Below are positions 1 to 64,000 of a stretch of DNA of 64,000 bases, piece by piece; position 1 is the stretch's first letter, and the number at the start of each line of letters is the position of its first letter. The notes below the pieces were generated by a model, which was not told the origin of the DNA, ran no database searches, and was given only the letters and a program-made list of their open reading frames with translations. The stretch comes from Cloacibacterium caeni (lineage in GTDB: Bacteria; Bacteroidota; Bacteroidia; Flavobacteriales; Weeksellaceae), in NCBI RefSeq assembly GCF_907163105.1, contig NZ_OU015321.1, forward strand, positions 558,001 through 622,000, read 5' to 3'. A program made the position numbers and the translations under genes.

Positions 1-303
1 GAAATTGATATTAAAGATACCAAACTTGGACTAGACCAAGCTTATCAAAACGCAAAAGCTCAGATTGAAAATAGCCTTGCAACTTTAGAAAGCCAAAAAG
101 CGAATGTGAAATTGGCAGAAGATGTTTTAGCAAATACAAAAAGCAATTATCAATACGGTTTGGCAACACTTACAGATTTATTAGACGCCGAAAATTCTTT
201 AGTACAAGCTAAAAATAACTACACAACAGCGATTTTAGATTATAAAATTGCCGAAGTACAATACTACAAATCAAAAGGAGAACTTAAAAATTATTTAAAA
301 TAA
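1..303 (+). CDS. TolC-family outer membrane efflux protein (C-terminal fragment)
   Basis: Last 100 residues of a TolC-type outer-membrane channel; the gene begins before the window and reads open from base 1. The visible part is a helical repeat rich in Ala, Asn and Gln, with the typical end of the family: NYQYGLATLTDLLDAE, then N-Y-based heptads and a YYKSKG tail. It lies 6 bp before the periplasmic adaptor gene, so it is the exit duct of the RND pump encoded next. No promoter is visible in between. Confidence 0.9.
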   Translation, partial: EIDIKDTKLGLDQAYQNAKAQIENSLATLESQKANVKLAEDVLANTKSNYQYGLATLTDLLDAENSLVQAKNNYTTAILDYKIAEVQYYKSKGELKNYLK

Positions 304-309
304 ACTATA

Positions 310-1371
310 ATGAAAAAAACTTTAATATATATTGTTATTGCAGCGGTTTTGGTAGGATTGGCTGCTTATAAAATCTCAAGTAATAAGAGTAAACAAGAGG
401 CGGAAGTAGCGGAAGTAGCAAAAGAAGTTGATAAAATTAACGTAAATGTTGTTACCGTTCAATACGAAAGCATTAATACAGATTATACAGCAAACGGAAC
501 TTTTCTTCCAAAACAAGAAATGAATCAATCTTCTGAAATTTCTGGTAGAATTGTAAGTGTTTTGGTAAAAGAAGGTACTAGAGTAGGTGCTGGTCAAACT
601 TTGGCAACCATCAAAAGAGATGCAATAGATGTAGATGTTTCTCAGGCTCAGAACAACTTGCAAAACGCTATTATAGACAATCAACGTTACGAAAATGCCT
701 ATAAAACTGGAGGCGTTACTAAGCAGCAATTAGATAACTCAAGATTGCAACTTAAAAATGCTCAGGCTGCTGTAAGAGCTCAAAGCGTTAGAATTAGTGA
801 TACCAGCATCCGCGCAGGAATTAGTGGAACTATTAATAAAAAAATGGTAGAACCAGGAACTGTGGTTTCTCCAGGAACTCCAATGTTCGAGATTGTAAAT
901 ATCAACAGTTTGAAACTTTCTGTTTTAGTAGATGAAAGTCAGGTTGGGAAAATTCAATTAGGACAACAAGTTGCTATTAATGTAAATGTTTTGCCAGAAG
1001 ATTCTTTCAGTGGTAGAATTACATTTATTGCGCCTAAAAGTGATGCTTCACTGAATTTCCCTGTAGAAATTGAAGTTCAAAACAGAGGAAACTTAAAAGC
1101 TGGGATGTATGCTACTGCAATTTTCCAAACGAATAATGGTGCTGAAACTCAAAATATGTTAACTGTACCAGCTACAGCATTCGTAAACGGAGTAAGTTCT
1201 GGGCAAATTTTTGTAGCTCAAAACGGAGTTGCTAAATTGATTAAAGTTACACCTGGAAAAGTGTATGGCGATAAAGTTCAAATCTTAAATGGTCTTAAAA
1301 ATGGAGACCAAGTGATTACCAGTGGACAAATTAACCTAGATAATGGTTCTAAAATTAATATCATAAAGTAG
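310..1371 (+). CDS. RND efflux periplasmic adaptor (MFP/HlyD type)
   Basis: 353-residue membrane fusion protein linking an inner-membrane RND pump to TolC. An N-terminal signal/anchor helix (about residues 4-20) is followed by a barrel-sandwich half-motif (GRIVSVLVKEGTRV, near residue 80), a short coiled coil (about 105-155), the second lipoyl half (GTINKKMVEPGTVVSPG) and beta-barrel and membrane-proximal domains ending GDQVITSGQINLDNG. Starts with ATG 6 bp after the TolC stop and ends 1 bp before the RND gene, so translation of the three genes is probably coupled. Substrate is not readable from the sequence. Confidence 0.93.
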   Translation: MKKTLIYIVIAAVLVGLAAYKISSNKSKQEAEVAEVAKEVDKINVNVVTVQYESINTDYTANGTFLPKQEMNQSSEISGRIVSVLVKEGTRVGAGQTLATIKRDAIDVDVSQAQNNLQNAIIDNQRYENAYKTGGVTKQQLDNSRLQLKNAQAAVRAQSVRISDTSIRAGISGTINKKMVEPGTVVSPGTPMFEIVNINSLKLSVLVDESQVGKIQLGQQVAINVNVLPEDSFSGRITFIAPKSDASLNFPVEIEVQNRGNLKAGMYATAIFQTNNGAETQNMLTVPATAFVNGVSSGQIFVAQNGVAKLIKVTPGKVYGDKVQILNGLKNGDQVITSGQINLDNGSKINIIK

Positions 1372-1372
1372 T

Positions 1373-4300
1373 ATGAAGTTAGCAGAAATATCGATTAAAA
1401 GACCATCGTTGGTTATTGTATTATTTACATTGCTAACGTTAGGAGGACTTTTGAGCTATTCTATGATGGGATACGAGCTCATTCCAAAATTTGAAACCAA
1501 TATAGTAACTATTTCTACCGTTTATCCAGGAGCTTCTCCTAGTGAAGTAGAAACATCTGTTACCCGAAAAATTGAAGATGCTGTAGGTTCTTTAGAAAAC
1601 GTAAAAAAAGTAGAATCTTCTTCATACGAAAGTTTGTCTGTTATTATGGTTCAGCTTAATAATGGAGCAGATGTAGATTATGCGCTTAATGATGCTCAGC
1701 GTAAGGTAAATGCTATTTTGGCAGACCTTCCAGATGATGTAGATGCGCCTTCTCTTAATAAATTCTCTTTGGACGATATGCCTATTATCACCATGAGTAT
1801 TTCGTCTGATAAATTAAATAATAAAGAACTTTACGACCTTTTAGACAAAAAAATAGAACCTATTTTTTCTCGTGTAAATGGTGTGGCACAAGTTGACCTT
1901 GTTGGTGGACAAGAGAGAGAAATTCAGGTAAATATTGATGATAAAAAATTGCAAGGTTACGGACTTTCTATTGGCGAAGTGCAACAGGCAATCCTTACTT
2001 CAAACTTAGATTTTCCTACAGGTAGTTTAAAAACCAGAGTTAATAAATCTACCATTAGATTATCTGGTAAATATAAATCTGTAGCAGAAATGAGTAATCT
2101 TGTGGTTTCTAATAAAAACGGAGCTCAAGTTCGTCTTTCTGATGTAGCAACTGTTTTTGATGCTCAAAAAGATGTTGAAAAATTAGCAAGATTTAATCAG
2201 TTTCCTACTATTTTAATGCAGGTTAAAAAACAATCTGATGCTAATGCTGTAGCGGTTTCAGAAAGCATTCAAGAAACAATAAAAACAGTAGAAGACGGAT
2301 ATAAACTGCAGGGTGTAAAATTAAAAGTAGTAAACGATACTACAGATTTTACATTAGAATCTGCAGACCACGTTATTTTCGATTTATTTTTAGCTATTGT
2401 TTTGGTGGCTATTGTAATGTTATTGTTCTTGCATAGTGTTAGGAATGCTTTTATTGTAATGGTTTCTATTCCAGCTTCATTAATTGCAGCTTTTATTGGG
2501 ATGTATCTCATGGGATATACCCTAAACTTGATGAGTTTATTAGGACTTTCGTTAGTTGTGGGGATTCTGGTAGATGACGCGATTGTGGTTCTAGAGAACA
2601 TCTATCGTCACATGGAAATGGGAAAAAGCAAAATTAGAGCAGCTTATGATGGTGCTGCGGAAATTGGCTTTACCGTTGCTGCTATTACTTTAGTAATTGT
2701 GGTAGTATTCTTGCCAATTGCGATGAGTACAGGTCTTGTAGCTAATATCTTGGCACAATTCTGTGTAACCGTGGTTATTGCAACATTATTATCATTGTTG
2801 GCTTCTTTTACCATTATACCTTGGTTGTCATCAAGATTTGGAAAACTACAACACCTTACAGGTAAAAATGCTTTTGAAAAATTCATTCTTTGGTTCGAAA
2901 AACAATTAGATAACTTTACACATTGGATTACAGGATTATTAGAGTGGTCTCTTAGAACTACTTTCAGAAGAGTATTTACAGTTGCCGTTACATTTGTTGT
3001 TTTGATTTTGTCTTTCATGTTAGTGAAATTCGGTTATATTGGTGGAGAATTCTTCCCGAAAACAGACCGTGGACAGTTCTTGGTTCAAATGGAATTGCCA
3101 AAAGATGCAACCATCGAGAAAACAAACCAAATTACTTTAGAAGTTGAAAGGTTTTTAAGAAAAGATAAAGATGTAGTAGATTTAATTACAACTGTTGGTC
3201 AACAATCTACTGGTTTTGGAGGCATACAAGCAACTACTTATCAATCTGAAGTTCAGGTGAATTTAACAGATAAATCTGAGCGTTCTGAAAGCACAGATAT
3301 TAAATCTGCAAAAGTAAAAAGAGCTTTAGAAGAAAAATTTACAGGAGTTGAATTTAAAACTGCTCCAATTGGTATAATGGGTGCGGAGAATGCTCCTATA
3401 GAAATGGTAGTTACCGCTCCTGATAATGCTACGGCTGTAAAAGAAGCAACAAGAATTTTAAATTTATTGAAAAAAGTTCCGGGTGCGGTAGATGCAGAGT
3501 TATCTACGGATACAGGTAATCCAGAAGTTCAGGTAAATTTAGATAGAGATAAAATGGCGTCTTTGGGCTTAAATCTTTCGAGTGTAGGACAAACAATGCA
3601 AACAGCATTCAACGGTAATACAGACGGAAAATTTAAAGCTGGAGAATATGAATATGATATTAATATTCGTTTTGCTGATAATAGCAGAAAATCTATTGAA
3701 GATGTTAAGAATTTAATTTTTACTAATTCTCAAGGACAGCAAATTCGTTTGAGCCAGTTTGCTGATGTTAAAATGGGTTCGGGGCCTAGTTTACTAGAAC
3801 GTAGAGACAAATCTCCGTCTGTAAAAGTGAAAGCTAAAGCGGTAGGAAGACCTGTAGGAGATGTTGCAAACGAATGGGCAAACCAATTTATGGATGGTAA
3901 AGATAAACCCGCAGGAGTAGATTACATCTGGAGTGGTGATATGGAAAACCAACAAGAAGGTTTCGGTACATTAGGTATTGCTTTGTTAGCGGCTATTGTC
4001 TTAGTTTATTTGGTAATGGTATCATTGTACGACTCTTTTGTATATCCATTTGTAGTATTGTTTTCAATTCCGTTGGCGATGATTGGGGTAATGCTCATTT
4101 TAGCACTTACAGGTAATTCATTGAATATTTTCACCATGTTGGGGATGATTATGTTGATTGGTTTGGTAGCGAAAAATGCAATTTTGATTGTTGACTTTAC
4201 CAATGCCAGAAAAGCAGCAGGAGTTAATACTCACGATGCTTTAATACAAGCAAATCATGCTCGTCTTCGTCCTATTTTGATGACTACAATTGCCATGATT

Positions 4301-4558
4301 TTCGGGATGTTGCCAATTGCTTTAGCAAACGGAGCAGGAGCTGAGATGAACAAAGGTCTTGCTTGGGTAATTATTGGTGGTTTAACGTCATCATTATTCC
4401 TTACATTAATTATTGTACCAATTGTTTATTCATTGTTTGACTCTGTTTTAGTAAAAATGGGCAAACATGAAAAAGTAGATTATGAAGCTGAAATGAAAGC
4501 AGATTACGTACACAAAGAACTAAGTGAAGACGGCTATACTCCGAAGCATTTAGATTAA
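1373..4558 (+). CDS. RND multidrug/solvent efflux permease (HAE1/AcrB type)
   Basis: 1061-residue proton-driven inner-membrane exporter, normal length for the AcrB family. The N-terminus (IKRPSLVIVLFTLLTLGG) is the first of twelve membrane segments. GASPSEVETSVTRKIEDAV is the conserved porter-domain start, and two large periplasmic loops separate helices 1-2 and 7-8. Helix 4 carries GLSLVVGILVDDAIVVLEN with the adjacent Asp pair used for proton relay; LIGLVAKNAILIVDF and RLRPILMTT are the matching C-terminal half motifs. Last gene of the TolC-MFP-RND operon; a hairpin terminator follows at about 4645. Confidence 0.95.
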   Translation: MKLAEISIKRPSLVIVLFTLLTLGGLLSYSMMGYELIPKFETNIVTISTVYPGASPSEVETSVTRKIEDAVGSLENVKKVESSSYESLSVIMVQLNNGADVDYALNDAQRKVNAILADLPDDVDAPSLNKFSLDDMPIITMSISSDKLNNKELYDLLDKKIEPIFSRVNGVAQVDLVGGQEREIQVNIDDKKLQGYGLSIGEVQQAILTSNLDFPTGSLKTRVNKSTIRLSGKYKSVAEMSNLVVSNKNGAQVRLSDVATVFDAQKDVEKLARFNQFPTILMQVKKQSDANAVAVSESIQETIKTVEDGYKLQGVKLKVVNDTTDFTLESADHVIFDLFLAIVLVAIVMLLFLHSVRNAFIVMVSIPASLIAAFIGMYLMGYTLNLMSLLGLSLVVGILVDDAIVVLENIYRHMEMGKSKIRAAYDGAAEIGFTVAAITLVIVVVFLPIAMSTGLVANILAQFCVTVVIATLLSLLASFTIIPWLSSRFGKLQHLTGKNAFEKFILWFEKQLDNFTHWITGLLEWSLRTTFRRVFTVAVTFVVLILSFMLVKFGYIGGEFFPKTDRGQFLVQMELPKDATIEKTNQITLEVERFLRKDKDVVDLITTVGQQSTGFGGIQATTYQSEVQVNLTDKSERSESTDIKSAKVKRALEEKFTGVEFKTAPIGIMGAENAPIEMVVTAPDNATAVKEATRILNLLKKVPGAVDAELSTDTGNPEVQVNLDRDKMASLGLNLSSVGQTMQTAFNGNTDGKFKAGEYEYDINIRFADNSRKSIEDVKNLIFTNSQGQQIRLSQFADVKMGSGPSLLERRDKSPSVKVKAKAVGRPVGDVANEWANQFMDGKDKPAGVDYIWSGDMENQQEGFGTLGIALLAAIVLVYLVMVSLYDSFVYPFVVLFSIPLAMIGVMLILALTGNSLNIFTMLGMIMLIGLVAKNAILIVDFTNARKAAGVNTHDALIQANHARLRPILMTTIAMIFGMLPIALANGAGAEMNKGLAWVIIGGLTSSLFLTLIIVPIVYSLFDSVLVKMGKHEKVDYEAEMKADYVHKELSEDGYTPKHLD

Positions 4559-4644
4559 AAAAAATCAAATTTTTGGAAATCAGAATCTAGCAATTATTGC
4601 GAAATTCTCTATTTCATAGTTTTGTTTTAATAGTTTATTTTGAG

Positions 4645-4679
4645 AATTCCCTCCAATTTATTTGGTGGGAATTTTTTTT
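4645..4679 (+). terminator. Rho-independent terminator of the RND operon
   Basis: AATTCCCTCC (4645-4654) pairs with GGTGGGAATT (4664-4673) with one mismatch and is followed by a T run. It lies about 90 bp after the RND stop codon. Confidence 0.75.
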
Positions 4680-4749
4680 AAAATACGTAGAATGTAGTAT
4701 TTTAATTGTTAGTAAATGAGGGTAACTTTAAGGTACAAAAAACACAAAG

Positions 4750-5620
4750 ATGAAAACAAAACTCTACATGTTTATAATGGGAGTGTTTTCCATTATTCTC
4801 ACATTCTCACAGGTAGGAATTAACACTACAGAGCCTCATGAATCTTCAGTACTTCATCTCAATTCTAGTGATAAAGGTTTTCTTTTACCTTACTTTAATA
4901 TTACAGATTTGAATCTTAAGTCACCCGTAATTTCCCCAACTATTGCAGAGGGTTTACTTGCTTATAATACCAATACAACTACAGGAAAAGAAATTTATTA
5001 TTGGGATGGTACCAAATGGTCTGGTTTAGGTCAAGTCAATTTCACCAATATTTATAATAGTGTTATCAAACCAATGAATGCGCTTTTAAATGATGTAAAT
5101 ACTTACGTTTACAATTCTACTCCATTTAGTGCTCCTGGTTCTCCAAAATTGAAATTATTTGATTGTGACTATGGTAGTGGTGATGACATAATTCTCAATA
5201 ATCCCCTATCTGCAGCGCCTAATAATTTTGTAATCTGGGATAATGTTAACAAGAAAATTAATGTTCCTCAGCAATTATTAGGACAAACAATGACAATCAA
5301 TATTTCTTTGAAAATATCAAGAAACAACTTCTAATTCTGATGCTTCTCGATTTGTAGCATATACAGGTAATGCTGTTGTAAATACTTCTACAGGAAATTA
5401 TACAGGAGGAAGAAAAATTAAAGATTTAATGTTTAAAAAAACCAAAACTAGTAGTTTTCCTTATGTAAGAGACGAATTGGTACTTTCACCAATAGTCGTT
5501 ACACAAGAAATCATAGACCATGGAATTATTCTTTACATTGGTAGTGGTGATAACTCTCCTTTAAATTTTTATGAACCAGTTCTTACCATAGATTATGGTG
5601 TAGTTAATATTACATTATAA
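4750..5620 (+). pseudogene. Frameshifted secreted flavobacterial surface protein
   Basis: Two overlapping reading frames make one protein. The first (4750-5334) has a signal peptide and the motif VGINTTEP...SVLHLNSSDKGFLLP followed by YYWDGTKWSGLG, a head common in secreted Bacteroidota proteins. It stops after ISLKISRNNF. The +1 frame continues directly as KYQETTSNSDASRF from base 5312 and runs to 5620 through beta-rich sequence. Removing one A from the AAAA run at 5311-5314 joins both halves as ISLKYQETTS into a protein of about 289 residues. This is a recent frameshift or a sequencing error; programmed shifting is unlikely at so weak a site. A strong terminator follows. Function unknown. 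Confidence 0.75.
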
Positions 5621-5670
5621 AACAATTTTAATAAAAAAAAACAACTCTTTGAATACGCTATTGATTTAGC

Positions 5671-5705
5671 AAAACAGTTGCAATGAAAATTGCAACTGTT
5701 TTTTT
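5671..5705 (+). terminator. Terminator with GAAA loop
   Basis: A perfect 14-bp stem, AAAACAGTTGCAAT (5671-5684) with ATTGCAACTGTTTT, is closed by a GAAA tetraloop and followed by T residues. It ends the frameshifted gene unit. Confidence 0.9.
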
Positions 5706-5753
5706 ATGATATAAAATAGGTTTAATTATTAATCTTGGCATTTTAGGAATTCC

Positions 5754-5761
5754 TAACTTTG
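5754..5761 (+). promoter_or_regulatory. -7 box TAACTTTG for the ThrE-like operon
   Basis: Matches the Bacteroidota TAnnTTTG box; a TTG at 5735-5737 is suitably spaced as the -33 element. It places transcription start near 5766, which rules out the upstream TTG codon at 5759 as the start of the next gene. Confidence 0.7.
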
Positions 5762-5779
5762 CGCAGTAAAAACTTAAAG

Positions 5780-6574
5780 ATGAAATCAGAAATGTTGCAA
5801 GAGAAACCTTTAATCGAAAAATATAATGATTTACTCTTAGATATAGGCTCTACATTGATGGTTGCAGGTGCACATTGTGGTAGAATAGAACGAAATATAA
5901 AACGTATTGCAGATGTTTTCGGGGTAGATATAGAAATCTTTTATTCTTTCAATGGAATTATTCTCACCACTAAAATGAGAAACAACCCTTCGGAAACCGC
6001 CACTCATTATAAAAGATTGCCAAGTCATGGTGTACATTTCGGGATTCTCAACGAAATAAGTTTGCTTTCTTGGAAGGTGGTGAGCGATCATCTAGATTAT
6101 CCACATATTAAAAGAGAGTTTGAAAAAATTAAAAAACTTTCTCATCATAAACGAATTCAAATTGTTCTAGGAGTAGGAATAGCTTGCGCATCTCTTTGTA
6201 TTTTAGCCAAAGGAGATTTTATAGATGCCACTTTTGCGTTTTTTGCTTCTATGCTGGGATTAATTGCCAGACAAGAAATTTCAAAACGAAAATTTAATGT
6301 GATGTTAGCAATTAGTGGTGGAGCATTTGTTACCAGTTTTATCGCTTCCATTAATGTTTTTTATGGAATAGGAGCACTCCCCGAAAAAGCATTGGCTACT
6401 TCAGTGCTGTATTTGGTTCCGGGTGTTCAATTGGTGAATGCCGTTATAGATTTAATCGAAGGATACGTTGCAACAGCTATTGCAAGAGGTTTTTACTCAG
6501 GATTTCTCTTATTGTGTATTGCTGCGGGAATGGCTTTGAGTATTCTAATTTTTGGAATTAATAATTTTTACTAA
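5780..6574 (+). CDS. Threonine/serine exporter N-terminal domain protein (ThrE/DUF1212)
   Basis: 264 residues. Family members make up the large half of split ThrE-type amino-acid exporters. A soluble head has the conserved GSTLMVAGAHCGRIERNIKRIA motif region and a strand-turn region before about five membrane helices from residue 130 onward (VLGVGIACASLCIL, ATFAFFASMLGLIAR, AISGGAFVTSFIAS, LVPGVQLVNAVIDL, LLCIAAGMALSILIF). The ATG at 5780 is chosen because the -7 box lies at 5754-5761. The stop is followed after one base by the partner gene, so the two form an operon. Substrate (Thr/Ser) is inferred from the family. Confidence 0.85.
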   Translation: MKSEMLQEKPLIEKYNDLLLDIGSTLMVAGAHCGRIERNIKRIADVFGVDIEIFYSFNGIILTTKMRNNPSETATHYKRLPSHGVHFGILNEISLLSWKVVSDHLDYPHIKREFEKIKKLSHHKRIQIVLGVGIACASLCILAKGDFIDATFAFFASMLGLIARQEISKRKFNVMLAISGGAFVTSFIASINVFYGIGALPEKALATSVLYLVPGVQLVNAVIDLIEGYVATAIARGFYSGFLLLCIAAGMALSILIFGINNFY

Positions 6575-6575
6575 A

Positions 6576-7088
6576 ATGGATTTTTTTCTACTGGTCATAA
6601 AAGATTTTAGCTTCGCATTTTGTGTAGCCATTGGTTTTGGAAGTTTGTTTAACACGCCAAACAGAGTTTTATTAATCGCAGGATTATTAGGTGGTTTAGG
6701 TCACGCTTTGCGTTTTACTTTGTACGAAGGAGTTGGTTTAGGATTAATAACTTCTACACTTTCCGGAACTGTTCTTATTGGTTTATTGGGAATTGTTTTG
6801 GCGCATAGAGTTCACACTCCGCCTATTGTTTTTACCATGCCAGCTTGCATTACCATGATTCCCGGAATGTACGCCTACAAAACCATGTTGGGCTTCATTC
6901 GATTGACAGACGAAAGCGGATTAGTCAGAAATCCTCAAGATTTAGACAATACTTTTCACAATTTGGTTCTTACTGCTTCTTTATTGTTTTGTTTGGCAGT
7001 CGGAATTTCCATCGGTGTATTGCTTTTCAGACAATCGAGTGTAAAAATGCTGAAATTTGCCCACAAAAGAAAAATAGAAAACGATTAG
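6576..7088 (+). CDS. Threonine/serine exporter small subunit (ThrE/DUF3815)
   Basis: 170 residues, almost wholly membrane embedded: four to five helices including FAFCVAIGFGSLFNTP, LLIAGLLGGLGHALRF and TLSGTVLIGLLGIVLAHR, then the conserved PACITMIPGMYAYKTM segment characteristic of the DUF3815 half of ThrE. The ATG at 6576 directly follows the partner stop (6572-6574), so translation is probably coupled. The end overlaps the convergent ABC ATPase gene by 4 bp. Together with the preceding gene it reconstitutes one ThrE-like permease. Confidence 0.85.
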   Translation: MDFFLLVIKDFSFAFCVAIGFGSLFNTPNRVLLIAGLLGGLGHALRFTLYEGVGLGLITSTLSGTVLIGLLGIVLAHRVHTPPIVFTMPACITMIPGMYAYKTMLGFIRLTDESGLVRNPQDLDNTFHNLVLTASLLFCLAVGISIGVLLFRQSSVKMLKFAHKRKIEND

Positions 7089-7795
7089 TCTTCTATTTTT
7101 ACGCTGGTATAATGAGCAAAAGCTTCTTCTAAATTATTGAATTTCCCTTTGAAATCTGCAATATCAGCATCTTGAACAATGTTTCCTTGATGAATCAAAA
7201 TCACTCTAGTACAGAGCGCTTCTACTTCTTGCATAATGTGAGTAGAGAGAATTACGGTTTTTTCTTTGCCAATTTCTTTAATTACATTTCTAATTTCTAG
7301 AATTTGATTCGGGTCAAGACCATTAGTAGGTTCATCTAGAATCAATAAATCTGGAGCATGAAGAATCGCTTGAGCTAGGCCAACACGCTGTTTGTAACCT
7401 TTCGATAATTGAGAAATTTTCTTTGATTTTTCGGGAGTAATACCTACTAAATCTATGATTTCATCTACTTTTTCTTTAGAAATTTGGTGAATATCTGCCA
7501 CGAATTGCAAATATTCTTTCACATACATTTCCAAATAAAGTGGATTATTTTCTGGCAAAAAACCGATTTTTTTCTTTACTTCTGTTTCGTTTTCGGTAAT
7601 GTTTTTTCCATCAAAAATAATTTCTCCTTCATCTATTTTTAGAGCACCCACAATAGATTTCATCAAGGTAGACTTTCCTGCACCATTCGGTCCTAAAAGT
7701 CCTATGATTTCATTTTTGTCAATATCTAAATTGATGTTGTGAAGCGCTGTTTGTTCACCAAATTTTTTTGTAAGATTTTTGATTTCTAAAGACAT
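7085..7795 (-). CDS. ABC transporter ATP-binding protein (GldA-like)
   Basis: 236-residue cytoplasmic ATPase subunit. Walker A GPNGAGKST (near residue 35), a Q-loop region with LPENNPLYLEMYVKEYL (the segment that resembles GldA-type ATPases), signature QLSKGYKQRVGLAQA, Walker B LLILDEPTNGLDPNQ and switch STHIMQE are all intact. It is shorter than GldA proteins of about 300 residues and no permease gene lies nearby, so assignment to gliding machinery is only a possibility. The whole 5' leader appears to be a degenerate heptad array (7798-7825) behind a -7 box at 7832-7839. Confidence 0.85.
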   Translation of the reverse strand: MSLEIKNLTKKFGEQTALHNINLDIDKNEIIGLLGPNGAGKSTLMKSIVGALKIDEGEIIFDGKNITENETEVKKKIGFLPENNPLYLEMYVKEYLQFVADIHQISKEKVDEIIDLVGITPEKSKKISQLSKGYKQRVGLAQAILHAPDLLILDEPTNGLDPNQILEIRNVIKEIGKEKTVILSTHIMQEVEALCTRVILIHQGNIVQDADIADFKGKFNNLEEAFAHYTSVKIED

Positions 7796-7797
7796 AA

Positions 7798-7825
7798 GTA
7801 ATCCGTAATAAGAAATAGTAATTTG
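7798..7825. repeat. Degenerate heptad array (4 units)
   Basis: GTAATCC-GTAATAA-GAAATAG-TAATTTG on the plus strand, period 7, starting 2 bp from the start codon of the minus-strand ABC gene and filling its leader. The units are degenerate, so this is the weakest of the heptad arrays in the window. Confidence 0.4.
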
Positions 7826-7831
7826 TTAACG

Positions 7832-7839
7832 CAAAAATA
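7832..7839 (-). promoter_or_regulatory. -7 box TATTTTTG for the ABC ATPase gene
   Basis: Reverse complement of CAAAAATA; start of transcription would be near 7828, about 33 bp before the ATG. Confidence 0.6.
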
Positions 7840-7910
7840 GAGATAATATTTTGAAAATAGAGTTCCGTAAGAACGATTGATTTTATAAAATTGGAATTTC
7901 TTCCAAAAAG

Positions 7911-7939
7911 AAAATCCCAAGAAAATTCTTGGGATTTTT
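7911..7939 (-). terminator. Terminator downstream of tRNA-Arg
   Basis: AAAATCCCAAGAA (7911-7923) pairs with TTCTTGGGATTTT (7926-7938); the innermost pairs must open to form a loop. It begins directly after the 3' end of the tRNA on the minus strand and is followed there by a T-rich stretch. Confidence 0.75.
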
Positions 7940-7940
7940 G

Positions 7941-8014
7941 TGACCTCGACAGGATTCAAACCTGTAACCTTCTGAGCCGTAATCAGATGCGCTATTCAGT
8001 TGCGCCACGAGGCC
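7941..8014 (-). tRNA. tRNA-Arg (anticodon ACG)
   Basis: A 74-nt cloverleaf reads on the minus strand. The acceptor stem GGCCTCG pairs with CGAGGTC (one G-U pair). The D arm is closed by GCGC/GCGC, the anticodon stem TCTGA/TCAGA holds the loop TTACGGC (anticodon ACG), and the T arm is ACAGG-TTTGAAT-CCTGT. Discriminator A; the CCA end is not encoded. In bacteria the ACG anticodon is normally edited to ICG and reads CGU, CGC and CGA. A TATATTTG promoter box lies just upstream (8028-8035). Confidence 0.97.
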
Positions 8015-8027
8015 GAAATTCGGTTTG

Positions 8028-8035
8028 CAAATATA
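8028..8035 (-). promoter_or_regulatory. -7 box TATATTTG for tRNA-Arg
   Basis: Reverse complement of CAAATATA, 13 bp before the mature 5' end of the tRNA, leaving a very short 5' leader for RNase P. Confidence 0.6.
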
Positions 8036-8059
8036 ATGCTTTTTTGCTTTCTTTGAAGA

Positions 8060-9106
8060 ATGAAATCATATTTTTTTGCTTTTTTTGCGTTATTGATGGT
8101 AATTTCTTGTAAAAAAGAAACTTATCAATTGTCCACAGATTGGATTGTTATTTCTAAAAACATTCAGTTCAAAGAAAATGGCGATTTTTTACTTTTAAAA
8201 TCAGGAAAACATCAGTATAAAATTCCTCATTCTAAATTGCCCTACCAAAAAATTATGTTGCTGAATGCTAGTTTGGTTGGTTATTTTATAGAATTAGGTG
8301 CAGAAGAAAAAATCATTGGCGTTTCCAGTCCAGAATATATTTTTTCAGAGAAAATACAGAAATCAATCCAAGAAAATAAAATTCAAAACATCGGAAACGA
8401 ACAAAAATACAACGTAGAAAAAATCATTGCGTATCAACCAGATGCTATTTTCACCAATTACGTTGCTAGTTTTGAGAATACTTATGAAATTCTGAAGAAA
8501 AACGGAATAGAAATTATCTTTATTGATGAATATTTAGAAGAGAAACCTTTAGAAAAAGCAAAAATAATAGAGGTTTTCGGTAAACTTCTCGGTAAAGAAA
8601 AAGAAGCATTAGAAAAATATTCAGAAATTGAAAAAAATTATAATTCGTATAAGAATTTAGCAGCAAAATCTACGAATAAACCGCAAGTTTTGACCAATGA
8701 AATCTACGGAAATCAATGGTTTGTAGCAGGTGGAAACTCTCAAATCGCACATTTTATAAAAGATGCAAATGCCCAATATATTTTTGGGGATAATTCAGAA
8801 TCTAAATCTACCCCGAAAAGTTTCGAAGAAGTCTTTTCTAGAGCCGAAAATGCAGAATTTTGGGTAAATGTAGGAAATCATAAAAACAAGAAAGATTTAC
8901 TCCAAATCAACCCGAATTATGCGAAGATGAAAGTCTACAAAAAAGGCGATATTTACACCATTGCTGGTAGAGAAAAAGGTTCTGCCAATGATTATTTCGA
9001 AAGTGGAGTAGTGAGAGCAGATTTAGTTTTGAAAGATTATATAAAAATTTTTCATCCAGAGATTTTTCCAAAAGATTCATTATTGTATATGAAAAAACTG
9101 AATTAG
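8060..9106 (+). CDS. ABC transporter substrate-binding lipoprotein (siderophore/cobalamin type)
   Basis: 348-residue periplasmic lipoprotein. The signal peptide ends in the lipobox VISC (Cys about residue 17). The mature part has the two-lobed helical-backbone (TroA/BtuF-like) pattern: lobe 1 with LGAEEKIIGVSSPEY and YQPDAIFTNY, a long linking helix around residues 170-200, and lobe 2 with NEIYGNQWFVAGGNSQIAHF. The family binds Fe-siderophore, heme or cobalamin for an FecBCD-like importer. No permease or ATPase gene adjoins it, so the ligand is open. The promoter is not clear; the gene starts 45 bp from the divergent tRNA. Confidence 0.85.
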   Translation: MKSYFFAFFALLMVISCKKETYQLSTDWIVISKNIQFKENGDFLLLKSGKHQYKIPHSKLPYQKIMLLNASLVGYFIELGAEEKIIGVSSPEYIFSEKIQKSIQENKIQNIGNEQKYNVEKIIAYQPDAIFTNYVASFENTYEILKKNGIEIIFIDEYLEEKPLEKAKIIEVFGKLLGKEKEALEKYSEIEKNYNSYKNLAAKSTNKPQVLTNEIYGNQWFVAGGNSQIAHFIKDANAQYIFGDNSESKSTPKSFEEVFSRAENAEFWVNVGNHKNKKDLLQINPNYAKMKVYKKGDIYTIAGREKGSANDYFESGVVRADLVLKDYIKIFHPEIFPKDSLLYMKKLN

Positions 9107-9110
9107 TCGT

Positions 9111-9118
9111 TATTTTTG
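9111..9118 (+). promoter_or_regulatory. -7 box TATTTTTG for mtgA
   Basis: Lies just after the preceding stop codon and predicts a start of transcription near 9122, so the mtgA start must be the ATG at 9152 and not an upstream codon. Confidence 0.65.
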
Positions 9119-9151
9119 CAACTTAAATCAACTATTATAGATTACATTTTT

Positions 9152-9796
9152 ATGTGGAAATTTATTAAGAAACTATTTTATACCATTGCCATCATCAGCA
9201 TTTTTTCTATTATTTGGGGAAGATTCTTTAATCCTATTATTACCATTACGCAAATAGAAGGTCTGGTGAAATATCAAAAACTAGATAGAGATTACATCAG
9301 TTTTGATGAAATGGGAAGAAACGTAAAAAAAGCAGTCATTGCTAGCGAAGACCAGAATTTTTACAGACATAATGGTTTTGATTTTCAAGCCATACAAAAA
9401 GCATTTGCCGATAATCAAAAAGGAAAAAAATTAAAAGGAGGAAGTACCATTTCTCAACAAACCGCTAAAAATGTCTTCCTTTGGAACGGTAGAAGTTACG
9501 TAAGAAAAGGTCTGGAAGCTATTTTTACCTTTATCATAGAAAAAGTTTGGAGCAAAGATATTATTTTAGAACGTTACTTGAATTCCATAGAAATGGGACA
9601 AGGTGTTTTCGGAGTAGAAGCAGCAAGTCACTACTATTTTGGAAAATCTTCAGCAGATTTAACCAAGTCAGAAGCAGCTTGGATTGCAGTTTGTCTTCCA
9701 AATCCTAAAAAATATGACCCGAAAAATCCGAGTTCTTATCTTTCTAGAAAACATTCTTGGGTGATGAGACAAATGAATTACGTAAATTTGGAGTAA
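9152..9796 (+). CDS. mtgA: Monofunctional biosynthetic peptidoglycan transglycosylase
   Basis: 214-residue family 51 glycosyltransferase that polymerises lipid II into glycan strands at the inner membrane. One N-terminal membrane helix (residues 8-24) is followed by the conserved GT51 motifs: VIASEDQNFYRHNGFDF with the catalytic Glu, GGSTISQQTAKNVFL, and ERYLNSIEMGQGVFGVEAASHYYFGKS with the second Glu. There is no transpeptidase domain, as expected for MtgA. The ATG at 9152 is preferred because of the upstream -7 box. Confidence 0.95.
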   Translation: MWKFIKKLFYTIAIISIFSIIWGRFFNPIITITQIEGLVKYQKLDRDYISFDEMGRNVKKAVIASEDQNFYRHNGFDFQAIQKAFADNQKGKKLKGGSTISQQTAKNVFLWNGRSYVRKGLEAIFTFIIEKVWSKDIILERYLNSIEMGQGVFGVEAASHYYFGKSSADLTKSEAAWIAVCLPNPKKYDPKNPSSYLSRKHSWVMRQMNYVNLE

Positions 9797-9809
9797 ATAA
9801 AGACGATTA

Positions 9810-11837
9810 GTGAGGTTCCAATTCAATACATCGCAAAGTTTAGCAGAGATTCTTGATAAATATTTTTCTATCAAGAACGAAATGCGTGATTTAAAACCTC
9901 TTACAGAGCTTTTTCATTCTTTACAAAAAGAAAATTTCTCTGAGTTTTTAACTTTTCTTAAAGAACACGAAGAAATAAGACAAAACTTGGTGTATTACAT
10001 CAATACTGTTTTTATGGGAAGAGCTTTTAACCTTTCTCTTACCGAAGCCAATATTCTTTCAGAAGACGCTTTTTTTCCTGAATTAAGAAAAAGAATTTTG
10101 TCGAAATTTCTACCACCAGTAGAAGATGATAATACTATTTCTAACATTATTTCAAACGTTTTTTTCAGAGATAATGCTGATTTTAAATTCATCAAAAAAG
10201 TTTCTAGACAAGAATCTGATGAACTTTTCAGAATGTTGGAAATTGACCGCATGATTCTACAGCCAAAAGTAAAAAAAGAACTTCTTTTTTCGATGAATAT
10301 TTTGGCGTGGAGAGCTATTGGAAACGCCTTAGATGTAGATGTGCTGAAAATGGCTCCAGAATATAAAAATTTCGACAATCCATTTTTGGCATTACAAGAT
10401 GAATTAGATATTCTCATCAGCGATTTCAAAAAGAATCAAGCCATCGTTCTTACTTCTAAAGACAGTCATTATAAGCAAATTAAAATTTATCTTCAACAAT
10501 GTTTTGCTTTCATCAGCAAAGCTTTCAAAAATGCTTCTAAATACGGAATTTCTGGTAAAACCAATCAGTCTTTACTAAAAATTCGTCAACAATTACAACG
10601 TATTTCAGAAATTTTAGAACTTCTAGTCATTGATGATGAAAAAGATGTGATAAGAAAGTCTAAAAATTTGGTTATCAATATTTTAGATTATAAATCTCAC
10701 CGAAATAACATCCGAGATTTATTCAATGATAGCACCACATTGCTTTCGCATCTCATTACTACACATACCGCAGAAACAGGAACCAATTACATTACGACTT
10801 CGCCAAAAGAATATCTTAAAATGTTCAAAAAAGCAAGTGGAGGCGGAATTATCGTAGGTGCGCTTTGTGTTATAAAAATGCTATATGCTTATGTTCCAGG
10901 CAGTGAATTTTACCATGCGTTTTTATACTCTTTTAATTATGCGATGGGTTTCATTATGATTTATTTAATGAATTTCACGCTGGCTACAAAACAACCAGCC
11001 ATGACAGCTGCAACGATGGCAAAAGTGCTTTCTGAAGGAAAAAATAATTCTAAAAATTATCTAGATTTTGCCCATTTGGTTTCCAAATTATTCAGGAGTC
11101 AGTTCATTGCGTTTGTAGGAAATGTATTGCTGAGTTTCCCGATTGCGTTGGCCATTATTTATGGTTTAGAAATTCTTTTCGGACAGAATTTTGCCATTGA
11201 AAAATCTTCCACTCTGCTCAAAGATTTAGATCCATTTCATTCTAAAGCCTTATTCCATGCAGCTTTAGCGGGAGTTTATCTTTTCATTTCGGGGATTATT
11301 GCAGGAAATGTAGGAAACACCTCTGTTTTCTATAAAATTCCAGAACGAATTGCCAAAAATCCTTATATCCATTACCTTTTCGGAAGAAATTTTGCCGAAA
11401 ATCTTTCACAATATTATTCTAAAAATTGGGCGGGAATTATGTCTAACCTTTGGTTAGGGATTTTCTTAGGTTCTACAGCCACCATCGGTAAGTTTTTTGG
11501 ACTGGATTTAGATATTCGTCATATTACTTTCGCGGCCGGAAATTTTGCATTAGGATTATACGGAAAAGAATTTTCCATCGATACCCAAACGTTTATTATT
11601 GCTTTTGTAACGGTATTTGTAATTGGGTTCTTAAACTTTATTGTAAGTTTTGGATTGTCAATGTTTCTGGCATTCCGTTCTAGAAAAGTGAACTTTGGTG
11701 AGGTGAGAAATCTTAACCGAAGCATCATTAAATATTTCTTCAAAAATCCGCTGATTTTCTTTTTCCCAATTCGTTCTGTGTTAGACGAAAGAGCCAAAAA
11801 ATTAATTTCAGACACTACAAAACATACACATCCATAA
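9810..11837 (+). CDS. PF10136-type membrane protein (annotated in databases as site-specific recombinase)
   Basis: 675 residues starting with GTG, 13 bp after mtgA. The first 330 residues are soluble and helical. The second half holds roughly six to seven membrane helices, including GGGIIVGALCVIKMLYAYV, YAMGFIMIYLMNFTLATKQPAMTAATMA, FVGNVLLSFPIALAIIYGLEILFG and IIAFVTVFVIGFLNFIVSFGLSMFLAF. I recognise the family as PF10136 (gonococcal Gcr-like). No serine or tyrosine recombinase catalytic motif is visible and a polytopic membrane protein is an odd recombinase, so the family name should not be taken as function. Its 3' end overlaps the convergent DUF721 gene by 23 bp. Confidence 0.75.
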   Translation: MRFQFNTSQSLAEILDKYFSIKNEMRDLKPLTELFHSLQKENFSEFLTFLKEHEEIRQNLVYYINTVFMGRAFNLSLTEANILSEDAFFPELRKRILSKFLPPVEDDNTISNIISNVFFRDNADFKFIKKVSRQESDELFRMLEIDRMILQPKVKKELLFSMNILAWRAIGNALDVDVLKMAPEYKNFDNPFLALQDELDILISDFKKNQAIVLTSKDSHYKQIKIYLQQCFAFISKAFKNASKYGISGKTNQSLLKIRQQLQRISEILELLVIDDEKDVIRKSKNLVINILDYKSHRNNIRDLFNDSTTLLSHLITTHTAETGTNYITTSPKEYLKMFKKASGGGIIVGALCVIKMLYAYVPGSEFYHAFLYSFNYAMGFIMIYLMNFTLATKQPAMTAATMAKVLSEGKNNSKNYLDFAHLVSKLFRSQFIAFVGNVLLSFPIALAIIYGLEILFGQNFAIEKSSTLLKDLDPFHSKALFHAALAGVYLFISGIIAGNVGNTSVFYKIPERIAKNPYIHYLFGRNFAENLSQYYSKNWAGIMSNLWLGIFLGSTATIGKFFGLDLDIRHITFAAGNFALGLYGKEFSIDTQTFIIAFVTVFVIGFLNFIVSFGLSMFLAFRSRKVNFGEVRNLNRSIIKYFFKNPLIFFFPIRSVLDERAKKLISDTTKHTHP

Positions 11838-12105
11838 ATTGGTCGGCGCCAAATTCTTCTTGAAATTTCTTGAGGAAAAATGATTTTTTCATTCTAAAAT
11901 CATTTCTGAAAAGTGGAGATTTTATTCTGATTTCTAGAATTTTTTCATTCAGATTTACGCTTTCTATTTCTTTGAAAAAGGCTTCGTCTAAATAGTTTTT
12001 TAGAAAATCCTTGACTTGTAAAGCCAATAATTTATCCTCAAAACCATACAACTTGGCAAAACTTTTCACCAATTCAGAACTTTGATATTCTCTTTTCTTT
12101 TTCAT
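11815..12105 (-). CDS. DUF721 (DciA-like) protein
   Basis: 96-residue basic cytoplasmic protein of the DUF721 family, which includes DciA, the replicative helicase loader/partner in bacteria lacking DnaC. Only the short core is present: N-terminal helices with the W/F-rich region replaced by SSELVKSFAKLYGFEDKLLALQVKDFLKNYL, and beta strands KILEIRIKSPLFRNDF. DUF721 genes commonly sit beside recF in flavobacteria. Here a 470-bp insert with an S23-family gene separates the two. A heptad array (12111-12133) ends 5 bp from the start codon, where a ribosome binding site would lie. Confidence 0.75.
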   Translation of the reverse strand: MKKKREYQSSELVKSFAKLYGFEDKLLALQVKDFLKNYLDEAFFKEIESVNLNEKILEIRIKSPLFRNDFRMKKSFFLKKFQEEFGADQFMDVYVL

Positions 12106-12110
12106 TTTTG

Positions 12111-12135
12111 AGTTACGAGTTACGAGTTACGAGAT
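12111..12135. repeat. Heptad array AGTTACG x3, left arm of inverted pair
   Basis: AGTTACG occurs three times in exact tandem (12111-12131), then AGAT. The 13-mer CGAGTTACGAGAT (12123-12135) recurs as its perfect reverse complement at 12583-12595. The two arms bracket the S23-family gene and nothing else. Confidence 0.85.
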
Positions 12136-12156
12136 TCTTGGTTTAAAGTTAGTGGT

Positions 12157-12537
12157 TCAATTCTCTTCTTTTCCTTTATTCCAATTGAGTTTTACCCACT
12201 TTAAATAATTATTTATTTTTCCACCAAGTAAGTCATATTCATCTCTTAGTATTTTAAATTCCGAATTAATTTCAGGATAAAGCAAAATAATTTTTTCTAG
12301 ATGATTAATGGTTTCGTCACAACTTGAATGTGTGAAAACTAAAAATCTTTCATATTCTTTTTTATAAATACTCCTCCCATAACCTTCTACAATATTGGTT
12401 ATTACAGAATCTGCGGAACGTCTTAATTGGCTTCCTAATTCATACAATTCATGTTTTGGAAGTAAAAATGAAGTTTTATGTGTTTTAATAAATAACTCAA
12501 AACTTATTTTATAAATGTCTAAATTTCTATAACTCAT
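12157..12537 (-). CDS. Four-helix-bundle protein (S23/IVS family)
   Basis: 126 residues. The family (23S rRNA intervening-sequence protein; the fold is shared with Avd of diversity-generating retroelements) forms pentameric four-helix bundles with a basic nucleic-acid-binding face. Visible family motifs: YRNLDIYKISFELFIKTHK in helix 1, ELGSQLRRSADSVITNIVEGYGR in helix 2, YERFLVFTHSSCDETINHL in helix 3 and a long helix 4. The gene stands alone, far from rRNA, between dciA-like and recF, and is flanked by inverted heptad arrays. Biochemical role of such free-standing members is not established. Confidence 0.88.
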   Translation of the reverse strand: MSYRNLDIYKISFELFIKTHKTSFLLPKHELYELGSQLRRSADSVITNIVEGYGRSIYKKEYERFLVFTHSSCDETINHLEKIILLYPEINSEFKILRDEYDLLGGKINNYLKWVKLNWNKGKEEN

Positions 12538-12582
12538 GGTAATTTAGTTTTTTATTATGTTGAAATTCAATACACATTTTAT

Positions 12583-12605
12583 ATCTCGTAACTCGAAACA
12601 CGAAT
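12583..12605. repeat. Inverted heptad array, right arm
   Basis: ATCTCGTAACTCG (12583-12595) is the exact reverse complement of the left arm. It continues AAACACG (12596-12602), a diverged heptad, and ends at the recF stop codon (12605-12607). Confidence 0.8.
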
Positions 12606-13684
12606 CAGATTTGAAAAATCTTACTTTCTTCATTAATCCTTTTCACCACAGATTCTGTACGTTCTCTGTGTGTATCTGTTATGAAAATCTGTCCGAAATT
12701 CTGTTGGTTCACCAATTCTATCAACTGAGAAACTCTATTGTCATCTAATTTGTCAAAAATATCATCCAAAAGAAGAATAGGATTTTTGTTCGTGATGTCT
12801 TTAATCCTTTTTATTTGAGCCAATTTCAGAGCAATGAGGAAAGATTTTTGTTGACCTTGACTTCCGAATTTTTTAATCAAATTTCCATTCATTTCGAAGC
12901 GTAAATCATCTTTATGAATTCCTCGTGAAGTATAAGTGAGAACTCTGTCTTTTTCGAGGTTTTCGCTTAAGATTTCTTCGAAATTTTGTTCATTCAAATT
13001 ACTTTCATAAATCACGGTAACTTTTTCGTTTCCTTTTGAAATAATCTCATAGAAATGTTGAATTGTAGGCAAAATAGACGCTACAAATCGCTGTCTTTTT
13101 TCAAAAATTTGAGTTCCAAATTTGGTTAAAGGTTCGTTGTATATTTCTAGAGAATCGAGGTCGAAAGTTCTGTTTTTAGCAAAGTATTTGAGCAATGCAT
13201 TTCTTTGTTGAAGCGTTTTTTGGTATTGAATCAGCGCAAAAAGATAATCAGAATCGGTCTGAGAAATCATGGCATCTAGAAACTTTCTTCTGCTTTCGCT
13301 GCCATCAGAAATGAGGTTCGCATCGTAAGGAGAAATCATCACGCTTGGTAAAAATCCAATGTGGTCGGCAATTCTTTCGTAGGTTTTATCATTTTTTTTA
13401 ATGATTTTTTTCCCTTCTTTGGGCAATTGCACTTTGATGATGTCATTTTTTTCTTCTCCTTGAATTTCTGCTTCTATCGCAAAAAAATCGCTTTCGTGTA
13501 AAATGTTTTGAGCATCAAGATTTCCCAGAAAACTTTTTGCCATCGAAAGATAATGAAGCGCATCCAGAATATTGGTTTTTCCAGCGCCGTTATTTCCCAC
13601 GAAGCAATTGATTTCTGGCGAAAAATCGAATGATTTTTCACTGTGATTTTTGAAATTGAATATTTTCAGATTTTTGATGATCAT
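12605..13684 (-). CDS. recF: DNA replication/repair protein RecF
   Basis: 359-residue SMC-like ATPase that binds gapped DNA and, in the RecFOR pathway, helps load RecA. Walker A GNNGAGKTN near residue 30, signature KFGSQGQQKS around residue 270 and Walker B PILLLDDIFDKLD near 300 are intact. N-terminus MIIKNLKIFNFKNH is typical. A TAATTTTG box ends only 4 bp before the ATG, predicting a leaderless mRNA. Upstream on the same strand is a UbiA-like gene; downstream lie the S23 insert and the DUF721 gene. Confidence 0.97.
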   Translation of the reverse strand: MIIKNLKIFNFKNHSEKSFDFSPEINCFVGNNGAGKTNILDALHYLSMAKSFLGNLDAQNILHESDFFAIEAEIQGEEKNDIIKVQLPKEGKKIIKKNDKTYERIADHIGFLPSVMISPYDANLISDGSESRRKFLDAMISQTDSDYLFALIQYQKTLQQRNALLKYFAKNRTFDLDSLEIYNEPLTKFGTQIFEKRQRFVASILPTIQHFYEIISKGNEKVTVIYESNLNEQNFEEILSENLEKDRVLTYTSRGIHKDDLRFEMNGNLIKKFGSQGQQKSFLIALKLAQIKRIKDITNKNPILLLDDIFDKLDDNRVSQLIELVNQQNFGQIFITDTHRERTESVVKRINEESKIFQI

Positions 13685-13688
13685 GTAG

Positions 13689-13696
13689 CAAAATTA
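13689..13696 (-). promoter_or_regulatory. -7 box TAATTTTG for recF
   Basis: Reverse complement of CAAAATTA. It overlaps the stop region of the upstream gene and leaves only 4 bp to the recF ATG, so the transcript would start at or beside the start codon. Confidence 0.6.
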
Positions 13697-14434
13697 CTTC
13701 AATAAAACGAGAATTAAAAACGGCATTACGCTTAAACTTTCCATTAAAAAAGAATAATACCAATCTTCACGTTTTTGATGAGAAAAATAAATTAAGATAG
13801 AGGCAAAGGTAAAGGTTAAGAACAGCGAAATTGCAAATTCAAATTTCAGAAAATATATTGTCAAAACTGAACTCAAACATAAAAAAATATAACTCAAATA
13901 TTTGGTGTTTTGAATGCCAATTTTCATAGGTAAAGTTGTGAAATCATCTCGTTTTAAATCTCTAATTTCGAATGGGAAAGTAATGGCAGAAGTATAGAAG
14001 AAAATAATAAAAAACCACGCCCAATTCATCTCTTTCAGAGGAAACCAAACCAAACTCAGCGCCCAAATAAATCCCACATAAAAAGTTTTGACCAAAGAAA
14101 ATTGTCGAAGATTAATGTTCAAAAAATCTGCGTTGTAAATAAAACCAAGAATTAAAACAATCAGCCATTTCAAGTAAAAATTCAGTTCAAAATATTTCAA
14201 AAGAATGGAACTGATAAGAACAAATCCTAAAATATTCCAAATTTTTGCAAATTTTCTTCTATGATAAACGGTAAAAAAATATCCATTCCAAAACGTAAGG
14301 AAAAGGACGAATGCTAAAGTATTTTGGTAAGATTCTTGCTCTTGCAAGATGAAAACGCCTAATAGCGTTGCGCACAGAGAAACATAAATCTGCGATTTTA
14401 GTAGAATATTTTTTAGTAAATTTATAACGTTCAT
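13694..14434 (-). CDS. UbiA-like integral membrane protein
   Basis: 246 residues with about eight membrane helices. The C-terminal half resembles UbiA prenyltransferases: FPFEIRDLKRDDFTTLPMKIGIQNTK matches the second Asp-rich motif and the TLP..G turn, and LVKTFYVGFIWAL is also UbiA-like. The first motif (NDxxDxxxD) is not there; the matching stretch reads WNGYFFTVYHRR. It may be inactive or have another substrate. The ATG at 14434 is chosen because a TATATTTG box sits at 14439-14446, inside any longer reading. Confidence 0.65.
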   Translation of the reverse strand: MNVINLLKNILLKSQIYVSLCATLLGVFILQEQESYQNTLAFVLFLTFWNGYFFTVYHRRKFAKIWNILGFVLISSILLKYFELNFYLKWLIVLILGFIYNADFLNINLRQFSLVKTFYVGFIWALSLVWFPLKEMNWAWFFIIFFYTSAITFPFEIRDLKRDDFTTLPMKIGIQNTKYLSYIFLCLSSVLTIYFLKFEFAISLFLTFTFASILIYFSHQKREDWYYSFLMESLSVMPFLILVLLK

Positions 14435-14438
14435 TAAG

Positions 14439-14446
14439 CAAATATA
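14439..14446 (-). promoter_or_regulatory. -7 box TATATTTG for the UbiA-like gene
   Basis: Reverse complement of CAAATATA. Only 4 bp separate it from the ATG at 14434, again predicting a leaderless transcript. Confidence 0.55.
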
Positions 14447-14455
14447 AAAACACTT

Positions 14456-14513
14456 TGTCATTCTGAATGAAGCAAAGCGAAATGAAGAATCTATTTTTTG
14501 ATTTTTCGTGACA
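14456..14513. repeat. Intergenic repeat starting TGTCATTCTGAATG
   Basis: The stretch TGTCATTCTGAATGAAGC (from 14456) running to GAAGAATCT (14492), with a terminal TGACA at 14509-14513, matches from memory a common Bacteroidota intergenic repeat (TGTCATTCTGA...GAAGAATC). It fills the gap between two divergent genes. Copy number cannot be judged from one window. Confidence 0.5.
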
Positions 14514-14547
14514 TTTTATTCTAATGCAATAAAAATCTTTTTTGATT

Positions 14548-17500
14548 ATGAAAAAACTAACCCAAATCTTCATTTTACTATTCCTCATTTGGAATATAAC
14601 TCCTATGAAAGCTCAAATATACTATGACCAACAATGGAAGAAAATTTCTGAAAACTATAAGAAAGGAACTTATAAATCTAATCTTCCGCTCATTTTAGAC
14701 ATTCAGAAACGTGCGATTTCAGAAGACAACGCGATTCAATTGATTAAATCTTTGAAAGCGGAATTAAGCGTGACAGACCTTACCGAAGATGATACTCAAA
14801 ATGACACCGCTTCTCAATTTTTTAAAAAATTAGAATCTTTTGACCAAAAATTAAAAGGCGAACAAAAATTAGTTTTTCAAGTATTGTTGGGAGACTTTTT
14901 TCAAGATTATTACGATGAAAATCAATGGGAAATTAACCAAAGAACGAATGTAAATACTGGCGAAAAGCAAGATTTTTCTCAAATCGAAACATGGAGCAAA
15001 TTAGATTTTAAAAATTATTTTGCCCAACATTTTTCTGAAATTTCTAAGCAAGATGCAGCGTTACAAAAAATTACGATTTCAAAATATGCAGAAATTTTTG
15101 ATGGAGTAGAAGATATTGCTTATTTCCCTAGCTTCTTTGATTATAAATCAATGCAATATATTGATTATCTTCAAAGTAATTATTATTTTACTAAAAATGA
15201 ACTGAAAGAAAATCAGCCTAAAATTTTAGGAATTTATGATGCGTTGATTGCTAAAAATTCAGGAAACGCACAATTGTACTTCAAACATCAAAAACTGAAT
15301 GACGATTGTGCTTTTACCAAATGTAAAAACAAACAAGAGCAATTAATTTCTCTTTATAATTCAGCAACAGAAGGCGATTATAAAGTTTTAATCGCTCAAG
15401 AAATCATTTCCAGTCTTCAAGGAGAACAAAAATTTGAAGAAGCACTTTCTTGGATTGAAAAAGTGAAAAAAGCCTATCCAAAATCTAAATTTTTAGAAAA
15501 CATCAAAAACCAGGAAAATCAAATCAAACAGCCTTTTGTTAATATAAAATTTGAAACGTCCACTTTGCCGAATCAACCGATTCATTTGGTTGCGGAATAT
15601 AAAAATACTTCACAGTTTTCGCTCAATATTTATGAAGTGAAATCTGATTATCAAGGCTTTTTGAAGTATATTTATAATTCTTGGAACAAAGATTATTTTT
15701 CTCAACTCAAGAAAACTTTGGTAAAAAAAGAAACTTTTCCTTTGAAAAATTTCAAAGATTACACTACTCATAAAACGTCGCTGGAAATTGCGCCACTTCC
15801 TTCGGGTATTTACGTGGGAGAATATTTGGTAGATGGCAATGTTCAAGATCATTTTTACTTTATTGCTACCAATTCTAGAATTATTTTTAAGAATAAATCA
15901 GACCAACAAATTTTCGAAAACGAATTGCAATTGGTGCTCAGAAATAATGGGAAAATTTTACCAAAAGAAAACTTAGAGTTTTATGAATATGTTGCTCAAC
16001 AAAATGTAGAAAAATCTGCGGGAGTTACAGATGCTAAAGCTGGTTTCAAAATTCCAGAAAATGATAAAAAACGCTATTATCGCTATGTTTTGGTGCGTCA
16101 ACCTTCTACCAATGATGTGAATCTTTTGCAAGTCTATGGCAATCAGTATGATACCTCTTTTAACACTAGAAATGAAGTAGAACATGCGCAAATTTTCTTA
16201 GACAGAGCAATTTACAGACCTGGACAAACCGTTTATTTTAAAGTGATTGGAACCGCTTTTAGCAGTGAAACCAATAAAGAAAAAGTAACACCAAAAGTGA
16301 AGTTGAATATCACTTTGAAAGATACAAATGGTGAAGAAATTTCTACGCAAACTTTAACGACCAATGAATTTGGTTCTGTGAACGGAAGTTTTACGCTTCC
16401 GCAAGGAAAACTGAACGGACAATTTACAATAGAAGTAGATAATGACGACGATAATGTGACGGATTACGTAATTGATGGCTATAAAAGTTTCCGAGTAGAG
16501 GAATATAAACGTCCGAAATTTGAAGTGAGTTTTGAACCGGTAAAACAAGAATATCAATATGGACAAACCATAGAATTGCAAGGAAAAGCGATGATGTTTT
16601 CGGGAGTTCCGCTCAATAATGCTACCGTAAATTATGAAATCAAAAAACAGAATATTCGTTGGAGATATTTCTGGTGGTATCCTCGTGGAAATGATAACGA
16701 AAACTCAATTCTTGGCGAAGTAAAAACCAATGAAAAAGGTGAATTTACCATAAAAATTGACCTCAAAAAAGATGAAACTTTAGAAGGAATTCAGATTGAT
16801 AATTATCAAATCAATGCTTCTGTAACCGATATTAACGGAGAAACACAATCTGACCAAACCAATCTAAAAGTGGCTTCGGTTTCGCATTATATTTCACTTT
16901 CAGAAGCGAACACTTCGACTCCGCTCAGTGTGACAGATTATTTTACAGACGAAAATATAAAATTTAAAGTTGAAACTAAAAATTACAATGACCAGATTTT
17001 AAAGAAAAGTTACACTGCAAAATTGTCAAAATTATCACCTCAAGAAAGAGTTTTCAGAACCAATTTTGAAAGTGAAATTCAGAATGCCTCTTTCTTTAGT
17101 AAAGAAGTTTTTGTGCAAAAATTCCCACATGATTATTTTGATAAATCGGAGAAAGAAAATAGAGTAGAAAAAGTAATTTTTGAAAAAACTCCAGATTCTA
17201 AAATTATTAGAATGACAAGTGTTAATTCTGAACTAATTAATCAGCAAGGAACTGCAACTGACTTTGAAATAGGAAAACTTCCGACTGGAAAATATAAACT
17301 AGAACTCTTTAACATCGAAGGAAAAGATACCATCAAAACGGAGAAAATTTTTGAAGTTTTTGATAAAGCTAAACTTTCTGAAAATCAAAAGCCTTTCTTA
17401 AAAGTAATTCCGGTAAAATCTGAATACAATAGAACTGAAAAGGCGAAATTCTACGTTTATTCAGCCATTCCAGATGTTTTGGTCAATGTATATGTTCAAA

Positions 17501-20500
17501 ACGGTGATGGGAAAACACAGTTTGAGCAATTACCGATTAAAAACGGAATTTTAATTTACGAAGTTCCACTTCCGAAAGATGAAAGCATAGAAAATCTGAA
17601 TGTTCAGTTTCAAATGATTGCTTTCAATGATGTGCAAACTGTTTCGCAAGATGTGAAAATTTCTTCGGATAAAAAGCCTTTGAAAATAGAATTGGTAACA
17701 TTTAGAGATAAATTACAACCGAATTCCAAAGAAAAATGGACGATAAAACTTTCCGGTGAAGACAAAGAAAAAGTAACCGCCGAAGTTTTGGCAAATATGT
17801 ATGATAAATCTTTAGACCAATTTGCGGTAAATACTTATTCTTGGCAAAGTCTTTACAGCAAACCTTACTGGATTTCTCAATACGGCATCAATGAAAGTTT
17901 AGTTCAAAAATATTATAATAAAAGACTGAAATATTTTGATAATTTAGGTGTGAATAGACCTGATTTTGATTGGTTTGATGGTTCAATAATAACCGATAAA
18001 TTGCAAGGAAGAACTCCTGGACTTCAGGTTTCTTCAGCGGTTCCTGGTGCAAATAAAGAAATAAAAATTAGAGGAATGGCTTCAATGAAGGCAGAAGCTG
18101 TAACAGATTCCGTAAAAACTAAGAATATTGAAGAAGTAGTAACAGTAGCATATGGAAGGAAAAAAGAAAATTTAGAAAATATAAAAGTTCGTCAGAATCT
18201 GAACGAAACCGCATTTTTCTATCCAAATTTAATGACGGATAAAAACGGAAATGTATCGTTTGAATTTACATCTCCAGAAGCGCTTACACAATGGAAATTG
18301 ATGTTTCTAGCTCATACCAAAGATGCGCAAGTTGCCACTTTAGAAAAAACGGTGGTTACACAAAAAGAATTTTCGGTAACACCGAATTATCCTAGATTTT
18401 TGAGAGAAGGCGATGAATTGGTTTTCAAATCTAAATTGAGCAATTTAACGACTTCGCAACTCAACGGTTTTGCGAAATTGCAAATATTAGACGCTTTCAC
18501 CAATGAAGATATTACTGAAAAATTTGGAATTAACCAGTTAAATGCAGCTGCTGGTTACAACGTAGAACAATCATTTACACTCAATGCAAATGGAAGCACA
18601 ACCGTTCAATGGAATGTAAAAGTTCCGAATGGTGTTTCTTCTATCATCATTAAAAACGTAGCCACTTCGACTTCGCTCAGTGGACAAGGAAAATTTTCGG
18701 ATGGCGAACAAAAAGCAATCGCGGTTCTTCCAAACAGAATGTTGGTAACAGATGCCGTTCCGGTTTTTGTGAAAGAAGGTCAAACCAAGACTTTTGTTTT
18801 AGAAAATCTGAAAAATAATTCGTCTAAAACAGCAACGAATGTTTCAAACACTTTAGAATTGACGACCAATCCAATTTGGGAAGTGATTTTTGCGTTGCCA
18901 AGTCTTAAAAATGATAATAATCTTTCTGCTGATGTGGTTTTCAATAAATGGTTTGCCGATGTTTTGGCGTCTGAAATTTTCAAAGCCAATCCAAAACTGA
19001 AAACCGTTTTTGATGAATATCAATCTAAAGGTTTATTAAATTCAAATCTCGAGAAAAACCAAGAATTGAAACAGTTGTTGTTGGAAGAAACACCTTGGGT
19101 TTTAGATGCTAAAAACGAAACCGAACAAATGCAGAAACTGGCTCGTTTATTTGATGCCAATAATATGCGAAATTCCATCAATGAGGATTGGAGCGAACTG
19201 AAAAAACTGCAAAATCCTGATGGAGGTTTCTCTTGGTACGCTGGTTACCCAAGTTCTTACTACAACTCGCTTTATATTTTGAAAAATTTAGGCAGAATTA
19301 ATGATTGGTTAAAGGGAAATTTGGCAGATTATCAATCTTCGGAACAAAAAGAAATGGTTTCTCAATTGGTGAAATTTGTGGATAATGAAGTGAGCAGATA
19401 TTTCGATGTAAAGGCGGTTGCTGAGCGTAGTCGAAGCAATGTTTGGAGTAATTATGCGCTGGATTATCTGGACACTCGTCATTATTGGGAAAAAGAATTT
19501 CCGTTAAAAGGAAACGGTAAAACAATGAAAGATTTAGTGATTGCAAAAGCGAAGAAAGCAGAAATTACAGACTTTACTTTCTTTGGTTTACACAGAGCAG
19601 CGTTGCTTTTTGATGCTTACAATTTGAAAGACGTTTCTAAAAAATTGATGACTTATCTTAAAGAAACTTCCGTGCAAAGCGAAACGCAAGGGGTGTATTG
19701 GAAACATAATCTCAACGATTGGGGTTGGTATTCTTCTAAAACCGTAAATCACGCTGGTGCTTTGGAAGCTTTCAATAAATTGACTACCGACCAAAATTTT
19801 GTAGAAGAAATGAAAATTTGGCTCATCACACAGAAAGAAGTTTCCAATTGGGATACTTCCAGAAGTACCGCCGAAGTGATTTACACAATTCTAAATTCTG
19901 GGAAATCATGGACTTCTGCGGAATCTGATAAAGCCACGATAATTTGGGGAGGAAAAGATTTGGTAAATCCTTACACAAAAGCAACGGGTTATTTGAAATC
20001 AGCTGTGAATTCAGATAAAATTGATAAAAATTTAGCCACAGTAACCATTACAAAACCAGGAGCTGGAATTGTACAAGGTGGTTTATTCTGGCAATATTAT
20101 GAGGATCTAGACAAAATTAAATCTTCTGAAAGTTATATTTCCATCACCAAAGAATTGTACAAAAAAGTGAAAACCGTAAACGGTGAAGAATTGCAAAAAA
20201 TTACAGAAAATACACCTTTAAAAATCGGCGATAAAGTTACGGTAAGAATGATTCTGAACACCGATAGAAATATGGAATTTATTCATCTGAAAGATATGAG
20301 AGCGGCAGGTTTTGAACCAGTTGACGTACTTTCTGGCTATCAATGGAAGAATAATTTGGGTTATTATCAAGTTACTAAAGATGCTTCTACCAATTTCTAC
20401 ATCGAATACATGCCGAAAGGAAAATACGTTTTCGAGTATGATTATATTTGTAATGCAGCGGGAACGTTCAGTAACGGAATTACTACGATGCAAAACTATT

Positions 20501-20556
20501 ACGCACCACAAATGAACGCTCATACACAAGGAACGAAGGTTTCCATTAATGAATAA
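14548..20556 (+). CDS. Large alpha-2-macroglobulin-like protein with SusC-plug-like segment
   Basis: 2002-residue secreted protein with signal peptide (MKKLTQIFILLFLIW...MKAQ). The N-terminal 300 residues are helical. MG-type beta domains follow, with the conserved FLDRAIYRPGQTVYFKVIG (near residue 550), ETAFFYPNLMTDKNGNVSFEFTSPEALTQWKLM (about 1220) and an alpha-toroid with NPDGGFSWYAGYPSSYYNSLYIL. No CxEQ thioester is present, so covalent trapping is unlikely. Residues about 1152-1206 contain LQGRTPGLQV, IKIRG and EEVVTVAYGRKK, motifs of SusC/TonB plug domains. Three short palindromic repeats lie in frame at 16911, 18663 and 19420. Family role: proteinase-trap or envelope-defence protein; inferred. 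Confidence 0.85.
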   Translation: MKKLTQIFILLFLIWNITPMKAQIYYDQQWKKISENYKKGTYKSNLPLILDIQKRAISEDNAIQLIKSLKAELSVTDLTEDDTQNDTASQFFKKLESFDQKLKGEQKLVFQVLLGDFFQDYYDENQWEINQRTNVNTGEKQDFSQIETWSKLDFKNYFAQHFSEISKQDAALQKITISKYAEIFDGVEDIAYFPSFFDYKSMQYIDYLQSNYYFTKNELKENQPKILGIYDALIAKNSGNAQLYFKHQKLNDDCAFTKCKNKQEQLISLYNSATEGDYKVLIAQEIISSLQGEQKFEEALSWIEKVKKAYPKSKFLENIKNQENQIKQPFVNIKFETSTLPNQPIHLVAEYKNTSQFSLNIYEVKSDYQGFLKYIYNSWNKDYFSQLKKTLVKKETFPLKNFKDYTTHKTSLEIAPLPSGIYVGEYLVDGNVQDHFYFIATNSRIIFKNKSDQQIFENELQLVLRNNGKILPKENLEFYEYVAQQNVEKSAGVTDAKAGFKIPENDKKRYYRYVLVRQPSTNDVNLLQVYGNQYDTSFNTRNEVEHAQIFLDRAIYRPGQTVYFKVIGTAFSSETNKEKVTPKVKLNITLKDTNGEEISTQTLTTNEFGSVNGSFTLPQGKLNGQFTIEVDNDDDNVTDYVIDGYKSFRVEEYKRPKFEVSFEPVKQEYQYGQTIELQGKAMMFSGVPLNNATVNYEIKKQNIRWRYFWWYPRGNDNENSILGEVKTNEKGEFTIKIDLKKDETLEGIQIDNYQINASVTDINGETQSDQTNLKVASVSHYISLSEANTSTPLSVTDYFTDENIKFKVETKNYNDQILKKSYTAKLSKLSPQERVFRTNFESEIQNASFFSKEVFVQKFPHDYFDKSEKENRVEKVIFEKTPDSKIIRMTSVNSELINQQGTATDFEIGKLPTGKYKLELFNIEGKDTIKTEKIFEVFDKAKLSENQKPFLKVIPVKSEYNRTEKAKFYVYSAIPDVLVNVYVQNGDGKTQFEQLPIKNGILIYEVPLPKDESIENLNVQFQMIAFNDVQTVSQDVKISSDKKPLKIELVTFRDKLQPNSKEKWTIKLSGEDKEKVTAEVLANMYDKSLDQFAVNTYSWQSLYSKPYWISQYGINESLVQKYYNKRLKYFDNLGVNRPDFDWFDGSIITDKLQGRTPGLQVSSAVPGANKEIKIRGMASMKAEAVTDSVKTKNIEEVVTVAYGRKKENLENIKVRQNLNETAFFYPNLMTDKNGNVSFEFTSPEALTQWKLMFLAHTKDAQVATLEKTVVTQKEFSVTPNYPRFLREGDELVFKSKLSNLTTSQLNGFAKLQILDAFTNEDITEKFGINQLNAAAGYNVEQSFTLNANGSTTVQWNVKVPNGVSSIIIKNVATSTSLSGQGKFSDGEQKAIAVLPNRMLVTDAVPVFVKEGQTKTFVLENLKNNSSKTATNVSNTLELTTNPIWEVIFALPSLKNDNNLSADVVFNKWFADVLASEIFKANPKLKTVFDEYQSKGLLNSNLEKNQELKQLLLEETPWVLDAKNETEQMQKLARLFDANNMRNSINEDWSELKKLQNPDGGFSWYAGYPSSYYNSLYILKNLGRINDWLKGNLADYQSSEQKEMVSQLVKFVDNEVSRYFDVKAVAERSRSNVWSNYALDYLDTRHYWEKEFPLKGNGKTMKDLVIAKAKKAEITDFTFFGLHRAALLFDAYNLKDVSKKLMTYLKETSVQSETQGVYWKHNLNDWGWYSSKTVNHAGALEAFNKLTTDQNFVEEMKIWLITQKEVSNWDTSRSTAEVIYTILNSGKSWTSAESDKATIIWGGKDLVNPYTKATGYLKSAVNSDKIDKNLATVTITKPGAGIVQGGLFWQYYEDLDKIKSSESYISITKELYKKVKTVNGEELQKITENTPLKIGDKVTVRMILNTDRNMEFIHLKDMRAAGFEPVDVLSGYQWKNNLGYYQVTKDASTNFYIEYMPKGKYVFEYDYICNAAGTFSNGITTMQNYYAPQMNAHTQGTKVSINE
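16911..16935 (+). repeat. In-frame repeat element, copy A
   Basis: CACTTCGACTCCGCTCAG followed by TGTGACA, inside the a2m-like gene, encoding TSTPLSVT (about residues 789-796). The core TCGACTCCGCTCA recurs in the E2 gene in the same reading phase. Confidence 0.75.
18663..18686 (+). repeat. In-frame repeat element, copy B
   Basis: CACTTCGACTTCGCTCAGTG plus GACA in the same gene, encoding TSTSLSG (from about residue 1373). It differs from copy A at one core base and is read in the same phase. Confidence 0.75.
19420..19437 (-). repeat. In-frame repeat element, copy C (inverted)
   Basis: GCTGAGCGTAGTCGAAGC is the reverse complement form (GCTTCGACTACGCTCAGC). Read on the opposite strand within the gene it encodes AERSRS and introduces no stop codon. 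Confidence 0.7.
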
Positions 20557-20565
20557 TTGAAAATG

Positions 20566-20602
20566 AAATTGCCCACAAAAATTTGTGGGCGATTTTATTT
20601 TT
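20566..20602 (+). terminator. Terminator of the a2m-like gene
   Basis: AAATTGCCCACAAA (20566-20579) pairs with TTTGTGGGCGATTT (20582-20595), one wobble pair, followed by a T-rich tail. Confidence 0.85.
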
Positions 20603-20667
20603 TGACAAATATCAAAGGAATATTTTTTCAATCGTCGCAACTTTGCATCTGTAAACAAACATTAAAA

Positions 20668-22074
20668 ATGAAAAACTATAAAACATTAATTTTTACAGCA
20701 ATGATGGGCTTTCCTTTGTCCTTCTCTGCGCAAACTGCTCCTTCATTCAAGGAATTGGTAGACGCAGCGATGAGTAAAGATGCTGCCATAGAACAACAAA
20801 ACTTAGAGTCTAAAGCAAATGGATTAGACCAACAAAAATTAAAAGACATTTTCTTACCCAAAGTTGAAATTTCAGGAAAAGGAGAATATTTAAATGCTAC
20901 GGCAAAATTCCTTTCACCAGAAATTGCCATTCCTGCGATTAAACCTATTTTTCCGGGTGCTGTTTTTCCAGAAGGAACTTTTGACAATAATTTTACTTTG
21001 TCGGGTTTTGATGCAGCCGCAAAAGTTGAAGCAAAAGCGCTTCTTTATTCTGGCGGAAAAGTAAAATATCTGAAACAGGCTTTGACCGAGAAAAATAATG
21101 CCACTCAAGCTTTACAAGTCAAAAATCAAGACGAAGTCATTACTCAAATTTCTAAAGCGTATGATCAGTTTGCACTGGTAGCAGAGTCAAAAAACGTGTT
21201 GGATGAAAGCAAAAAACGTCTGGATGCCAATAAAAAAACTGCAGAAAAAGCTCTTGGTTATGGACTAATCACCCCTTACGATTACAAAAAAATAGAATTG
21301 GCACAAGCTACTTTGGATTCTAAAATGGTAGAATACGAAGGCAAAAAAGAGTTGCTGATAACGCAATTGCATCTTTTAACAGGAATTGATAAAGGGCGAA
21401 TTGCCCTGATCAACCCGAATTTAGAAAAAATTGAGTATTTGGTAACCGATGAAACCATCGACAACAGAGCGGAACTGAAAGCTTTAGATTATGGTTTGAA
21501 AGCTATTGATGCTAAAATAAAAGCAGAAAAAACGTGGTGGATTCCGAAAGTTCAAGCCATGACTTCGCTTTCCTACATGGGATTTTATAATACCAATCTT
21601 TCTTCATCAAAAGAATTAATGCCGGGAACTGGTGCAAAGTTAGATTATGACTTGACCAATCTTAATTTATTGCCGATTTTTCAAGCGGGAATTGGTTTTA
21701 AATGGGATGTTTTTGATGGAAATGAAGGAAAACATGAGGTAGAAAAAGCAAAAATTGAAAGAGAGATTTTAGAAAGTAAAAAATCTGATGCCGAAAGAAA
21801 ATTACAACTCAATTTAGCCAATAATCAAACCAATTATAACATCGCAAATGCGCAAGTAGACTTAAAAGCGACGGCGAAACAAATTGCTAAAAATGCATTG
21901 ACACAAGCCGAAAAAGAATTCAGATATGGTTTGATTAAAGCGACGCAATTGATTGAAGCGGAAAACGATTTGGAAGTTGCAGAATTAGAATATCAAACTG
22001 CTGTGTTTAACCAAAGAAGGGCAGCGATTGAACTGATGAAGTCCACTCAAAATTTAAACTTAGAAAAACTATAA
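20668..22074 (+). CDS. TolC-family outer membrane protein
   Basis: 468-residue outer-membrane channel component. Signal peptide MKNYKTLIFTAMMGFPLSFSAQ, then the two TolC repeats with long coiled-coil helices (Ala/Lys/Gln-rich, about 80-230 and 300-455). GYGLITPYDYKKIELAQA and EFRYGLIKATQLIEAENDLEVAELEYQ are the equivalent turns of the two halves. The ATG at 20668 follows a CAACTTTG -7-like box (20638-20645) and gives a proper signal peptide. First gene of a three-gene export operon with an HlyD protein and an ABC-2 permease. Confidence 0.92.
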   Translation: MKNYKTLIFTAMMGFPLSFSAQTAPSFKELVDAAMSKDAAIEQQNLESKANGLDQQKLKDIFLPKVEISGKGEYLNATAKFLSPEIAIPAIKPIFPGAVFPEGTFDNNFTLSGFDAAAKVEAKALLYSGGKVKYLKQALTEKNNATQALQVKNQDEVITQISKAYDQFALVAESKNVLDESKKRLDANKKTAEKALGYGLITPYDYKKIELAQATLDSKMVEYEGKKELLITQLHLLTGIDKGRIALINPNLEKIEYLVTDETIDNRAELKALDYGLKAIDAKIKAEKTWWIPKVQAMTSLSYMGFYNTNLSSSKELMPGTGAKLDYDLTNLNLLPIFQAGIGFKWDVFDGNEGKHEVEKAKIEREILESKKSDAERKLQLNLANNQTNYNIANAQVDLKATAKQIAKNALTQAEKEFRYGLIKATQLIEAENDLEVAELEYQTAVFNQRRAAIELMKSTQNLNLEKL

Positions 22075-22110
22075 AACGATAAACATTAATCAATTAAATA
22101 TTTTAATCCA

Positions 22111-23070
22111 ATGAAAAACTATATTGTAATATCTTTATTTTTAGTAACCTTACTTTCTCTCGGAGCTTGTAAAAATGAAACTCCACAAAAATTAACCGAA
22201 GGAAAAACCAAAAAAGAAATTGTTTCTTTTGCGCCAAAAGTTACAGGTAGAATTTTAAAAATTTATGTAGAAGAAGGACAAACTGTAAAAGCAGGAGATA
22301 CGCTCGCAATGTTAGACATTCCAGAAGTTTCTGCGAAAATTGCTCAAGCAAAAGGAGCAACTGCCGCTGCCGCCGCACAAGCACAAATGGCAAAAAATGG
22401 AGCAACTGCAGATCAACTTCGTCAGTTACGAGCCAAACAAAAGGGTTTAGCGGAACAATATCAGTACGCTCAAAAATCTTTTAAAAGAGCGCAAAATATG
22501 TACAAAGACAGTTTGCTTTCTCCACAAAATTATGATGAGGCTTTCGCAAAATTACAAGGAGCAAAAGCGCAATATGACGCAGTGAATGCAGAATTACATG
22601 ATGTAGAAATCGGTACAAGATTAGAAAAAATAGAAATGGCAATCGGTCAAGAAAATCAAGCGAGAGGTGTTCTTCAGGAAGCTAATGTTGCCTATTCTGA
22701 AAGATATATTATCGCAACCAATGATATGGAAATTGAAACCATTTCTCTAAATGTAGGCGAATTGGCAACTGCAGGTTATGCTTTATTTAATGGCTATATT
22801 CCGAATTCGACTTATTTCCGTTTTACCATTCCAGAAAGTAAAATTTCTAAATATCAAAAAGGAATGACCGTGAATATGAAATCTACTTACGGAAATCAAG
22901 AGTTTTCAGGAAAAATAGTTTCTATCAAACAATTGACAAAATATGCAGATATTACCACTGCTTTCCCTGATTATCAACCAGAAGATGCGGTTTACGAAAT
23001 TAAAGTAATACCTACAGATAGAGCAAAAGTGAATAATCTATTGGTGAATTCTAGCGTAACTTTAAAATAA
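22111..23070 (+). CDS. HlyD-family periplasmic adaptor (lipoprotein)
   Basis: 319 residues. The signal peptide ends in LGAC, a lipobox, so the adaptor is probably lipid-anchored rather than membrane-spanning. VTGRILKIYVEEGQTVKAGDTLAMLD is the first lipoyl half-motif, an Ala/Gln-rich coiled coil spans about residues 85-195, and ISLNVGELATAGYALFNG is the second half. The beta barrel follows. It lies 36 bp after the TolC gene and joins it to the ABC-2 permease downstream. Confidence 0.9.
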   Translation: MKNYIVISLFLVTLLSLGACKNETPQKLTEGKTKKEIVSFAPKVTGRILKIYVEEGQTVKAGDTLAMLDIPEVSAKIAQAKGATAAAAAQAQMAKNGATADQLRQLRAKQKGLAEQYQYAQKSFKRAQNMYKDSLLSPQNYDEAFAKLQGAKAQYDAVNAELHDVEIGTRLEKIEMAIGQENQARGVLQEANVAYSERYIIATNDMEIETISLNVGELATAGYALFNGYIPNSTYFRFTIPESKISKYQKGMTVNMKSTYGNQEFSGKIVSIKQLTKYADITTAFPDYQPEDAVYEIKVIPTDRAKVNNLLVNSSVTLK

Positions 23071-23078
23071 TCTTAACT

Positions 23079-23193
23079 AAAAACCGCAAAAGCTCCAAAA
23101 GAAATGTTTGAAAATAAGCAATTCAAAAGTAAAAAAAGTTTTTTTTCTTTTGGAAAACTTTAAAACGGAAAAGCTTTTGTCTCTTTTGTGGTT
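23079..23193. repeat. Nested inverted repeats in the exporter operon gap
   Basis: Between adaptor and permease genes. AACCGCAAAAG (23082-23092) pairs with CTTTTGTGGTT (23183-23193), one wobble. Inside it, CCAAAAGAAA (23095-23104) pairs exactly with TTTCTTTTGG (23144-23153). The CAAAAG core recurs with a spacing of 9. This resembles the other short-period intergenic arrays in style but has a longer period. Confidence 0.55.
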
Positions 23194-23215
23194 AAAAAAT
23201 TAAAATTTAGAAAAA

Positions 23216-24412
23216 ATGAAACAGTTAAGATACCTTTTAAAAAGAGAGTTTCATTTGTTCTTCACGAACAAAACAATGCTTTCTGTATTTTTTATGGCTC
23301 CCATATTCTACGCGCTTTTGTTAGGTTTTACCTATGAAAAGGGAAAAGTAACGGATATTCCTGTGATTGTGATTAATCATGACCAAACTCCTTTGTCTAA
23401 CCAAATTGTAGACATGTTAGATGATAATCAAACGCTGAAAGTGCTGAATTATGTAGAAGAACCGGCGATTTTGAAAGATGAGGTCATCAAAACAGAAGCA
23501 GGAGCAGTAGTGATTATTCCTGAACGTTTCGAGGCGAATATGCTGCAAAAGAAATATCCAGAAATTAACGTGTATCTCAATACTTCGAATGTATTGACGG
23601 CCAATTTTGCTTCAAAAGCAATTCAATTAACCTTGGGAACTTTTTCAGCAGGTGCAGAAATGAAAGCTTTGCAAAAAAAAGGAATGAATGCAGACCAAGC
23701 AAAAGCCAATATAGAACCTTATAAAGCCAATTATATTACGCTTTTTAACACCACAAGTAATTACTTAATTTTCATGTGGCCAGCAATGATGGCAGTGGTA
23801 TTACAGCAAGTCATTCTTTTGGCAATGGCAGTTACGTTTTCAGAAGAATTTAAAAGAGATTCTTTCATAAAAGATTTTGCAGGGAAACACAAATATGCAA
23901 TTTTGGTAATGGCGATTAAATGTTTACCTGTTTGGATTTTTTCCAATTTAAATATTTTATTCTTTTACTTGTGCAGCTTGTATTTTAAAATTCCAGCTCC
24001 AGAAAACGCTATGAATTTCTTTTTGATAACTGCAATTTTTGTAGTAGCAGCAACCAATTTAGGCGTTTTGGTAAGTATTTTGGTTCCAGATGCGCTCAAA
24101 GCGACTCAGATTTTAATGGTAATTGCTTCTCCTGCGTTCATCATCAGTGGATTTACTTGGCCAAATTATGCGATGCCAGATTTCATCACTTATTTCACTA
24201 AAATTATTCCTTTAACACCATATTTAGAAGCTTTGAAAATTATGGTGGTAGAAAAAGGTTCCGATTATTTAACCCAAAAATATTTCTGGCACTTGTTTAT
24301 TCTAGGTTGGGTTTATTTTCTTTTAGGTTGGATAGCTTTGAAAATCAAAATCAAAATGCTGTTCAAAGAATATCATCTCTCTGAAGATTATGACGACCAA
24401 GGGTTCGTTTAA
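23216..24412 (+). CDS. ABC-2 type transporter permease
   Basis: 398-residue inner-membrane permease of the YhhJ/YbhR type. N-terminal helix TMLSVFFMAPIFYALLLGFTY, a large periplasmic domain (about residues 45-170), then five helices including YLIFMWPAMMAVVLQQVILLAMAV, ATNLGVLVSILVPDALKATQI and the conserved FIISGFTWPNYAMPDFITYFTKIIPLTPYLE. Families with this layout export drugs or envelope compounds with a partner ATPase. None is encoded in the operon: upstream are TolC and HlyD, and a terminator follows. Confidence 0.88.
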   Translation: MKQLRYLLKREFHLFFTNKTMLSVFFMAPIFYALLLGFTYEKGKVTDIPVIVINHDQTPLSNQIVDMLDDNQTLKVLNYVEEPAILKDEVIKTEAGAVVIIPERFEANMLQKKYPEINVYLNTSNVLTANFASKAIQLTLGTFSAGAEMKALQKKGMNADQAKANIEPYKANYITLFNTTSNYLIFMWPAMMAVVLQQVILLAMAVTFSEEFKRDSFIKDFAGKHKYAILVMAIKCLPVWIFSNLNILFFYLCSLYFKIPAPENAMNFFLITAIFVVAATNLGVLVSILVPDALKATQILMVIASPAFIISGFTWPNYAMPDFITYFTKIIPLTPYLEALKIMVVEKGSDYLTQKYFWHLFILGWVYFLLGWIALKIKIKMLFKEYHLSEDYDDQGFV

Positions 24413-24443
24413 TCCATATAGTTTTTTTATTAATGTTTATTCG

Positions 24444-24475
24444 AAGGCGTTTCAGTTTACTGAAACGCCTTTTTT
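24444..24475 (+). terminator. Terminator of the TolC-HlyD-ABC-2 operon
   Basis: AAGGCGTTTCAG (24444-24455), loop TTTA, CTGAAACGCCTT, then T residues. Perfect 12-bp stem. Confidence 0.93.
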
Positions 24476-24478
24476 GTG

Positions 24479-24486
24479 TATTTTTG
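24479..24486 (+). promoter_or_regulatory. -7 box TATTTTTG for the Crp/Fnr regulator
   Basis: Starts a few bases after the terminator and leaves 17 bp to the ATG at 24504. Confidence 0.65.
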
Positions 24487-24503
24487 CCAGAAATTTGGTT
24501 TTC

Positions 24504-25064
24504 ATGAAATTAATTCAAGAACTTAATAAGCACATTAAAGTAGATGCAGAAATAGAGCGTTTTTTAAATGAAGAATGTGAAACAAAAGTCTTTGAAAAAG
24601 GTGAAATATTGAGCAAGCAGAATCAATACAATCATACTGTTTTCTTTGTAGATGAGGGTTTGCTAAGAATGTTTTACTACGAAAACGGAAAAGATATCAC
24701 CACCAATTTTTATTCTGAGGGAAAGATTACGGCTAATATAGATACTCTTTTTAAAAACCAACCTACTCGAAATAACATAGAAACGTTAGAAAAATCTGTA
24801 ATCACCACTTGTAATTTTAATAAATTAGAGGAATTATGTTCGGTTTCGCTTACTGCGGCAAATTTCAGCAGATATATTCTTGGAAACTTAATGATAGAGA
24901 TGTCGCGCAGAATTTCTTCGCTGCAATATATGACGGCAAAAGAAAAGTACATTCAACTTTTAGAAGAAAATCCTAACATTATTCTCAGAGCTCCATTAGG
25001 AATGATTGCAACTTATCTGGGAATTTCTCAGGAGACTTTAAGCAGAATCAGAAGTGATATTTAA
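24504..25064 (+). CDS. Crp/Fnr-family transcriptional regulator
   Basis: 186 residues. The N-terminal cyclic-nucleotide-binding beta roll (residues about 15-110) includes VFEKGEILSKQNQYNHTVFFVDEGLLRMFYYENGKD. The C-terminal winged helix includes APLGMIATYLGISQETLSRIRSDI as recognition helix. There are no Fe-S cysteines of the Fnr type, and no complete cAMP phosphate-binding RxS motif is evident. Start set by the -7 box at 24479-24486; a longer upstream reading would run through the terminator. Many flavobacterial members of this short type lack a known ligand. Confidence 0.9.
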   Translation: MKLIQELNKHIKVDAEIERFLNEECETKVFEKGEILSKQNQYNHTVFFVDEGLLRMFYYENGKDITTNFYSEGKITANIDTLFKNQPTRNNIETLEKSVITTCNFNKLEELCSVSLTAANFSRYILGNLMIEMSRRISSLQYMTAKEKYIQLLEENPNIILRAPLGMIATYLGISQETLSRIRSDI

Positions 25065-25142
25065 GGTCAAAAACGGTTTTTTATTTTCTAAATTTTATCA
25101 TATTTTTAAGATTCTTTTGGTAGGCGTTTTAGAAATTTCAAT

Positions 25143-25150
25143 TAACTTTG
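25143..25150 (+). promoter_or_regulatory. -7 box TAACTTTG for the DUF1569 gene
   Basis: Matches TAnnTTTG; 22 bp upstream of the ATG at 25173. Confidence 0.65.
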
Positions 25151-25172
25151 AGATTCTCTAAAAATAAAATCC

Positions 25173-25628
25173 ATGCAAAACGTTTTTGATGCACAAGATG
25201 CACAAGAGTACATCAATAGAATCAATAATTTAACACCAGAAACCCAAAGAAAATGGGGCAAAATGAGTGTAGACCAAGTTTTAGCACATTTGAATGTAGC
25301 CTATGACTTGACTTTTACACCAGAAAAATTTCCAAAACCTAATTTTATTGCCAAATTTTTACTTTCGAAATTTGTAAAGCCGAAAATCACCAACGAAATT
25401 CCTTATAAACCGAGTTTGCCAACAAGTCCAGCTTTTATTATTTCTGATGAAAGAAACTTTGAAGAAGAAAAAGCCAAATTAATTGGCAATATTCAGCGTG
25501 TGCAACAATTGGGAAGAGAAGCTTTTGAAGGAAAAGAAAATATTAATTTCGGGAAAATGACGGCTCAAGGTTGGAATAATATGTTTGCGAAACATCTCAA
25601 TCATCATTTAGATCAATTTGGAGTTTAA
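25173..25628 (+). CDS. DUF1569 (DinB-like) protein
   Basis: 151-residue cytoplasmic protein of the DUF1569 family, a DinB-like four-helix bundle. WGKMSVDQVLAHLNVAYDL carries one family His, and NMFAKHLNHHLDQFGV at the C-terminus carries the His cluster that in DinB folds binds a metal. GKMTAQGWNNM is also family-typical. Monocistronic behind its own promoter; catalytic role not established. Confidence 0.85.
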   Translation: MQNVFDAQDAQEYINRINNLTPETQRKWGKMSVDQVLAHLNVAYDLTFTPEKFPKPNFIAKFLLSKFVKPKITNEIPYKPSLPTSPAFIISDERNFEEEKAKLIGNIQRVQQLGREAFEGKENINFGKMTAQGWNNMFAKHLNHHLDQFGV

Positions 25629-25726
25629 ATGCTGAGAGAAGGCTGATAAATTTCAGCAACATTAATCAAGATATTTTTTGTAAATTCGAATATAAATAAT
25701 TGTTCAATCTTAAAAATGATAACGCT

Positions 25727-26149
25727 ATGCACGATAATGTTAAAATCAGCGTAAAAGTAAACGCACCAATAGAAAAAGTTTGGGATGCGATTACGAATAG
25801 AGAACAGATGAAAGAATGGTATTTTAATATACCAGACTTCGAATTAAAAGAGCATGCCGCTTTTAATTTCTTTGAAGGAGAAGATAAAAAATTACACCAT
25901 CACTGCGAAATCGTAGAGATTATTCCTCAGAAAAAATTAAAACATTCTTGGACATATCCTGATTATACCCATGATAAAACGTTAGTAAAATGGGAACTTC
26001 AGCCAGAAAGCAACGGAACGCTGGTTACTCTTACACACAAAGGTTTAGAAAACTTTGATCATCTAGGCGCTGATTTTAAGAAAGAAAATTTCCAAAACGG
26101 TTGGGACGAAATCCTAAACAAAGCTTTGAAAAATTTTGTTGAAAATTAA
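25727..26149 (+). CDS. SRPBCC/AHSA1-domain protein
   Basis: 140 residues, a single START-like hydrophobic-pocket domain (AHSA1, C-terminal Aha1-like). ISVKVNAPIEKVWDAITNREQMKEWYF opens the fold, LKHSWTYPDYTHDKTLVKWEL forms central strands and the long C-terminal helix contains GWDEILNKALKNF. Start at ATG 25727, the only ATG in frame that preserves the first strand without an unlikely leader. Ligand unknown. Confidence 0.85.
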   Translation: MHDNVKISVKVNAPIEKVWDAITNREQMKEWYFNIPDFELKEHAAFNFFEGEDKKLHHHCEIVEIIPQKKLKHSWTYPDYTHDKTLVKWELQPESNGTLVTLTHKGLENFDHLGADFKKENFQNGWDEILNKALKNFVEN

Positions 26150-26176
26150 AAATTCTTAAAATTTATTAAATATTAG

Positions 26177-26206
26177 GCATCATTCTTATAGAGTGGTGCT
26201 TTTTTT
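26177..26206 (+). terminator. Terminator of the SRPBCC gene
   Basis: GCATCATTC (26177-26185) pairs with GAGTGGTGC (26191-26199) through two wobble pairs, then seven T residues. Confidence 0.8.
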
Positions 26207-26207
26207 G

Positions 26208-26215
26208 TAATTTTG
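26208..26215 (+). promoter_or_regulatory. -7 box TAATTTTG for the glutaminyl cyclase gene
   Basis: Directly after the terminator T run, 17 bp before the ATG at 26233. Confidence 0.65.
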
Positions 26216-26232
26216 AACTAAATAATTTAAGA

Positions 26233-27252
26233 ATGAAAAAAACACTTTTCGTAAGTATATTTGCCCTATTTTTATTGACTTCATGTAATAAAGACAAAGA
26301 GATTTTAGACGCTCTCAATACCTATAATACAGAAATGGAAACCAAAGGTTATCATTTCGGGGACAAAATAAACCTACCCAAAGAAGTTACAGAAAACGCA
26401 GAAAGCATCAGTATCAGTTTTGGAGACAAAGAAACCAGCGATTTAGTAGTAGATCCAGCATTTTTTACTTTAGGAGATAATGCGGTAACCATCAATATTA
26501 CCAAAGATGGAAAAGTACTGAGTCAAGATGCTACCATAAATGTTTTCGCCAAAAATCCAGAAGCGCAATTGACTTATGAAATCGTGGCAGAATATCCTCA
26601 TGATAAGGCTAATTTTGTACAAGGATTTCAGTTAGAGGGAAACACCATTTATGAGAGTGATGGACAAACCGGACAATCTAAAATTTTAAAATATACCTTA
26701 GGTGAAACCAATGCTACAACTTTTACTGCGCAACCAGCAGATGTTTTCTCTGAAGGAAGCACGATTGTAGGAAACAAAGTATATCAGTTGACTTGGCAAA
26801 ATAAAAAAGGTTTTATTTATGATAAATCATCGCTTAAACTTTTGTCAGAATTTCCTTATCCTAATGTAATGGGAGAAGGTTGGGGTTTAACGTATGATGG
26901 TAAAAATCTTATCGCTTCAGACGGAACTAAAAATCTATATTTCTTAGATGTAAATGATCCTTCTAAAATGGTAAAATACATCTCTGTAGCTGGAAATTCT
27001 GAAGTGTATGACCAATTAAATGAATTAGAATATGATAACGGTTTTGTTTACGCTAATGTTTGGCAAAAGCCGATTATTCTAAAAATTAATCCAAAATCTG
27101 GAGAAGTGGTGGCGAGAATAGATTTCTCAGAAATTGTGAAAAAACACAACACAGGAACAGATGATGTTCTCAACGGAATTGCCTTCAAAGGGCAAAATAT
27201 GCTCGTTACAGGAAAAAATTGGGACAAAATCTATGAAGTAAAAATTAAGTAA
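26233..27252 (+). CDS. Glutaminyl-peptide cyclotransferase lipoprotein
   Basis: 339-residue exported enzyme that converts N-terminal Gln to pyroglutamate. Lipobox LTSC near residue 18. A beta-sandwich head (about 40-110) precedes a plant/bacterial-type five-bladed propeller: FVQGFQLEGNTIYESDGQTGQSKI, VYQLTWQNKKGFIYD, GEGWGLTYDGKNLIASDGT, LNELEYDNGFVYANVWQ and DDVLNGIAFKGQNMLVTGKNWDKIYEV hold the conserved acidic and Trp residues. Extra N-terminal domain compared with a minimal propeller enzyme. Single gene. Confidence 0.92.
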   Translation: MKKTLFVSIFALFLLTSCNKDKEILDALNTYNTEMETKGYHFGDKINLPKEVTENAESISISFGDKETSDLVVDPAFFTLGDNAVTINITKDGKVLSQDATINVFAKNPEAQLTYEIVAEYPHDKANFVQGFQLEGNTIYESDGQTGQSKILKYTLGETNATTFTAQPADVFSEGSTIVGNKVYQLTWQNKKGFIYDKSSLKLLSEFPYPNVMGEGWGLTYDGKNLIASDGTKNLYFLDVNDPSKMVKYISVAGNSEVYDQLNELEYDNGFVYANVWQKPIILKINPKSGEVVARIDFSEIVKKHNTGTDDVLNGIAFKGQNMLVTGKNWDKIYEVKIK

Positions 27253-27311
27253 ATTTTATACTGAAAGTTTCTGGTTTTTTCTTGATAATACATTTTATAA
27301 ACACAAATGCC

Positions 27312-28073
27312 ATGAAACGATTATCACTTATTTTTACATTTATTTGTGCTACACTTTTTGCACAAAAAGAATTTCCTATTATCATAAAAGATAGTATTAG
27401 AGATGTTCTTATAGATGATTATGAAAACATTTATGTGTATCGCAATAGCGATTTGAGTATTCTGAAATATGATTCTCTTGGCCATAAAAAAGCACAAGTC
27501 ATGTTTCCGCAACCGTTTAAAATACAATCGGTTGAAAACCCTCTGAATATTTTTTTATTCTCAGAAAACGGACAGGAAATTAAAATTCTAGACCAGAATC
27601 TTAATGAAATTCAGTATCTAAACCTATACCAAAAATTTGGACATGTAAAAGCGGTTTATTCGCAAGATTTACAGTTTATTTGGGTGTTAGATTCTGCTCG
27701 AAAGCAATTGATACAGTACAATTACCGAGAGGATAAAATTATCAATATCTTTCCTTTTGACATGGATTTGAGTACTGTGGTAGATTTTATCGTGTATCAA
27801 AATCATTTATACTTACTCAGAGAAAAATGTTTCAGCGTTTATGAACTCAAAGGTGCTCAGAAATATTCTATCGACATAGAAAATGGTAAAAGATTAAGAC
27901 GCGTAAATGATAGAATTTACGTAATAGAACAAAATACCATTTCACTCTACACACCAGCTCAATTATTCTATCCTGTATTTTCTAAAGAAAATTTTATCAT
28001 TGTGGAAAAAAACAGCAATCATTTTTTGGCTTTGATAGAAGACAAACTTTATCTTTACGGAATAGAAAAATAG
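27312..28073 (+). CDS. Secreted protein of unknown function
   Basis: 253 residues with a signal peptide (MKRLSLIFTFICATLFAQ). The mature chain is a run of beta strands of about 40-residue spacing (VLIDDYENIYVY, IFLFSENGQEIKIL, FIWVLDSARKQLIQYN, FIVYQNHLYLLR, RVNDRIYVIEQNTISLY), which suggests a propeller. No enzyme motif seen. It lies 5 bp before the deoxynucleoside kinase gene, so they are co-transcribed, though a functional link is not obvious. Confidence 0.75.
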   Translation: MKRLSLIFTFICATLFAQKEFPIIIKDSIRDVLIDDYENIYVYRNSDLSILKYDSLGHKKAQVMFPQPFKIQSVENPLNIFLFSENGQEIKILDQNLNEIQYLNLYQKFGHVKAVYSQDLQFIWVLDSARKQLIQYNYREDKIINIFPFDMDLSTVVDFIVYQNHLYLLREKCFSVYELKGAQKYSIDIENGKRLRRVNDRIYVIEQNTISLYTPAQLFYPVFSKENFIIVEKNSNHFLALIEDKLYLYGIEK

Positions 28074-28078
28074 AATCG

Positions 28079-28693
28079 ATGCATATTGCTGTTACTGGAA
28101 ACATAGGCGCGGGAAAAACTACTCTAACTACCATGTTGTCAAAACATTATGGTTGGGATGCGCAATTTGAAGATGTAGATCATAACCCATATTTAGAAGA
28201 CTTTTACGAAGACATGAGCAAATGGAGTTTTGCGCTCCAAATCTATTTCTTAGGAAGCAGATTTCGCCAGGTAAAAGAAATTAGAGAAAGTGGTAAAAAT
28301 ATAGTTCAAGACAGAACCATCTACGAAGATGCTTATATTTTTGCGGAAAACTTAAATGATATGGGCTTGCTTACCGAAAGAGATTTTAACAATTATTCTT
28401 CGGTGTTTCATCTGATGAAATCCTTTGTTTCGGCACCAGATTTGCTTATTTATTTAAAGTCAGATGTTCCTAATTTAGTAAAGAAAATCTACAAAAGAGG
28501 AAGAGATTATGAAGCCAGCATTAGCATAGAATATTTATCTAAACTAAACGAAAAATACGAAAAATGGATTTCTAACTACAAAGAAGGGAAACTACTCATT
28601 ATAGAAGTAGATGATTTAGATTTTGTAGAAAGACCAGAAGATTTCGGGTATATTTTAGAGAAAATAGAAGCAGAATTGCACGGACTTTTTTAA
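28079..28693 (+). CDS. Deoxynucleoside kinase
   Basis: 204-residue nucleoside salvage kinase of the dNK/dGK-dAK family. P-loop TGNIGAGKTT (residues 6-15); ERS-type region DRTIYEDAYIFAENL with the conserved DR; YLKSDVPNLVKKIYKRGRDYE matches the LID with its basic residues. Phosphorylates deoxynucleosides with ATP; specificity cannot be read. Starts 5 bp after the preceding gene. Confidence 0.92.
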   Translation: MHIAVTGNIGAGKTTLTTMLSKHYGWDAQFEDVDHNPYLEDFYEDMSKWSFALQIYFLGSRFRQVKEIRESGKNIVQDRTIYEDAYIFAENLNDMGLLTERDFNNYSSVFHLMKSFVSAPDLLIYLKSDVPNLVKKIYKRGRDYEASISIEYLSKLNEKYEKWISNYKEGKLLIIEVDDLDFVERPEDFGYILEKIEAELHGLF

Positions 28694-28710
28694 GCAGTAG
28701 CGTTGTAGAA

Positions 28711-28771
28711 TGATTGAGAATTAGAGAACATTGATAAAAATCCATCATTAAACATCTAATATCCAAAATTT
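28711..28771. repeat. Degenerate heptad array before the ArsC-family gene
   Basis: The right part is clear: ATCCATC-ATTAAAC-ATCTAAT-ATCCAAA (28740-28767), period 7, ending beside the ATG at 28772. The left part (TGATTGA-GAATTAG-AGAACAT-TGATAAA, from 28711) is more degenerate. The pairing of a TGAG/TTAG-like left half with an ATC-like right half resembles the arrays at 31273 and 39674. Confidence 0.55.
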
Positions 28772-29113
28772 ATGATTACCATCTTACATAATAATCGCTG
28801 CGGAAAATCTAGAGCTGCCTTACAGTATTTAGAATCTAAAGAATTACAGTTTGAAGTAAGAAATTACTTAGAAAACCCATTGTCTGAAGTAGAAATAGAA
28901 GATTTATTATCTAAATTAGATACTTCAATACATAACATTATCAGAAAAAATGAAGATTTGTGGAAAGAAAATTTCTCAGAAACAACGTATTCTGATAGTG
29001 GTTTAGTTTCTATTTTGGCAAATTATCCTAAACTTTTACAAAGACCAATTGTGATAAAAGATAATAAAGCCATCATCGCAAGAGAAATAGAAAAATTAGA
29101 AAAATTTCTATAA
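28772..29113 (+). CDS. ArsC-family reductase-like protein
   Basis: 113-residue thioredoxin-fold protein of the glutaredoxin-dependent ArsC/Spx family. The conserved active-site loop is HNNRCGKSR (Cys about residue 10). LLQRPIVIKDNKAIIAR supplies the conserved Arg-Pro region. The Arg trio of true arsenate reductases is only partly evident and no arsenic genes lie near, so the substrate may differ. A heptad array abuts the start and a strong terminator follows. Confidence 0.85.
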   Translation: MITILHNNRCGKSRAALQYLESKELQFEVRNYLENPLSEVEIEDLLSKLDTSIHNIIRKNEDLWKENFSETTYSDSGLVSILANYPKLLQRPIVIKDNKAIIAREIEKLEKFL

Positions 29114-29121
29114 AATAAATG

Positions 29122-29151
29122 AAAAGCGAACTCGAAAGAGTTCGCTTTTTT
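29122..29151 (+). terminator. Terminator with GAAA loop after the ArsC-family gene
   Basis: AAAAGCGAACTC (29122-29133), loop GAAA, GAGTTCGCTTTT, then T. Perfect 12-bp stem. Confidence 0.93.
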
Positions 29152-29206
29152 GATTTTAAGTTTTTTATTTTTATTTGTTTTTTGTCATAGAATATCTGCC
29201 GTTTTT

Positions 29207-30037
29207 TTATTTCTCTATTTGAACATCTACATTTATTGAAGGTTCACCTGCTGAATATTTCTTCCACTCTCCATAATAGTTTCTATAATAAGTATTTTTT
29301 GAAAAGGCAAAAATATTTCCACCAAAATAGAGTTTTCCTTTTAGATTATCTTCAACTCTAACCAAAACGAAAAAGTCCTCATTTGTCCAAATATTTTGGT
29401 CTGAAACATCCAAAGATATTTTCTTATTTACAATATCATTTTTCGTAAAAGTAAACTTTAGCGTTTCACTTGTTAGAGATTTGGTATCGTCAGGAAAATC
29501 ATTTTTAGAACCTTGAACGTCAAAAATTAGGGTCGCAGAATCAATAAATGAATCATTTACAATATTCACATTAATTTTTTTTACTTTCAAATGTTTTCTA
29601 TTTTCAACTTTAATTGCATATTCACGAAAAAGTTTGTCTTTTTTTTCTGAATCATATCCACAATAAATAGTTTTTGCATTTGAAGTTCCAAAATTTTTAA
29701 ACTTATACTTTTTTGGATTAATATTAACAGGCTCAATGTTTACAATTTTTTCTGTCAAAACGATTTTTTTGTCAGAATTTATAAAATCTAAAATTTTGAT
29801 TTTGTAAGGTTGAAATTCACTTATAAGAACTTTAATATTTGAATTTTTATCAAAATTTGTGAAGTCAATTTCAAAGTTTCCATTTTCATCAGATTGATCT
29901 CCAAAATCAGTGTTTTCAATTCCAATTCTTGCACCTGAAATTGGTTTATTATCTATGTCAGTTATTTTCCCTGAAATTATTTGAGAATAACCAAGAATTG
30001 AAATTAGAAAAATTAAAATAAATGTGATATTTTTCAT
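29207..30037 (-). CDS. Secreted protein with carboxypeptidase-regulatory-like domain
   Basis: 276 residues. Signal peptide MKNITFILIFLISILGYSQ, then a CarboxypepD_reg-like domain: ISGKITDIDNKPISGARIGIENT, DENGNFEIDF and the strand IVLTEKIVNIEPVNI. The remainder is beta-rich (VFDVQGSKNDFPDDTKSL, NIWTNEDFFVLVRVED) and not assignable. The ATG at 30037 is used because the longer reading puts 27 residues before a complete signal peptide. The gene stands alone with unusual 330-bp upstream DNA. Confidence 0.78.
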   Translation of the reverse strand: MKNITFILIFLISILGYSQIISGKITDIDNKPISGARIGIENTDFGDQSDENGNFEIDFTNFDKNSNIKVLISEFQPYKIKILDFINSDKKIVLTEKIVNIEPVNINPKKYKFKNFGTSNAKTIYCGYDSEKKDKLFREYAIKVENRKHLKVKKINVNIVNDSFIDSATLIFDVQGSKNDFPDDTKSLTSETLKFTFTKNDIVNKKISLDVSDQNIWTNEDFFVLVRVEDNLKGKLYFGGNIFAFSKNTYYRNYYGEWKKYSAGEPSINVDVQIEK

Positions 30038-30369
30038 TTGGTGCAGGATTTTTTGTAAAATGGCAGATAACGAAAAAAGTATTTGCGAAGGGCGGGCTAA
30101 ATTGGACGAAAAGTGCAATTTCGACCGAACGAAGCAAATTGCTTTTTCAGATTGTTAAATTACAAAAAAAATGCAATATGAAAAGCAAGTTGCGACTAAA
30201 TGCATCGGGTTTTTCTATTATATATTCAACCCCTCTTTTTTGGCAATACTATGTGCTTGTTGCACAACTCAAATATACAAAAACTTGTATAAATATTATA
30301 CTTTACAACTTCAAAAACACCATTGTAAGCGCTCTAAATTTTAATATTCTAAAAACAATTTTAAGTTTT
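30038..30369. other. 332-bp gap with hairpin, no supported gene
   Basis: Locally more GC-rich near 30085-30100 than its surroundings. GCAATTT (30115-30121) pairs with AAATTGC (30136-30142) and is followed by five T residues, so it could be a plus-strand terminator or a recombination-type hairpin. GTTAAAT (30154-30160) fits the GTTRRRY core of attC sites, but a matching partner core is not clear. The only open frame (30139-30384) has low-complexity content and no homology I recognise. Confidence 0.4.
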
Positions 30370-31269
30370 TTATTTGTTGATTAAATCTTCTAAAGCAAGA
30401 TTTAAATTTGGATATTTAAAAGTAAATCCTGTGGATTTTATTTTCTCGTTTGACGCTCTGCTTCCTTCTAAAATAATAGAAGACATTTCTCCCATAATCA
30501 TTTTCATCATAAATGCTGGAACAGGAATAGGCAAGAAAAATTTATTTGATTTTTGAGCCATGCTTTTCATGAAAGTTTCATTGGTCACCGTTTCATCTGC
30601 TACCGCGTTGTAACTTCCATTGTATTGAGGGTTTTCTATCGCTTCTACATACATATTTGCCAAATCTTCTATGTGAATCCAGTTCATCCATTGTTTTCCT
30701 TTTCCTACAGGTGAAGCCAAGTTGAAATCCGTCAATTTTTTCAATGGAACAAAACTTCCGCCTTCTTTTGCCAAAACCATTGCTGTTCTTAGACAAACCA
30801 CACGTTCTGAAATCTCAGAAAATTGATAAGCAGATTTTTCCCAATCCACTGATAGTTCTGCCAAAAAATCTAGTTTTTTGATGGGCGAATTTTCAGTGAG
30901 AATTTCATCACTCGTAAAAGTTCCGTAATAATTTATTCCAGAAGCTGAGATGAAACTTTTTAGTTTGATTTGATGCTTTTCTGAGTATGATTTGAGAAGA
31001 TTTGCAGCATTAATTCTTGAGCTGTAAAGTTCTTTTTTGTATACTTTTGTCCATCTTTTGGCAATGGTAGCACCAGCTAAATGAATGATGGCTTCTATGT
31101 TTTCAAAAGCAGCATCTTCTATGAAATTTTCATTAGGATTCCATTGAAATTCATTAGGGTTTCCGGTTTTTTTTCTGGTCAAAATTACAATTTCATGACC
31201 ATTTTCTTTTAGTTTTCGAACTAAGTATTTCCCGATTAAACCAGTGGCTCCTGTGATTAATATTTTCAT
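30370..31269 (-). CDS. TIGR01777-family NAD(P)-dependent epimerase-like protein
   Basis: 299-residue extended-SDR Rossmann protein. The N-terminus ITGATGLIGKYLVRKLKENGHEI is the cofactor-binding GxxGxxG loop; AGATIAKRWTKVYKKELYSSRINA and SASGINYYG with the YxxxK region (YYGTFTS is atypical) are TIGR01777 hallmarks, as is GKGKQWMNWIHIEDLANMY. A heptad array lies 3 bp upstream of the start codon. Related proteins have been linked to cell-division or nucleotide-sugar chemistry; the reaction is not known. Confidence 0.9.
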   Translation of the reverse strand: MKILITGATGLIGKYLVRKLKENGHEIVILTRKKTGNPNEFQWNPNENFIEDAAFENIEAIIHLAGATIAKRWTKVYKKELYSSRINAANLLKSYSEKHQIKLKSFISASGINYYGTFTSDEILTENSPIKKLDFLAELSVDWEKSAYQFSEISERVVCLRTAMVLAKEGGSFVPLKKLTDFNLASPVGKGKQWMNWIHIEDLANMYVEAIENPQYNGSYNAVADETVTNETFMKSMAQKSNKFFLPIPVPAFMMKMIMGEMSSIILEGSRASNEKIKSTGFTFKYPNLNLALEDLINK

Positions 31270-31272
31270 AAA

Positions 31273-31347
31273 ATTTAGATTTGAGACATTAGATTTGAGA
31301 TTTGAGAAATGTGTACTTTGTATTTATGTCTTTCATCAACCATCAAC
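31273..31347. repeat. Two-part heptad array upstream of the TIGR01777 gene
   Basis: ATTTAGA-TTTGAGA-CATTAGA-TTTGAGA-TTTGAGA (31273-31307) has exact period 7. After a 26-bp spacer, CATCAAC occurs twice (31334-31347). The first part begins 3 bp from the gene start codon; the second ends 6 bp before the stop codon of the DUF493 gene. Confidence 0.8.
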
Positions 31348-31353
31348 CTTTTC

Positions 31354-31662
31354 CTATAACATAATTACGCCTTCAATTTTGGCAACTTCCTGATAAAGTC
31401 TGATCACATGCTCCGCATCGAGTACAAAACATTGTATCGTAATGCTGATGTATTTTCCGTTACTGCTTTCTCTGGTAGAAAAAGTATTTTTGGTCCCGTC
31501 AAAAACCTTATAAATTTCGGTAAGTTTTTCTTGATTATTGACAATGATGAATTTATAAAGATAATCTTCAGGGAAATTGTGATTTTTCTCTAAATTTATT
31601 TTTAAAGAAGCATAAAATTCTGCTTGTTCATCAAATGGTTCGTTTCCTGTTACTTCTATCAT
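31354..31662 (-). CDS. DUF493 (YbeD-like) protein
   Basis: 102-residue small cytoplasmic protein with the ferredoxin-like DUF493 fold: PEDYLYKFIIVNNQEKLTEIYKVF and KYISITIQCFVLDAEHVIRLYQEVAKIEGVIML. The family is considered regulatory. ATG overlaps the stop of the TolC-like gene (31659-31662), so it is translated with the exporter operon although no mechanistic link is apparent. Confidence 0.88.
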   Translation of the reverse strand: MIEVTGNEPFDEQAEFYASLKINLEKNHNFPEDYLYKFIIVNNQEKLTEIYKVFDGTKNTFSTRESSNGKYISITIQCFVLDAEHVIRLYQEVAKIEGVIML

Positions 31663-33056
31663 TGTTTTAAAGTGTTGTTTTCCAGCCAGTTCAGTTTAAA
31701 ATAAGTTTTAATTGTTTTGGCTTTCAGTTCTAGAAATTTTTCTTGAGTTTCTAATAGTTTGTTTTCTCTGCTGTTAATTAAGAAAAGTGAACTTTCACCA
31801 TTAGAAAATTTAATTTCTTCGGCTTTTAAAAGCCTTTTATAATTCTCAATGAGCGATTCATTATTTTGAGTTAAAGATAAGAAATTGCCCATTTCTGCAT
31901 TGTAAGTCTGTATTTTGGTTTTTAATTCTTGATTTTTAAATTTTATATTTTCATTATTCTGGAGAATTTTCAGCTTAATGTTTTGATAATCAGCACGAGC
32001 TTCTCTCATGAATATGGGTAACTCCAATTTTATACCATATTGATAATTATTGTCAAAAAGTGGCAGAATGTCCTGATTTTTAAACTCTTTATTGTACAAA
32101 TTGTAGTTGAAATTGATTTTAGGAAGAAAATTTTGCCATTTTAGTTTCCTTTCCAGTTCCAAAGATTTAGATTTTTCAAAATAATAATTCAGCGCATATT
32201 GTGAATCAATATTTTGTAAAAGTTTTTCAGTGATGATAAAATAATCTTGGGTAAACTGCGTGTTGAGTTGTTCACTCGGTTTGGTAAACAGCGGAAGATT
32301 GTAATTTTCACCGTTTTCTTTCCAAAGAAATTGAGAAAGTTCTATGGTAGAAATGTTATACTTGTTCTGAGATTCTAAGGTTTTGGCTTCGAAACTTTGC
32401 AGTTGCGTGAAAGCTTCTACGGTATCTATCGCTGGTCTTTCTCCCAACTCAAATGATTTTTTGACCAATTGATATCTCTTTTTGTTGAGGTCAAGAACTT
32501 TTTTATTCAATTCTAAAATTTCGTAATTTTTTACCCATTCCCAAAAGCTAAAATTGGCTTCCAAAAGGATTTCATTTTTGAGCATTTCTTGCTCGTAAAA
32601 AGTCATTTTGCTGAAATTTTTAGATTGCTGAATGGCAGTTCTTCGTTTATTGTAAACCAAATCTCTTGCAAGCGGAATGCTTATTCCTACATAATTTAGA
32701 ACGCCTTTTGTTTCTTCATTATTCAGTTTATTTCCATTCAAATCATTGCTGCCAATGTTGAAATCTATTCCGTACCAAGTTGGGAGATTCAGTTCTATGT
32801 TTTTTTGAGTGTAATAAAGCGTGTTGTCTATTTTTTTCTCGCCAATTTTTGCAGAAATATTTGGGTCAAGTAAAGCTTTAGCTTTCAAAATATTATTCTG
32901 AGCAATATTTTTTTCCCAATCAGAAATTTTAATAATCGGATGGTTTTTTTGAACCCAAGAAATATAATTTTCATAGCTCAAAGCAATAGAATCTTGAGCG
33001 AAAAATGGATAAGACGTGAAAAGAAAAATAAGCAATAAAATTTTATTTTTTCTCAT
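31659..33056 (-). CDS. TolC-family outer membrane protein of a type-I-like exporter
   Basis: 465 residues. Signal peptide MRKNKILLLIFLFTSYPFFAQD; the rest alternates long polar helices with strands typical of the TolC fold (IGEKKIDNTLYYTQKNIELNLP, YVGISIPLARDLVYNKRR, GIKLELPIFMREARADYQ), though with less repeat symmetry than the efflux-type TolCs elsewhere in this window. Overlaps the HlyD gene by 14 bp and the DUF493 gene by 4 bp; ABC, HlyD and TolC genes follow each other in one operon. Confidence 0.87.
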   Translation of the reverse strand: MRKNKILLLIFLFTSYPFFAQDSIALSYENYISWVQKNHPIIKISDWEKNIAQNNILKAKALLDPNISAKIGEKKIDNTLYYTQKNIELNLPTWYGIDFNIGSNDLNGNKLNNEETKGVLNYVGISIPLARDLVYNKRRTAIQQSKNFSKMTFYEQEMLKNEILLEANFSFWEWVKNYEILELNKKVLDLNKKRYQLVKKSFELGERPAIDTVEAFTQLQSFEAKTLESQNKYNISTIELSQFLWKENGENYNLPLFTKPSEQLNTQFTQDYFIITEKLLQNIDSQYALNYYFEKSKSLELERKLKWQNFLPKINFNYNLYNKEFKNQDILPLFDNNYQYGIKLELPIFMREARADYQNIKLKILQNNENIKFKNQELKTKIQTYNAEMGNFLSLTQNNESLIENYKRLLKAEEIKFSNGESSLFLINSRENKLLETQEKFLELKAKTIKTYFKLNWLENNTLKQ

Positions 33057-34344
33057 TCTTTTGGGTGTTTACTTGATAATAATCTGGCGGAAAACCATTG
33101 ATATTTCTCCATATTTCGTACCAAATCGGCACATCATTCAGAATGGCAATTCCACTGGCTCCTGTTCCGATTTTCATGTTGGGTGGCCATCTTTTTTGGG
33201 TTTTATCTTCGGCTACAATCGCTTTAAACAAACCGTTTTCACTGATTGAATTTTCTATGGCAATAATTTTTCCAGAAAAAGTTCCGTAGCTAGAATTAGG
33301 CCAACCCGAGAAAACAATCGCAGGAAATCCATCGAAAGTGAGCATCACCTTTTGATTTTCTCTAATCAGTGGTAAGTCTACAGGTTTTACATAAATTTCT
33401 GCGATGTAATCTATCTTTTTCGGAACAATAATTCCGATGGTTTCTGCATCTTTTACAATTTCGCCAATTCCAGCTTTCGTGAGTTGTGTGATTTGTCCGT
33501 CTTGCGTTGCCAAAATGTAATACAAACCTTTTCTTACTTTGTAGGTTGCTACTTGATTTTCTAATTTTGCAATGTCACCAGTGCTTCCTGCCACTTGTCC
33601 CATGCTTTGGAAACGATCGCCTTCAGTTTTGCTTAATTTTTCTGTATATTCTTGAATAACAGCGTTTTGTTCTATGTTTTGAGCTGCGATTTCTTGTTGA
33701 GTTTGTGCCAATTTATTCTCCGCAGAAGTTTTCTTGGCGAGAGCATTTTGATAACTTACATTTCGTTGTTGCAACTGAGTAAGAGAAACCAAACCTTCTT
33801 CATACATTTTATTCTGTCGATTAAGCTGGTCTTGAGCAATTTTTAATTCATTGTTTACCGCGGTAAGTTCGGCTTGTTCTGCTTTTAACTTATTTTGTAA
33901 CTGAGCAATTTTAATTTTAATTTGATTCAGTTTTAAATCTTTAGCGGCAGTAATCGCAGCAATTTGGTTTTCTGTGGTAGAAATTTTGGCATTATAGTAC
34001 TCTCTCACTCCTTTTTTGGCCTGAACTTGTTCCTGAGTTCTTTCTACCAAAAGTGGGTCTAGATAATCGTCTTTAATTTCTGAAATTTGAAGAATAGTAT
34101 CACCCTTTTTTACGACATCTCCGTTTTTCACGTACCATTTGATGATTCTTCCAGGAATAGGAGAGTTGAGTTTTTGAGGTCTTTGTTCCTGAAATAAAGT
34201 ATTAACATTTCCTTGAGTTTTAATATTCTGAGTCCAAGGCAAAAACATAATGAAAACAAATGCTAAAAAAGTAAATAAAAACCATTTGGCAACATTTGAT
34301 TTCTTATTGATATGATAAATATTTTCGAGTGATTTGAGTTGCAT
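33043..34344 (-). CDS. HlyD-family secretion adaptor
   Basis: 433-residue adaptor of a type-I-secretion-like exporter. One N-terminal membrane helix (WFLFTFLAFVFIMFLPW, residues 21-37), a lipoyl half (PGRIIKWYVKNGDVVKKGDTILQIS), an uninterrupted long coiled coil (about residues 105-265, Gln/Lys/Ala-rich) and a second lipoyl half plus barrel (GQITQLTKAGIGEIVKDAETIGIIVP). The length of the coiled coil fits HlyD more than RND adaptors. Follows the ABC gene by 4 bp. Confidence 0.9.
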   Translation of the reverse strand: MQLKSLENIYHINKKSNVAKWFLFTFLAFVFIMFLPWTQNIKTQGNVNTLFQEQRPQKLNSPIPGRIIKWYVKNGDVVKKGDTILQISEIKDDYLDPLLVERTQEQVQAKKGVREYYNAKISTTENQIAAITAAKDLKLNQIKIKIAQLQNKLKAEQAELTAVNNELKIAQDQLNRQNKMYEEGLVSLTQLQQRNVSYQNALAKKTSAENKLAQTQQEIAAQNIEQNAVIQEYTEKLSKTEGDRFQSMGQVAGSTGDIAKLENQVATYKVRKGLYYILATQDGQITQLTKAGIGEIVKDAETIGIIVPKKIDYIAEIYVKPVDLPLIRENQKVMLTFDGFPAIVFSGWPNSSYGTFSGKIIAIENSISENGLFKAIVAEDKTQKRWPPNMKIGTGASGIAILNDVPIWYEIWRNINGFPPDYYQVNTQKNEKK

Positions 34345-34348
34345 CGTT

Positions 34349-36004
34349 TTATTTTTTAGTTTCTAATAGGCCATTAATCATGTGAAAATGTTGATGAGCT
34401 TTATGGATAAAGTCATCATCTTGAGTAACCACAATAATGGTTTTTTCCTTGGCTAATTCTTGTAAAAACACCATCATTTTTTCTTTGATTTCTTTAGAAA
34501 GTCTGTCATAAGGATCTTCTAAAATGATGATTTTATTGTCTGTAGCTAGAGCTCTTAGCAAAAGGATTATTTTCTTATTGCTGTAAGAAAGTTGTGAATT
34601 TCCATCTTGAATTTTGGTCAAGAATCCGTTGGTAAACTTAGTCCCGAAATCATCAATTCCTATTTTTTGAGCAATATGATTGATTTTTTCTACGGTTATT
34701 TTTTCATTTCCCAGTTGAATATTTTCCAGTACCGTTCCTTTGAAAACATCTATATCATCTGTGTGAATACTGATTCCTCTTCTGATTTGGTCTTGAGTTA
34801 AATTTTTAGAAGAAACATCATTGTATAAAATGTGACCAGAAGTAGGGGCGTAAATCCCAGACATCAGATTGATGAGCAATGATTTACCTGAAGAAAGTTC
34901 TCCCGAAATCACATTGATGCTGCTTGGTTGAACTTTGAAATTTAAATTTTTCAGAATATCTTCATCTCCAAAACCAAAAGAAACATTTTTAAATTCAATA
35001 GATTGAATATCATCTTTGATATGGATAATGTCGCTTGTTTCATTTTCTAGTGGCAAATCGGTAACCTTCGAAAGTTTGCTGAGTGCTGTAATGACATCAT
35101 AATAACTTTCTAAACTTTTAATGAGTTTTTCTACGGCGGTTAAAATGGTAAGCACTACAATTTCAGCTGCGATAAATGCACCGATATTTAGCTTTTGGTT
35201 GACCAATAAATAGGTTCCGATTACTAACATGACCAGCGTAATCAAAACTTTGAAGAAAATGATGGTTTTATATTGAAATAAAAGAACTTTGAAATGATGC
35301 GTTCTGTAACTTAGATAATCCAGAAGTCTGTCATCTGTCTCTCTAAGGTGAAGGTTGGTGTGTTTATTGGCTTTGAAAGATTTTACCGAACTGGCAATAT
35401 CTTCTAACCAAGAAGCGACAAAATATTTCTTTTCGCTTTCGATTAAACTTGTTTCTATTCCCTTTTCTGAAGTATAATTAAAAATCAAAACGACTCCTAA
35501 CAATACAATTGCTCCAAAAGCTAAAAACCATGGGTGATAAAAAGAGAGTAGAATGATCCCAAATAAAATATGAATAATAGCAGTAGGAATTTCGAGGAGA
35601 ATTTTAGAAATTCCTTTTTGTAAATTTTGGGTGTCAAAAAAACGATTGATAAGTTCTGGTAAGTAATATTGATTAGTCTTTTCGAGTTTTATTTTTGGTA
35701 AAGTTTCCGAAAAAGAAATGGCATATTCTACGAATATTTTTTGTTGAATTTTTTCGATGATTTCCATTACTTTCACCCTGAAAAATCCTACCAACCAAGT
35801 TCCGAGAACCACAAATGCAATGAGAATATAGATAGAAGTCACCATTGTTGCACCCATTGCAAAACTGATGATGGCTTGTATTCCCAGTGGTAAACTCAAC
35901 TGAACGAGCCCACTTAATATGGCATAAAAGTAAATATTGAGAACATCTTTTCTTTCTTTAGTAATATACTTCAGAAGCCTTTTTCCTTGCTCTTTTGCCG
36001 TCAT
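34349..36004 (-). CDS. ABC exporter (TMD-NBD fusion) with degenerate ATPase motifs
   Basis: 551 residues: six membrane helices (about 1-310) fused to an ATPase domain. Walker A is intact (GELSSGKS, near residue 368). The LSGGQ signature reads LSYSN (about 471), the Walker B end reads ILEDP instead of LDEP (about 493), and the switch His is Gln (VVTQDDD, about 529). ATP binding looks possible, but hydrolysis at the canonical site would be weak or absent. No N-terminal peptidase domain, so no leader cleavage. First gene of the exporter operon, with its own promoter (36022-36029). Confidence 0.88.
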   Translation of the reverse strand: MTAKEQGKRLLKYITKERKDVLNIYFYAILSGLVQLSLPLGIQAIISFAMGATMVTSIYILIAFVVLGTWLVGFFRVKVMEIIEKIQQKIFVEYAISFSETLPKIKLEKTNQYYLPELINRFFDTQNLQKGISKILLEIPTAIIHILFGIILLSFYHPWFLAFGAIVLLGVVLIFNYTSEKGIETSLIESEKKYFVASWLEDIASSVKSFKANKHTNLHLRETDDRLLDYLSYRTHHFKVLLFQYKTIIFFKVLITLVMLVIGTYLLVNQKLNIGAFIAAEIVVLTILTAVEKLIKSLESYYDVITALSKLSKVTDLPLENETSDIIHIKDDIQSIEFKNVSFGFGDEDILKNLNFKVQPSSINVISGELSSGKSLLINLMSGIYAPTSGHILYNDVSSKNLTQDQIRRGISIHTDDIDVFKGTVLENIQLGNEKITVEKINHIAQKIGIDDFGTKFTNGFLTKIQDGNSQLSYSNKKIILLLRALATDNKIIILEDPYDRLSKEIKEKMMVFLQELAKEKTIIVVTQDDDFIHKAHQHFHMINGLLETKK

Positions 36005-36021
36005 TGTGTTTTAAATTTTGT

Positions 36022-36029
36022 CAAAAGTA
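36022..36029 (-). promoter_or_regulatory. -7 box TACTTTTG for the exporter operon
   Basis: Reverse complement of CAAAAGTA, 17 bp upstream of the ABC gene ATG and directly after the upstream terminator. Confidence 0.7.
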
Positions 36030-36038
36030 ATACACAAA

Positions 36039-36070
36039 AAAATCAATTGCAATAGCTCGCAATTGATTTT
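36039..36070 (-). terminator. Terminator after the DUF4197 gene
   Basis: AAAATCAATTGC (36039-36050) pairs perfectly with GCAATTGATTTT (36059-36070). On the minus strand it ends in seven T residues. Confidence 0.88.
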
Positions 36071-36093
36071 ACATATTATTGTGATGAAAACCT

Positions 36094-36771
36094 CTATTTA
36101 AGAATATTCATAGGATTTTCTGGATTGGTTTTTTCGTAATTTTCTACAATGTTGAACAGTCCGTTCACCATTTGTTCTGCAGCTAGATTGCTCAGACTCA
36201 AACTTGCCGAAGAACTAGAATTTTGATTTCCTAATAAACCGCCAAGCAAATTATTTCCTTGTAAAGCAAGATTTACACTTCTTACAATACCGTATTCATT
36301 GAGTTTCGCATCTACTTTTGGAGCAATCGCAGCCATGAGTTGAGCACTGGTTTTTTGTTTAAGATAAGCAGTTGCAGCGCCACTTCCACCTTGTGCAATT
36401 TGTTGAGCTTCTGCCGAAGTCATATCATTAATAGCATTGATTAAAATAGGTTCTGCAATCGGTGCGATAAAAGCAGCTGCATCTGCAATGTAGCCTTTTT
36501 CCTTCTGAACCAAATTGCTTAATCCTAATTTTTCTAGGGTAGAATTAATGTCTTTAAGCTGTTGTGGAAGTGCAGCATTAATCAATTCATTGCCCAAGAA
36601 ACTATTTTTATCTTTAAAAATTCCTAAACCTTTAGAAACGCCACCAATTAAAATCTTTTTAAGAACCGAAAGTCCTACTGTAGTGGCAATTGTCATACAA
36701 GATTGCGTGGTAGTGGCAATAATTCCCACCGAACCTAATGCTAATCCTGCTGCTAAAATATATTTTTTCAT
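36094..36771 (-). CDS. DUF4197 secreted protein
   Basis: 225 residues. The signal sequence MKKYILAAGLALGSVGIIATTTQSC may be a lipobox (TQSC). The family segment runs SVLKKILIGGVSKGLGIF, LPQQLKDINSTLEKLGL, FIAPIAEPILINAINDMTSAEAQQIAQGG and QLMAAIAPKVDAKLNEYG, all helical. The C-terminus has an Ala/Ser-rich tail. The ATG at 36771 gives the proper signal peptide; 13 extra residues upstream would spoil it. Function of DUF4197 is not known to me. Confidence 0.87.
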   Translation of the reverse strand: MKKYILAAGLALGSVGIIATTTQSCMTIATTVGLSVLKKILIGGVSKGLGIFKDKNSFLGNELINAALPQQLKDINSTLEKLGLSNLVQKEKGYIADAAAFIAPIAEPILINAINDMTSAEAQQIAQGGSGAATAYLKQKTSAQLMAAIAPKVDAKLNEYGIVRSVNLALQGNNLLGGLLGNQNSSSSASLSLSNLAAEQMVNGLFNIVENYEKTNPENPMNILK

Positions 36772-36866
36772 AATAATTTTTTTAAGAGAAGTTTTCAAAT
36801 ATCCTGCCAAAGTTACAATTTTTTGGGCGTGTATTTTTTTCCTTTGCTTTTTCCTTGCAAAAAATA

Positions 36867-36950
36867 CCGCGCTTTTCGCTGCAATTCCTCGTGAAAACTA
36901 ACGCTCGCTTCGCTCGCGCCATTTTCACTGCGGGATTTCCGCTGCAATCG
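36867..36950 (-). repeat. Structured intergenic element with conserved ends (copy 1)
   Basis: On the minus strand: a 5' block CGATTGCAGCGGAAATCC (36950-36933), a hairpin whose arms are GTGAAAA (36928-36922) and TTTTCAC (36897-36891), and a 3' block AATTGCAGCGAAAAGCGCGG (36886-36867). The same block order with a different hairpin recurs at 41690-41760. The stretch is clearly more GC-rich than its surroundings. Confidence 0.65.
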
Positions 36951-36982
36951 CTCACGCAAAACAGTTCCAAAATATTGATTTT

Positions 36983-37031
36983 GAGCTTCGAGTTTCAACA
37001 TCCATCATCCATCATCCAACTTCTATCTTCT
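36983..37031. repeat. Heptad array (7 units) abutting the E1 gene stop
   Basis: GAGCTTC-GAGTTTC-AACATCC-ATCATCC-ATCATCC-AACTTCT-ATCTTCT, exact period 7 over 49 bp. It reaches the first base of the minus-strand E1 stop codon (37031-37033). Confidence 0.8.
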
Positions 37032-39010
37032 CAATATTTTAAAATTTTATCAACAGCTTCTGCCAATTCTTGATTGGGCATAAATTGGTCTTCTAGCTTT
37101 TTATTGAACGGAATTGGCGTATCCATAGAAGCTACACGTAAAATAGGAGTATCCAAATCCTCAAAACAATGTTCAGAAATTAATGCAGAAAGTTCCGCTC
37201 CGAATCCACAAGTTAAAGTATCTTCATGCAAAATAATCACTTTATTGCATTTTTTCACCGATTCGTAAATGGTTTCTGTATCGAGTGGAATCAACGTTCT
37301 TAAATCAACAATTTCTAAAGAAATTTCAGGATTTTTCTCTGCAAATTCTAAAGCAATGTGAACTCCTAAACCGTAAGTAATAATCGTGAGTTCATTGCCT
37401 TCCTTCACTTTTCTGGCTTTACCGAATGGAGTAGTGTAGAAACCTTCTGGAACGTTTCCTTTCAAACTTCTGTATAATTTTTTATGTTCGAAAAACAATA
37501 CTGGATTTGGGTCTTCAAAACTTTGAATCAATAAACCTTTTGCGTCATCTGGAAACGCAGGATATGCGATTTTCAATCCTGGAGTTTTGGTAAACCAAGC
37601 TTCATTACTTTGAGAGTGAAAAGGTCCCGCTCCAGTTCCCGCTCCAGTTGGCATTCTTACCACTACATCTGCGTTTTGGTTCCATCTGTAATGCGTTTTT
37701 GCCAAGTTATTGATGATTTGATTGAAGCCTTCCGTAACAAAATCTGCGAACTGCATTTCTACCATAGATTTGTAGCCATTAATGCTGAGTCCCAAACCAG
37801 AACCTACAATTGCAGCTTCGCACAATGGTGTATTTCTCACTCTTTTTTTGCCAAATTTTTCAACAAAACCTTCTGTGATTTTAAAAGCGCCGCCATATTC
37901 TGCAATATCTTGTCCCATCAAAACAAGATTAGGATGGTTTTTCATGGAAATTTCTATGGCTTCAGAAATCGCATCGATGAATCTTATTTCTCTGTTTTGT
38001 AATTTTTGTGGTAAGATTTCTTGATTGTCAAAAGGTGCGTAAACATCTTCTAATTCCGTTTTTTTATTCGGAATGATTTCTGGTTCTGCGATGGTTTGGT
38101 CAAGTGCTTCGTCAACTTGTTTTTTATAAGATTCTTTAATTTCTTCAATCAAATTTTGGGTTAAAATTCCTTCAGAAAGTAAGAATTGTTCATAGTTAGC
38201 AATCGGGTCTTGTTTTGTCCATTCTTCAATCATTCCTTCTGGATAATAGGCCGTTCCAGAAGCTTCTTCATGACCGCGAAGTCTGAAAGTGTTGCATTCT
38301 ACCAATATAGGTCTAGGATTTTTTCTGATGCTTTCTGCTAAATTTTTAAAAGTCTGGTAAACTTCCAGAATGTTGTTTCCATTAATAGAATGGGCTTCTA
38401 TTCCGTAGCCAATTCCCTTATCTGCGAATGATTTGCATCTAAACTGTTCACGAGAAGGTGTAGAAAGTCCCCACTGATTGTTTTCAACGACGATGATGAC
38501 AGGCAAATTCCAAACGGCGGCAGTATTTACAGCTTCGTGGAAATCACCTTCAGAAGCGCCACCATCACCGGTGTAAACCAAAGTACATTTTTCTTCCTGA
38601 TTCAATAAATGAGAAAGAGCAATTCCGTCTGCAACGCCCATTTGTGAACCCAAATGAGAAATCATTCCCACAATTTTGAATTCCTGAGTCCCGAAATGAA
38701 AACTTCTGTCTCTTCCTTTGGTGAAACCATTCATTTTTCCCTGAAACTGAGAAAAAAGTCTATCTAATGGAATTTCCCTTGAAGTAAAAACGCCTAAATT
38801 TCTATGCATGGTCAAGATGTATTCTTCTTTGTTCATCGCAAGAGCAGAACCTACAGAAGTGGCTTTTTGTCCCCAACTAGAAAACCATTTCGAAATTTTA
38901 CCTTGGCGCAAAGCAATGAGCATTTTTTCTTCAATGGTTCTAGGTAAAACCATAGCTTTGTAAAGGTAGAGTAGTGTTTCTTTATCAAGATTTTCGGTGT
39001 TGAAATTCAT
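37031..39010 (-). CDS. 2-oxoacid dehydrogenase E1, fused alpha and beta subunits
   Basis: 659-residue thiamine-diphosphate enzyme that decarboxylates branched-chain or related 2-oxoacids in a complex with E2/E3. The alpha part holds the TPP motif GDGGASEGDFHEAVNTAAVW followed by VENN (near residues 165-195), plus AYYPEGMIEEW. The beta part starts around residue 335 (REIRFIDAISEAIEISMKNHPNLVLMGQDIAEYGG) and contains GAGTGAGPFHSQSNEAWF and DLRTLIPLDTETI. The alpha/beta fusion is usual in Bacteroidota. The matching E2 gene lies 3 kb away at 41885; substrate class is inferred. Confidence 0.93.
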   Translation of the reverse strand: MNFNTENLDKETLLYLYKAMVLPRTIEEKMLIALRQGKISKWFSSWGQKATSVGSALAMNKEEYILTMHRNLGVFTSREIPLDRLFSQFQGKMNGFTKGRDRSFHFGTQEFKIVGMISHLGSQMGVADGIALSHLLNQEEKCTLVYTGDGGASEGDFHEAVNTAAVWNLPVIIVVENNQWGLSTPSREQFRCKSFADKGIGYGIEAHSINGNNILEVYQTFKNLAESIRKNPRPILVECNTFRLRGHEEASGTAYYPEGMIEEWTKQDPIANYEQFLLSEGILTQNLIEEIKESYKKQVDEALDQTIAEPEIIPNKKTELEDVYAPFDNQEILPQKLQNREIRFIDAISEAIEISMKNHPNLVLMGQDIAEYGGAFKITEGFVEKFGKKRVRNTPLCEAAIVGSGLGLSINGYKSMVEMQFADFVTEGFNQIINNLAKTHYRWNQNADVVVRMPTGAGTGAGPFHSQSNEAWFTKTPGLKIAYPAFPDDAKGLLIQSFEDPNPVLFFEHKKLYRSLKGNVPEGFYTTPFGKARKVKEGNELTIITYGLGVHIALEFAEKNPEISLEIVDLRTLIPLDTETIYESVKKCNKVIILHEDTLTCGFGAELSALISEHCFEDLDTPILRVASMDTPIPFNKKLEDQFMPNQELAEAVDKILKY

Positions 39011-39026
39011 AAGGAAAGTTTAAACT

Positions 39027-39034
39027 CAAAAATA
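39027..39034 (-). promoter_or_regulatory. -7 box TATTTTTG for the E1 gene
   Basis: Reverse complement of CAAAAATA, 16 bp before the ATG at 39010. Confidence 0.65.
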
Positions 39035-39121
39035 ATCAAATGTGATGAGAGCAACAATTTATAAATTGCCAAATTTTCAATAAAGTCTAGATAAATTATC
39101 TATTTGTGAAATGAAAAGCAT

Positions 39122-39152
39122 AAAAAAACGCTCTCAAAATTTTGAGAGCGTT
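39122..39152 (-). terminator. Terminator of the ribosomal protein operon
   Basis: Perfect palindrome AACGCTCTCAAAA/TTTTGAGAGCGTT (39127-39152). On the minus strand it is followed by a T run. Confidence 0.9.
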
Positions 39153-39175
39153 CTTAATATTTATAAGTCTGAATT

Positions 39176-39652
39176 TTAAGCTTCAGTGTTTGCTTCTTCA
39201 GTAGCTACATCAGAAACAACTTCGAATTCATATTCGAATTCTACGTTTCTGTGAGGTCTTACTTTAGCAGAGAATTTACCTGTTCTCTTGATAGTATTTC
39301 CAGGGATTTTGATGTATTTTTTGTCTACTTCTACACCAGCTTTAGCTAATTCTTCAGCTAAAGTAGCATTGTTAATAGAACCAAAAATCTTATCACCTGT
39401 ACCTACTTTTGCAGCGATAGAAACAGTTGTAGCTTTTAATTTTTCGATGATTGCAGTTGCAGCAGCGATTAATTTAGCTTCTTCTTCTTTTCTAGCTTCT
39501 AAAGTAGCTTCTAGAGCAGCTTTATTTTTAGGAGTTGCAAGAAGTGCATAACCTTGAGGAATTAAAAAGTTTCTTGCATAACCTGGTTTTACATTTACTG
39601 TATCAAACTCAAGTCCTAAGTTTTCTACGTCTTTTTTTAGGATAATTTCCAT
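39176..39652 (-). CDS. rplI: 50S ribosomal protein L9
   Basis: 158 residues, two-domain L9. The N-terminal rRNA-binding domain reads MEIILKKDVENLG...VKPGYARNFLIPQGYALLAT, followed by the long connecting helix (Ala/Lys/Glu, about 42-75) and the C-terminal domain GTGDKIFGSINNATLAEELAKAGVEVDKKYI. An acidic Thr/Glu tail extends past the usual 148-residue end. Last gene of rpsF-rpsR-rplI, before a strong terminator. Confidence 0.98.
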   Translation of the reverse strand: MEIILKKDVENLGLEFDTVNVKPGYARNFLIPQGYALLATPKNKAALEATLEARKEEEAKLIAAATAIIEKLKATTVSIAAKVGTGDKIFGSINNATLAEELAKAGVEVDKKYIKIPGNTIKRTGKFSAKVRPHRNVEFEYEFEVVSDVATEEANTEA

Positions 39653-39673
39653 TGTTGTTGTCCTTTTTTAAGT

Positions 39674-39762
39674 TTAGAAGTTAGATTTTAGAAGTTAGAA
39701 GTTAGAATTTAGAAAACTATCAACTAACAACTAATAACCAACAACCAATGATTAATAATTAT
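39674..39762. repeat. Two-part heptad array filling the rpsR-rplI gap
   Basis: TTAGAAG-TTAGATT-TTAGAAG-TTAGAAG-TTAGAAT-TTAGAAA (39674-39715), then after 5 bp CAACTAA-CAACTAA-TAACCAA-CAACCAA-TGATTAA-TAATTAT (39721-39762), both with exact period 7. The halves are roughly complementary (TTAG..G against C..CTAA). The last unit reaches the rpsR stop codon (39759-39761). Most of the intergenic space of an essential ribosomal operon is array. Confidence 0.9.
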
Positions 39763-40061
39763 TTTAATAAGTCTGCTACGTAAGGCATTAAAGCTAAGTG
39801 TCTAGCTCTTTTGATTGCTGCAGAAACTTTTCTTTGATATTTAAGAGAAGTACCTGTATATCTTCTTGGTAAAATTTTACCTTGTTCGTTTACGAACTGT
39901 AATAAGAAGTCAGCATCTTTATAGTCTACGTATTTAATACCGAATTTTTTGAATCTACAGTATTTTTTATCAGATTTAGTATTGATATCAAGTGGAGTAA
40001 GGAATTTTACTTCTGATTCACCTCCAGCTGATGCTTGTTTTGCCATGTCGTCGATTGCCAT
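39759..40061 (-). CDS. rpsR: 30S ribosomal protein S18
   Basis: 100 residues. Core [63 protein letters not shown] is the S18 fold. An N-terminal extension of about 20 residues ([20 protein letters not shown]) is longer than in enterobacteria. Binds S6 on the 30S platform; rpsF lies 27 bp upstream. Confidence 0.98.
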
Positions 40062-40088
40062 TTTTGTAAATTTTTTAAGGGTTAAAAA

Positions 40089-40430
40089 TTAAGCTTTAGC
40101 AGTTTTTACTTTAGCTCTTCTTTTCACTGCGTATTCTACGCCATGCTTATCAAGTTTAGTAGTTAAGTAACGGATTACTCTCTCGTCACGTTTGAAAGCA
40201 GTTTCTAAACCTGCAACTACAGTACCTTCACCTTTGAATTCAATCAAAGTGTAGAATCCATTCTTTTTTAATTGAATAGGATAAGCTAATTTTTTAAGAC
40301 CCCAATTTTCTTTAGCAACGATTTCGCAGTTGTGCTCTTTTAAGAAGTCTTCGAATTTTTTAACTGCTTCCTCCACCTGAGCGTCAGATAGAACGGGAGT
40401 TAAAATGAAAACAGTTTCGTAATTGTTCAT
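40089..40430 (-). CDS. rpsF: 30S ribosomal protein S6
   Basis: 113 residues with the S6 ferredoxin-like fold: [47 protein letters not shown] and the basic C-terminal tail [12 protein letters not shown]. First gene of the S6-S18-L9 operon; no ssb gene is inserted. The -7 box at 40465-40472 leaves a leader of about 30 nt, too short for the S6:S18-binding leader structure seen in other bacteria. Confidence 0.98.
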
Positions 40431-40464
40431 AATGTTAAAAATATTTGTTAATTATTTCGAGGTG

Positions 40465-40472
40465 CAAAAGTA
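40465..40472 (-). promoter_or_regulatory. Promoter of the rpsF operon (TACTTTTG)
   Basis: Reverse complement of CAAAAGTA. A TTG on the minus strand lies 20 nt upstream as the -33 element, a well-spaced Bacteroidota promoter. Confidence 0.75.
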
Positions 40473-40495
40473 TTGAAACTTTTTTAAATACACAA

Positions 40496-40535
40496 TAATG
40501 ATGTGATAATTTGTTGATTTAATGATGTGTTGAGC
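40496..40535. repeat. Octamer array between the GNAT gene and rpsF
   Basis: TAATGATG-TGATAATT-TGTTGATT-TAATGATG-TGTTGAGC, period 8, five units. It ends 6 bp from the stop codon of the minus-strand GNAT gene and lies upstream of the rpsF -33 region. Confidence 0.6.
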
Positions 40536-40541
40536 CTGAAT

Positions 40542-41024
40542 TTAGATTGATTTGGCTAAATTTTCTATTCCAGTTTTGTCTAAACGGAAAACCGTCCATT
40601 CATCCATTGGTTTTGCGCCGAGAGATTTATAAAATTCTATAGAAGGTGTATTCCAATCAAGTACGCTCCATTCTAATCTTCCACAGTTTCTTTCTTTGGC
40701 AATTCTTGCAAGTTCTACTAAAAGTGCTTTTCCGTAACCTTTTCCGCGAGTTTCTGGTTCTACAAAAAGATCTTCAAGATAAATACCTGGTTTACCAACA
40801 AACGTAGAAAAATTATGAAAGTACAGTGCAAAACCAACTGGTTTTTCGTCTTCTTCTGCGATGAGAACTTCTGCAAATTTTTTCTCAAAAATATTGGTGC
40901 GAAGTTCTTCTACTGAAGTAATGACATCATTTTCTAGTTTTTCGTAAACGGCGAGTTTGTAGATTAAGTCAAAGATGGTTTGGGTGTCTTCTGGTGTTGC
41001 TTTACGGATTTGGAAGTTATTCAT
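40542..41024 (-). CDS. GNAT-family N-acetyltransferase
   Basis: 160 residues. Acetyl-CoA-binding motif A is clear: LEDLFVEPETRGKGYGKALLVELARIA (R-G-x-G-x-G). WSVLDWNTPSIEFYKSLGAKPMDEWTVFRL is the C-terminal GNAT segment. Sequence resembles diamine/spermidine acetyltransferase-like members, but the acceptor is not certain. ATG overlaps the end of the upstream 205-residue gene by 8 bp, so the two are translationally coupled. Confidence 0.9.
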   Translation of the reverse strand: MNNFQIRKATPEDTQTIFDLIYKLAVYEKLENDVITSVEELRTNIFEKKFAEVLIAEEDEKPVGFALYFHNFSTFVGKPGIYLEDLFVEPETRGKGYGKALLVELARIAKERNCGRLEWSVLDWNTPSIEFYKSLGAKPMDEWTVFRLDKTGIENLAKSI

Positions 41025-41634
41025 ATTCGTTTTTATTTAGATTTCTTACATTATTATTTTCAATAAAATTTTGAATTTGCTGTTTTGGATTTTCACTAGA
41101 GAGAATTTTTCTAAAAGTACCATTATTCTCTTCTATTAAAGTATTTAAGATTCGGTCGTTAATTCTTTTGACTAAAAAAAGATTGAAAAACTCAGTTAAT
41201 AATGCTGTGATAGTTGCAATGAATCCTTTTCTAGACCACCATCCTAATAGAATAGTATTAAAGAAATTTTTCCATCTAATTTTTTTATTGCATTTTTCAC
41301 AGATGATTAAATGTTGTAAAATGTCATCACAAAAAATCACTGCTGAGATTACAGAATGAAACTCGTATGCTTTTAAGTCCGAATTGGTTTTACAAATACT
41401 ACATTTACTATTTTTAATATTGCTGAAAATAGAATTTTTTTCTAATTGATTTAAAGGATTGTTTTCTAATTGAATCCAGCCAATAAGATTTGCATCTAAT
41501 TTTCTTAATATAACTTCTTCTATTAGAACAGGAATTGCTTCTTTGGTTAATCCTTTTGGATTTTGAGCTAATTTTAGAATTTTATTATCATCAAAATTTT
41601 TATAGGATGCTCTTATTTCTTCTTTTGTTAACAA
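41017..41634 (-). CDS. Uncharacterised zinc-ribbon-like membrane protein
   Basis: 205 residues starting at TTG (41634), 17 bp after a TATTTTTG box. The N-terminus is helical (KNFDDNKILKLAQNPKGLTKEAIPVLIEEVILRK). Two Cys pairs, CSIC (about residue 78) and CEKC (about 113), are spaced like a zinc ribbon. A hydrophobic segment (FIATITALLTEFFNLFLV, about 145-162) may insert in the membrane. I do not recognise the family. The gene overlaps the GNAT gene by 8 bp. Confidence 0.65.
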   Translation of the reverse strand: MLTKEEIRASYKNFDDNKILKLAQNPKGLTKEAIPVLIEEVILRKLDANLIGWIQLENNPLNQLEKNSIFSNIKNSKCSICKTNSDLKAYEFHSVISAVIFCDDILQHLIICEKCNKKIRWKNFFNTILLGWWSRKGFIATITALLTEFFNLFLVKRINDRILNTLIEENNGTFRKILSSENPKQQIQNFIENNNVRNLNKNEYE

Positions 41635-41651
41635 GGTTTATTATTTTTTTT

Positions 41652-41659
41652 CAAAAATA
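41652..41659 (-). promoter_or_regulatory. -7 box TATTTTTG for the zinc-ribbon/GNAT genes
   Basis: Reverse complement of CAAAAATA, 17 bp upstream of the TTG start at 41634. Confidence 0.6.
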
Positions 41660-41689
41660 ACAAATTTTTAACGAAAATGTAACTAGCCC

Positions 41690-41760
41690 CGATTGCAGCG
41701 ACATCCTTTTTCTTAGATTTGGAATTGCGGTTGCAAGAAAAAGATACAGCGTAAAGCGGG
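41690..41760 (+). repeat. Structured intergenic element with conserved ends (copy 2)
   Basis: A 5' block CGATTGCAGCGACATCC (41690-41706), a hairpin with arms CTTTTTCTT (41706-41714) and AAGAAAAAG (41735-41743), and a 3' block ATACAGCGTAAAGCGGG (41744-41760). The end blocks match those of the element at 36867-36950 while the hairpin sequence differs. Confidence 0.65.
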
Positions 41761-41780
41761 AAATGCTTCTAAAACACCCC

Positions 41781-41818
41781 GTCAAAATTAAAATTTTGAC
41801 ACCCCTCTAAAAGAGGGG
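41781..41818. repeat. Two adjacent perfect hairpins
   Basis: GTCAAAATTAAAATTTTGAC (41781-41800, 9-bp arms) is followed by CCCCTCTAAAAGAGGGG (41802-41818, 7-bp arms). Neither is followed by a T run on the plus strand. From memory this pair of hairpins (CCCCGTCAAAA..TTTTGACACCCCTC..GAGGGG) recurs in flavobacterial genomes. Confidence 0.6.
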
Positions 41819-41824
41819 AATCCA

Positions 41825-41855
41825 CAAAAAAAACCTCCGAAAAATTTCGAAGGTT
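41825..41855 (-). terminator. Terminator of the E2 gene
   Basis: AACCTCCGAAA (41832-41842) pairs with TTTCGAAGGTT (41845-41855), one mismatch. On the minus strand it ends in eight T residues. Confidence 0.85.
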
Positions 41856-41884
41856 ATTTTTACTTTTATCTTTTAACTTGACTC

Positions 41885-43225
41885 TTAAATTTCTGTATTC
41901 ATGTCCCAGTTTTGCAGGTAATCATGAACGTGTTTTAAGAACATTCCGCCAAGAGAACCGTCTACAACTCTGTGGTCATAAGAATGACTCATGAACATCA
42001 TTTGACGGATGCCAATCATATCGCCATCTTTGGTTTCGATAACTGCAGGTTTTTTTACAATTGCACCAATTGCCAAAATCGCAACTTGCGGTTGAGGAAT
42101 AATAGGAGTTCCCATTAAATTTCCGAAAGTTCCTACGTTTGAAATGGTGTAAGTAGCACCTTGAGTATCTTCTGGACGGAGTTTTTTGTTTCTTGCTCTG
42201 TAAGCTAAATCGTTAATCGCTTTTGCTAATCCAGAAAGTGATAATTGGTCAGCGTTTTTAATTACAGGAACGATAAGGTTTCCGTCTGGCAAAGCAGTTG
42301 CCATACCGATGTTGATGTTTTTCTTTTTGATGATTTTGTCACCATCTACAGAAACATTAATCATTGGGAAATCTTGAATGGCTTTTACCACTGCTTTTAC
42401 AAAAATAGGCATGAAAGTTAATTTTTCGCCTTCACGTTTTTCGAAAATATCTTTATGTTTTGCTCTCCATTTTACAACATTCGTTACGTCTGATTCTATG
42501 AAAGAAGTAACGTGTGGTGAAGTTCTCTTAGAATTAACCATAGCATCTGCAATGATTTTTCTAACTCTATCCATTGGTATAATTTCGTCTCCTTCTGATA
42601 CAGGAACTGGAGCAGGTTGAGGAGTTTGAGAAGGTGCAGTTATAACAGATTGCTTCGTAATTCCTTCGGAATTACTCGCAATGACAGAACTGCGATTTTT
42701 TACAAATGCTAAAATATCTTCTTTGGTGATTCTGCCTTCTAAACCAGAACCTTTAATGGTTTTAAGTTCTGCTTCAGAAATGTTTTCTTCTTGAGCGATA
42801 GATTTTACGAGTGGAGAAAGATATACATCTCCAGAAAATTCTTGAGGAGTAGAAGTGGTAGCTAAAGGTTTTTCTAATTCTTTTACTACTTCTGCAGCAG
42901 GAGCTTCAGTTTTAGGCTCATCTGCTTTTGGAGTTTCTGCAACTGGTGCAGCTTCTCCTTCTCCTGCTGTTCCATTGAGCGGAGTCGAAATGTCTAAAAT
43001 AGCGATTGCTTCACCAATTTTAGCAACTTCGTCTTTATGTTTTAAAATTTTTACAATTTTCCCAGAAACTGGTGTAGGAACATCAGAGTCTACTTTGTCG
43101 GTAGCAATTTCTACCACAGAATCATCTTCATTTACGGTGTCGCCTTCATTATATAACCAACTGATAATAGTAGCTTCCATCACGCCTTCTCCCATGCTAG
43201 GAAGGATTAATTTGTATTCTGCCAT
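41885..43225 (-). CDS. 2-oxoacid dehydrogenase E2 (dihydrolipoamide acyltransferase)
   Basis: 446 residues. A single lipoyl domain (residues 1-77) carries the lipoyl Lys in EIATDKVDSD. A linker follows, then the E3/E1-binding domain (about 133-178, SPLVKSIAQEENI...GRITKEDILAFVKNR), a second linker and the catalytic core with HVTSFIESDVTNVVKWR and SHSYDHRVVDGSLGG (catalytic His and Asp). Both linkers hold in-frame palindromic repeats (42973-42994 and 42648-42689). Probably partner of the fused E1 at 37031; acyl specificity not determined. The lipoyl group would come from the LipB pathway encoded just upstream. Confidence 0.93.
   Translation of the reverse strand: MAEYKLILPSMGEGVMEATIISWLYNEGDTVNEDDSVVEIATDKVDSDVPTPVSGKIVKILKHKDEVAKIGEAIAILDISTPLNGTAGEGEAAPVAETPKADEPKTEAPAAEVVKELEKPLATTSTPQEFSGDVYLSPLVKSIAQEENISEAELKTIKGSGLEGRITKEDILAFVKNRSSVIASNSEGITKQSVITAPSQTPQPAPVPVSEGDEIIPMDRVRKIIADAMVNSKRTSPHVTSFIESDVTNVVKWRAKHKDIFEKREGEKLTFMPIFVKAVVKAIQDFPMINVSVDGDKIIKKKNINIGMATALPDGNLIVPVIKNADQLSLSGLAKAINDLAYRARNKKLRPEDTQGATYTISNVGTFGNLMGTPIIPQPQVAILAIGAIVKKPAVIETKDGDMIGIRQMMFMSHSYDHRVVDGSLGGMFLKHVHDYLQNWDMNTEI
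42648..42689. repeat. In-frame hairpin repeat in E2 linker 2
   Basis: ATTGC and GCAAT form the outer stem. GTAATTCC-TTC-GGAATTAC (about 42657-42675) forms a perfect inner stem. The flanks TTGCTTCG and CGCAATGACA resemble the widespread GTCATTGCGAG..CGAAGCAATC repeat. It encodes part of SVIASNSEGITKQSVI with no stop codon, between the subunit-binding domain and the catalytic core. Confidence 0.75.
42973..42994 (-). repeat. In-frame repeat element in E2 linker 1
   Basis: Read on the minus strand, GACATTTCGACTCCGCTCAATG encodes DISTPLN directly after the lipoyl domain. It shares the core TCGACTCCGCTCA, in the same reading phase, with copy A in the a2m-like gene at 16911. Confidence 0.7.
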
Positions 43226-43244
43226 TTTACTTTTTGAATTTTCA

Positions 43245-43252
43245 CAAAGATA
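43245..43252 (-). promoter_or_regulatory. -7 box TATCTTTG for the E2 gene
   Basis: Reverse complement of CAAAGATA, 19 bp before the ATG at 43225. Confidence 0.65.
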
Positions 43253-43376
43253 AAAATTTTTTGGAATTACGAATTAATAAAAATTAGATACTTTTTTTAT
43301 GAATTTTCTAATGGAAGAATTTGAGGATTCTGATGAACTTTCAGAAATTTATTTCTGAGGTGTTTTTAAAAATCAA

Positions 43377-43384
43377 TACTTTTG
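43377..43384 (+). promoter_or_regulatory. -7 box TACTTTTG for the monooxygenase gene
   Basis: 21 bp upstream of the ATG at 43406. Confidence 0.65.
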
Positions 43385-43405
43385 TTTTAGAAATTACAGT
43401 CAGTT

Positions 43406-43696
43406 ATGAATTTACACATTGTAGCATTATTTAGATTCAAAGAGAATCATCTTTTTGATGCGATAGAATTATTGAAAAAATTAGTAATAGAAACCAGAAA
43501 AGAAGAAGGTTGTCTTCAATATGATTTAATAGAAGATAGAGAAAATAAAGGCACTTTTTTCTTAATTGAACTTTGGGAAACCGAAGAACATCATCATTTA
43601 CATGCAGAAACGGAGCATCTTTTTACTTTTAGACAAAACGCAGCTCCGCTGATGGAATCTCAAACCGAAGTTTACAGAGGAGCGAAGATTTTTTAA
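43406..43696 (+). CDS. Antibiotic biosynthesis monooxygenase (ABM) domain protein
   Basis: 96 residues, one dimeric alpha/beta-barrel ABM domain, close to YgiN-type quinol monooxygenases. HIVALFRFKENHLFDAIELLKKLV is strand 1/helix 1, TRKEEGCLQYDLIED is the conserved central motif, and FFLIELWETEEHHHLHAETEHLFTF carries the W/E/H cluster. Cytoplasmic, cofactor-free oxygenase or quinone-reactive protein by family. Single gene, convergent with lipB. Confidence 0.9.
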   Translation: MNLHIVALFRFKENHLFDAIELLKKLVIETRKEEGCLQYDLIEDRENKGTFFLIELWETEEHHHLHAETEHLFTFRQNAAPLMESQTEVYRGAKIF

Positions 43697-43729
43697 AAAT
43701 AAAAAGCGAAACTTAAAAAAGTTCCGCTT
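43697..43729 (-). terminator. Terminator overlapping the end of lipB
   Basis: AAGCGAAACTT (43704-43714) pairs with AAGTTCCGCTT (43719-43729), one mismatch. On the minus strand T-rich sequence follows. The stem includes the last lipB codons and part of the stop. Confidence 0.7.
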
Positions 43730-44426
43730 CGAAAACATCTTGAAAATGTTTCTTTATTTTTTCTTTTACTTCTTCTACATCTATTTCACGTTCAAGCTCT
43801 CTTTTTAGAGAAGTAACCGCTTTGTCTTTAATTCCGCAAGGAATAATGTATTCGAAATATCGCAAATCTGTATTTACATTTAAGCCAAAACCGTGCATAG
43901 TCACCCATTTTGAAGTTTTAACGCCCATTGCACAAATTTTTCTAGCATAAGGTTTTCCTACATCTAACCAAACTCCAGTTTCGCCCGCGCTTCTTTCGCC
44001 TTTTAAACCGTATTCTGCAATGGTTCTGATGATTACTTCTTCCAGATTTCTCATATATAAATGAATATCTGATTTGAAGTTGTCTAAATCTAAAATCGGA
44101 TACCCTACAAGTTGACCAAAACCATGATAAGTAATGTCTCCACCGCGATTGGTTTTTACGAAAGTAGCGTCTATTTCTTTTAGTTTACTCTCATTAGCAA
44201 GCATATTGTGTTCATCACCAGATTTTCCTAAAGTGTAAACATGTGGGTGTTCTACAAACAGTAAATAATTAGGAGTAGTTTCGGGTTCTTGGTCTTCGTT
44301 TTCTCTGTTTTTGATTTTAATGGCAATGATTTCGTCCATTAAAGATTGTTGATATTCAAAAGCCTCGAGATAATTTTTAAGACCCAGTTCTTCGAATTTT
44401 ATTTTTTTGTTTTGTGAAGCGTTCAT
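43713..44426 (-). CDS. lipB: Lipoyl(octanoyl) transferase
   Basis: 237 residues. LipB moves octanoate from acyl carrier protein to lipoyl domains. Conserved blocks: FVEHPHVYTLGKSGDEHN, NRGGDITYHGFGQLVGYPILDL (the RGGDxTYHGPGQ motif with Pro replaced by Phe), ARKICAMGVKTSKWVTMHGFGLNV (Lys and the acidic/Cys pocket region) and IIPCGIKDKAVTSL with the catalytic Cys. Start set at ATG 44426: a longer GTG reading (44444) begins inside the TATTTTTG box. It sits next to the E2 gene, one of its likely substrates. Confidence 0.95.
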   Translation of the reverse strand: MNASQNKKIKFEELGLKNYLEAFEYQQSLMDEIIAIKIKNRENEDQEPETTPNYLLFVEHPHVYTLGKSGDEHNMLANESKLKEIDATFVKTNRGGDITYHGFGQLVGYPILDLDNFKSDIHLYMRNLEEVIIRTIAEYGLKGERSAGETGVWLDVGKPYARKICAMGVKTSKWVTMHGFGLNVNTDLRYFEYIIPCGIKDKAVTSLKRELEREIDVEEVKEKIKKHFQDVFEAELF

Positions 44427-44443
44427 TTCTAATTTTTGGTTCA

Positions 44444-44451
44444 CAAAAATA
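44444..44451 (-). promoter_or_regulatory. -7 box TATTTTTG for lipB
   Basis: Reverse complement of CAAAAATA, 17 bp before the chosen ATG. It decides between the two possible starts. Confidence 0.7.
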
Positions 44452-44538
44452 AGTTTTTTTTAATAATTATGCTTCGAATAAATTTTTAAAAATTGATATG
44501 ATTTTTAGCATTTTGAAAAAAGGGAAGACTTTATTCAC

Positions 44539-44546
44539 TAAATTTG
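44539..44546 (+). promoter_or_regulatory. -7 box TAAATTTG for the cytochrome gene
   Basis: 31 bp upstream of the ATG at 44578. Confidence 0.6.
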
Positions 44547-44577
44547 AAAAAATTAAAATAAATAAAATATTATATCT

Positions 44578-44970
44578 ATGAAAAGAGTAATTTTAACACT
44601 AGCTTTCGGTGTATTAGTAGCGGTTTCTTGTTCTAAAAAAGAAGAGCCAGTAAAAGAATCAAATGTAATGTTGCCAGAACCTACAGAGCAAACTGCTGCT
44701 ACAGCTGCTGCAACTCCTGAAGAAGAAGGTAAAGCATTAATCGCAGGTTCAGATTGTCTTACTTGTCACAAAGAGGATGCTAAATTAGTAGGTCCTTCTT
44801 ATCAAGAAGTAGCTGCTAAATATACTGAAGCAGATATTGATATGTTAGCAGATAAAATCATCAACGGTGGTAGCGGAGTTTGGGGAGAAATTCCTATGTC
44901 TGCTCACGCTGGAATGGATAAAGAAAATGCAAAAAAAATGGTGAAATATATTCTTACCGTAAAAAAATAA
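44578..44970 (+). CDS. c-type cytochrome lipoprotein
   Basis: 130 residues. Lipobox VSCS near residue 19, then a low-complexity Glu/Ala/Thr linker (residues 25-52) and a single-heme class I cytochrome domain: GKALIAGSDCLTCHKED has the CxxCH heme site, GPSYQEVAAKY follows, and GGSGVWGEIPMSAHAGM gives the distal Met ligand. Membrane-tethered electron carrier in the periplasm, similar to cytochrome c551/552. Followed by a terminator. Confidence 0.95.
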   Translation: MKRVILTLAFGVLVAVSCSKKEEPVKESNVMLPEPTEQTAATAAATPEEEGKALIAGSDCLTCHKEDAKLVGPSYQEVAAKYTEADIDMLADKIINGGSGVWGEIPMSAHAGMDKENAKKMVKYILTVKK

Positions 44971-45000
44971 ACAATTGTACCAATTGTGATTTTAACAGAA

Positions 45001-45025
45001 GGCAACCTTTTTGGGTTGCTTTTTT
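45001..45025 (+). terminator. Terminator of the cytochrome gene
   Basis: GCAACC (45002-45007) pairs with GGTTGC (45014-45019), then six T residues. Confidence 0.8.
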
Positions 45026-45074
45026 CTTGACCAAGCTAATTTTTAAGAAATTTAAAAATTCGTAAAAAAATCCT

Positions 45075-45082
45075 TATTTTTG
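45075..45082 (+). promoter_or_regulatory. -7 box TATTTTTG for lysS
   Basis: 23 bp upstream of the lysS ATG at 45106. Confidence 0.7.
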
Positions 45083-45105
45083 CAATTCCAAAAAATTGAA
45101 AAACA

Positions 45106-46803
45106 ATGTCTTTATCAGAACAGGAAATCATCAGAAGAGAGAAATTACAGAAACTGACCGAAATGGGAATAAACGCATTCCCAGCAGATGAATATAAAAT
45201 TACAGATACTACCAAGTCTATCAAGAACGATTTTGCTGAAGGGAAATCAGTGAAAATCGCAGGTAGATTAATGTCTAGAAGAATTCAAGGGAAGGCTTCT
45301 TTCGCAGAATTACAAGATTCTGAAGGCAGAATTCAGGTGTATTTTAATCGTGATGAAATCTGTACTGGCGAAGATAAAACACTTTATAATGAAGTCTACA
45401 AACATCTTTTAGATATTGGTGATATCATCGGTATTGAAGGAGAATTGTTCAAAACTCAAGTAGGAGAAATGACGGTAATGGTGAAAAACTTCACCTTATT
45501 AACCAAAGCACTTCGTCCGCTTCCGCAACCTAGAACTGATGAAAATGGAGTGATTCATGATGCTTTTAATGACCCAGAACTTAGATATAGACAGCGTTAT
45601 GTAGATTTGACGGTGAATCCTCATGTTAAAGAAATTTTCGTAAAAAGAACTAAGTTGTTCAATGCGATGCGTGATTTTTTCAATAATGCCGGTTATTTCG
45701 AGGTAGAAACGCCTATTTTACAGGCAATTCCTGGTGGAGCTGCTGCAAGACCTTTCATTACGCATCATAATGCACTAGATATTCCATTGTACATGAGAAT
45801 TGCAAACGAATTATATCTGAAAAGATTAATCGTAGGTGGTTTTGATGGGGTTTATGAATTTTCTAAAAATTTCCGTAACGAAGGAATGGACAGAACCCAC
45901 AATCCAGAGTTTACCGCGATGGAAATTTATGTGGCGTACAAAGATTACAACTGGATGATGGATTTCACTGAGAAATTATTAGAATTCTGTGCGGTTTCTG
46001 TTAACGGAACTTCAGAATCTCAGTTTGGTGAACATACCATCAATTGGAAAGCTCCATATCCAAGAGTCTCGATGACGGAAGCGATTCAGAAATTCACAGG
46101 TTTTGATATCACAGGAAAAACTGAAGATGAATTGCGCGATTTTGCCAAATCTATCGGAATTGAAGTAGATGAAACGATGGGTAAAGGAAAATTAATTGAT
46201 GAAATTTTCGGCGAAAAATGCGAAGGAAACTTCATTCAGCCGACTTTCATTACCGATTATCCAATCGAAATGTCGCCTTTAACCAAAAAACACAGAAGCA
46301 AAGAAGGGCTTACCGAACGTTTTGAATTAATGGTTTGTGGTAAAGAAATTGCCAATGCTTATTCAGAGTTGAATGATCCAATTGACCAAAGAGAACGTTT
46401 TGAGTCTCAAATGGCGCTTTCTGAGCGTGGTGATGACGAGGCGATGTTCATAGACCAAGATTTCTTAAGAGCGTTAGAATATGGTATGCCGCCAACTTCT
46501 GGTTTGGGAATTGGTATGGATAGATTAATCATGTTCTTAACCAATAATGCATCTATTCAAGAAGTATTGTTCTTCCCGCAAATGAGACCAGAAAAAGCGG
46601 TTCCAAAAGTAGAATTGAATGAAGATGATAAAGTTATCATCGAAATTTTAGAAAAAAATGGAGGTGAAATGAGTTTAGCTGAGGTAAAAACGCAATCTCA
46701 ATTTTCAGGAAAAAAATGGGACAAAACCTCTAAAAACCTTACCAAACTAAACGTGGTGAAGGTAGAGAAAACAGATGATGATTTATTGATGAAATTGGTA
46801 TAA
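45106..46803 (+). CDS. lysS: Lysyl-tRNA synthetase, class II
   Basis: 565 residues. An OB-fold anticodon-binding domain (about 55-150, VKIAGRLMSRRIQGKASFAELQDSEG) precedes the class II core: motif 1 FFNNAGYFEVETPILQ, motif 2 FRNEGMDRTHNPEFTAMEIY and motif 3 GLGIGMDRLIMFL. A C-terminal extension of about 65 residues (DDKVIIEILEKNGGEMSLAEVKTQSQFSGKKWDK) looks like a winged helix and is absent from E. coli LysS; I believe it is common in flavobacteria. Own promoter and terminator. Confidence 0.97.
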   Translation: MSLSEQEIIRREKLQKLTEMGINAFPADEYKITDTTKSIKNDFAEGKSVKIAGRLMSRRIQGKASFAELQDSEGRIQVYFNRDEICTGEDKTLYNEVYKHLLDIGDIIGIEGELFKTQVGEMTVMVKNFTLLTKALRPLPQPRTDENGVIHDAFNDPELRYRQRYVDLTVNPHVKEIFVKRTKLFNAMRDFFNNAGYFEVETPILQAIPGGAAARPFITHHNALDIPLYMRIANELYLKRLIVGGFDGVYEFSKNFRNEGMDRTHNPEFTAMEIYVAYKDYNWMMDFTEKLLEFCAVSVNGTSESQFGEHTINWKAPYPRVSMTEAIQKFTGFDITGKTEDELRDFAKSIGIEVDETMGKGKLIDEIFGEKCEGNFIQPTFITDYPIEMSPLTKKHRSKEGLTERFELMVCGKEIANAYSELNDPIDQRERFESQMALSERGDDEAMFIDQDFLRALEYGMPPTSGLGIGMDRLIMFLTNNASIQEVLFFPQMRPEKAVPKVELNEDDKVIIEILEKNGGEMSLAEVKTQSQFSGKKWDKTSKNLTKLNVVKVEKTDDDLLMKLV

Positions 46804-46824
46804 AACTACATAAATATAATTGAT

Positions 46825-46851
46825 AAAAGCGGACTGATGTCCGCTTTTTTA
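46825..46851 (+). terminator. Terminator of lysS
   Basis: AAAAGCGGAC (46825-46834), loop TGAT, GTCCGCTTTT, then T. Perfect 10-bp stem. Confidence 0.93.
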
Positions 46852-47017
46852 TTTGGGAGAAATTGAATTTGTTTTGCAAAGAAATTTTGTGTTATTGTTG
46901 ATAACTTTTTATGATTTTTAAAGCCGTTTTTTCTTTCATATCTCACTAATTTTTACGATATTTGTAGGTCTTTGAAAAAAGAAAAATTTCAAAAAAAAAT
47001 AATATTAATTTTAATTT

Positions 47018-47052
47018 GCTGAAGGCAAAAAGCTGAAAGCAGAGAGCAAAAA
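47018..47052. repeat. Heptad array directly before gyrB
   Basis: GCTGAAG-GCAAAAA-GCTGAAA-GCAGAGA-GCAAAAA: five units, exact period 7, GC at the head of each. It ends 2 bp before the gyrB ATG and so occupies the ribosome-binding region. Confidence 0.8.
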
Positions 47053-47054
47053 AT

Positions 47055-48989
47055 ATGAGTCAAAAACAATATACAGCAGACAGTATTCAGGCATTAGAAG
47101 GAATAGAACACGTACGTCTTAGACCTTCTATGTACATTGGTGATGTAGGTGTTAGAGGTTTGCATCACTTGGTTTATGAGGTAGTTGATAACTCTATTGA
47201 CGAAGCTTTGGCGGGTCATTGTGATACCATTGCAGTAACCATTCACGAAGGAGACGGAATTTCTGTAAAAGATAATGGTAGAGGTATTCCTGTAGACTTT
47301 CACCAAAAAGAACAAAAATCTGCGCTAGAAGTAGTAATGACCAAAATTGGTGCAGGTGGTAAGTTTGACAAAGATTCTTACAAAGTTTCTGGTGGTCTTC
47401 ACGGAGTTGGGGTTTCTTGTGTGAACGCACTTTCTACTTCACTTATCGCTACTGTTTCTAGAAACGGAAAATTATACCAACAAAAATATTCTCAAGGAAA
47501 AGCATTAGCGGATGTACAAGAAATAGGAACTTCTACTTCTACAGGAACCGAAGTTTTCTTTCAACCAGATGGAAGCATTTTTCAAGAATTGGTGTACAAT
47601 TATGATACTTTAGCTGCTAGATTAAGAGAATTGGCGTTCCTAAACAAAGGAATTACCATTACTTTAACAGACGAAAGAAGAAAAAATGAAGATGGAAGTT
47701 TCCCAACTGAAACATTCCATTCAGAAGGTGGTCTTAAAGAATTTGTTGCCTACATTGACGGAAACCGTGAATCAATCATGGAACACGTAATCTTCATGGA
47801 AGGTGAGCGTGATGATATTCCGGTAGAAGTAGCGATGCGTTACAATACTTCATTCAACGAGAATTTACACTCTTACGTAAATAATATCAATACGCACGAA
47901 GGTGGAACGCATTTAGCAGGTTTCAGAAGAGCTTTAACGAGAACTCTAAAGAAATATGCGGATGAACTAGGTCTTCCTGCAAAAGAAAAAGTAGAAATTA
48001 CGGGTGATGACTTTAGAGAAGGTCTTACCGCGATTATTTCTGTAAAAGTGATGGAGCCTCAGTTCGAAGGGCAAACCAAAACCAAATTAGGAAACTCAGA
48101 AGTTTCTGGTGCAGTAGATAAAATTGTAGGCGAAATGCTTACTAATTTCTTAGAAGAAAACCCTAATGAAGCGAAGCTAATCGTACAAAAAGTAGTTCTA
48201 GCTGCAAAAGCTAGACAAGCTGCGAAAAAAGCTCGTGAAATGGTTCAGAGAAAATCTCCAATGGGAGGTTCTGGTTTACCAGGGAAACTATCTGACTGTT
48301 CTTCTAAAGATCCTGAAATTTCAGAAATATTCTTAGTAGAGGGAGATTCAGCAGGTGGAACTGCTAAACAAGGTAGAGATAGACATTTCCAAGCGATTCT
48401 TCCATTGAGAGGTAAAATCTTGAACGTAGAAAAATCGATGCTCCACAAAGTTTATGATAATGACGAAATCAAGAATATTTACACCGCTCTTGGTGTTTCT
48501 GTAGGAACTGAAGAAGATTCTAAAGCTTTGAATTTGGCAAAACTAAGATATCACAAAATCGTAATCATGACCGATGCTGATATTGATGGTTCTCACATTT
48601 CTACGTTGATTCTTACATTCTTCTTTAGATATATGAAAGAATTGATCGAACAAGGATACATTTACATTGCACAACCTCCTTTATATTTATTGAAAAAAGG
48701 AAACAAGAAAGTGTATGCTTACAACGAGAAAGAAAGAGAAGCAAAAACATTGGAAATGGCTCCAGATGGAAAAGGAGTAGAAGTACAGCGTTACAAAGGT
48801 CTTGGGGAAATGAACCCAGAACAGTTATGGGAAACGACTTTAAATCCGGAAAACAGAATTTTAAAACAGGTAACCATAGAAAGCCTTGCAGAAGCAGATA
48901 ACGTATTCTCTATGTTAATGGGCGACGAAGTGCCACCAAGAAGAGAATTCATCGAGAAGAATGCAATCTATGCAAATATTGACGCTTAA
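47055..48989 (+). CDS. gyrB: DNA gyrase subunit B
   Basis: 644 residues, the usual short Bacteroidota type without the E. coli insertion. GHKL ATPase: EVVDNSIDEALAGHCD, VKDNGRGIPVD, and GGLHGVGVSCVNALS. Transducer domain with QTKTKLGN. TOPRIM: EIFLVEGDSAGGTAKQGRDR and MTDADIDGSHISTLIL, then the RYKGLGEMNPEQLWETT tail. Introduces negative supercoils with GyrA, which is not in this window. The upstream 200 bp has no strong TAnnTTTG match. Confidence 0.98.
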   Translation: MSQKQYTADSIQALEGIEHVRLRPSMYIGDVGVRGLHHLVYEVVDNSIDEALAGHCDTIAVTIHEGDGISVKDNGRGIPVDFHQKEQKSALEVVMTKIGAGGKFDKDSYKVSGGLHGVGVSCVNALSTSLIATVSRNGKLYQQKYSQGKALADVQEIGTSTSTGTEVFFQPDGSIFQELVYNYDTLAARLRELAFLNKGITITLTDERRKNEDGSFPTETFHSEGGLKEFVAYIDGNRESIMEHVIFMEGERDDIPVEVAMRYNTSFNENLHSYVNNINTHEGGTHLAGFRRALTRTLKKYADELGLPAKEKVEITGDDFREGLTAIISVKVMEPQFEGQTKTKLGNSEVSGAVDKIVGEMLTNFLEENPNEAKLIVQKVVLAAKARQAAKKAREMVQRKSPMGGSGLPGKLSDCSSKDPEISEIFLVEGDSAGGTAKQGRDRHFQAILPLRGKILNVEKSMLHKVYDNDEIKNIYTALGVSVGTEEDSKALNLAKLRYHKIVIMTDADIDGSHISTLILTFFFRYMKELIEQGYIYIAQPPLYLLKKGNKKVYAYNEKEREAKTLEMAPDGKGVEVQRYKGLGEMNPEQLWETTLNPENRILKQVTIESLAEADNVFSMLMGDEVPPRREFIEKNAIYANIDA

Positions 48990-49016
48990 AATCAATATTT
49001 TATCAATAATTTCAAG

Positions 49017-49043
49017 ACCGTTCAATCTTTGGACGGTTTTTTT
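49017..49043 (+). terminator. Terminator of gyrB
   Basis: ACCGTTCAA (49017-49025) pairs with TTGGACGGT (49029-49037) through one wobble pair, followed by T residues. Confidence 0.85.
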
Positions 49044-49073
49044 GCTATATTTAAGTTCACAAATCTGAATTCA

Positions 49074-49874
49074 ATGAAAACCATTTTTCTAGCTTTAGCT
49101 ACTGCTTTCGTACTTTTTTCTTGTAGCCCAAAAACCACAGGAAATAAAGGGATAATTCCAGAAAATGCCAATGAATTAGCCTCAGAAAATTTGCCTTTTG
49201 CGATAGATTCTCTTCAATTGCAAGACTCTATTGCTGTAGCAAAAACTTTGAAATTAAGAACTTCTTCTACCATTTTGTTATTTCCTACACTTCATAATAA
49301 AACTTTATTAGACAGTATTTATAGTCCATCTGGAATCAAATTAGAGACATATTCTAAAGAAAAATTGCTGAAAGAATTGGTAAATCAAAAAGAAGCTTAT
49401 TTTTCTCAAGGCCAAGAAGATTCTTTAGAATTTCAATCAGGTTACGAACAAACTTGGGAAGAAAACTCTTACATGAATGTTTTTGCAAATAAAAATGACA
49501 TTTTAACTTTGGCGTATGAAAGTGATGGCTTTTCTGGTGGAGCTCATGGTTATTACGGAATTACGTATAAAAATTTTGATTTAAAAAATAATAAAACCAT
49601 TCAGCTTTCTGATGTTTTTATGGATATCAATAAAATAGATTGGAATAAAATTTTAATGAAAAATTTTAAAAATTCAGACCAAAAAGAAATGCTTTTAGTT
49701 GATAAAATTCCTGTAAATAACAATTTCTATTTTGATTTCCAAAACATCACTTTTGTGTACAATCAATACGAAATTACAGCTTATGCAGCAGGAGTAGTAG
49801 AAATTTCTATTCCGTTTTCTGAGTTGAAACCTTATTTAAAACCAGAATTTATTTCGAGGAATAACATTAAATAA
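49074..49874 (+). CDS. DUF3298/DUF4163 (RsiV-like) lipoprotein
   Basis: 266 residues. Lipobox LFSCS (Cys about residue 17). The C-terminal DUF3298 domain is recognisable by DGFSGGAHGYYGITYKNFDLKNNKTIQLSDVF and the final FVYNQYEITAYAAGVVEISIPFSELKPYL. In Firmicutes the same fold in RsiV binds lysozyme; no sigma factor lies nearby here, so that role is not implied. The ATG at 49074 gives the signal peptide; the 15 residues of the longer reading lie over the gyrB terminator. Confidence 0.85.
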   Translation: MKTIFLALATAFVLFSCSPKTTGNKGIIPENANELASENLPFAIDSLQLQDSIAVAKTLKLRTSSTILLFPTLHNKTLLDSIYSPSGIKLETYSKEKLLKELVNQKEAYFSQGQEDSLEFQSGYEQTWEENSYMNVFANKNDILTLAYESDGFSGGAHGYYGITYKNFDLKNNKTIQLSDVFMDINKIDWNKILMKNFKNSDQKEMLLVDKIPVNNNFYFDFQNITFVYNQYEITAYAAGVVEISIPFSELKPYLKPEFISRNNIK

Positions 49875-49914
49875 AACCAAATCAATTATACAATGAGATT
49901 TAACTTGGTTTTAT
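49871..49914 (+). terminator. Possible terminator of the DUF3298 gene
   Basis: ATAAAACCAA (49871-49880) pairs exactly with TTGGTTTTAT (49905-49914) across a 24-nt loop. No long T run follows. Confidence 0.45.
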
Positions 49915-49945
49915 GCCGATAGATAATTTATTGATTTACAATACT

Positions 49946-51264
49946 GTCCTAAATAAAAATTATTAAAAATAGAAACAGCCTAAATACCTATTTTACATTT
50001 AGCTTTACATTTAATTTCAAAAAAGAACCCCTTGATAATAGTTTTTGGGGGTTTCAGGCGGTTGCTCAAATGGTTTGTCGAGCCAAAATTGAAGATTAAT
50101 TTTAACAAAAATATTCAATCGGATAAAAGCTACCAGATTTGATAATTGCCAATTATATTTAGCGATGGATTTCAGGTATTTCAGAATGAGAATAGTGATA
50201 AGTGCCGTCCAGATTTGGATTTTCACTGCATTTTCAGAAGTTCCAATGAAGGTTTTGATGTGAAGCAACTGCTTGATATCTCTAAAAAAGATCTCAATTT
50301 GCCATCTTTGCTTGTATAATTCTGCTATGGTAGAAGCAGCCCAAGAGAAATTATTGGAAATCATTTCAATGGTTTGCTTGTTTTCATTATCCCAAATAGC
50401 CACTCTTCTTAATTTTTTTGGATATTTTTCTTTGGATAAAGGATTTGAGAGTACTATTTCTTCGTCTTTTAGGATGCTTTGAGCTCCTTTTGGTGGAAGT
50501 TCTCGTTCCTGTAAAGTTTCAAATTTCAGATTTTCTTTATGTCTTATTACGAAGAAAACACCTTTGCTGTCCCAAATAGAGAGCATTGGAAAATCGTTAT
50601 AGAATCGGTCTGCAACAATGACTGCTCCCTTTTCCAAAGGAATGTTTTCCGCTCCCTTGTTATCAGCAACACTTCCTTTGGTAATATTCACATAAACAGG
50701 AAGTTTCCCGTCATATTCAAGTAAGGTATGCATTTTCACGGCTCCTTTTTTAGTTCGATATGTTGCCCAATCGAACAAAGACAGGCATAGAGAAATAAGG
50801 GTAGAATCTAATAAATAGACAGGAACTTTTATTTTGAGTTTTATCCGTCTTTCTTTCGTGTGCTGTCCTAATTGTTCTAATAGTTTGAAATACACGTCTT
50901 TAAACAAATCTGCATCTCGTTTTCCATTCTGGTAGCTAATAGAAGATTTGGAAGGTGCTGTTTTTATCCCTAAATGATTCAGGTTTCCTGTGGCACTGCG
51001 AAGCCCGTTGGAAATGTCCCGAACCGAAGTGCTTTTGGCAAAATGACAGAAAAGCATAGAAACTAAGTGGTTCCAACTATCAAATCCTTTATTTCGGTAA
51101 TCGGTTTTCTTCTCAATTACTATTTTTTTGAAAATCCCTCGGTCTATTTTTGAAATGATTTGGGAAAATAATGTTAATTTTGAATCCATAAGAAGGTTTT
51201 TTTGTTGTACAACCTCAAAGATACTTTGAGTTACTTTAATTCCTTCTTATTTTTTTATTTAGGA
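49946..51264. mobile_element. IS4-family insertion sequence
   Basis: GTCCTAAATAAAAA (49946-49959) and its perfect reverse complement TTTTTATTTAGGAC (51251-51264) form 14-bp terminal inverted repeats around a full-length DDE transposase gene. Total 1319 bp, a normal size. No target duplication directly abuts the repeats; TATTGATT occurs near both ends but at different distances. The element lies between the DUF3298 and lipid-kinase genes without breaking either. Confidence 0.88.
50017..51189 (-). CDS. IS4-family DDE transposase
   Basis: 390 residues, complete. N-terminal helical region with SVRDISNGLRSATGNLNHLGI. RNase H-like core: VYLLDSTLISL (first Asp), GAVIVADRFYND (second Asp), and the IS4 YREK signature YKQRWQIEIFFRDIKQ with the catalytic Glu. 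HTLLEYDGKLPVYVNITKGSVAD is also IS4-typical. No frameshift or stop, so it is probably active. Confidence 0.95.
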   Translation of the reverse strand: MDSKLTLFSQIISKIDRGIFKKIVIEKKTDYRNKGFDSWNHLVSMLFCHFAKSTSVRDISNGLRSATGNLNHLGIKTAPSKSSISYQNGKRDADLFKDVYFKLLEQLGQHTKERRIKLKIKVPVYLLDSTLISLCLSLFDWATYRTKKGAVKMHTLLEYDGKLPVYVNITKGSVADNKGAENIPLEKGAVIVADRFYNDFPMLSIWDSKGVFFVIRHKENLKFETLQERELPPKGAQSILKDEEIVLSNPLSKEKYPKKLRRVAIWDNENKQTIEMISNNFSWAASTIAELYKQRWQIEIFFRDIKQLLHIKTFIGTSENAVKIQIWTALITILILKYLKSIAKYNWQLSNLVAFIRLNIFVKINLQFWLDKPFEQPPETPKNYYQGVLF

Positions 51265-51324
51265 CGCTATTGATTGATTTAATTTTAATTAAATAATTAT
51301 AAATTACTAATCGGTATAATTCCG

Positions 51325-51332
51325 TACTTTTG
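51325..51332 (+). promoter_or_regulatory. -7 box TACTTTTG for the lipid kinase gene
   Basis: Only 5 bp separate the box from the ATG at 51338, which predicts a leaderless mRNA. The IS right end lies 60 bp upstream, just outside the promoter. Confidence 0.65.
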
Positions 51333-51337
51333 CACCC

Positions 51338-52186
51338 ATGCAAAACGTAGCATTTATCATCAATCCTTTTTCTGCCAAGAAAAACTATCAGCCTTTTCTT
51401 AATTCTTTAAAAGCAAAGGTTGAAAATCCGTTGTATTTGATTTCTAAATCCATTCAAGATACTGAAGATTTCATCAAAGAGAATTTTGAAAAAATAGAGG
51501 TTTTCGTTGCTATTGGTGGTGACGGAACCATTTCTACGGTTGCGAAAAATTTAATTCACACGGATAAAATTCTAGGGATTTTCCCAGCAGGAAGCGGTAA
51601 CGGTTTTTCGAATGAAACCAAGTTTTCTAAAAATTTAGACGAACTTTTAGCGAAAATCCAAAAGAAAAATTTTAAAGAAATTGATACGTTTACAGTAAAC
51701 GAAAGATTTTCGATTAATGTAGCTGGAGTAGGTTTTGACGGCGCTGTAATCGAAGCTTTTGAGAAGACTTCCAGAGGTTTTAAAAACTACATCAAAACTT
51801 CTATTCAGACTTTTTTTAAATACCAACCAATTTCCATCAAATTCGAAGAAAAATATAAAAAATTTGACGGAAAATACTTGATGCTAAACGTTGCAAACAC
51901 GCGCCAATTCGGGAATAACGCCTACATTGCTCCTCATGCAAGTAAAAGTGATGGTTTGTTAGAAATTGCTTTGGTAAAGAAGTTTCCTTTCACGCATTCT
52001 GGCGTTTTTGCCTACAGAATGTTTACCAAAAAATTGGTTCCCAATCAGTACATTCATTATTTGTCAGTTCCAGAAATTGAGTTTTCAGTCAATTCAGATT
52101 TGTGGCATCTCGACGGCGAATTTAACCAAATTTCTTCTCCAGTTAAAGTAAAAGTGCTCCCAAAAAGTTTAAGAATTTTAGTCTAA
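51338..52186 (+). CDS. Diacylglycerol/lipid kinase (DagK-YegS family)
   Basis: 282 residues. IINPFSAKKN at the start and the nucleotide-binding GGDGTISTVAKNLI...GIFPAGSGNGFSNETKF are the family signature. The C-terminal beta-sandwich domain contains GVGFDGAVIEAFEK and SDLWHLDGEF with the conserved DGE. Phosphorylates diacylglycerol or a related lipid with ATP at the membrane face. The stop overlaps the convergent photolyase gene by 9 bp. Confidence 0.93.
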   Translation: MQNVAFIINPFSAKKNYQPFLNSLKAKVENPLYLISKSIQDTEDFIKENFEKIEVFVAIGGDGTISTVAKNLIHTDKILGIFPAGSGNGFSNETKFSKNLDELLAKIQKKNFKEIDTFTVNERFSINVAGVGFDGAVIEAFEKTSRGFKNYIKTSIQTFFKYQPISIKFEEKYKKFDGKYLMLNVANTRQFGNNAYIAPHASKSDGLLEIALVKKFPFTHSGVFAYRMFTKKLVPNQYIHYLSVPEIEFSVNSDLWHLDGEFNQISSPVKVKVLPKSLRILV

Positions 52187-53482
52187 ATTATCTAAAGCTT
52201 CTTTGTACACTTTTAGTACTTTTTCTCTGGCTTTTTTATGCTCTACAATAGGTTTTGGATAGTATTTTGTTCCAAATTCGGGAATCCACTTTTTAATATA
52301 TTTAAAATCTGGATCGAATTTTTTCTGTTGTTCATCTGGGTTGAAAATTCTAAAATAAGGAGCGGCATCACAACCAGAACTTGCACACCATTGCCAGTTT
52401 CCATTATTCGCACTTAAATCGTAATCCATTAATTTTTCCGCAAAATACGCTTCGCCAATTCGCCAATCAGTAAGCAAATGTTTAATGAGGAAACTCGCGG
52501 TAATCATTCTCACTCTGTTGTGCATAAAACCAGTAGCGTTCAGTTCACGCATTCCCGCATCTACAATAGGAAATCCTGTTTTTCCTGCTTTCCATTTTTC
52601 TAGAAATTCAGGATTATTTTCCCATGGAATTGTATTATATTTTGCTTTGAAAGAATAATTGACCACTTTCGGAAAATGATATAGAATTTGCATGAAAAAT
52701 TCTCTCCAAATCAATTCTTTTAGGAAGGTAAGGTTATTTTCTTTAGCAATTTTGGCTAATTTTCTCACACTAATGGTTCCAAATCGAAGATGAACGCCTA
52801 ATTGTGTAGTTCCTTTTACCGCTGGGAAATTTCGAGTTTCTTCGTAAGTTTTGATGATATGAAGGTCTGCTTCTGGAACTTCAAATGCTAAATCTGTTTT
52901 TTGAAAGCCAATATCTTCTATTTTAAGTTCTTCAAAAGTAATATCTAGTAAATTGTCTAGTTTTTTTTCTGATGGAAATCCCTGTAAATCAACTTTTTGA
53001 AATTCATTGAGCCAAAGTTTTGAATAAGGAGTATAAACCGTATAAGGTTTTTTATCCGCTTTTACAATTTCGTCTTTGTGAAATATAACTTGGTCTTTAA
53101 ATGGGTGAAAAGCGATATTTTTTGAAGTCAAAAAATTGGCAATTTCTTGGTCTCTTTTTATTGCGTAAGGTTCATAATCTTCATTGCTATAAACGGCTTC
53201 TATTTCATAGTTTTCAGTGAGTTTTTTATAGATTTCAAGAGGTTTTCCTTTGAAGATTTTGATGCCTTTGTTCTTTGATTTTAGAAAAGAATTTAAGGTT
53301 TGCAAAGCTTGTACAATGAAATCAACTCTCTTATCCGACTTATTTTCTAATAAATCTAAAATATCTTCGTCAAAAATAAAAATCGGTAGCACCTTTTTTC
53401 CCGATTCTAATGCTTGAAATAATCCGTGATTGTCTTTTAAACGAAGGTCTCTTCTGAACCAAAAAATAGATATTTTATTCAT
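52178..53482 (-). CDS. phrB: Deoxyribodipyrimidine photolyase (class I CPD type)
   Basis: 434-residue FAD enzyme that splits UV-induced cyclobutane dimers using blue light. ISIFWFRRDLRLKDNHGL is the antenna-domain start. FAD domain motifs include GTTQLGVHLRFGTIS, ELIWREFFMQILYHFP, WKAGKTGFPIVDAGMRELNATGFMHNRVRMI and SANNGNWQWCASSGCDAAPYFRIFNP, including the Asn contacting FAD N5 and the photoreduction Trp positions. Third gene of an SDR-MarR-phr run, 2 bp after the MarR gene. Confidence 0.96.
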   Translation of the reverse strand: MNKISIFWFRRDLRLKDNHGLFQALESGKKVLPIFIFDEDILDLLENKSDKRVDFIVQALQTLNSFLKSKNKGIKIFKGKPLEIYKKLTENYEIEAVYSNEDYEPYAIKRDQEIANFLTSKNIAFHPFKDQVIFHKDEIVKADKKPYTVYTPYSKLWLNEFQKVDLQGFPSEKKLDNLLDITFEELKIEDIGFQKTDLAFEVPEADLHIIKTYEETRNFPAVKGTTQLGVHLRFGTISVRKLAKIAKENNLTFLKELIWREFFMQILYHFPKVVNYSFKAKYNTIPWENNPEFLEKWKAGKTGFPIVDAGMRELNATGFMHNRVRMITASFLIKHLLTDWRIGEAYFAEKLMDYDLSANNGNWQWCASSGCDAAPYFRIFNPDEQQKKFDPDFKYIKKWIPEFGTKYYPKPIVEHKKAREKVLKVYKEALDNLD

Positions 53483-53484
53483 GC

Positions 53485-54132
53485 TTATTCTATCAAATGA
53501 AGGAGTTCTTTAATCTCAGAATTTTTGTATTCTGTGTACAAAGTGTAATGAAAATCGTTTACTTTTTTCAGTAATTCCAGCAATTTTGTTTTTTCATCAA
53601 TTTTAAGATTTGCCGAAAGAATTTTAGAAGTGGTATTGACTTTTTCTACCGATTGATGGAAGGCTTCTTCTCCTTTTTTGGTCAAAGTTAATCTTTTGGC
53701 ACGTTTGTCATTTTCATCCACGGTTTCTTGAATCAAACCATCGTCTAAAAGTCTTTTGATGATTTGAATTCCTGTTTGTTTTTCGTGACCGTTTCTTTCG
53801 ATGAGTTGCATTTTGGTCAAAGAAGGCTCGTCTTTGAGTCTGTAGAGGTAAGTAAATTCTTCATTTGCTAAAGTCGGAAAATCGCTTAAACCTTTGCGAA
53901 TCATTTGTTTAGAAAATCTGCCCAAAAGCAAAACCTGTTTGCAAATTTCATTTTCGGTGAAACTTACTTCATGGTTTTCATTTTTAAAAAGTTTGGTCGG
54001 ACTTTCTGTAGTATATTTTTTTTCGTTGAGCCAAATTCTGAAATCTTCTATCATAGCATGATTTTTAAACGATTTAGAATGTTCGTATTCCTGAACTTCT
54101 AAAAGGAGATTAATTAAAAAACTGGTTTCCAT
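53485..54132 (-). CDS. MarR-family transcriptional regulator
   Basis: 215 residues, longer than usual (about 150) through an N-terminal helical extension and the tail. The winged helix-turn-helix reads SLTKMQLIERNGHEKQTGIQIIKRLLDDGLIQETVDENDKRAKRLTLTKKGEEAF, with the wing DKRAKRL. Placed between an SDR gene and a photolyase gene; the likely targets are this cluster, by position only. Gap to the SDR gene 5 bp, so the genes are co-transcribed. Confidence 0.9.
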   Translation of the reverse strand: METSFLINLLLEVQEYEHSKSFKNHAMIEDFRIWLNEKKYTTESPTKLFKNENHEVSFTENEICKQVLLLGRFSKQMIRKGLSDFPTLANEEFTYLYRLKDEPSLTKMQLIERNGHEKQTGIQIIKRLLDDGLIQETVDENDKRAKRLTLTKKGEEAFHQSVEKVNTTSKILSANLKIDEKTKLLELLKKVNDFHYTLYTEYKNSEIKELLHLIE

Positions 54133-54137
54133 ATTGC

Positions 54138-54836
54138 TTATAATTTAATAGTACTCATTCCTCCGTCAATGCCAAAAATCTGTCCGGTAATCCAAGAAGA
54201 AGAATCAGAAAGTAAAAATACAACCATTTTTGCAATTTCTTCAGGATTTCCTATTTTCTGTAGCGGATGTCTCTTCGCAGCTGCTTCTCTTTTCTCTGGT
54301 GATGCCAATAAAGCAGTGGCTAAATTGGTGTCTGAAAGTGATGGTGCAATGGCGTTAAATCTTATTTTTTGTAGCGAAAATTCAGCGGCTAAACTTTTTA
54401 CCAAGCCTTCTACAGCGCTTTTACTTGCGGCGATAGAAGAGTGAAAAGGCATGCCTAATTTTGCTGCAACGGTGCTGAATAAAACCACACTTGCACTTTC
54501 AGATTTTTTAAGATTAGGCAATAATTTCTGAATGATTTTAATAGCACCCAAAACATTAATTTCGAAATCTTTTTTGAAATCTTCGTCAGATAATCTTCCG
54601 AAAGGTTTCAGATTAATGCTTCCTGGTGCATAGACCAATCCATCAATTTTTTCAGGAAAAGAAACATCATCTAAACTGTCCGTTAGAATGTCTTTTTGAT
54701 AAAAATGAAGTTTTATATTTTTTAATTCTGGAGTTTCTGTTCTAGAAATTCCGATGATTTGCGCTTCGTTTTGTAATTGCTTTGCGGTGGCTAAACCTAT
54801 TCCGCTTCCACAACCGATGATGACTATATTTTTCAT
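54138..54836 (-). CDS. Short-chain dehydrogenase/reductase
   Basis: 232-residue classical SDR. GCGSGIGLATAKQL is the NAD(P)-binding TGxxxGIG variant (first residues GCGSG), YAPGSINLK stands for the NAG motif, and the catalytic Ser (LFSTVAAK) is followed by a segment reading HSSIAASKSAVEGL. The usual catalytic YxxxK is therefore SxxxK: Ser replaces Tyr. The end GIDGGMSTIKL is typical. Substrate unknown; it precedes the MarR and photolyase genes in the same run. Confidence 0.88.
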   Translation of the reverse strand: MKNIVIIGCGSGIGLATAKQLQNEAQIIGISRTETPELKNIKLHFYQKDILTDSLDDVSFPEKIDGLVYAPGSINLKPFGRLSDEDFKKDFEINVLGAIKIIQKLLPNLKKSESASVVLFSTVAAKLGMPFHSSIAASKSAVEGLVKSLAAEFSLQKIRFNAIAPSLSDTNLATALLASPEKREAAAKRHPLQKIGNPEEIAKMVVFLLSDSSSWITGQIFGIDGGMSTIKL

Positions 54837-54871
54837 ATTATTTTAATTTTTTGTTTTATTTTTTCTCACAG

Positions 54872-54906
54872 ATTTTAAATCTAAAATCTTACATCTAAAA
54901 TCTCAT
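54872..54906. repeat. Heptad array abutting the TIGR03643 gene stop
   Basis: ATTTTAA-ATCTAAA-ATCTTAC-ATCTAAA-ATCTCAT, exact period 7. It ends at the base before the minus-strand stop codon (54907-54909) and separates TIGR03643 from the SDR gene. Confidence 0.8.
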
Positions 54907-55191
54907 TTATCTCTTTGATATTTTATTTAAACTTATAGTTTTCTGTCTGGTACATTTAAATCTTTCAATTTCTGAATTTCTTTTTTTGAGATGTTTTTGA
55001 CTGATGCCAGAATTCACTCTTTTTCTCCAAAGATTGAAAGAACTTCTTTTCAGTTCAGTTCTCATAATAGCGATGGTTTCGGCTTCAGAAATTCCAAACT
55101 GAAAAGTGATAGCTTCAAATGGTGTTCTGTCTTCCCAAGCCATTTCTATAATTCTGTCGATTTGTTCTATACTGAAATTTTTTTTCATCAT
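54907..55191 (-). CDS. TIGR03643-family small protein
   Basis: 94 residues. I recognise the family from FSIEQIDRIIEMAWEDRTPFEAITFQFGISEAETIAIMRTELKRSSFNLWRKRV, a compact helix-turn-helix-like fold with a basic C-terminal tail. Such genes are often found beside cryptochrome/photolyase genes. ATG overlaps the end of the cryptochrome gene by 4 bp, so translation is coupled. DNA binding is plausible but not shown. Confidence 0.85.
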   Translation of the reverse strand: MMKKNFSIEQIDRIIEMAWEDRTPFEAITFQFGISEAETIAIMRTELKRSSFNLWRKRVNSGISQKHLKKRNSEIERFKCTRQKTISLNKISKR

Positions 55192-56669
55192 TGGTCTAAT
55201 TTTTCTAAAAAGTTTTGGGCTCTCACAAGATGTAATTCTTTTTGTTGCTCCGTCATTTTATTCCAAGTAATAAGCATCATGCTCAATCGTGGATTTTTTC
55301 TAAAAAATTCTTGATTTTTAGAGATGAAATTCCAAAAAAGAGCATCCCAAATTTCTCCCCAATTTTCGGTGGAATAATCACTCATTTTTTTGAGATAATT
55401 GCTTCCGCTGATATACGGTTTTGTGCTCATGATTCCGCCATCTGCAAACAAACTCATACCGTAAACATTAGGCACCATCACCCAATCATACGCATCGATG
55501 AACATTTCCATAAACCATTGATATACTTCATCTGGATGGAATTCACACAAATTCATAAAATTGGCGAGAATCATCAATCGTTCAATGTGATGAGCATAGC
55601 CAGTTTTCAATATTTTTTTAATGGTTTTGTCAATCGGAGCAATTCCCGTAGTTCCATCGTAAAAAGATTGGGGAATTTTTCGTTGATGAGTCCAAAAATT
55701 TCGGGTTCTTTCGAAACTTCCTTTATACAAATAGATTCCTCGAATAAATTCTCGCCAACCTAAAATCTGACGAATAAATCCTTCTAATGAATTGAGAGGA
55801 ATCTCATTTTTTTGAGCAAATTCAATGGATTTTTCTAGGATAATGTTTGGAGTTAAAAAGCCAATGTTCATCAATGGAGATAACACACTGTGATGCAAAA
55901 AATGCTCTTGTTCTACAATGCTGTCTTCATAAATTCCAAATTCTAAAAATCTGTTTTCTAAGAAATTTTCGAGCCAAATTTCAGCTTCTGAATAGGTAGT
56001 TGGATAGATTTGATAATCTGTTAATTCTCCGTAATGATTTCCAAAATTTTCAGAAACATAAACTTTCGCTTCTTCGTAAAAACGATTATTCTGAGGAAAT
56101 GAAATAGAAGGCGATTTTTTATTTTTTGGATATTTTTTTCGGTTTTCGGTATCGAACGTCCATTTTCCGCCAACTGGTTTTCCGTTTTCTAAAAGAATAT
56201 TTCTAGAAACGCGTTGTTGTTTGTAAAAATCGGTTTGATGATAATGCTTTTTGCCTTCAAAATAAACCTTTAAATCTTCTTTTGAATTGATAAAACTTGG
56301 ATTTTTAATAATCTCAACTTCTAGTTTTGTCTTTAAAATCCTCTTTTCCAACCAATCGTCACAAACATCTATGATTTTGATTTTTTCAAAACCTTCTTGT
56401 TCTAAAAATTGTATTAAGTTTCGAACATCTGAAAGTTCCGAAATGCTTTCTATATAATGAACTTTGAATCCTTTTTCGAGTAGAAAGTTTTCATAGAATT
56501 TCATCGTAGCTCTGTGAAAAGCCAATTTCTGTTGGTGAAATTTGTACTGTTTGAAAAACAAAAATTCTTCCACTAAAAACACAGGAATTTCCTTTTCAAG
56601 AAATGAAATCTCTTGAAACAACTGATGCGGAAATATCAATTGTGCTGTTTTTAGTGGTTTTTCAGCCAT
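55188..56669 (-). CDS. Cryptochrome/photolyase of the FeS-BCP/PhrB-like group, Fe-S ligands missing
   Basis: 493 residues. The layout follows bacterial (6-4) photolyases/CryB: LIFPHQLF start, AFHRATMKFY, YPTTYSEAEIWLENFLENRF, GFIRQILGWREFIRGIYLY, YAHHIERLMILANFMNLCEFHPDEVYQWFMEMFIDAYDWVMVPNVYGMSLFADGG and KPYISGSNYL. Where family members have YCxxC and ACPF cysteines binding a [4Fe-4S] cluster, this protein reads MSDYSTENWG...WDALFWNF (about residues 425-445) with no Cys and a shorter loop. Overlaps Cry-DASH by 19 bp and TIGR03643 by 4 bp. Repair or sensory role open. Confidence 0.9.
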   Translation of the reverse strand: MAEKPLKTAQLIFPHQLFQEISFLEKEIPVFLVEEFLFFKQYKFHQQKLAFHRATMKFYENFLLEKGFKVHYIESISELSDVRNLIQFLEQEGFEKIKIIDVCDDWLEKRILKTKLEVEIIKNPSFINSKEDLKVYFEGKKHYHQTDFYKQQRVSRNILLENGKPVGGKWTFDTENRKKYPKNKKSPSISFPQNNRFYEEAKVYVSENFGNHYGELTDYQIYPTTYSEAEIWLENFLENRFLEFGIYEDSIVEQEHFLHHSVLSPLMNIGFLTPNIILEKSIEFAQKNEIPLNSLEGFIRQILGWREFIRGIYLYKGSFERTRNFWTHQRKIPQSFYDGTTGIAPIDKTIKKILKTGYAHHIERLMILANFMNLCEFHPDEVYQWFMEMFIDAYDWVMVPNVYGMSLFADGGIMSTKPYISGSNYLKKMSDYSTENWGEIWDALFWNFISKNQEFFRKNPRLSMMLITWNKMTEQQKELHLVRAQNFLEKLDQ

Positions 56670-57952
56670 AAATTTCTAAATTTTTTATTGCTATCGTATT
56701 GTTCTGCTTGTTTTTCTGTGTTGAAACTTCTGTCTCGTGCATCATTTCCTATTCCAGCCAAATACAACCAGTTTCCGTAATTGCTGTGAACATCATAATC
56801 GATGAGCATTTCTTCGAAATAGGCTGAACCAATTCGCCAATCTAGTTTCGGATTTTTACAGAAATAAGAAGCTACATTTTGTCTTCCTCGATTGCTCATG
56901 AATCCCGTTTTTTGGAGTTCAATCATGTTGGCATTCACAAATTCTGAGTGCGTTTTTCCAGAAATCCATTGTTCTAATTTTTGAGGATTGTTCTGAAATT
57001 CTAAATTTTTACTGTGTTGAAGTCCGTTTTTGTGAAAAATTTCATTGCGGTGTTGCCAAGCAATAAATTTGAAATAATCTCGCCACAGCAATTCGAAAAT
57101 CAACCAATACGTAGATTCATTGGCTCCGAATTTTTGTTCAATTTTTTTCACTTCATCATAAATGGAAACCGCCGAAATACTTCCATTAGCAAGCCATGCC
57201 GAAAATTTGGAACTGTAATCACTTCCTACCAATCCATTTCTGGTATTTTTATAATCTTTAAGCAGTTGAGTTTCTTCAAAATAATAATGCAATCTTTCCC
57301 AAGCTGCGTTTTCACCGCCAGAAAAAGGAAATGCTGAGTCGGGATGCGTTTCGAAATCCTCAAAACCTAATTTTTCTAAATCAATTTTGTCTGATGGAAT
57401 TTCTAGTTCAAAAAACGTTTTCTTTTTATCGATTTTGAAAGGTTTTCTTACGCTGAAATTCTTTTCAACCTTGTTTCTAAAGGTGGTAAAAAGCGCAGGA
57501 ATTTTTTCTAATTTTTCCCAAACAAAATCTGGTTCTAATAAAAACTGTGAGTGAGATTTTTCAAATTTCACATGAGGTAAGACAGAAAAAATGCTCTTTT
57601 CTAAATCCACTTCTTCTTGGGTAAATTCTCCTTCACAAAAGATTTTTTGAATAGAGTAGTGTTCATTCAATTTTTCAAAAATCTCCTTTGTTTTTCCAAA
57701 TTTTATCAAAAAAGTTATGTTGAGTTCAGCAAGATTGTGTTGTAAATCTTGAACACTTTCCAACAAAAATTTTGCACGGAATTTCCCGATTTTTTTGAAA
57801 CCAAACTGCTTTTTTTGATAAAAATCTTCATCAAAAATATACAAAGCTATAAAAGGCAAATCTTCTTGAGATGCCTTAAATAGAGATATTTGGTCTTTGG
57901 TTCTTAAATCATTTTTGAACCAAACGATGTTGATTTTTTGTTTTTCCTGCAT
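56651..57952 (-). CDS. DASH-family cryptochrome
   Basis: 433-residue flavoprotein. Cry-DASH features: [86 protein letters not shown], and the signature [53 protein letters not shown]. The family repairs dimers in single-stranded DNA and may sense light. The first 49 bp overlap the DUF2256 microgene in another frame. Confidence 0.95.
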
Positions 57953-58059
57953 TTTTCACTACAATATTTCACTTCTTCCCAGTCTTTTTTCCATTTTTTG
58001 CGCCAGTTAAAGGGTAAACCGCAAACTTCACAGATTTTTGAGGGCAAATTTTTAGGCAT
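57904..58059 (-). CDS. DUF2256 zinc-binding microprotein
   Basis: 51 residues, easily missed because of size. It contains CEVC (residues 10-13) and CSEKC (33-37) with a Trp-rich middle ([17 protein letters not shown]), the DUF2256 pattern of a small zinc finger. ATG overlaps the AarF gene stop by 8 bp and the 3' end overlaps Cry-DASH by 49 bp, so it is locked between both genes in the operon. DUF2256 is often found fused to or beside cryptochrome genes, as far as I recall; the role is unknown. Confidence 0.88.
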
Positions 58060-59377
58060 TTTCTACCATGAATTTTTGAAAATGATTAATTTCTATTCCT
58101 TCAGCTCTTAAATCGTGCATCATATTATATAAACCAAAAAACGTTCGGTTCAGATAAATAAAATGTCTAGAACCACGATTGGTATTCATGTTTTTTAAAT
58201 CGCTGAGTTTGGCATAACGCTGACCTAAATCTGCAATTTCTTGAAAGAAACTCTCATCTGAAAAGTCAAAAAACTCTTGATTAAAAGGTCTGGTAAACAA
58301 TTCTAACATTTCATGGAAAAGTTTACTGAAAAATACTTTTTCTTCAGATGAATCTTCTGGTTTAAGAATTTCTAATTCATATAATTTTTGTTCAAAAAAT
58401 GCTTGATTCATTAAGTTTTCTACTTTTGCCAATTCAAAATAAGGCTCATAAAAATCACTTGGAATTTCCTTCACACAACCGAAATCGATCACCATTAATT
58501 CGCCTTTTTCCGAAATCAAAAAATTTCCAGGATGTGGATCTGCGTGAACTTGCTTCAAAACGTGCATTTGATACATGTAAAAATCCCAAAGTGTTTGTCC
58601 GATTTTATTCAGGGTTTTCTGTGAATGCTTTGTTTTTATAAATTCAGAAAAGTGTTTTCCATGCATCCAATCCATCGTGATGATTTTTTCGCACGAAAAT
58701 TCTGGATAATATTTCGGAAATTTTATGTTTTCTAAATGAGCGCATTCTTGCGCAATTTGCTCACTTCGTGAGAGTTCTAAATCGTAATTGGTTTCTTCAT
58801 ACAATTTATCTTCTACTTCTTTAAAATAAGATTCAGAACCTTCTTTTCTGATGTTGAACATCTTCATCGCAATAGGTTTTACCAATTTTAAATCGCTGGA
58901 AATGCTTTCCTGAACTCCAGGATATTGAATTTTTACGGCCAATTCTTGACCGTTTTTCTTGGCTTTATGAACCTGACCAATACTTGCTGCATTGACTGAT
59001 TCTGGCGAAAATTCATCAAAAATATCTTCAGGATTTTTGCCAAAATATTTTCTAAAAGTCTTTTTAACCAAAGCTCCAGAAAGTGGCGGAACCGAAAACT
59101 GCGAAAGCGAAAATTTTTCTACATAAGCTTGCGGCATGATGTTTTTTTCCATGCTCAGCATTTGTGCTACTTTCAGTGCAGAACCTTTTAGTTCTTTTAA
59201 ACTGTCATAGATGTCTGCAGCATTGTCTTCGTTTAGAATTTTTTTGGCTTCTTCTTCGTCTTTAGTGATTTTATTGCCGTAATATTTAATGTAATTTACG
59301 CCAACTTTTGCGCCGGCTTTCAGTAAATTACTGGCGCGTTCTATTTTTCCCGTGGGAATTTTATTGAGGGTTTTCAT
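58052..59377 (-). CDS. ABC1/AarF (UbiB-like) atypical kinase
   Basis: 441 residues, unorthodox protein-kinase-like ATPase. [14 protein letters not shown] is the KxGQ-type motif near residue 65 (here K-x-A-Q), [24 protein letters not shown] carries the A-rich loop and Lys, and [28 protein letters not shown] holds the catalytic Asn and metal-binding DFG. UbiB-type proteins aid quinone biosynthesis or lipid handling. Its place with a TetR-like gene 4 bp upstream and carotenoid/light genes around it is a stable flavobacterial arrangement as far as I recall. Confidence 0.92.
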
Positions 59378-59381
59378 TTTT

Positions 59382-60038
59382 TTACGATTTTTGAAATTTT
59401 TCTTTCCACAAGAATTTGCCTAAGTCAATAATTTTTTTCAATGGTTCATTGTTTAAAAATTCAAAGCCTGTGTCAATAGTTTTTTCGATGAATAAATCTG
59501 TTTTTTCAAAACTTGGAGATTCGTCTTTTTGCCAAAATTCAATAATTGATAAAAAGTGCAACCAAAGCGCTTCTTCTCTAGATTTTTCATTGAAATTTTT
59601 AATAGAATCTTTAGCTTTTTCTAAAATTTCTAAGTCATTAAAGTCTAATGTTTTGATAAATTTTTGATGTTCAGATTTTAGTTCATGGAGTTTTTGTAGT
59701 GTAGAAAGATTCTTTTTTTCTAAAATCATAAGAACTAAAGACCTATTCATCGTAAGGTTTTCAAAAAAGATAAAATAAAGATTTAGTAATCTTTCTTTAG
59801 CGCTCATGTCTTCATAGCCTTCGATTTCTAGAGAAAGTTCTAAAGATTTTTGAAAAAAATGCTTTAAAATTTCTTTCTCCAGATGTTCGAAGTTTGAAAA
59901 GAATTGATAAAATTCTTTTTCATCAAAGTGGTTTTCTTGAGCAAAAACGTATATGTTTTTGGGTCTTTCTCCGTGAATAAGTAAATAATTTCCGTAATCG
60001 GATAATATTTTTTCTGAATTGATGGTTTTATTTTTCAT
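59382..60038 (-). CDS. TetR-like regulator
   Basis: 218 residues. The N-terminal third has a TetR-like helix-turn-helix outline (SEKILSDYGNYLLIHGERPKNIYVFAQENHFDEKEFYQFFSNFEHLEKEIL) with conserved F-x-x-F-x-x-K/E after the recognition helix. The rest is an all-helical ligand domain. First gene of the minus-strand light-stress run, facing ribA across a 177-bp control region with two palindromes, so it is the best candidate for binding there. Confidence 0.8.
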   Translation of the reverse strand: MKNKTINSEKILSDYGNYLLIHGERPKNIYVFAQENHFDEKEFYQFFSNFEHLEKEILKHFFQKSLELSLEIEGYEDMSAKERLLNLYFIFFENLTMNRSLVLMILEKKNLSTLQKLHELKSEHQKFIKTLDFNDLEILEKAKDSIKNFNEKSREEALWLHFLSIIEFWQKDESPSFEKTDLFIEKTIDTGFEFLNNEPLKKIIDLGKFLWKEKFQKS

Positions 60039-60115
60039 ATTTCAATTTTTTTAAATCGGTTTGTATTCCTTTAATAATGAGTCTTTTTTGAGTTAATTTC
60101 TATTAATTGATACAT

Positions 60116-60132
60116 TCAATAGAATTTATTGA
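60116..60132. promoter_or_regulatory. Palindrome at the minus-strand start site
   Basis: TCAATAGAATTTATTGA: 6-bp perfect arms TCAATA/TATTGA around GAATT. It covers the predicted start of transcription (near 60131) of the TetR-like operon, a position suited to repression. Confidence 0.5.
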
Positions 60133-60135
60133 TGA

Positions 60136-60143
60136 CAAAAATA
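60136..60143 (-). promoter_or_regulatory. -7 box TATTTTTG for the minus-strand light-stress operon
   Basis: Reverse complement of CAAAAATA between the two palindromes. No TTG -33 element is obvious at the usual spacing. Confidence 0.55.
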
Positions 60144-60159
60144 GTAAAATATTTTACTA
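60142..60159. promoter_or_regulatory. 18-bp perfect palindrome, probable operator
   Basis: TAGTAAAATATTTTACTA is fully symmetrical. It touches the minus-strand -7 box and lies where the -33 element of the ribA promoter would be, so one bound dimer could control both directions. Confidence 0.65.
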
Positions 60160-60176
60160 CTTAATAAAATAAAGTA

Positions 60177-60184
60177 TAAATTTG
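60177..60184 (+). promoter_or_regulatory. -7 box TAAATTTG for ribA-crt
   Basis: 32 bp upstream of the ribA start codon at 60216. The expected -33 position is taken by the palindrome rather than by TTG. Confidence 0.6.
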
Positions 60185-60215
60185 TACAATAATTATGATT
60201 TAAAAAATAGATAAT

Positions 60216-60818
60216 ATGATCAAGATACAAGCAGAATCAAAATTGCCTACAGATTTTGGAAAGTTCAAAATTGTAGCGTTTTCAGAATCACAAGAAGATT
60301 GGATGCCGCACATTGCATTAATTTCTGAAAATACAGATTTTAACGGAGTGGTAAACGTAAGAATTCACTCAGAATGTATTACGGGAGAGATTTTTCATTC
60401 TCAAAAATGCGAGTGTGGTCAACAATTAGATGCATCTATGAAATATATAGATGAAAATGGTGGAATTATTTTATATCTTCGTCAGGAAGGTAGAAATATT
60501 GGGATTATCAATAAAATAAAGGCTTATCAGTTGCAAGAATTGGGTCTTGATACGGTAGAAGCTAATCTTCAGTTGGGTTTACCAGCAGATGATAGAGATT
60601 TTAATGTAGCCATAGAAATTCTAAATATTTTAGGTGTTAAAAAAATCAATCTTTTAACGAATAATCCCGAGAAATTAAGTTTTGTGGAAAACAGTAATAT
60701 TCAATTAGTGAAGAGAATTCCATTGAATATTAAAGCAAATCATATCAATAAATCATATTTAGAGGTCAAAAAAAGTTATTTTGGACATCAATTAGAAGAA
60801 GCATTATCATCAATATAA
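60216..60818 (+). CDS. ribA: GTP cyclohydrolase II
   Basis: 200 residues, the stand-alone RibA domain: first step of riboflavin synthesis, GTP to a diaminopyrimidinone plus formate. The zinc site is CITGEIFHSQKCECGQQ (Cys-x10-Cys-x-Cys), the catalytic region RQEGRNIGIINKIKAYQLQE, and the substrate segment NNPEKLSF. It is not fused to RibB, unlike the usual housekeeping RibBA, which suggests a second, dedicated flavin supply for the neighbouring FAD photolyases. First gene of the ribA-crtI-crtB run, 14 bp before crtI. Confidence 0.95.
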   Translation: MIKIQAESKLPTDFGKFKIVAFSESQEDWMPHIALISENTDFNGVVNVRIHSECITGEIFHSQKCECGQQLDASMKYIDENGGIILYLRQEGRNIGIINKIKAYQLQELGLDTVEANLQLGLPADDRDFNVAIEILNILGVKKINLLTNNPEKLSFVENSNIQLVKRIPLNIKANHINKSYLEVKKSYFGHQLEEALSSI

Positions 60819-60832
60819 AAAATTAAATACCC

Positions 60833-62287
60833 TTGAAAACAACAGTAATTATTGGTTCCGGATTTTCTTCACTGGCTTCTGCTTGTTATATGGCAAAAGC
60901 GGGTTACAAAGTGACGGTTTTAGAAAAAAATGAACAATTAGGAGGAAGAGCTTCCATGATGGAAATTAATGGCTATAAGTTTGATATGGGCCCAAGTTGG
61001 TATTGGATGCCGGATATTTTCGAGAGATTTTTTGCAGATTTTGGTAAAAAAGTTTCAGATTATTATGAGCTCGAAAAACTTTCGCCAGCTTATAGAGTGG
61101 TTTTTGGTGAAAATGATTACATCGACATCGAAGATACTCCAGAAAAAATCATTGAAACTTTCGAAAGAATAGAACCAGGCAGCGGAAAACATCTGAAAAA
61201 ATTCATGGATGAAGCTCAAGAAAACTATAGAATTGCGATGCAGGATTTGGTGTATAATCCAGGTTTATCATTGCTAGAATTGGTTTCTGTAGAAAGTGCA
61301 AAAAGACTAAATTTATTTGTCAAAAATATTTCTGAGCAAGTAAGAAAGGAAATCAAAAATCCTAAATTGAGAAGTATTTTAGAATTTCCTGTATTATTTT
61401 TAGGGGCAAAACCAAATAAAACTCCAGCTTTCTACAATTTTATGAATCATGCAGATTTCGGGCTGGGAACTTGGTATCCGAAAGGTGGTTTCAATGCGGT
61501 TGCGCTTGGAATGGTGAAATTAGCCAAAGAATTAGGCGTAGAATTTCATGTGAATGAAGAAGTTATTGGAATAGATTATGAAAATAATCAAGCCAAAAAA
61601 ATCAGAACTCAAAACGGAGTTTATGAAGCTGATGTTTTCATTTCTGGAGCAGATTACGCACACACCGAAAAATTGCTCAACGGAAACCGAAATTACAGTG
61701 AAGAATATTGGCAAAAGAAAACTTTTGCGCCGAGTTCGTTCTTATATTATGTAGCTTTTAACAGAAAAGTGAACCACCTTTTGCATCATAATTTGTTCTT
61801 TGATACAGATTTTGAAGCGCATGCAAAAGAAATTTATGATACCAAAGAATTACCAAAACAACCTTTGTTTTATGCTAATTTTTCGAGCAAAACAGATGAT
61901 TCTCTTTGTGAAGAAGGTAAGGAAGTTGGCTTTTTCCTTATTCCAGTTGCGGTAGATTTAGAAGACAACGAAGAAATTCACGAAAAATATTTCCAGTTGA
62001 TTCTCGATAGAATTAAAAAATGTACGGGAGAAGATTTAAGTGATGCCATAGTTTTCAAAAAATCATTTGGTGTAAAAGATTTCAAAGAGCGTTATCATTC
62101 TTGCAGAGGAAATGCTTATGGTTTGGCAAATACTTTATTGCAAACATCGGTTCTAAGACCAACGATTAAGAATAAAAAATTGAAAAATTTCTTTTATACA
62201 GGGCAATTAACTGTTCCAGGACCAGGAGTTCCACCTGCATTGATTTCTGGAAAAGTAGTGACAGATTATATTCTAAAGAACAATTAG
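60833..62287 (+). CDS. crtI: Phytoene desaturase
   Basis: 484 residues starting at TTG (60833), which directly precedes the dinucleotide-binding motif VIIGSGFSSLASACYMAKAGYKVTVLEKNEQLGGRA. The usual second GAG triplet is replaced by Ser-Ser. C-terminal CrtI motif: RGNAYGLANTLLQTSVLRP...LKNFFYTGQLTVPGPGVPPALISGKVV. Introduces double bonds into phytoene to give lycopene with FAD. Followed by crtB. Confidence 0.95.
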   Translation: MKTTVIIGSGFSSLASACYMAKAGYKVTVLEKNEQLGGRASMMEINGYKFDMGPSWYWMPDIFERFFADFGKKVSDYYELEKLSPAYRVVFGENDYIDIEDTPEKIIETFERIEPGSGKHLKKFMDEAQENYRIAMQDLVYNPGLSLLELVSVESAKRLNLFVKNISEQVRKEIKNPKLRSILEFPVLFLGAKPNKTPAFYNFMNHADFGLGTWYPKGGFNAVALGMVKLAKELGVEFHVNEEVIGIDYENNQAKKIRTQNGVYEADVFISGADYAHTEKLLNGNRNYSEEYWQKKTFAPSSFLYYVAFNRKVNHLLHHNLFFDTDFEAHAKEIYDTKELPKQPLFYANFSSKTDDSLCEEGKEVGFFLIPVAVDLEDNEEIHEKYFQLILDRIKKCTGEDLSDAIVFKKSFGVKDFKERYHSCRGNAYGLANTLLQTSVLRPTIKNKKLKNFFYTGQLTVPGPGVPPALISGKVVTDYILKNN

Positions 62288-62339
62288 TCTGTTGAAAATT
62301 TTGTTAGACTCAATTTTAAACCACACAAACACAAATAAA

Positions 62340-63188
62340 ATGAATAATTTTCAAATTTTTAATCACATTTCTGGATTAACCTCGAAAATGGTTACCGAAA
62401 AATACAGTACGTCTTTTTCCAGAGCTTCTACTTTGTTTAAGCCAGAAATTCGTCAGCATATTTATAATATTTATGGTTTCGTACGTTTTGCAGACGAGAT
62501 TGTAGATACTTTTCATGATTATGACAAAGCAAAATTGCTAGATGAATTCGAGAAAAACTACAGAGATGCTTTGGAAAATGGTATTTCTCTCAATCCTATT
62601 CTTCATTCTTTTTGTACCACACAGAGAGAAAAAAAAATTCCTCAGCATTTGGTAGATGCGTTTTTGCATTCTATGAGAATGGATTTGGGCGATATCAAGG
62701 ATTTGAATGACGAAAAATACAATGAATACATCTACGGAAGCGCAGAAGTAGTAGGTTTAATGTGTTTGAAAGTCTTTGTAGACGGCAATGAAGAAGAATA
62801 TCAAAAACTGAAACCTTATGCACAAAGTTTAGGAGCTGCGTTCCAAAAAATCAACTTCTTAAGAGATATTTCTGCTGATTATACAGATTTAGGAAGAACC
62901 TATTTCCCGAATGTGAATTTCAGAAATTTTTCTCAACAAGATAAATTAGATATCGAAAAAGACATTGCTAAAGATTTTGAACATTCTTTAATTGGTATTA
63001 AAATGTTGCCGATGTCTTCTAGATTAGCGGTTTTTATGGCGTATAAATACTACACCAATTTATTCAAGAAAATTAAAAAATGTAAGCCAGAAATATTGAT
63101 GCACAAAAGAATCAGTGTTTCTAATGCGAGAAAAGTTTATCTTTTCGGAGAGATGATTTTGTTTAAAAATCTTAACTTCGTAAGATAA
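62340..63188 (+). CDS. crtB: Phytoene synthase
   Basis: 282 residues. Condenses two geranylgeranyl diphosphates to phytoene. First Asp-rich motif FVRFADEIVDTFHDYD, second motif KINFLRDISADYTDLGRTYFP; TEKYSTSFSRAS is the conserved start. The ATG at 62340 is chosen; a TTG 48 bp upstream would add 16 residues that do not look like the family. 52 bp after crtI. Confidence 0.95.
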   Translation: MNNFQIFNHISGLTSKMVTEKYSTSFSRASTLFKPEIRQHIYNIYGFVRFADEIVDTFHDYDKAKLLDEFEKNYRDALENGISLNPILHSFCTTQREKKIPQHLVDAFLHSMRMDLGDIKDLNDEKYNEYIYGSAEVVGLMCLKVFVDGNEEEYQKLKPYAQSLGAAFQKINFLRDISADYTDLGRTYFPNVNFRNFSQQDKLDIEKDIAKDFEHSLIGIKMLPMSSRLAVFMAYKYYTNLFKKIKKCKPEILMHKRISVSNARKVYLFGEMILFKNLNFVR

Positions 63189-63199
63189 ATTTAAAATCT

Positions 63200-63655
63200 A
63201 TGAAAAAGTTAGTTCTTGTATTTTTATTGTTTTGCAGTTTTATCAATGCACAAAGTTTAGTAGAGTTAAGAGGTTATCTTCAAAAAGGAGAAAACTCAGA
63301 AGAAGTAAGTAAAACCCTTATTTCAAAATCTAAAAATGCTTATGATACAACTAAAAAGCCTATTTATATGGCATTTTATGCGGTAGGTAATTTTTTTATG
63401 GCAAAACACGCATCTAATCCTTTGAATAAATATTCTTATTTCAATAAAGGGAAAAAGTTGCTTGAAGATGCAATTAAAAAAGAACCCAACAATATAGAAA
63501 TCAGATTAATGAGATTGATTTCTCAAGAAAAAACACCAAGTTTTTTGGGTTACAATAAAAATATAGAATCAGACCGAAACTTCATTATTAAAAACTATAA
63601 AAATTCAGACGATGAAAATCTAGTGAAATTCATCAAAAACTATTTAAAAATTTAA
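63200..63655 (+). CDS. Small secreted protein between crtB and crtZ
   Basis: 151 residues, signal peptide MKKLVLVFLLFCSFINAQ. The mature part is helical with a TPR-like piece (YSYFNKGKKLLEDAIKKEPNNIEIRLMRLISQEKTPSFLGY). Genes of this size and position occur in flavobacterial carotenoid clusters as far as I recall. 11 bp after crtB and 9 bp before crtZ, so in the same transcript. Function unknown. Confidence 0.75.
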   Translation: MKKLVLVFLLFCSFINAQSLVELRGYLQKGENSEEVSKTLISKSKNAYDTTKKPIYMAFYAVGNFFMAKHASNPLNKYSYFNKGKKLLEDAIKKEPNNIEIRLMRLISQEKTPSFLGYNKNIESDRNFIIKNYKNSDDENLVKFIKNYLKI

Positions 63656-63664
63656 AATTAAAAA

Positions 63665-64000
63665 ATGGAAGCATTGCAATATTTTTTCATCACTTTAGGC
63701 GTTTTCGTTACCATGGAAGGCATTACTTGGCTCACGCACAAGTATATTATGCATGGTTTAGGTTGGTATTTTCACGAAGATCACCATCAACCAGGTTATC
63801 CTCATGTTTTTGAAAAAAATGATTTCTTTTTTGTGATTTTTGCAATTCCCAGTATTCTATTATTCTATTTCGGAACGGTAAATGGAATCAACTATCTTTT
63901 TTTCATAGGACTAGGAATTTTACTATACGGAATGGCTTATTTTTTAGTTCATGATGTTCTCATTCACAGACGTTTTAAATGGTTTGATAAAACCAATAAT
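63665..64000 (+). CDS. crtZ: Beta-carotene hydroxylase (partial, 3' end beyond window)
   Basis: The first 112 residues are in the window, open to the last base. The di-iron membrane hydroxylase His motifs are visible: HKYIMH (near residue 21), HEDHH (about 34) and HDVLIHRR (about 99). Membrane helices lie at about 5-20 and 50-95. Hydroxylates beta-carotene to zeaxanthin. It implies lycopene cyclase (crtY or similar) further downstream or elsewhere. Confidence 0.93.
   Translation, partial: MEALQYFFITLGVFVTMEGITWLTHKYIMHGLGWYFHEDHHQPGYPHVFEKNDFFFVIFAIPSILLFYFGTVNGINYLFFIGLGILLYGMAYFLVHDVLIHRRFKWFDKTNN

Follow-up and report, generated by a model that had tools for sequence, protein, structure and literature searches.

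The window, as we call the whole 64,000-nucleotide stretch of Cloacibacterium caeni DNA analysed here, contains at 12157-12537 on the minus strand a small gene encoding a protein of 126 residues. It lies between recF (12605-13684, minus strand; Pfam SMC_N and AAA matches; conserved in 39 of 40 relatives), which is upstream in the direction of transcription, and a downstream 96-residue ORF (11815-12105, minus strand). The small protein belongs to the S23 (23S_rRNA_IVP) family of four-helix bundles, matching PF05635 with an E-value of 6e-20 (71.8 bits, cut-off 33.8) and TIGR02436 with 3e-22 (78.9 bits, cut-off 24). The only solved structure related to it by sequence is PDB 2GSC (five chains, E 2.8e-7). 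A preliminary description had called the 96-residue ORF dciA-like; some resemblance to Pfam DciA is indeed present, but with an E-value of 0.014 and 16 bits against a cut-off of 24 this identity is weak. On the 3′ side of the S23 gene, Tandem Repeats Finder (TRF) reports a perfect period-7 array at 12110-12133 (minus strand; unit GAGTTAC, 3.4 copies, 100% matches), which reads CTCGTAACTCGTAACTCGTAACTC in the S23 sense and holds three tandem AGTTACG units at 12111-12131. On the 5′ side, 13 bp at 12583-12595, ATCTCGTAACTCG, match this array perfectly in inverted orientation and include a single inverted AGTTACG copy at 12587-12593. The order of transcription on the minus strand is recF, CGAGTTACGAGAT (the 13-bp 5′ arm in the S23 sense), S23, CTCGTAACTCGTAACTCGTAACTC and the dciA-like gene. 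Sequence and TRF agree with the preliminary description that an S23-family gene lies between an AGTTACG array and its inverted copy, and that the 13-bp match is perfect. Two distances needed correction: the left array begins 4 rather than 5 bp away from where the 11815-12105 gene (there labelled DUF721) starts, and the right arm, instead of touching the recF stop, ends 9 bp short of it.

Inverted matching of flanks was scored by aligning the upstream flank of an S23 gene to the reverse complement of its own downstream flank, with downstream flanks of other loci as the control. The window S23 gene scores 15, a value reached by only 0.2% of mismatched flank pairs and the joint maximum among the 57 genes of the window; the other gene with this score (50017-51189) has no heptad array. 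All five PF05635 members of this genome lie, by eye, between inverted period-7 arrays, each with a heptad of its own (TTAGAAT, CAGCAAT, AGAGTTG, GAGTTAC and AGTAAAA in the S23 sense). Four of them score above cross pairs, and the L002 group, at 8, does not. Mean scores of own and cross pairs were 14.2 and 7.9 in the genus (24 gene groups), 12.8 and 7.4 in the phylum Bacteroidota (69 loci), and 17.1 and 7.5 in 78 loci from more than 20 phyla (Planctomycetota, Verrucomicrobiota, Clostridia, Proteobacteria, Acidobacteriota, Chloroflexota, Gemmatimonadota, CPR and others), where 68% of own pairs exceed the 99th percentile of cross pairs. A test set of 31 loci on viral contigs, fetched once the method was fixed and including several near-duplicates, gave 17.6 and 8.0. 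The loci are not independent, sharing descent and a single search pattern, so small p-values are descriptive. In the direct orientation the genus showed no effect (8.3 against 8.2), and the wider sets only a slight one (8.2 against 7.1 and 8.7 against 7.3). Self-matching of S23 flanks peaks at a lag of 7 with harmonics at 14 and 21 in the genus, phylum and multi-phylum sets. Neighbouring ORFs at the same loci have a mean inverted score of 7.7, with 2% above 12. Nearly all of ten plasmid loci read directly (nine cyanobacterial, one from Gemmatirosa) carry arms, such as GGGAACA/TGTTCCC in Nostoc and AGTAGGG/CCCTACT between RNR genes.

S23 flanks show both 7-mer periodicity and inverted arms, and the link that the preliminary description suspected between S23 protein and heptad arrays holds in the genus, phylum, multi-phylum, plasmid and viral-contig sets. 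We regard this link as practically certain. The arms are specific to S23 genes, locus-specific and inverted; a clear arm match is absent in about a quarter to half of S23 loci, depending on the set. The family is present in 116 of 148 sampled Bacteroidota genomes. Familiar mainly as an rRNA insert, it has, to our knowledge, no known function, and complementary heptad arms around the ORF are a first general, testable feature for it. A literature search, with subscription papers and preprints outside its reach, found no paper tying S23 genes to heptads as a class.

What is conserved at these loci is the matching of the arms and not the sequence of the heptads. Heptads vary from locus to locus and show no relation to S23 protein similarity below about 60% identity, which gives no support to recognition of the heptad by the S23 protein or to the earlier proposal that the protein acts on AGTTACG itself. 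An identical end sequence in all copies, as in a transposon, was not found. A fixed heptad motif shared by the arms was likewise rejected: the 5′ arms have a weak TNAG core (score 3.26 against a shuffled maximum of 2.90), and a search of the 3′ arms gave no motif. When orthologue pairs at the same junction (40-90% identity) were compared, a gene's own arms scored 12.0 and swapped arms 7.9, with own arms ahead in 15 of 16 junction clusters (p 0.0015 by cluster), indicating that the two arms change together. S23 proteins are more alike at the same operon junction (61% identity) than elsewhere (42%), so that many are orthologues kept in place. The 5′ heptads contain only 10% C in the sense strand, a composition that would favour pairing between the two arms over pairing within either one.

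Folding of the flank-ORF-flank sequences gave 33 expected arm-arm base pairs, compared with 15 for swapped arms and 10 for neighbouring ORFs. Swapped arms still pair partly because 5′ arms are poor in C and 3′ arms poor in G. In the window RNA, a 13-bp closing stem appears in both the MFE and the centroid predicted structures, and the total fold energy of the unit is unexceptional (z -1.4). The S23 gene lies in sense between two co-directional genes at 115 of 166 loci and is antisense to both neighbours at 18. On these folding models, an RNA stem closing the S23 ORF is likely.

Such a design recalls the intervening sequences (IVS) of 23S rRNA, which are excised by RNase III and have been termed a selfish element of unclear origin (PMC4990558). 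The Coxiella IVS has an inverted-repeat stem, an S23 ORF and two to three GACAGAT heptamers directly before the ORF; the number of heptamers differs between strains, and an RNase III site lies at the first of them (PMC4990558). Like the IVS of Coxiella, Leptospira and Haemophilus, the elements described here have an S23-family ORF closed by an inverted-repeat stem, which in the window unit is a predicted one. They differ in residing in protein-coding operons or within coding genes, in having heptad arrays as both arms, and in extending over more than 20 phyla. Lying between recF and the dciA-like gene and not inside a 23S rRNA gene, the window unit is an IVS by anatomy but not by location. An rRNA location was also ruled out for 20 further S23 loci, in which an Rfam scan found no rRNA. 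This common arm anatomy ties rRNA IVS to free-standing genes for four-helix bundles.

We favour, as the probable explanation, an IVS-like RNA element, probably selfish, that is tolerated in operon spacers. Its layout is that of the rRNA IVS: a 5′ heptad arm, an S23 mini-gene and a complementary 3′ heptad arm. In the operon transcript the arms would pair, enclosing the S23 ORF in a single large stem-loop. By analogy with rRNA IVS, RNase III would then cut the stem, freeing the S23 message and splitting recF from the dciA-like gene; cutting of the arm stem is plausible, at little better than even odds. A selfish nature, which we find a reasonably plausible part of this explanation, would let the passenger persist where cutting or read-through barely harms the host RNA. 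The sites kept would be mostly spacers between co-directional genes and sometimes the interior of a gene that can be read across the element without a stop. The S23 protein, as an oligomer, probably binds the RNA stem through its structure and not through the heptad sequence.

At about a dozen loci, S23 and its arms lie within a longer stop-free ORF that spans the whole element. The host frame is always +2 relative to S23: the first set has 13 such cases and none in the other sense frame (L157, L213 and L204 among the 13 are short overlaps that may be due to chance), and the viral set adds two, both +2. Within the nested S23 genes, the host frame has 0 stops where codon shuffling predicts 33-44, and the other frame has 103 where 86-100 are expected. 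These stop counts weigh less than the frame bias and the two-sided homology, since an open frame was the criterion by which nested loci were chosen. The hosts include the error-prone DNA polymerase DnaE2 (L246:3-3350, NF004225 at 1154 bits; L282:604-4440, 1361 bits; each matched in two stretches), the BREX-1 protein PglX (L201:3-2501 and L284:361-3474, both interrupted at model position 1007) and DNA methylases (L082, L098, L109, L107, L127, L219 and L235). In DnaE2 and PglX the element occupies the same site of the host gene in different organisms. Alignment of the L246 protein with E. coli DnaE extends to either side of an insert of about 190 residues, located at DnaE 576/583. As the host frame is open through the nested elements, removal of the kind performed by an intron or intein is not required, and these reading frames suggest a host protein that contains the insert. 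Nested S23 genes are a natural experiment on dual coding and on the tolerance of a large enzyme for an insert of about 190 residues.

The recF-dciA junctions of relatives, whose alignment the preliminary description had recommended, carry the unit, lack it or have it replaced. S23 is found there in this genome, in G005, where it is broken by a stop and the 3′ arm (L033) differs from ours in copy number and sequence, and in a member of another genus (G010). G002 and G006 have an empty junction of 17 bp, and congeners G001, G003 and G004 have other small genes instead. In these congeners (L034, L037 and L038), the small genes are followed by the palindrome GCTTCGCTGCGCTCGC in L034 and L038. GTAACTC occurs once at the empty site of one congener, and GTGACTC in the other. 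The former had suggested that arrays are templated by the target, an idea we dropped; the heptad may equally be a relic of loss, because another genus has at this place an S23 relative with similar heptads (L044).

Relatives were also compared at 22 further S23 junctions, where, between flanking genes that are mostly 90-98% identical, they have a short spacer, a different insert or solo heptads in place of the gene. Spacers of close relatives (L158-L197) were found to be swapped wholesale, up to the stop and start codons, with flanking genes again mostly 90-98% identical. The filled and empty versions of the 22 junctions revealed no target-site duplication, and wholesale spacer replacement hides old events; no duplicate insertions were seen among the S23 loci compared. 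Since neither kind of duplication was seen, the case for mobility is one of presence and absence alone. Across different genus junctions in the compared set, no two S23 proteins are more than about 72% identical, which gives no sign of recent copying. Without target duplications or close paralogues at different sites, and with spacers replaced as a whole, the discrete, precisely moving cassette envisaged at the outset is not borne out.

Presence and absence among relatives so close would also be expected if the arms were terminal inverted repeats at the DNA level, a substrate for the S23 protein or for some host enzyme, with RNA pairing as a by-product. Occupation of the same junctions in different phyla (for example L117/L208 and L136/L238), the shared sites in DnaE2 and PglX, and the occurrence of S23 on plasmids and viral contigs fit such DNA ends as well. 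We nevertheless hold them to be unlikely: unlike known terminal repeats, the heptads are locus-specific and do not track protein similarity, and the missing target duplication, the ceiling of about 72% on identity across junctions and the strong bias to the sense orientation count against them too. Still less likely are arms that act as autoregulatory RNA, the S23 protein of a host gene binding its own stem to tune the operon or its own expression. Persistence of orthologues at one junction, arm pairing kept over time and mostly intact S23 ORFs agree with such a role, but congeners whose flanking genes are nearly identical have the same junction empty or otherwise filled, the functions of neighbouring genes are unrelated, and some copies, such as that of G005, are broken.

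PF05635 proteins resemble Avd of diversity-generating retroelements (PMC10053308), with which S23 shares a four-helix-bundle fold class (PDB 2GSC), and S23 elements might accordingly move by reverse transcription with a partner enzyme. This is very improbable: in six of seven congeners, this genome included, no reverse transcriptase was found, although all seven carry 3-13 S23 genes. Unlike Avd, S23 stands alone here between heptad arms; this genome has no RVT_1 match, and so not the neighbouring reverse transcriptase that, along with template and variable repeats, marks a diversity-generating retroelement. That heptad arrays are a general slippage-prone feature of spacers which S23 shares by chance is hardly credible, since, common as arrays without S23 are in this genome, the flank tests already contradict it, with no such flanks at neighbouring ORFs and arms that match within and not across loci, in inverted and barely in direct orientation.

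Many heptad arrays have no S23 gene, and three such sites lie in operon spacers of the window. TTTGAGA and CATCAAC arrays fill part of a spacer between two genes at 31273-31348 (TRF and sequence), a CATCCAT array at 36999-37031 adjoins the end of the 37031-39010 gene (minus strand), and two adjoining arrays, TTAGAAG and AACTAAC, lie at 39674-39748 between the 39176-39652 and 39759-40061 genes (both sites by TRF). In the direction of transcription the first array is poor in C and the second, where present, poor in G, as in S23 elements. All three may be S23-less derivatives; the first two are possibly related to S23 elements, and the third is possibly a hairpin without S23. REP/REPIN sequences with RAYT genes are comparable in that one gene is flanked by short inverted repeats and many solo repeats occur in other places. 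S23 elements differ in lacking a transposase, in having a repeat of their own at each locus, and in arrays of period 7 in place of palindromes.

Tandem intergenic heptamers, in some of the same phyla, are likewise known as the heptanucleotide STRR of cyanobacteria and the TAACTGA repeats of Beggiatoaceae (MacGregor 2015, PMC4679880). The TAACTGA paper does not mention S23 (PMC4679880). S23 genes on Nostoc plasmids have arms of the STRR kind, and S23 elements offer a possible source for unexplained heptanucleotide repeats. The cyanobacterial S23 heptads (L149-L156) presumably resemble these long-known STRR repeats. The elements themselves are located between RNR genes, between cas6 and cas4, and between cmr genes.

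More tentatively, and with somewhat less than even confidence, we propose that S23 genes define a class of intervening elements that spans phyla, inserts into transcribed regions and ends in heptad arrays that match each other and have no fixed sequence. In coding genes they would be translation-transparent nested genes, with S23 in one frame and DnaE2, PglX or a methylase stop-free in another. The rRNA IVS would be one special instance of this class, whose solo remains may survive as the heptanucleotide repeats of cyanobacteria and Bacteroidota. In a DNA methylase gene, the C-terminal part of one ORF (L219, 3-2546) contains inverted heptads without S23, at a site that by eye is homologous to the insertion in L098; L098 and L109 carry the whole element.
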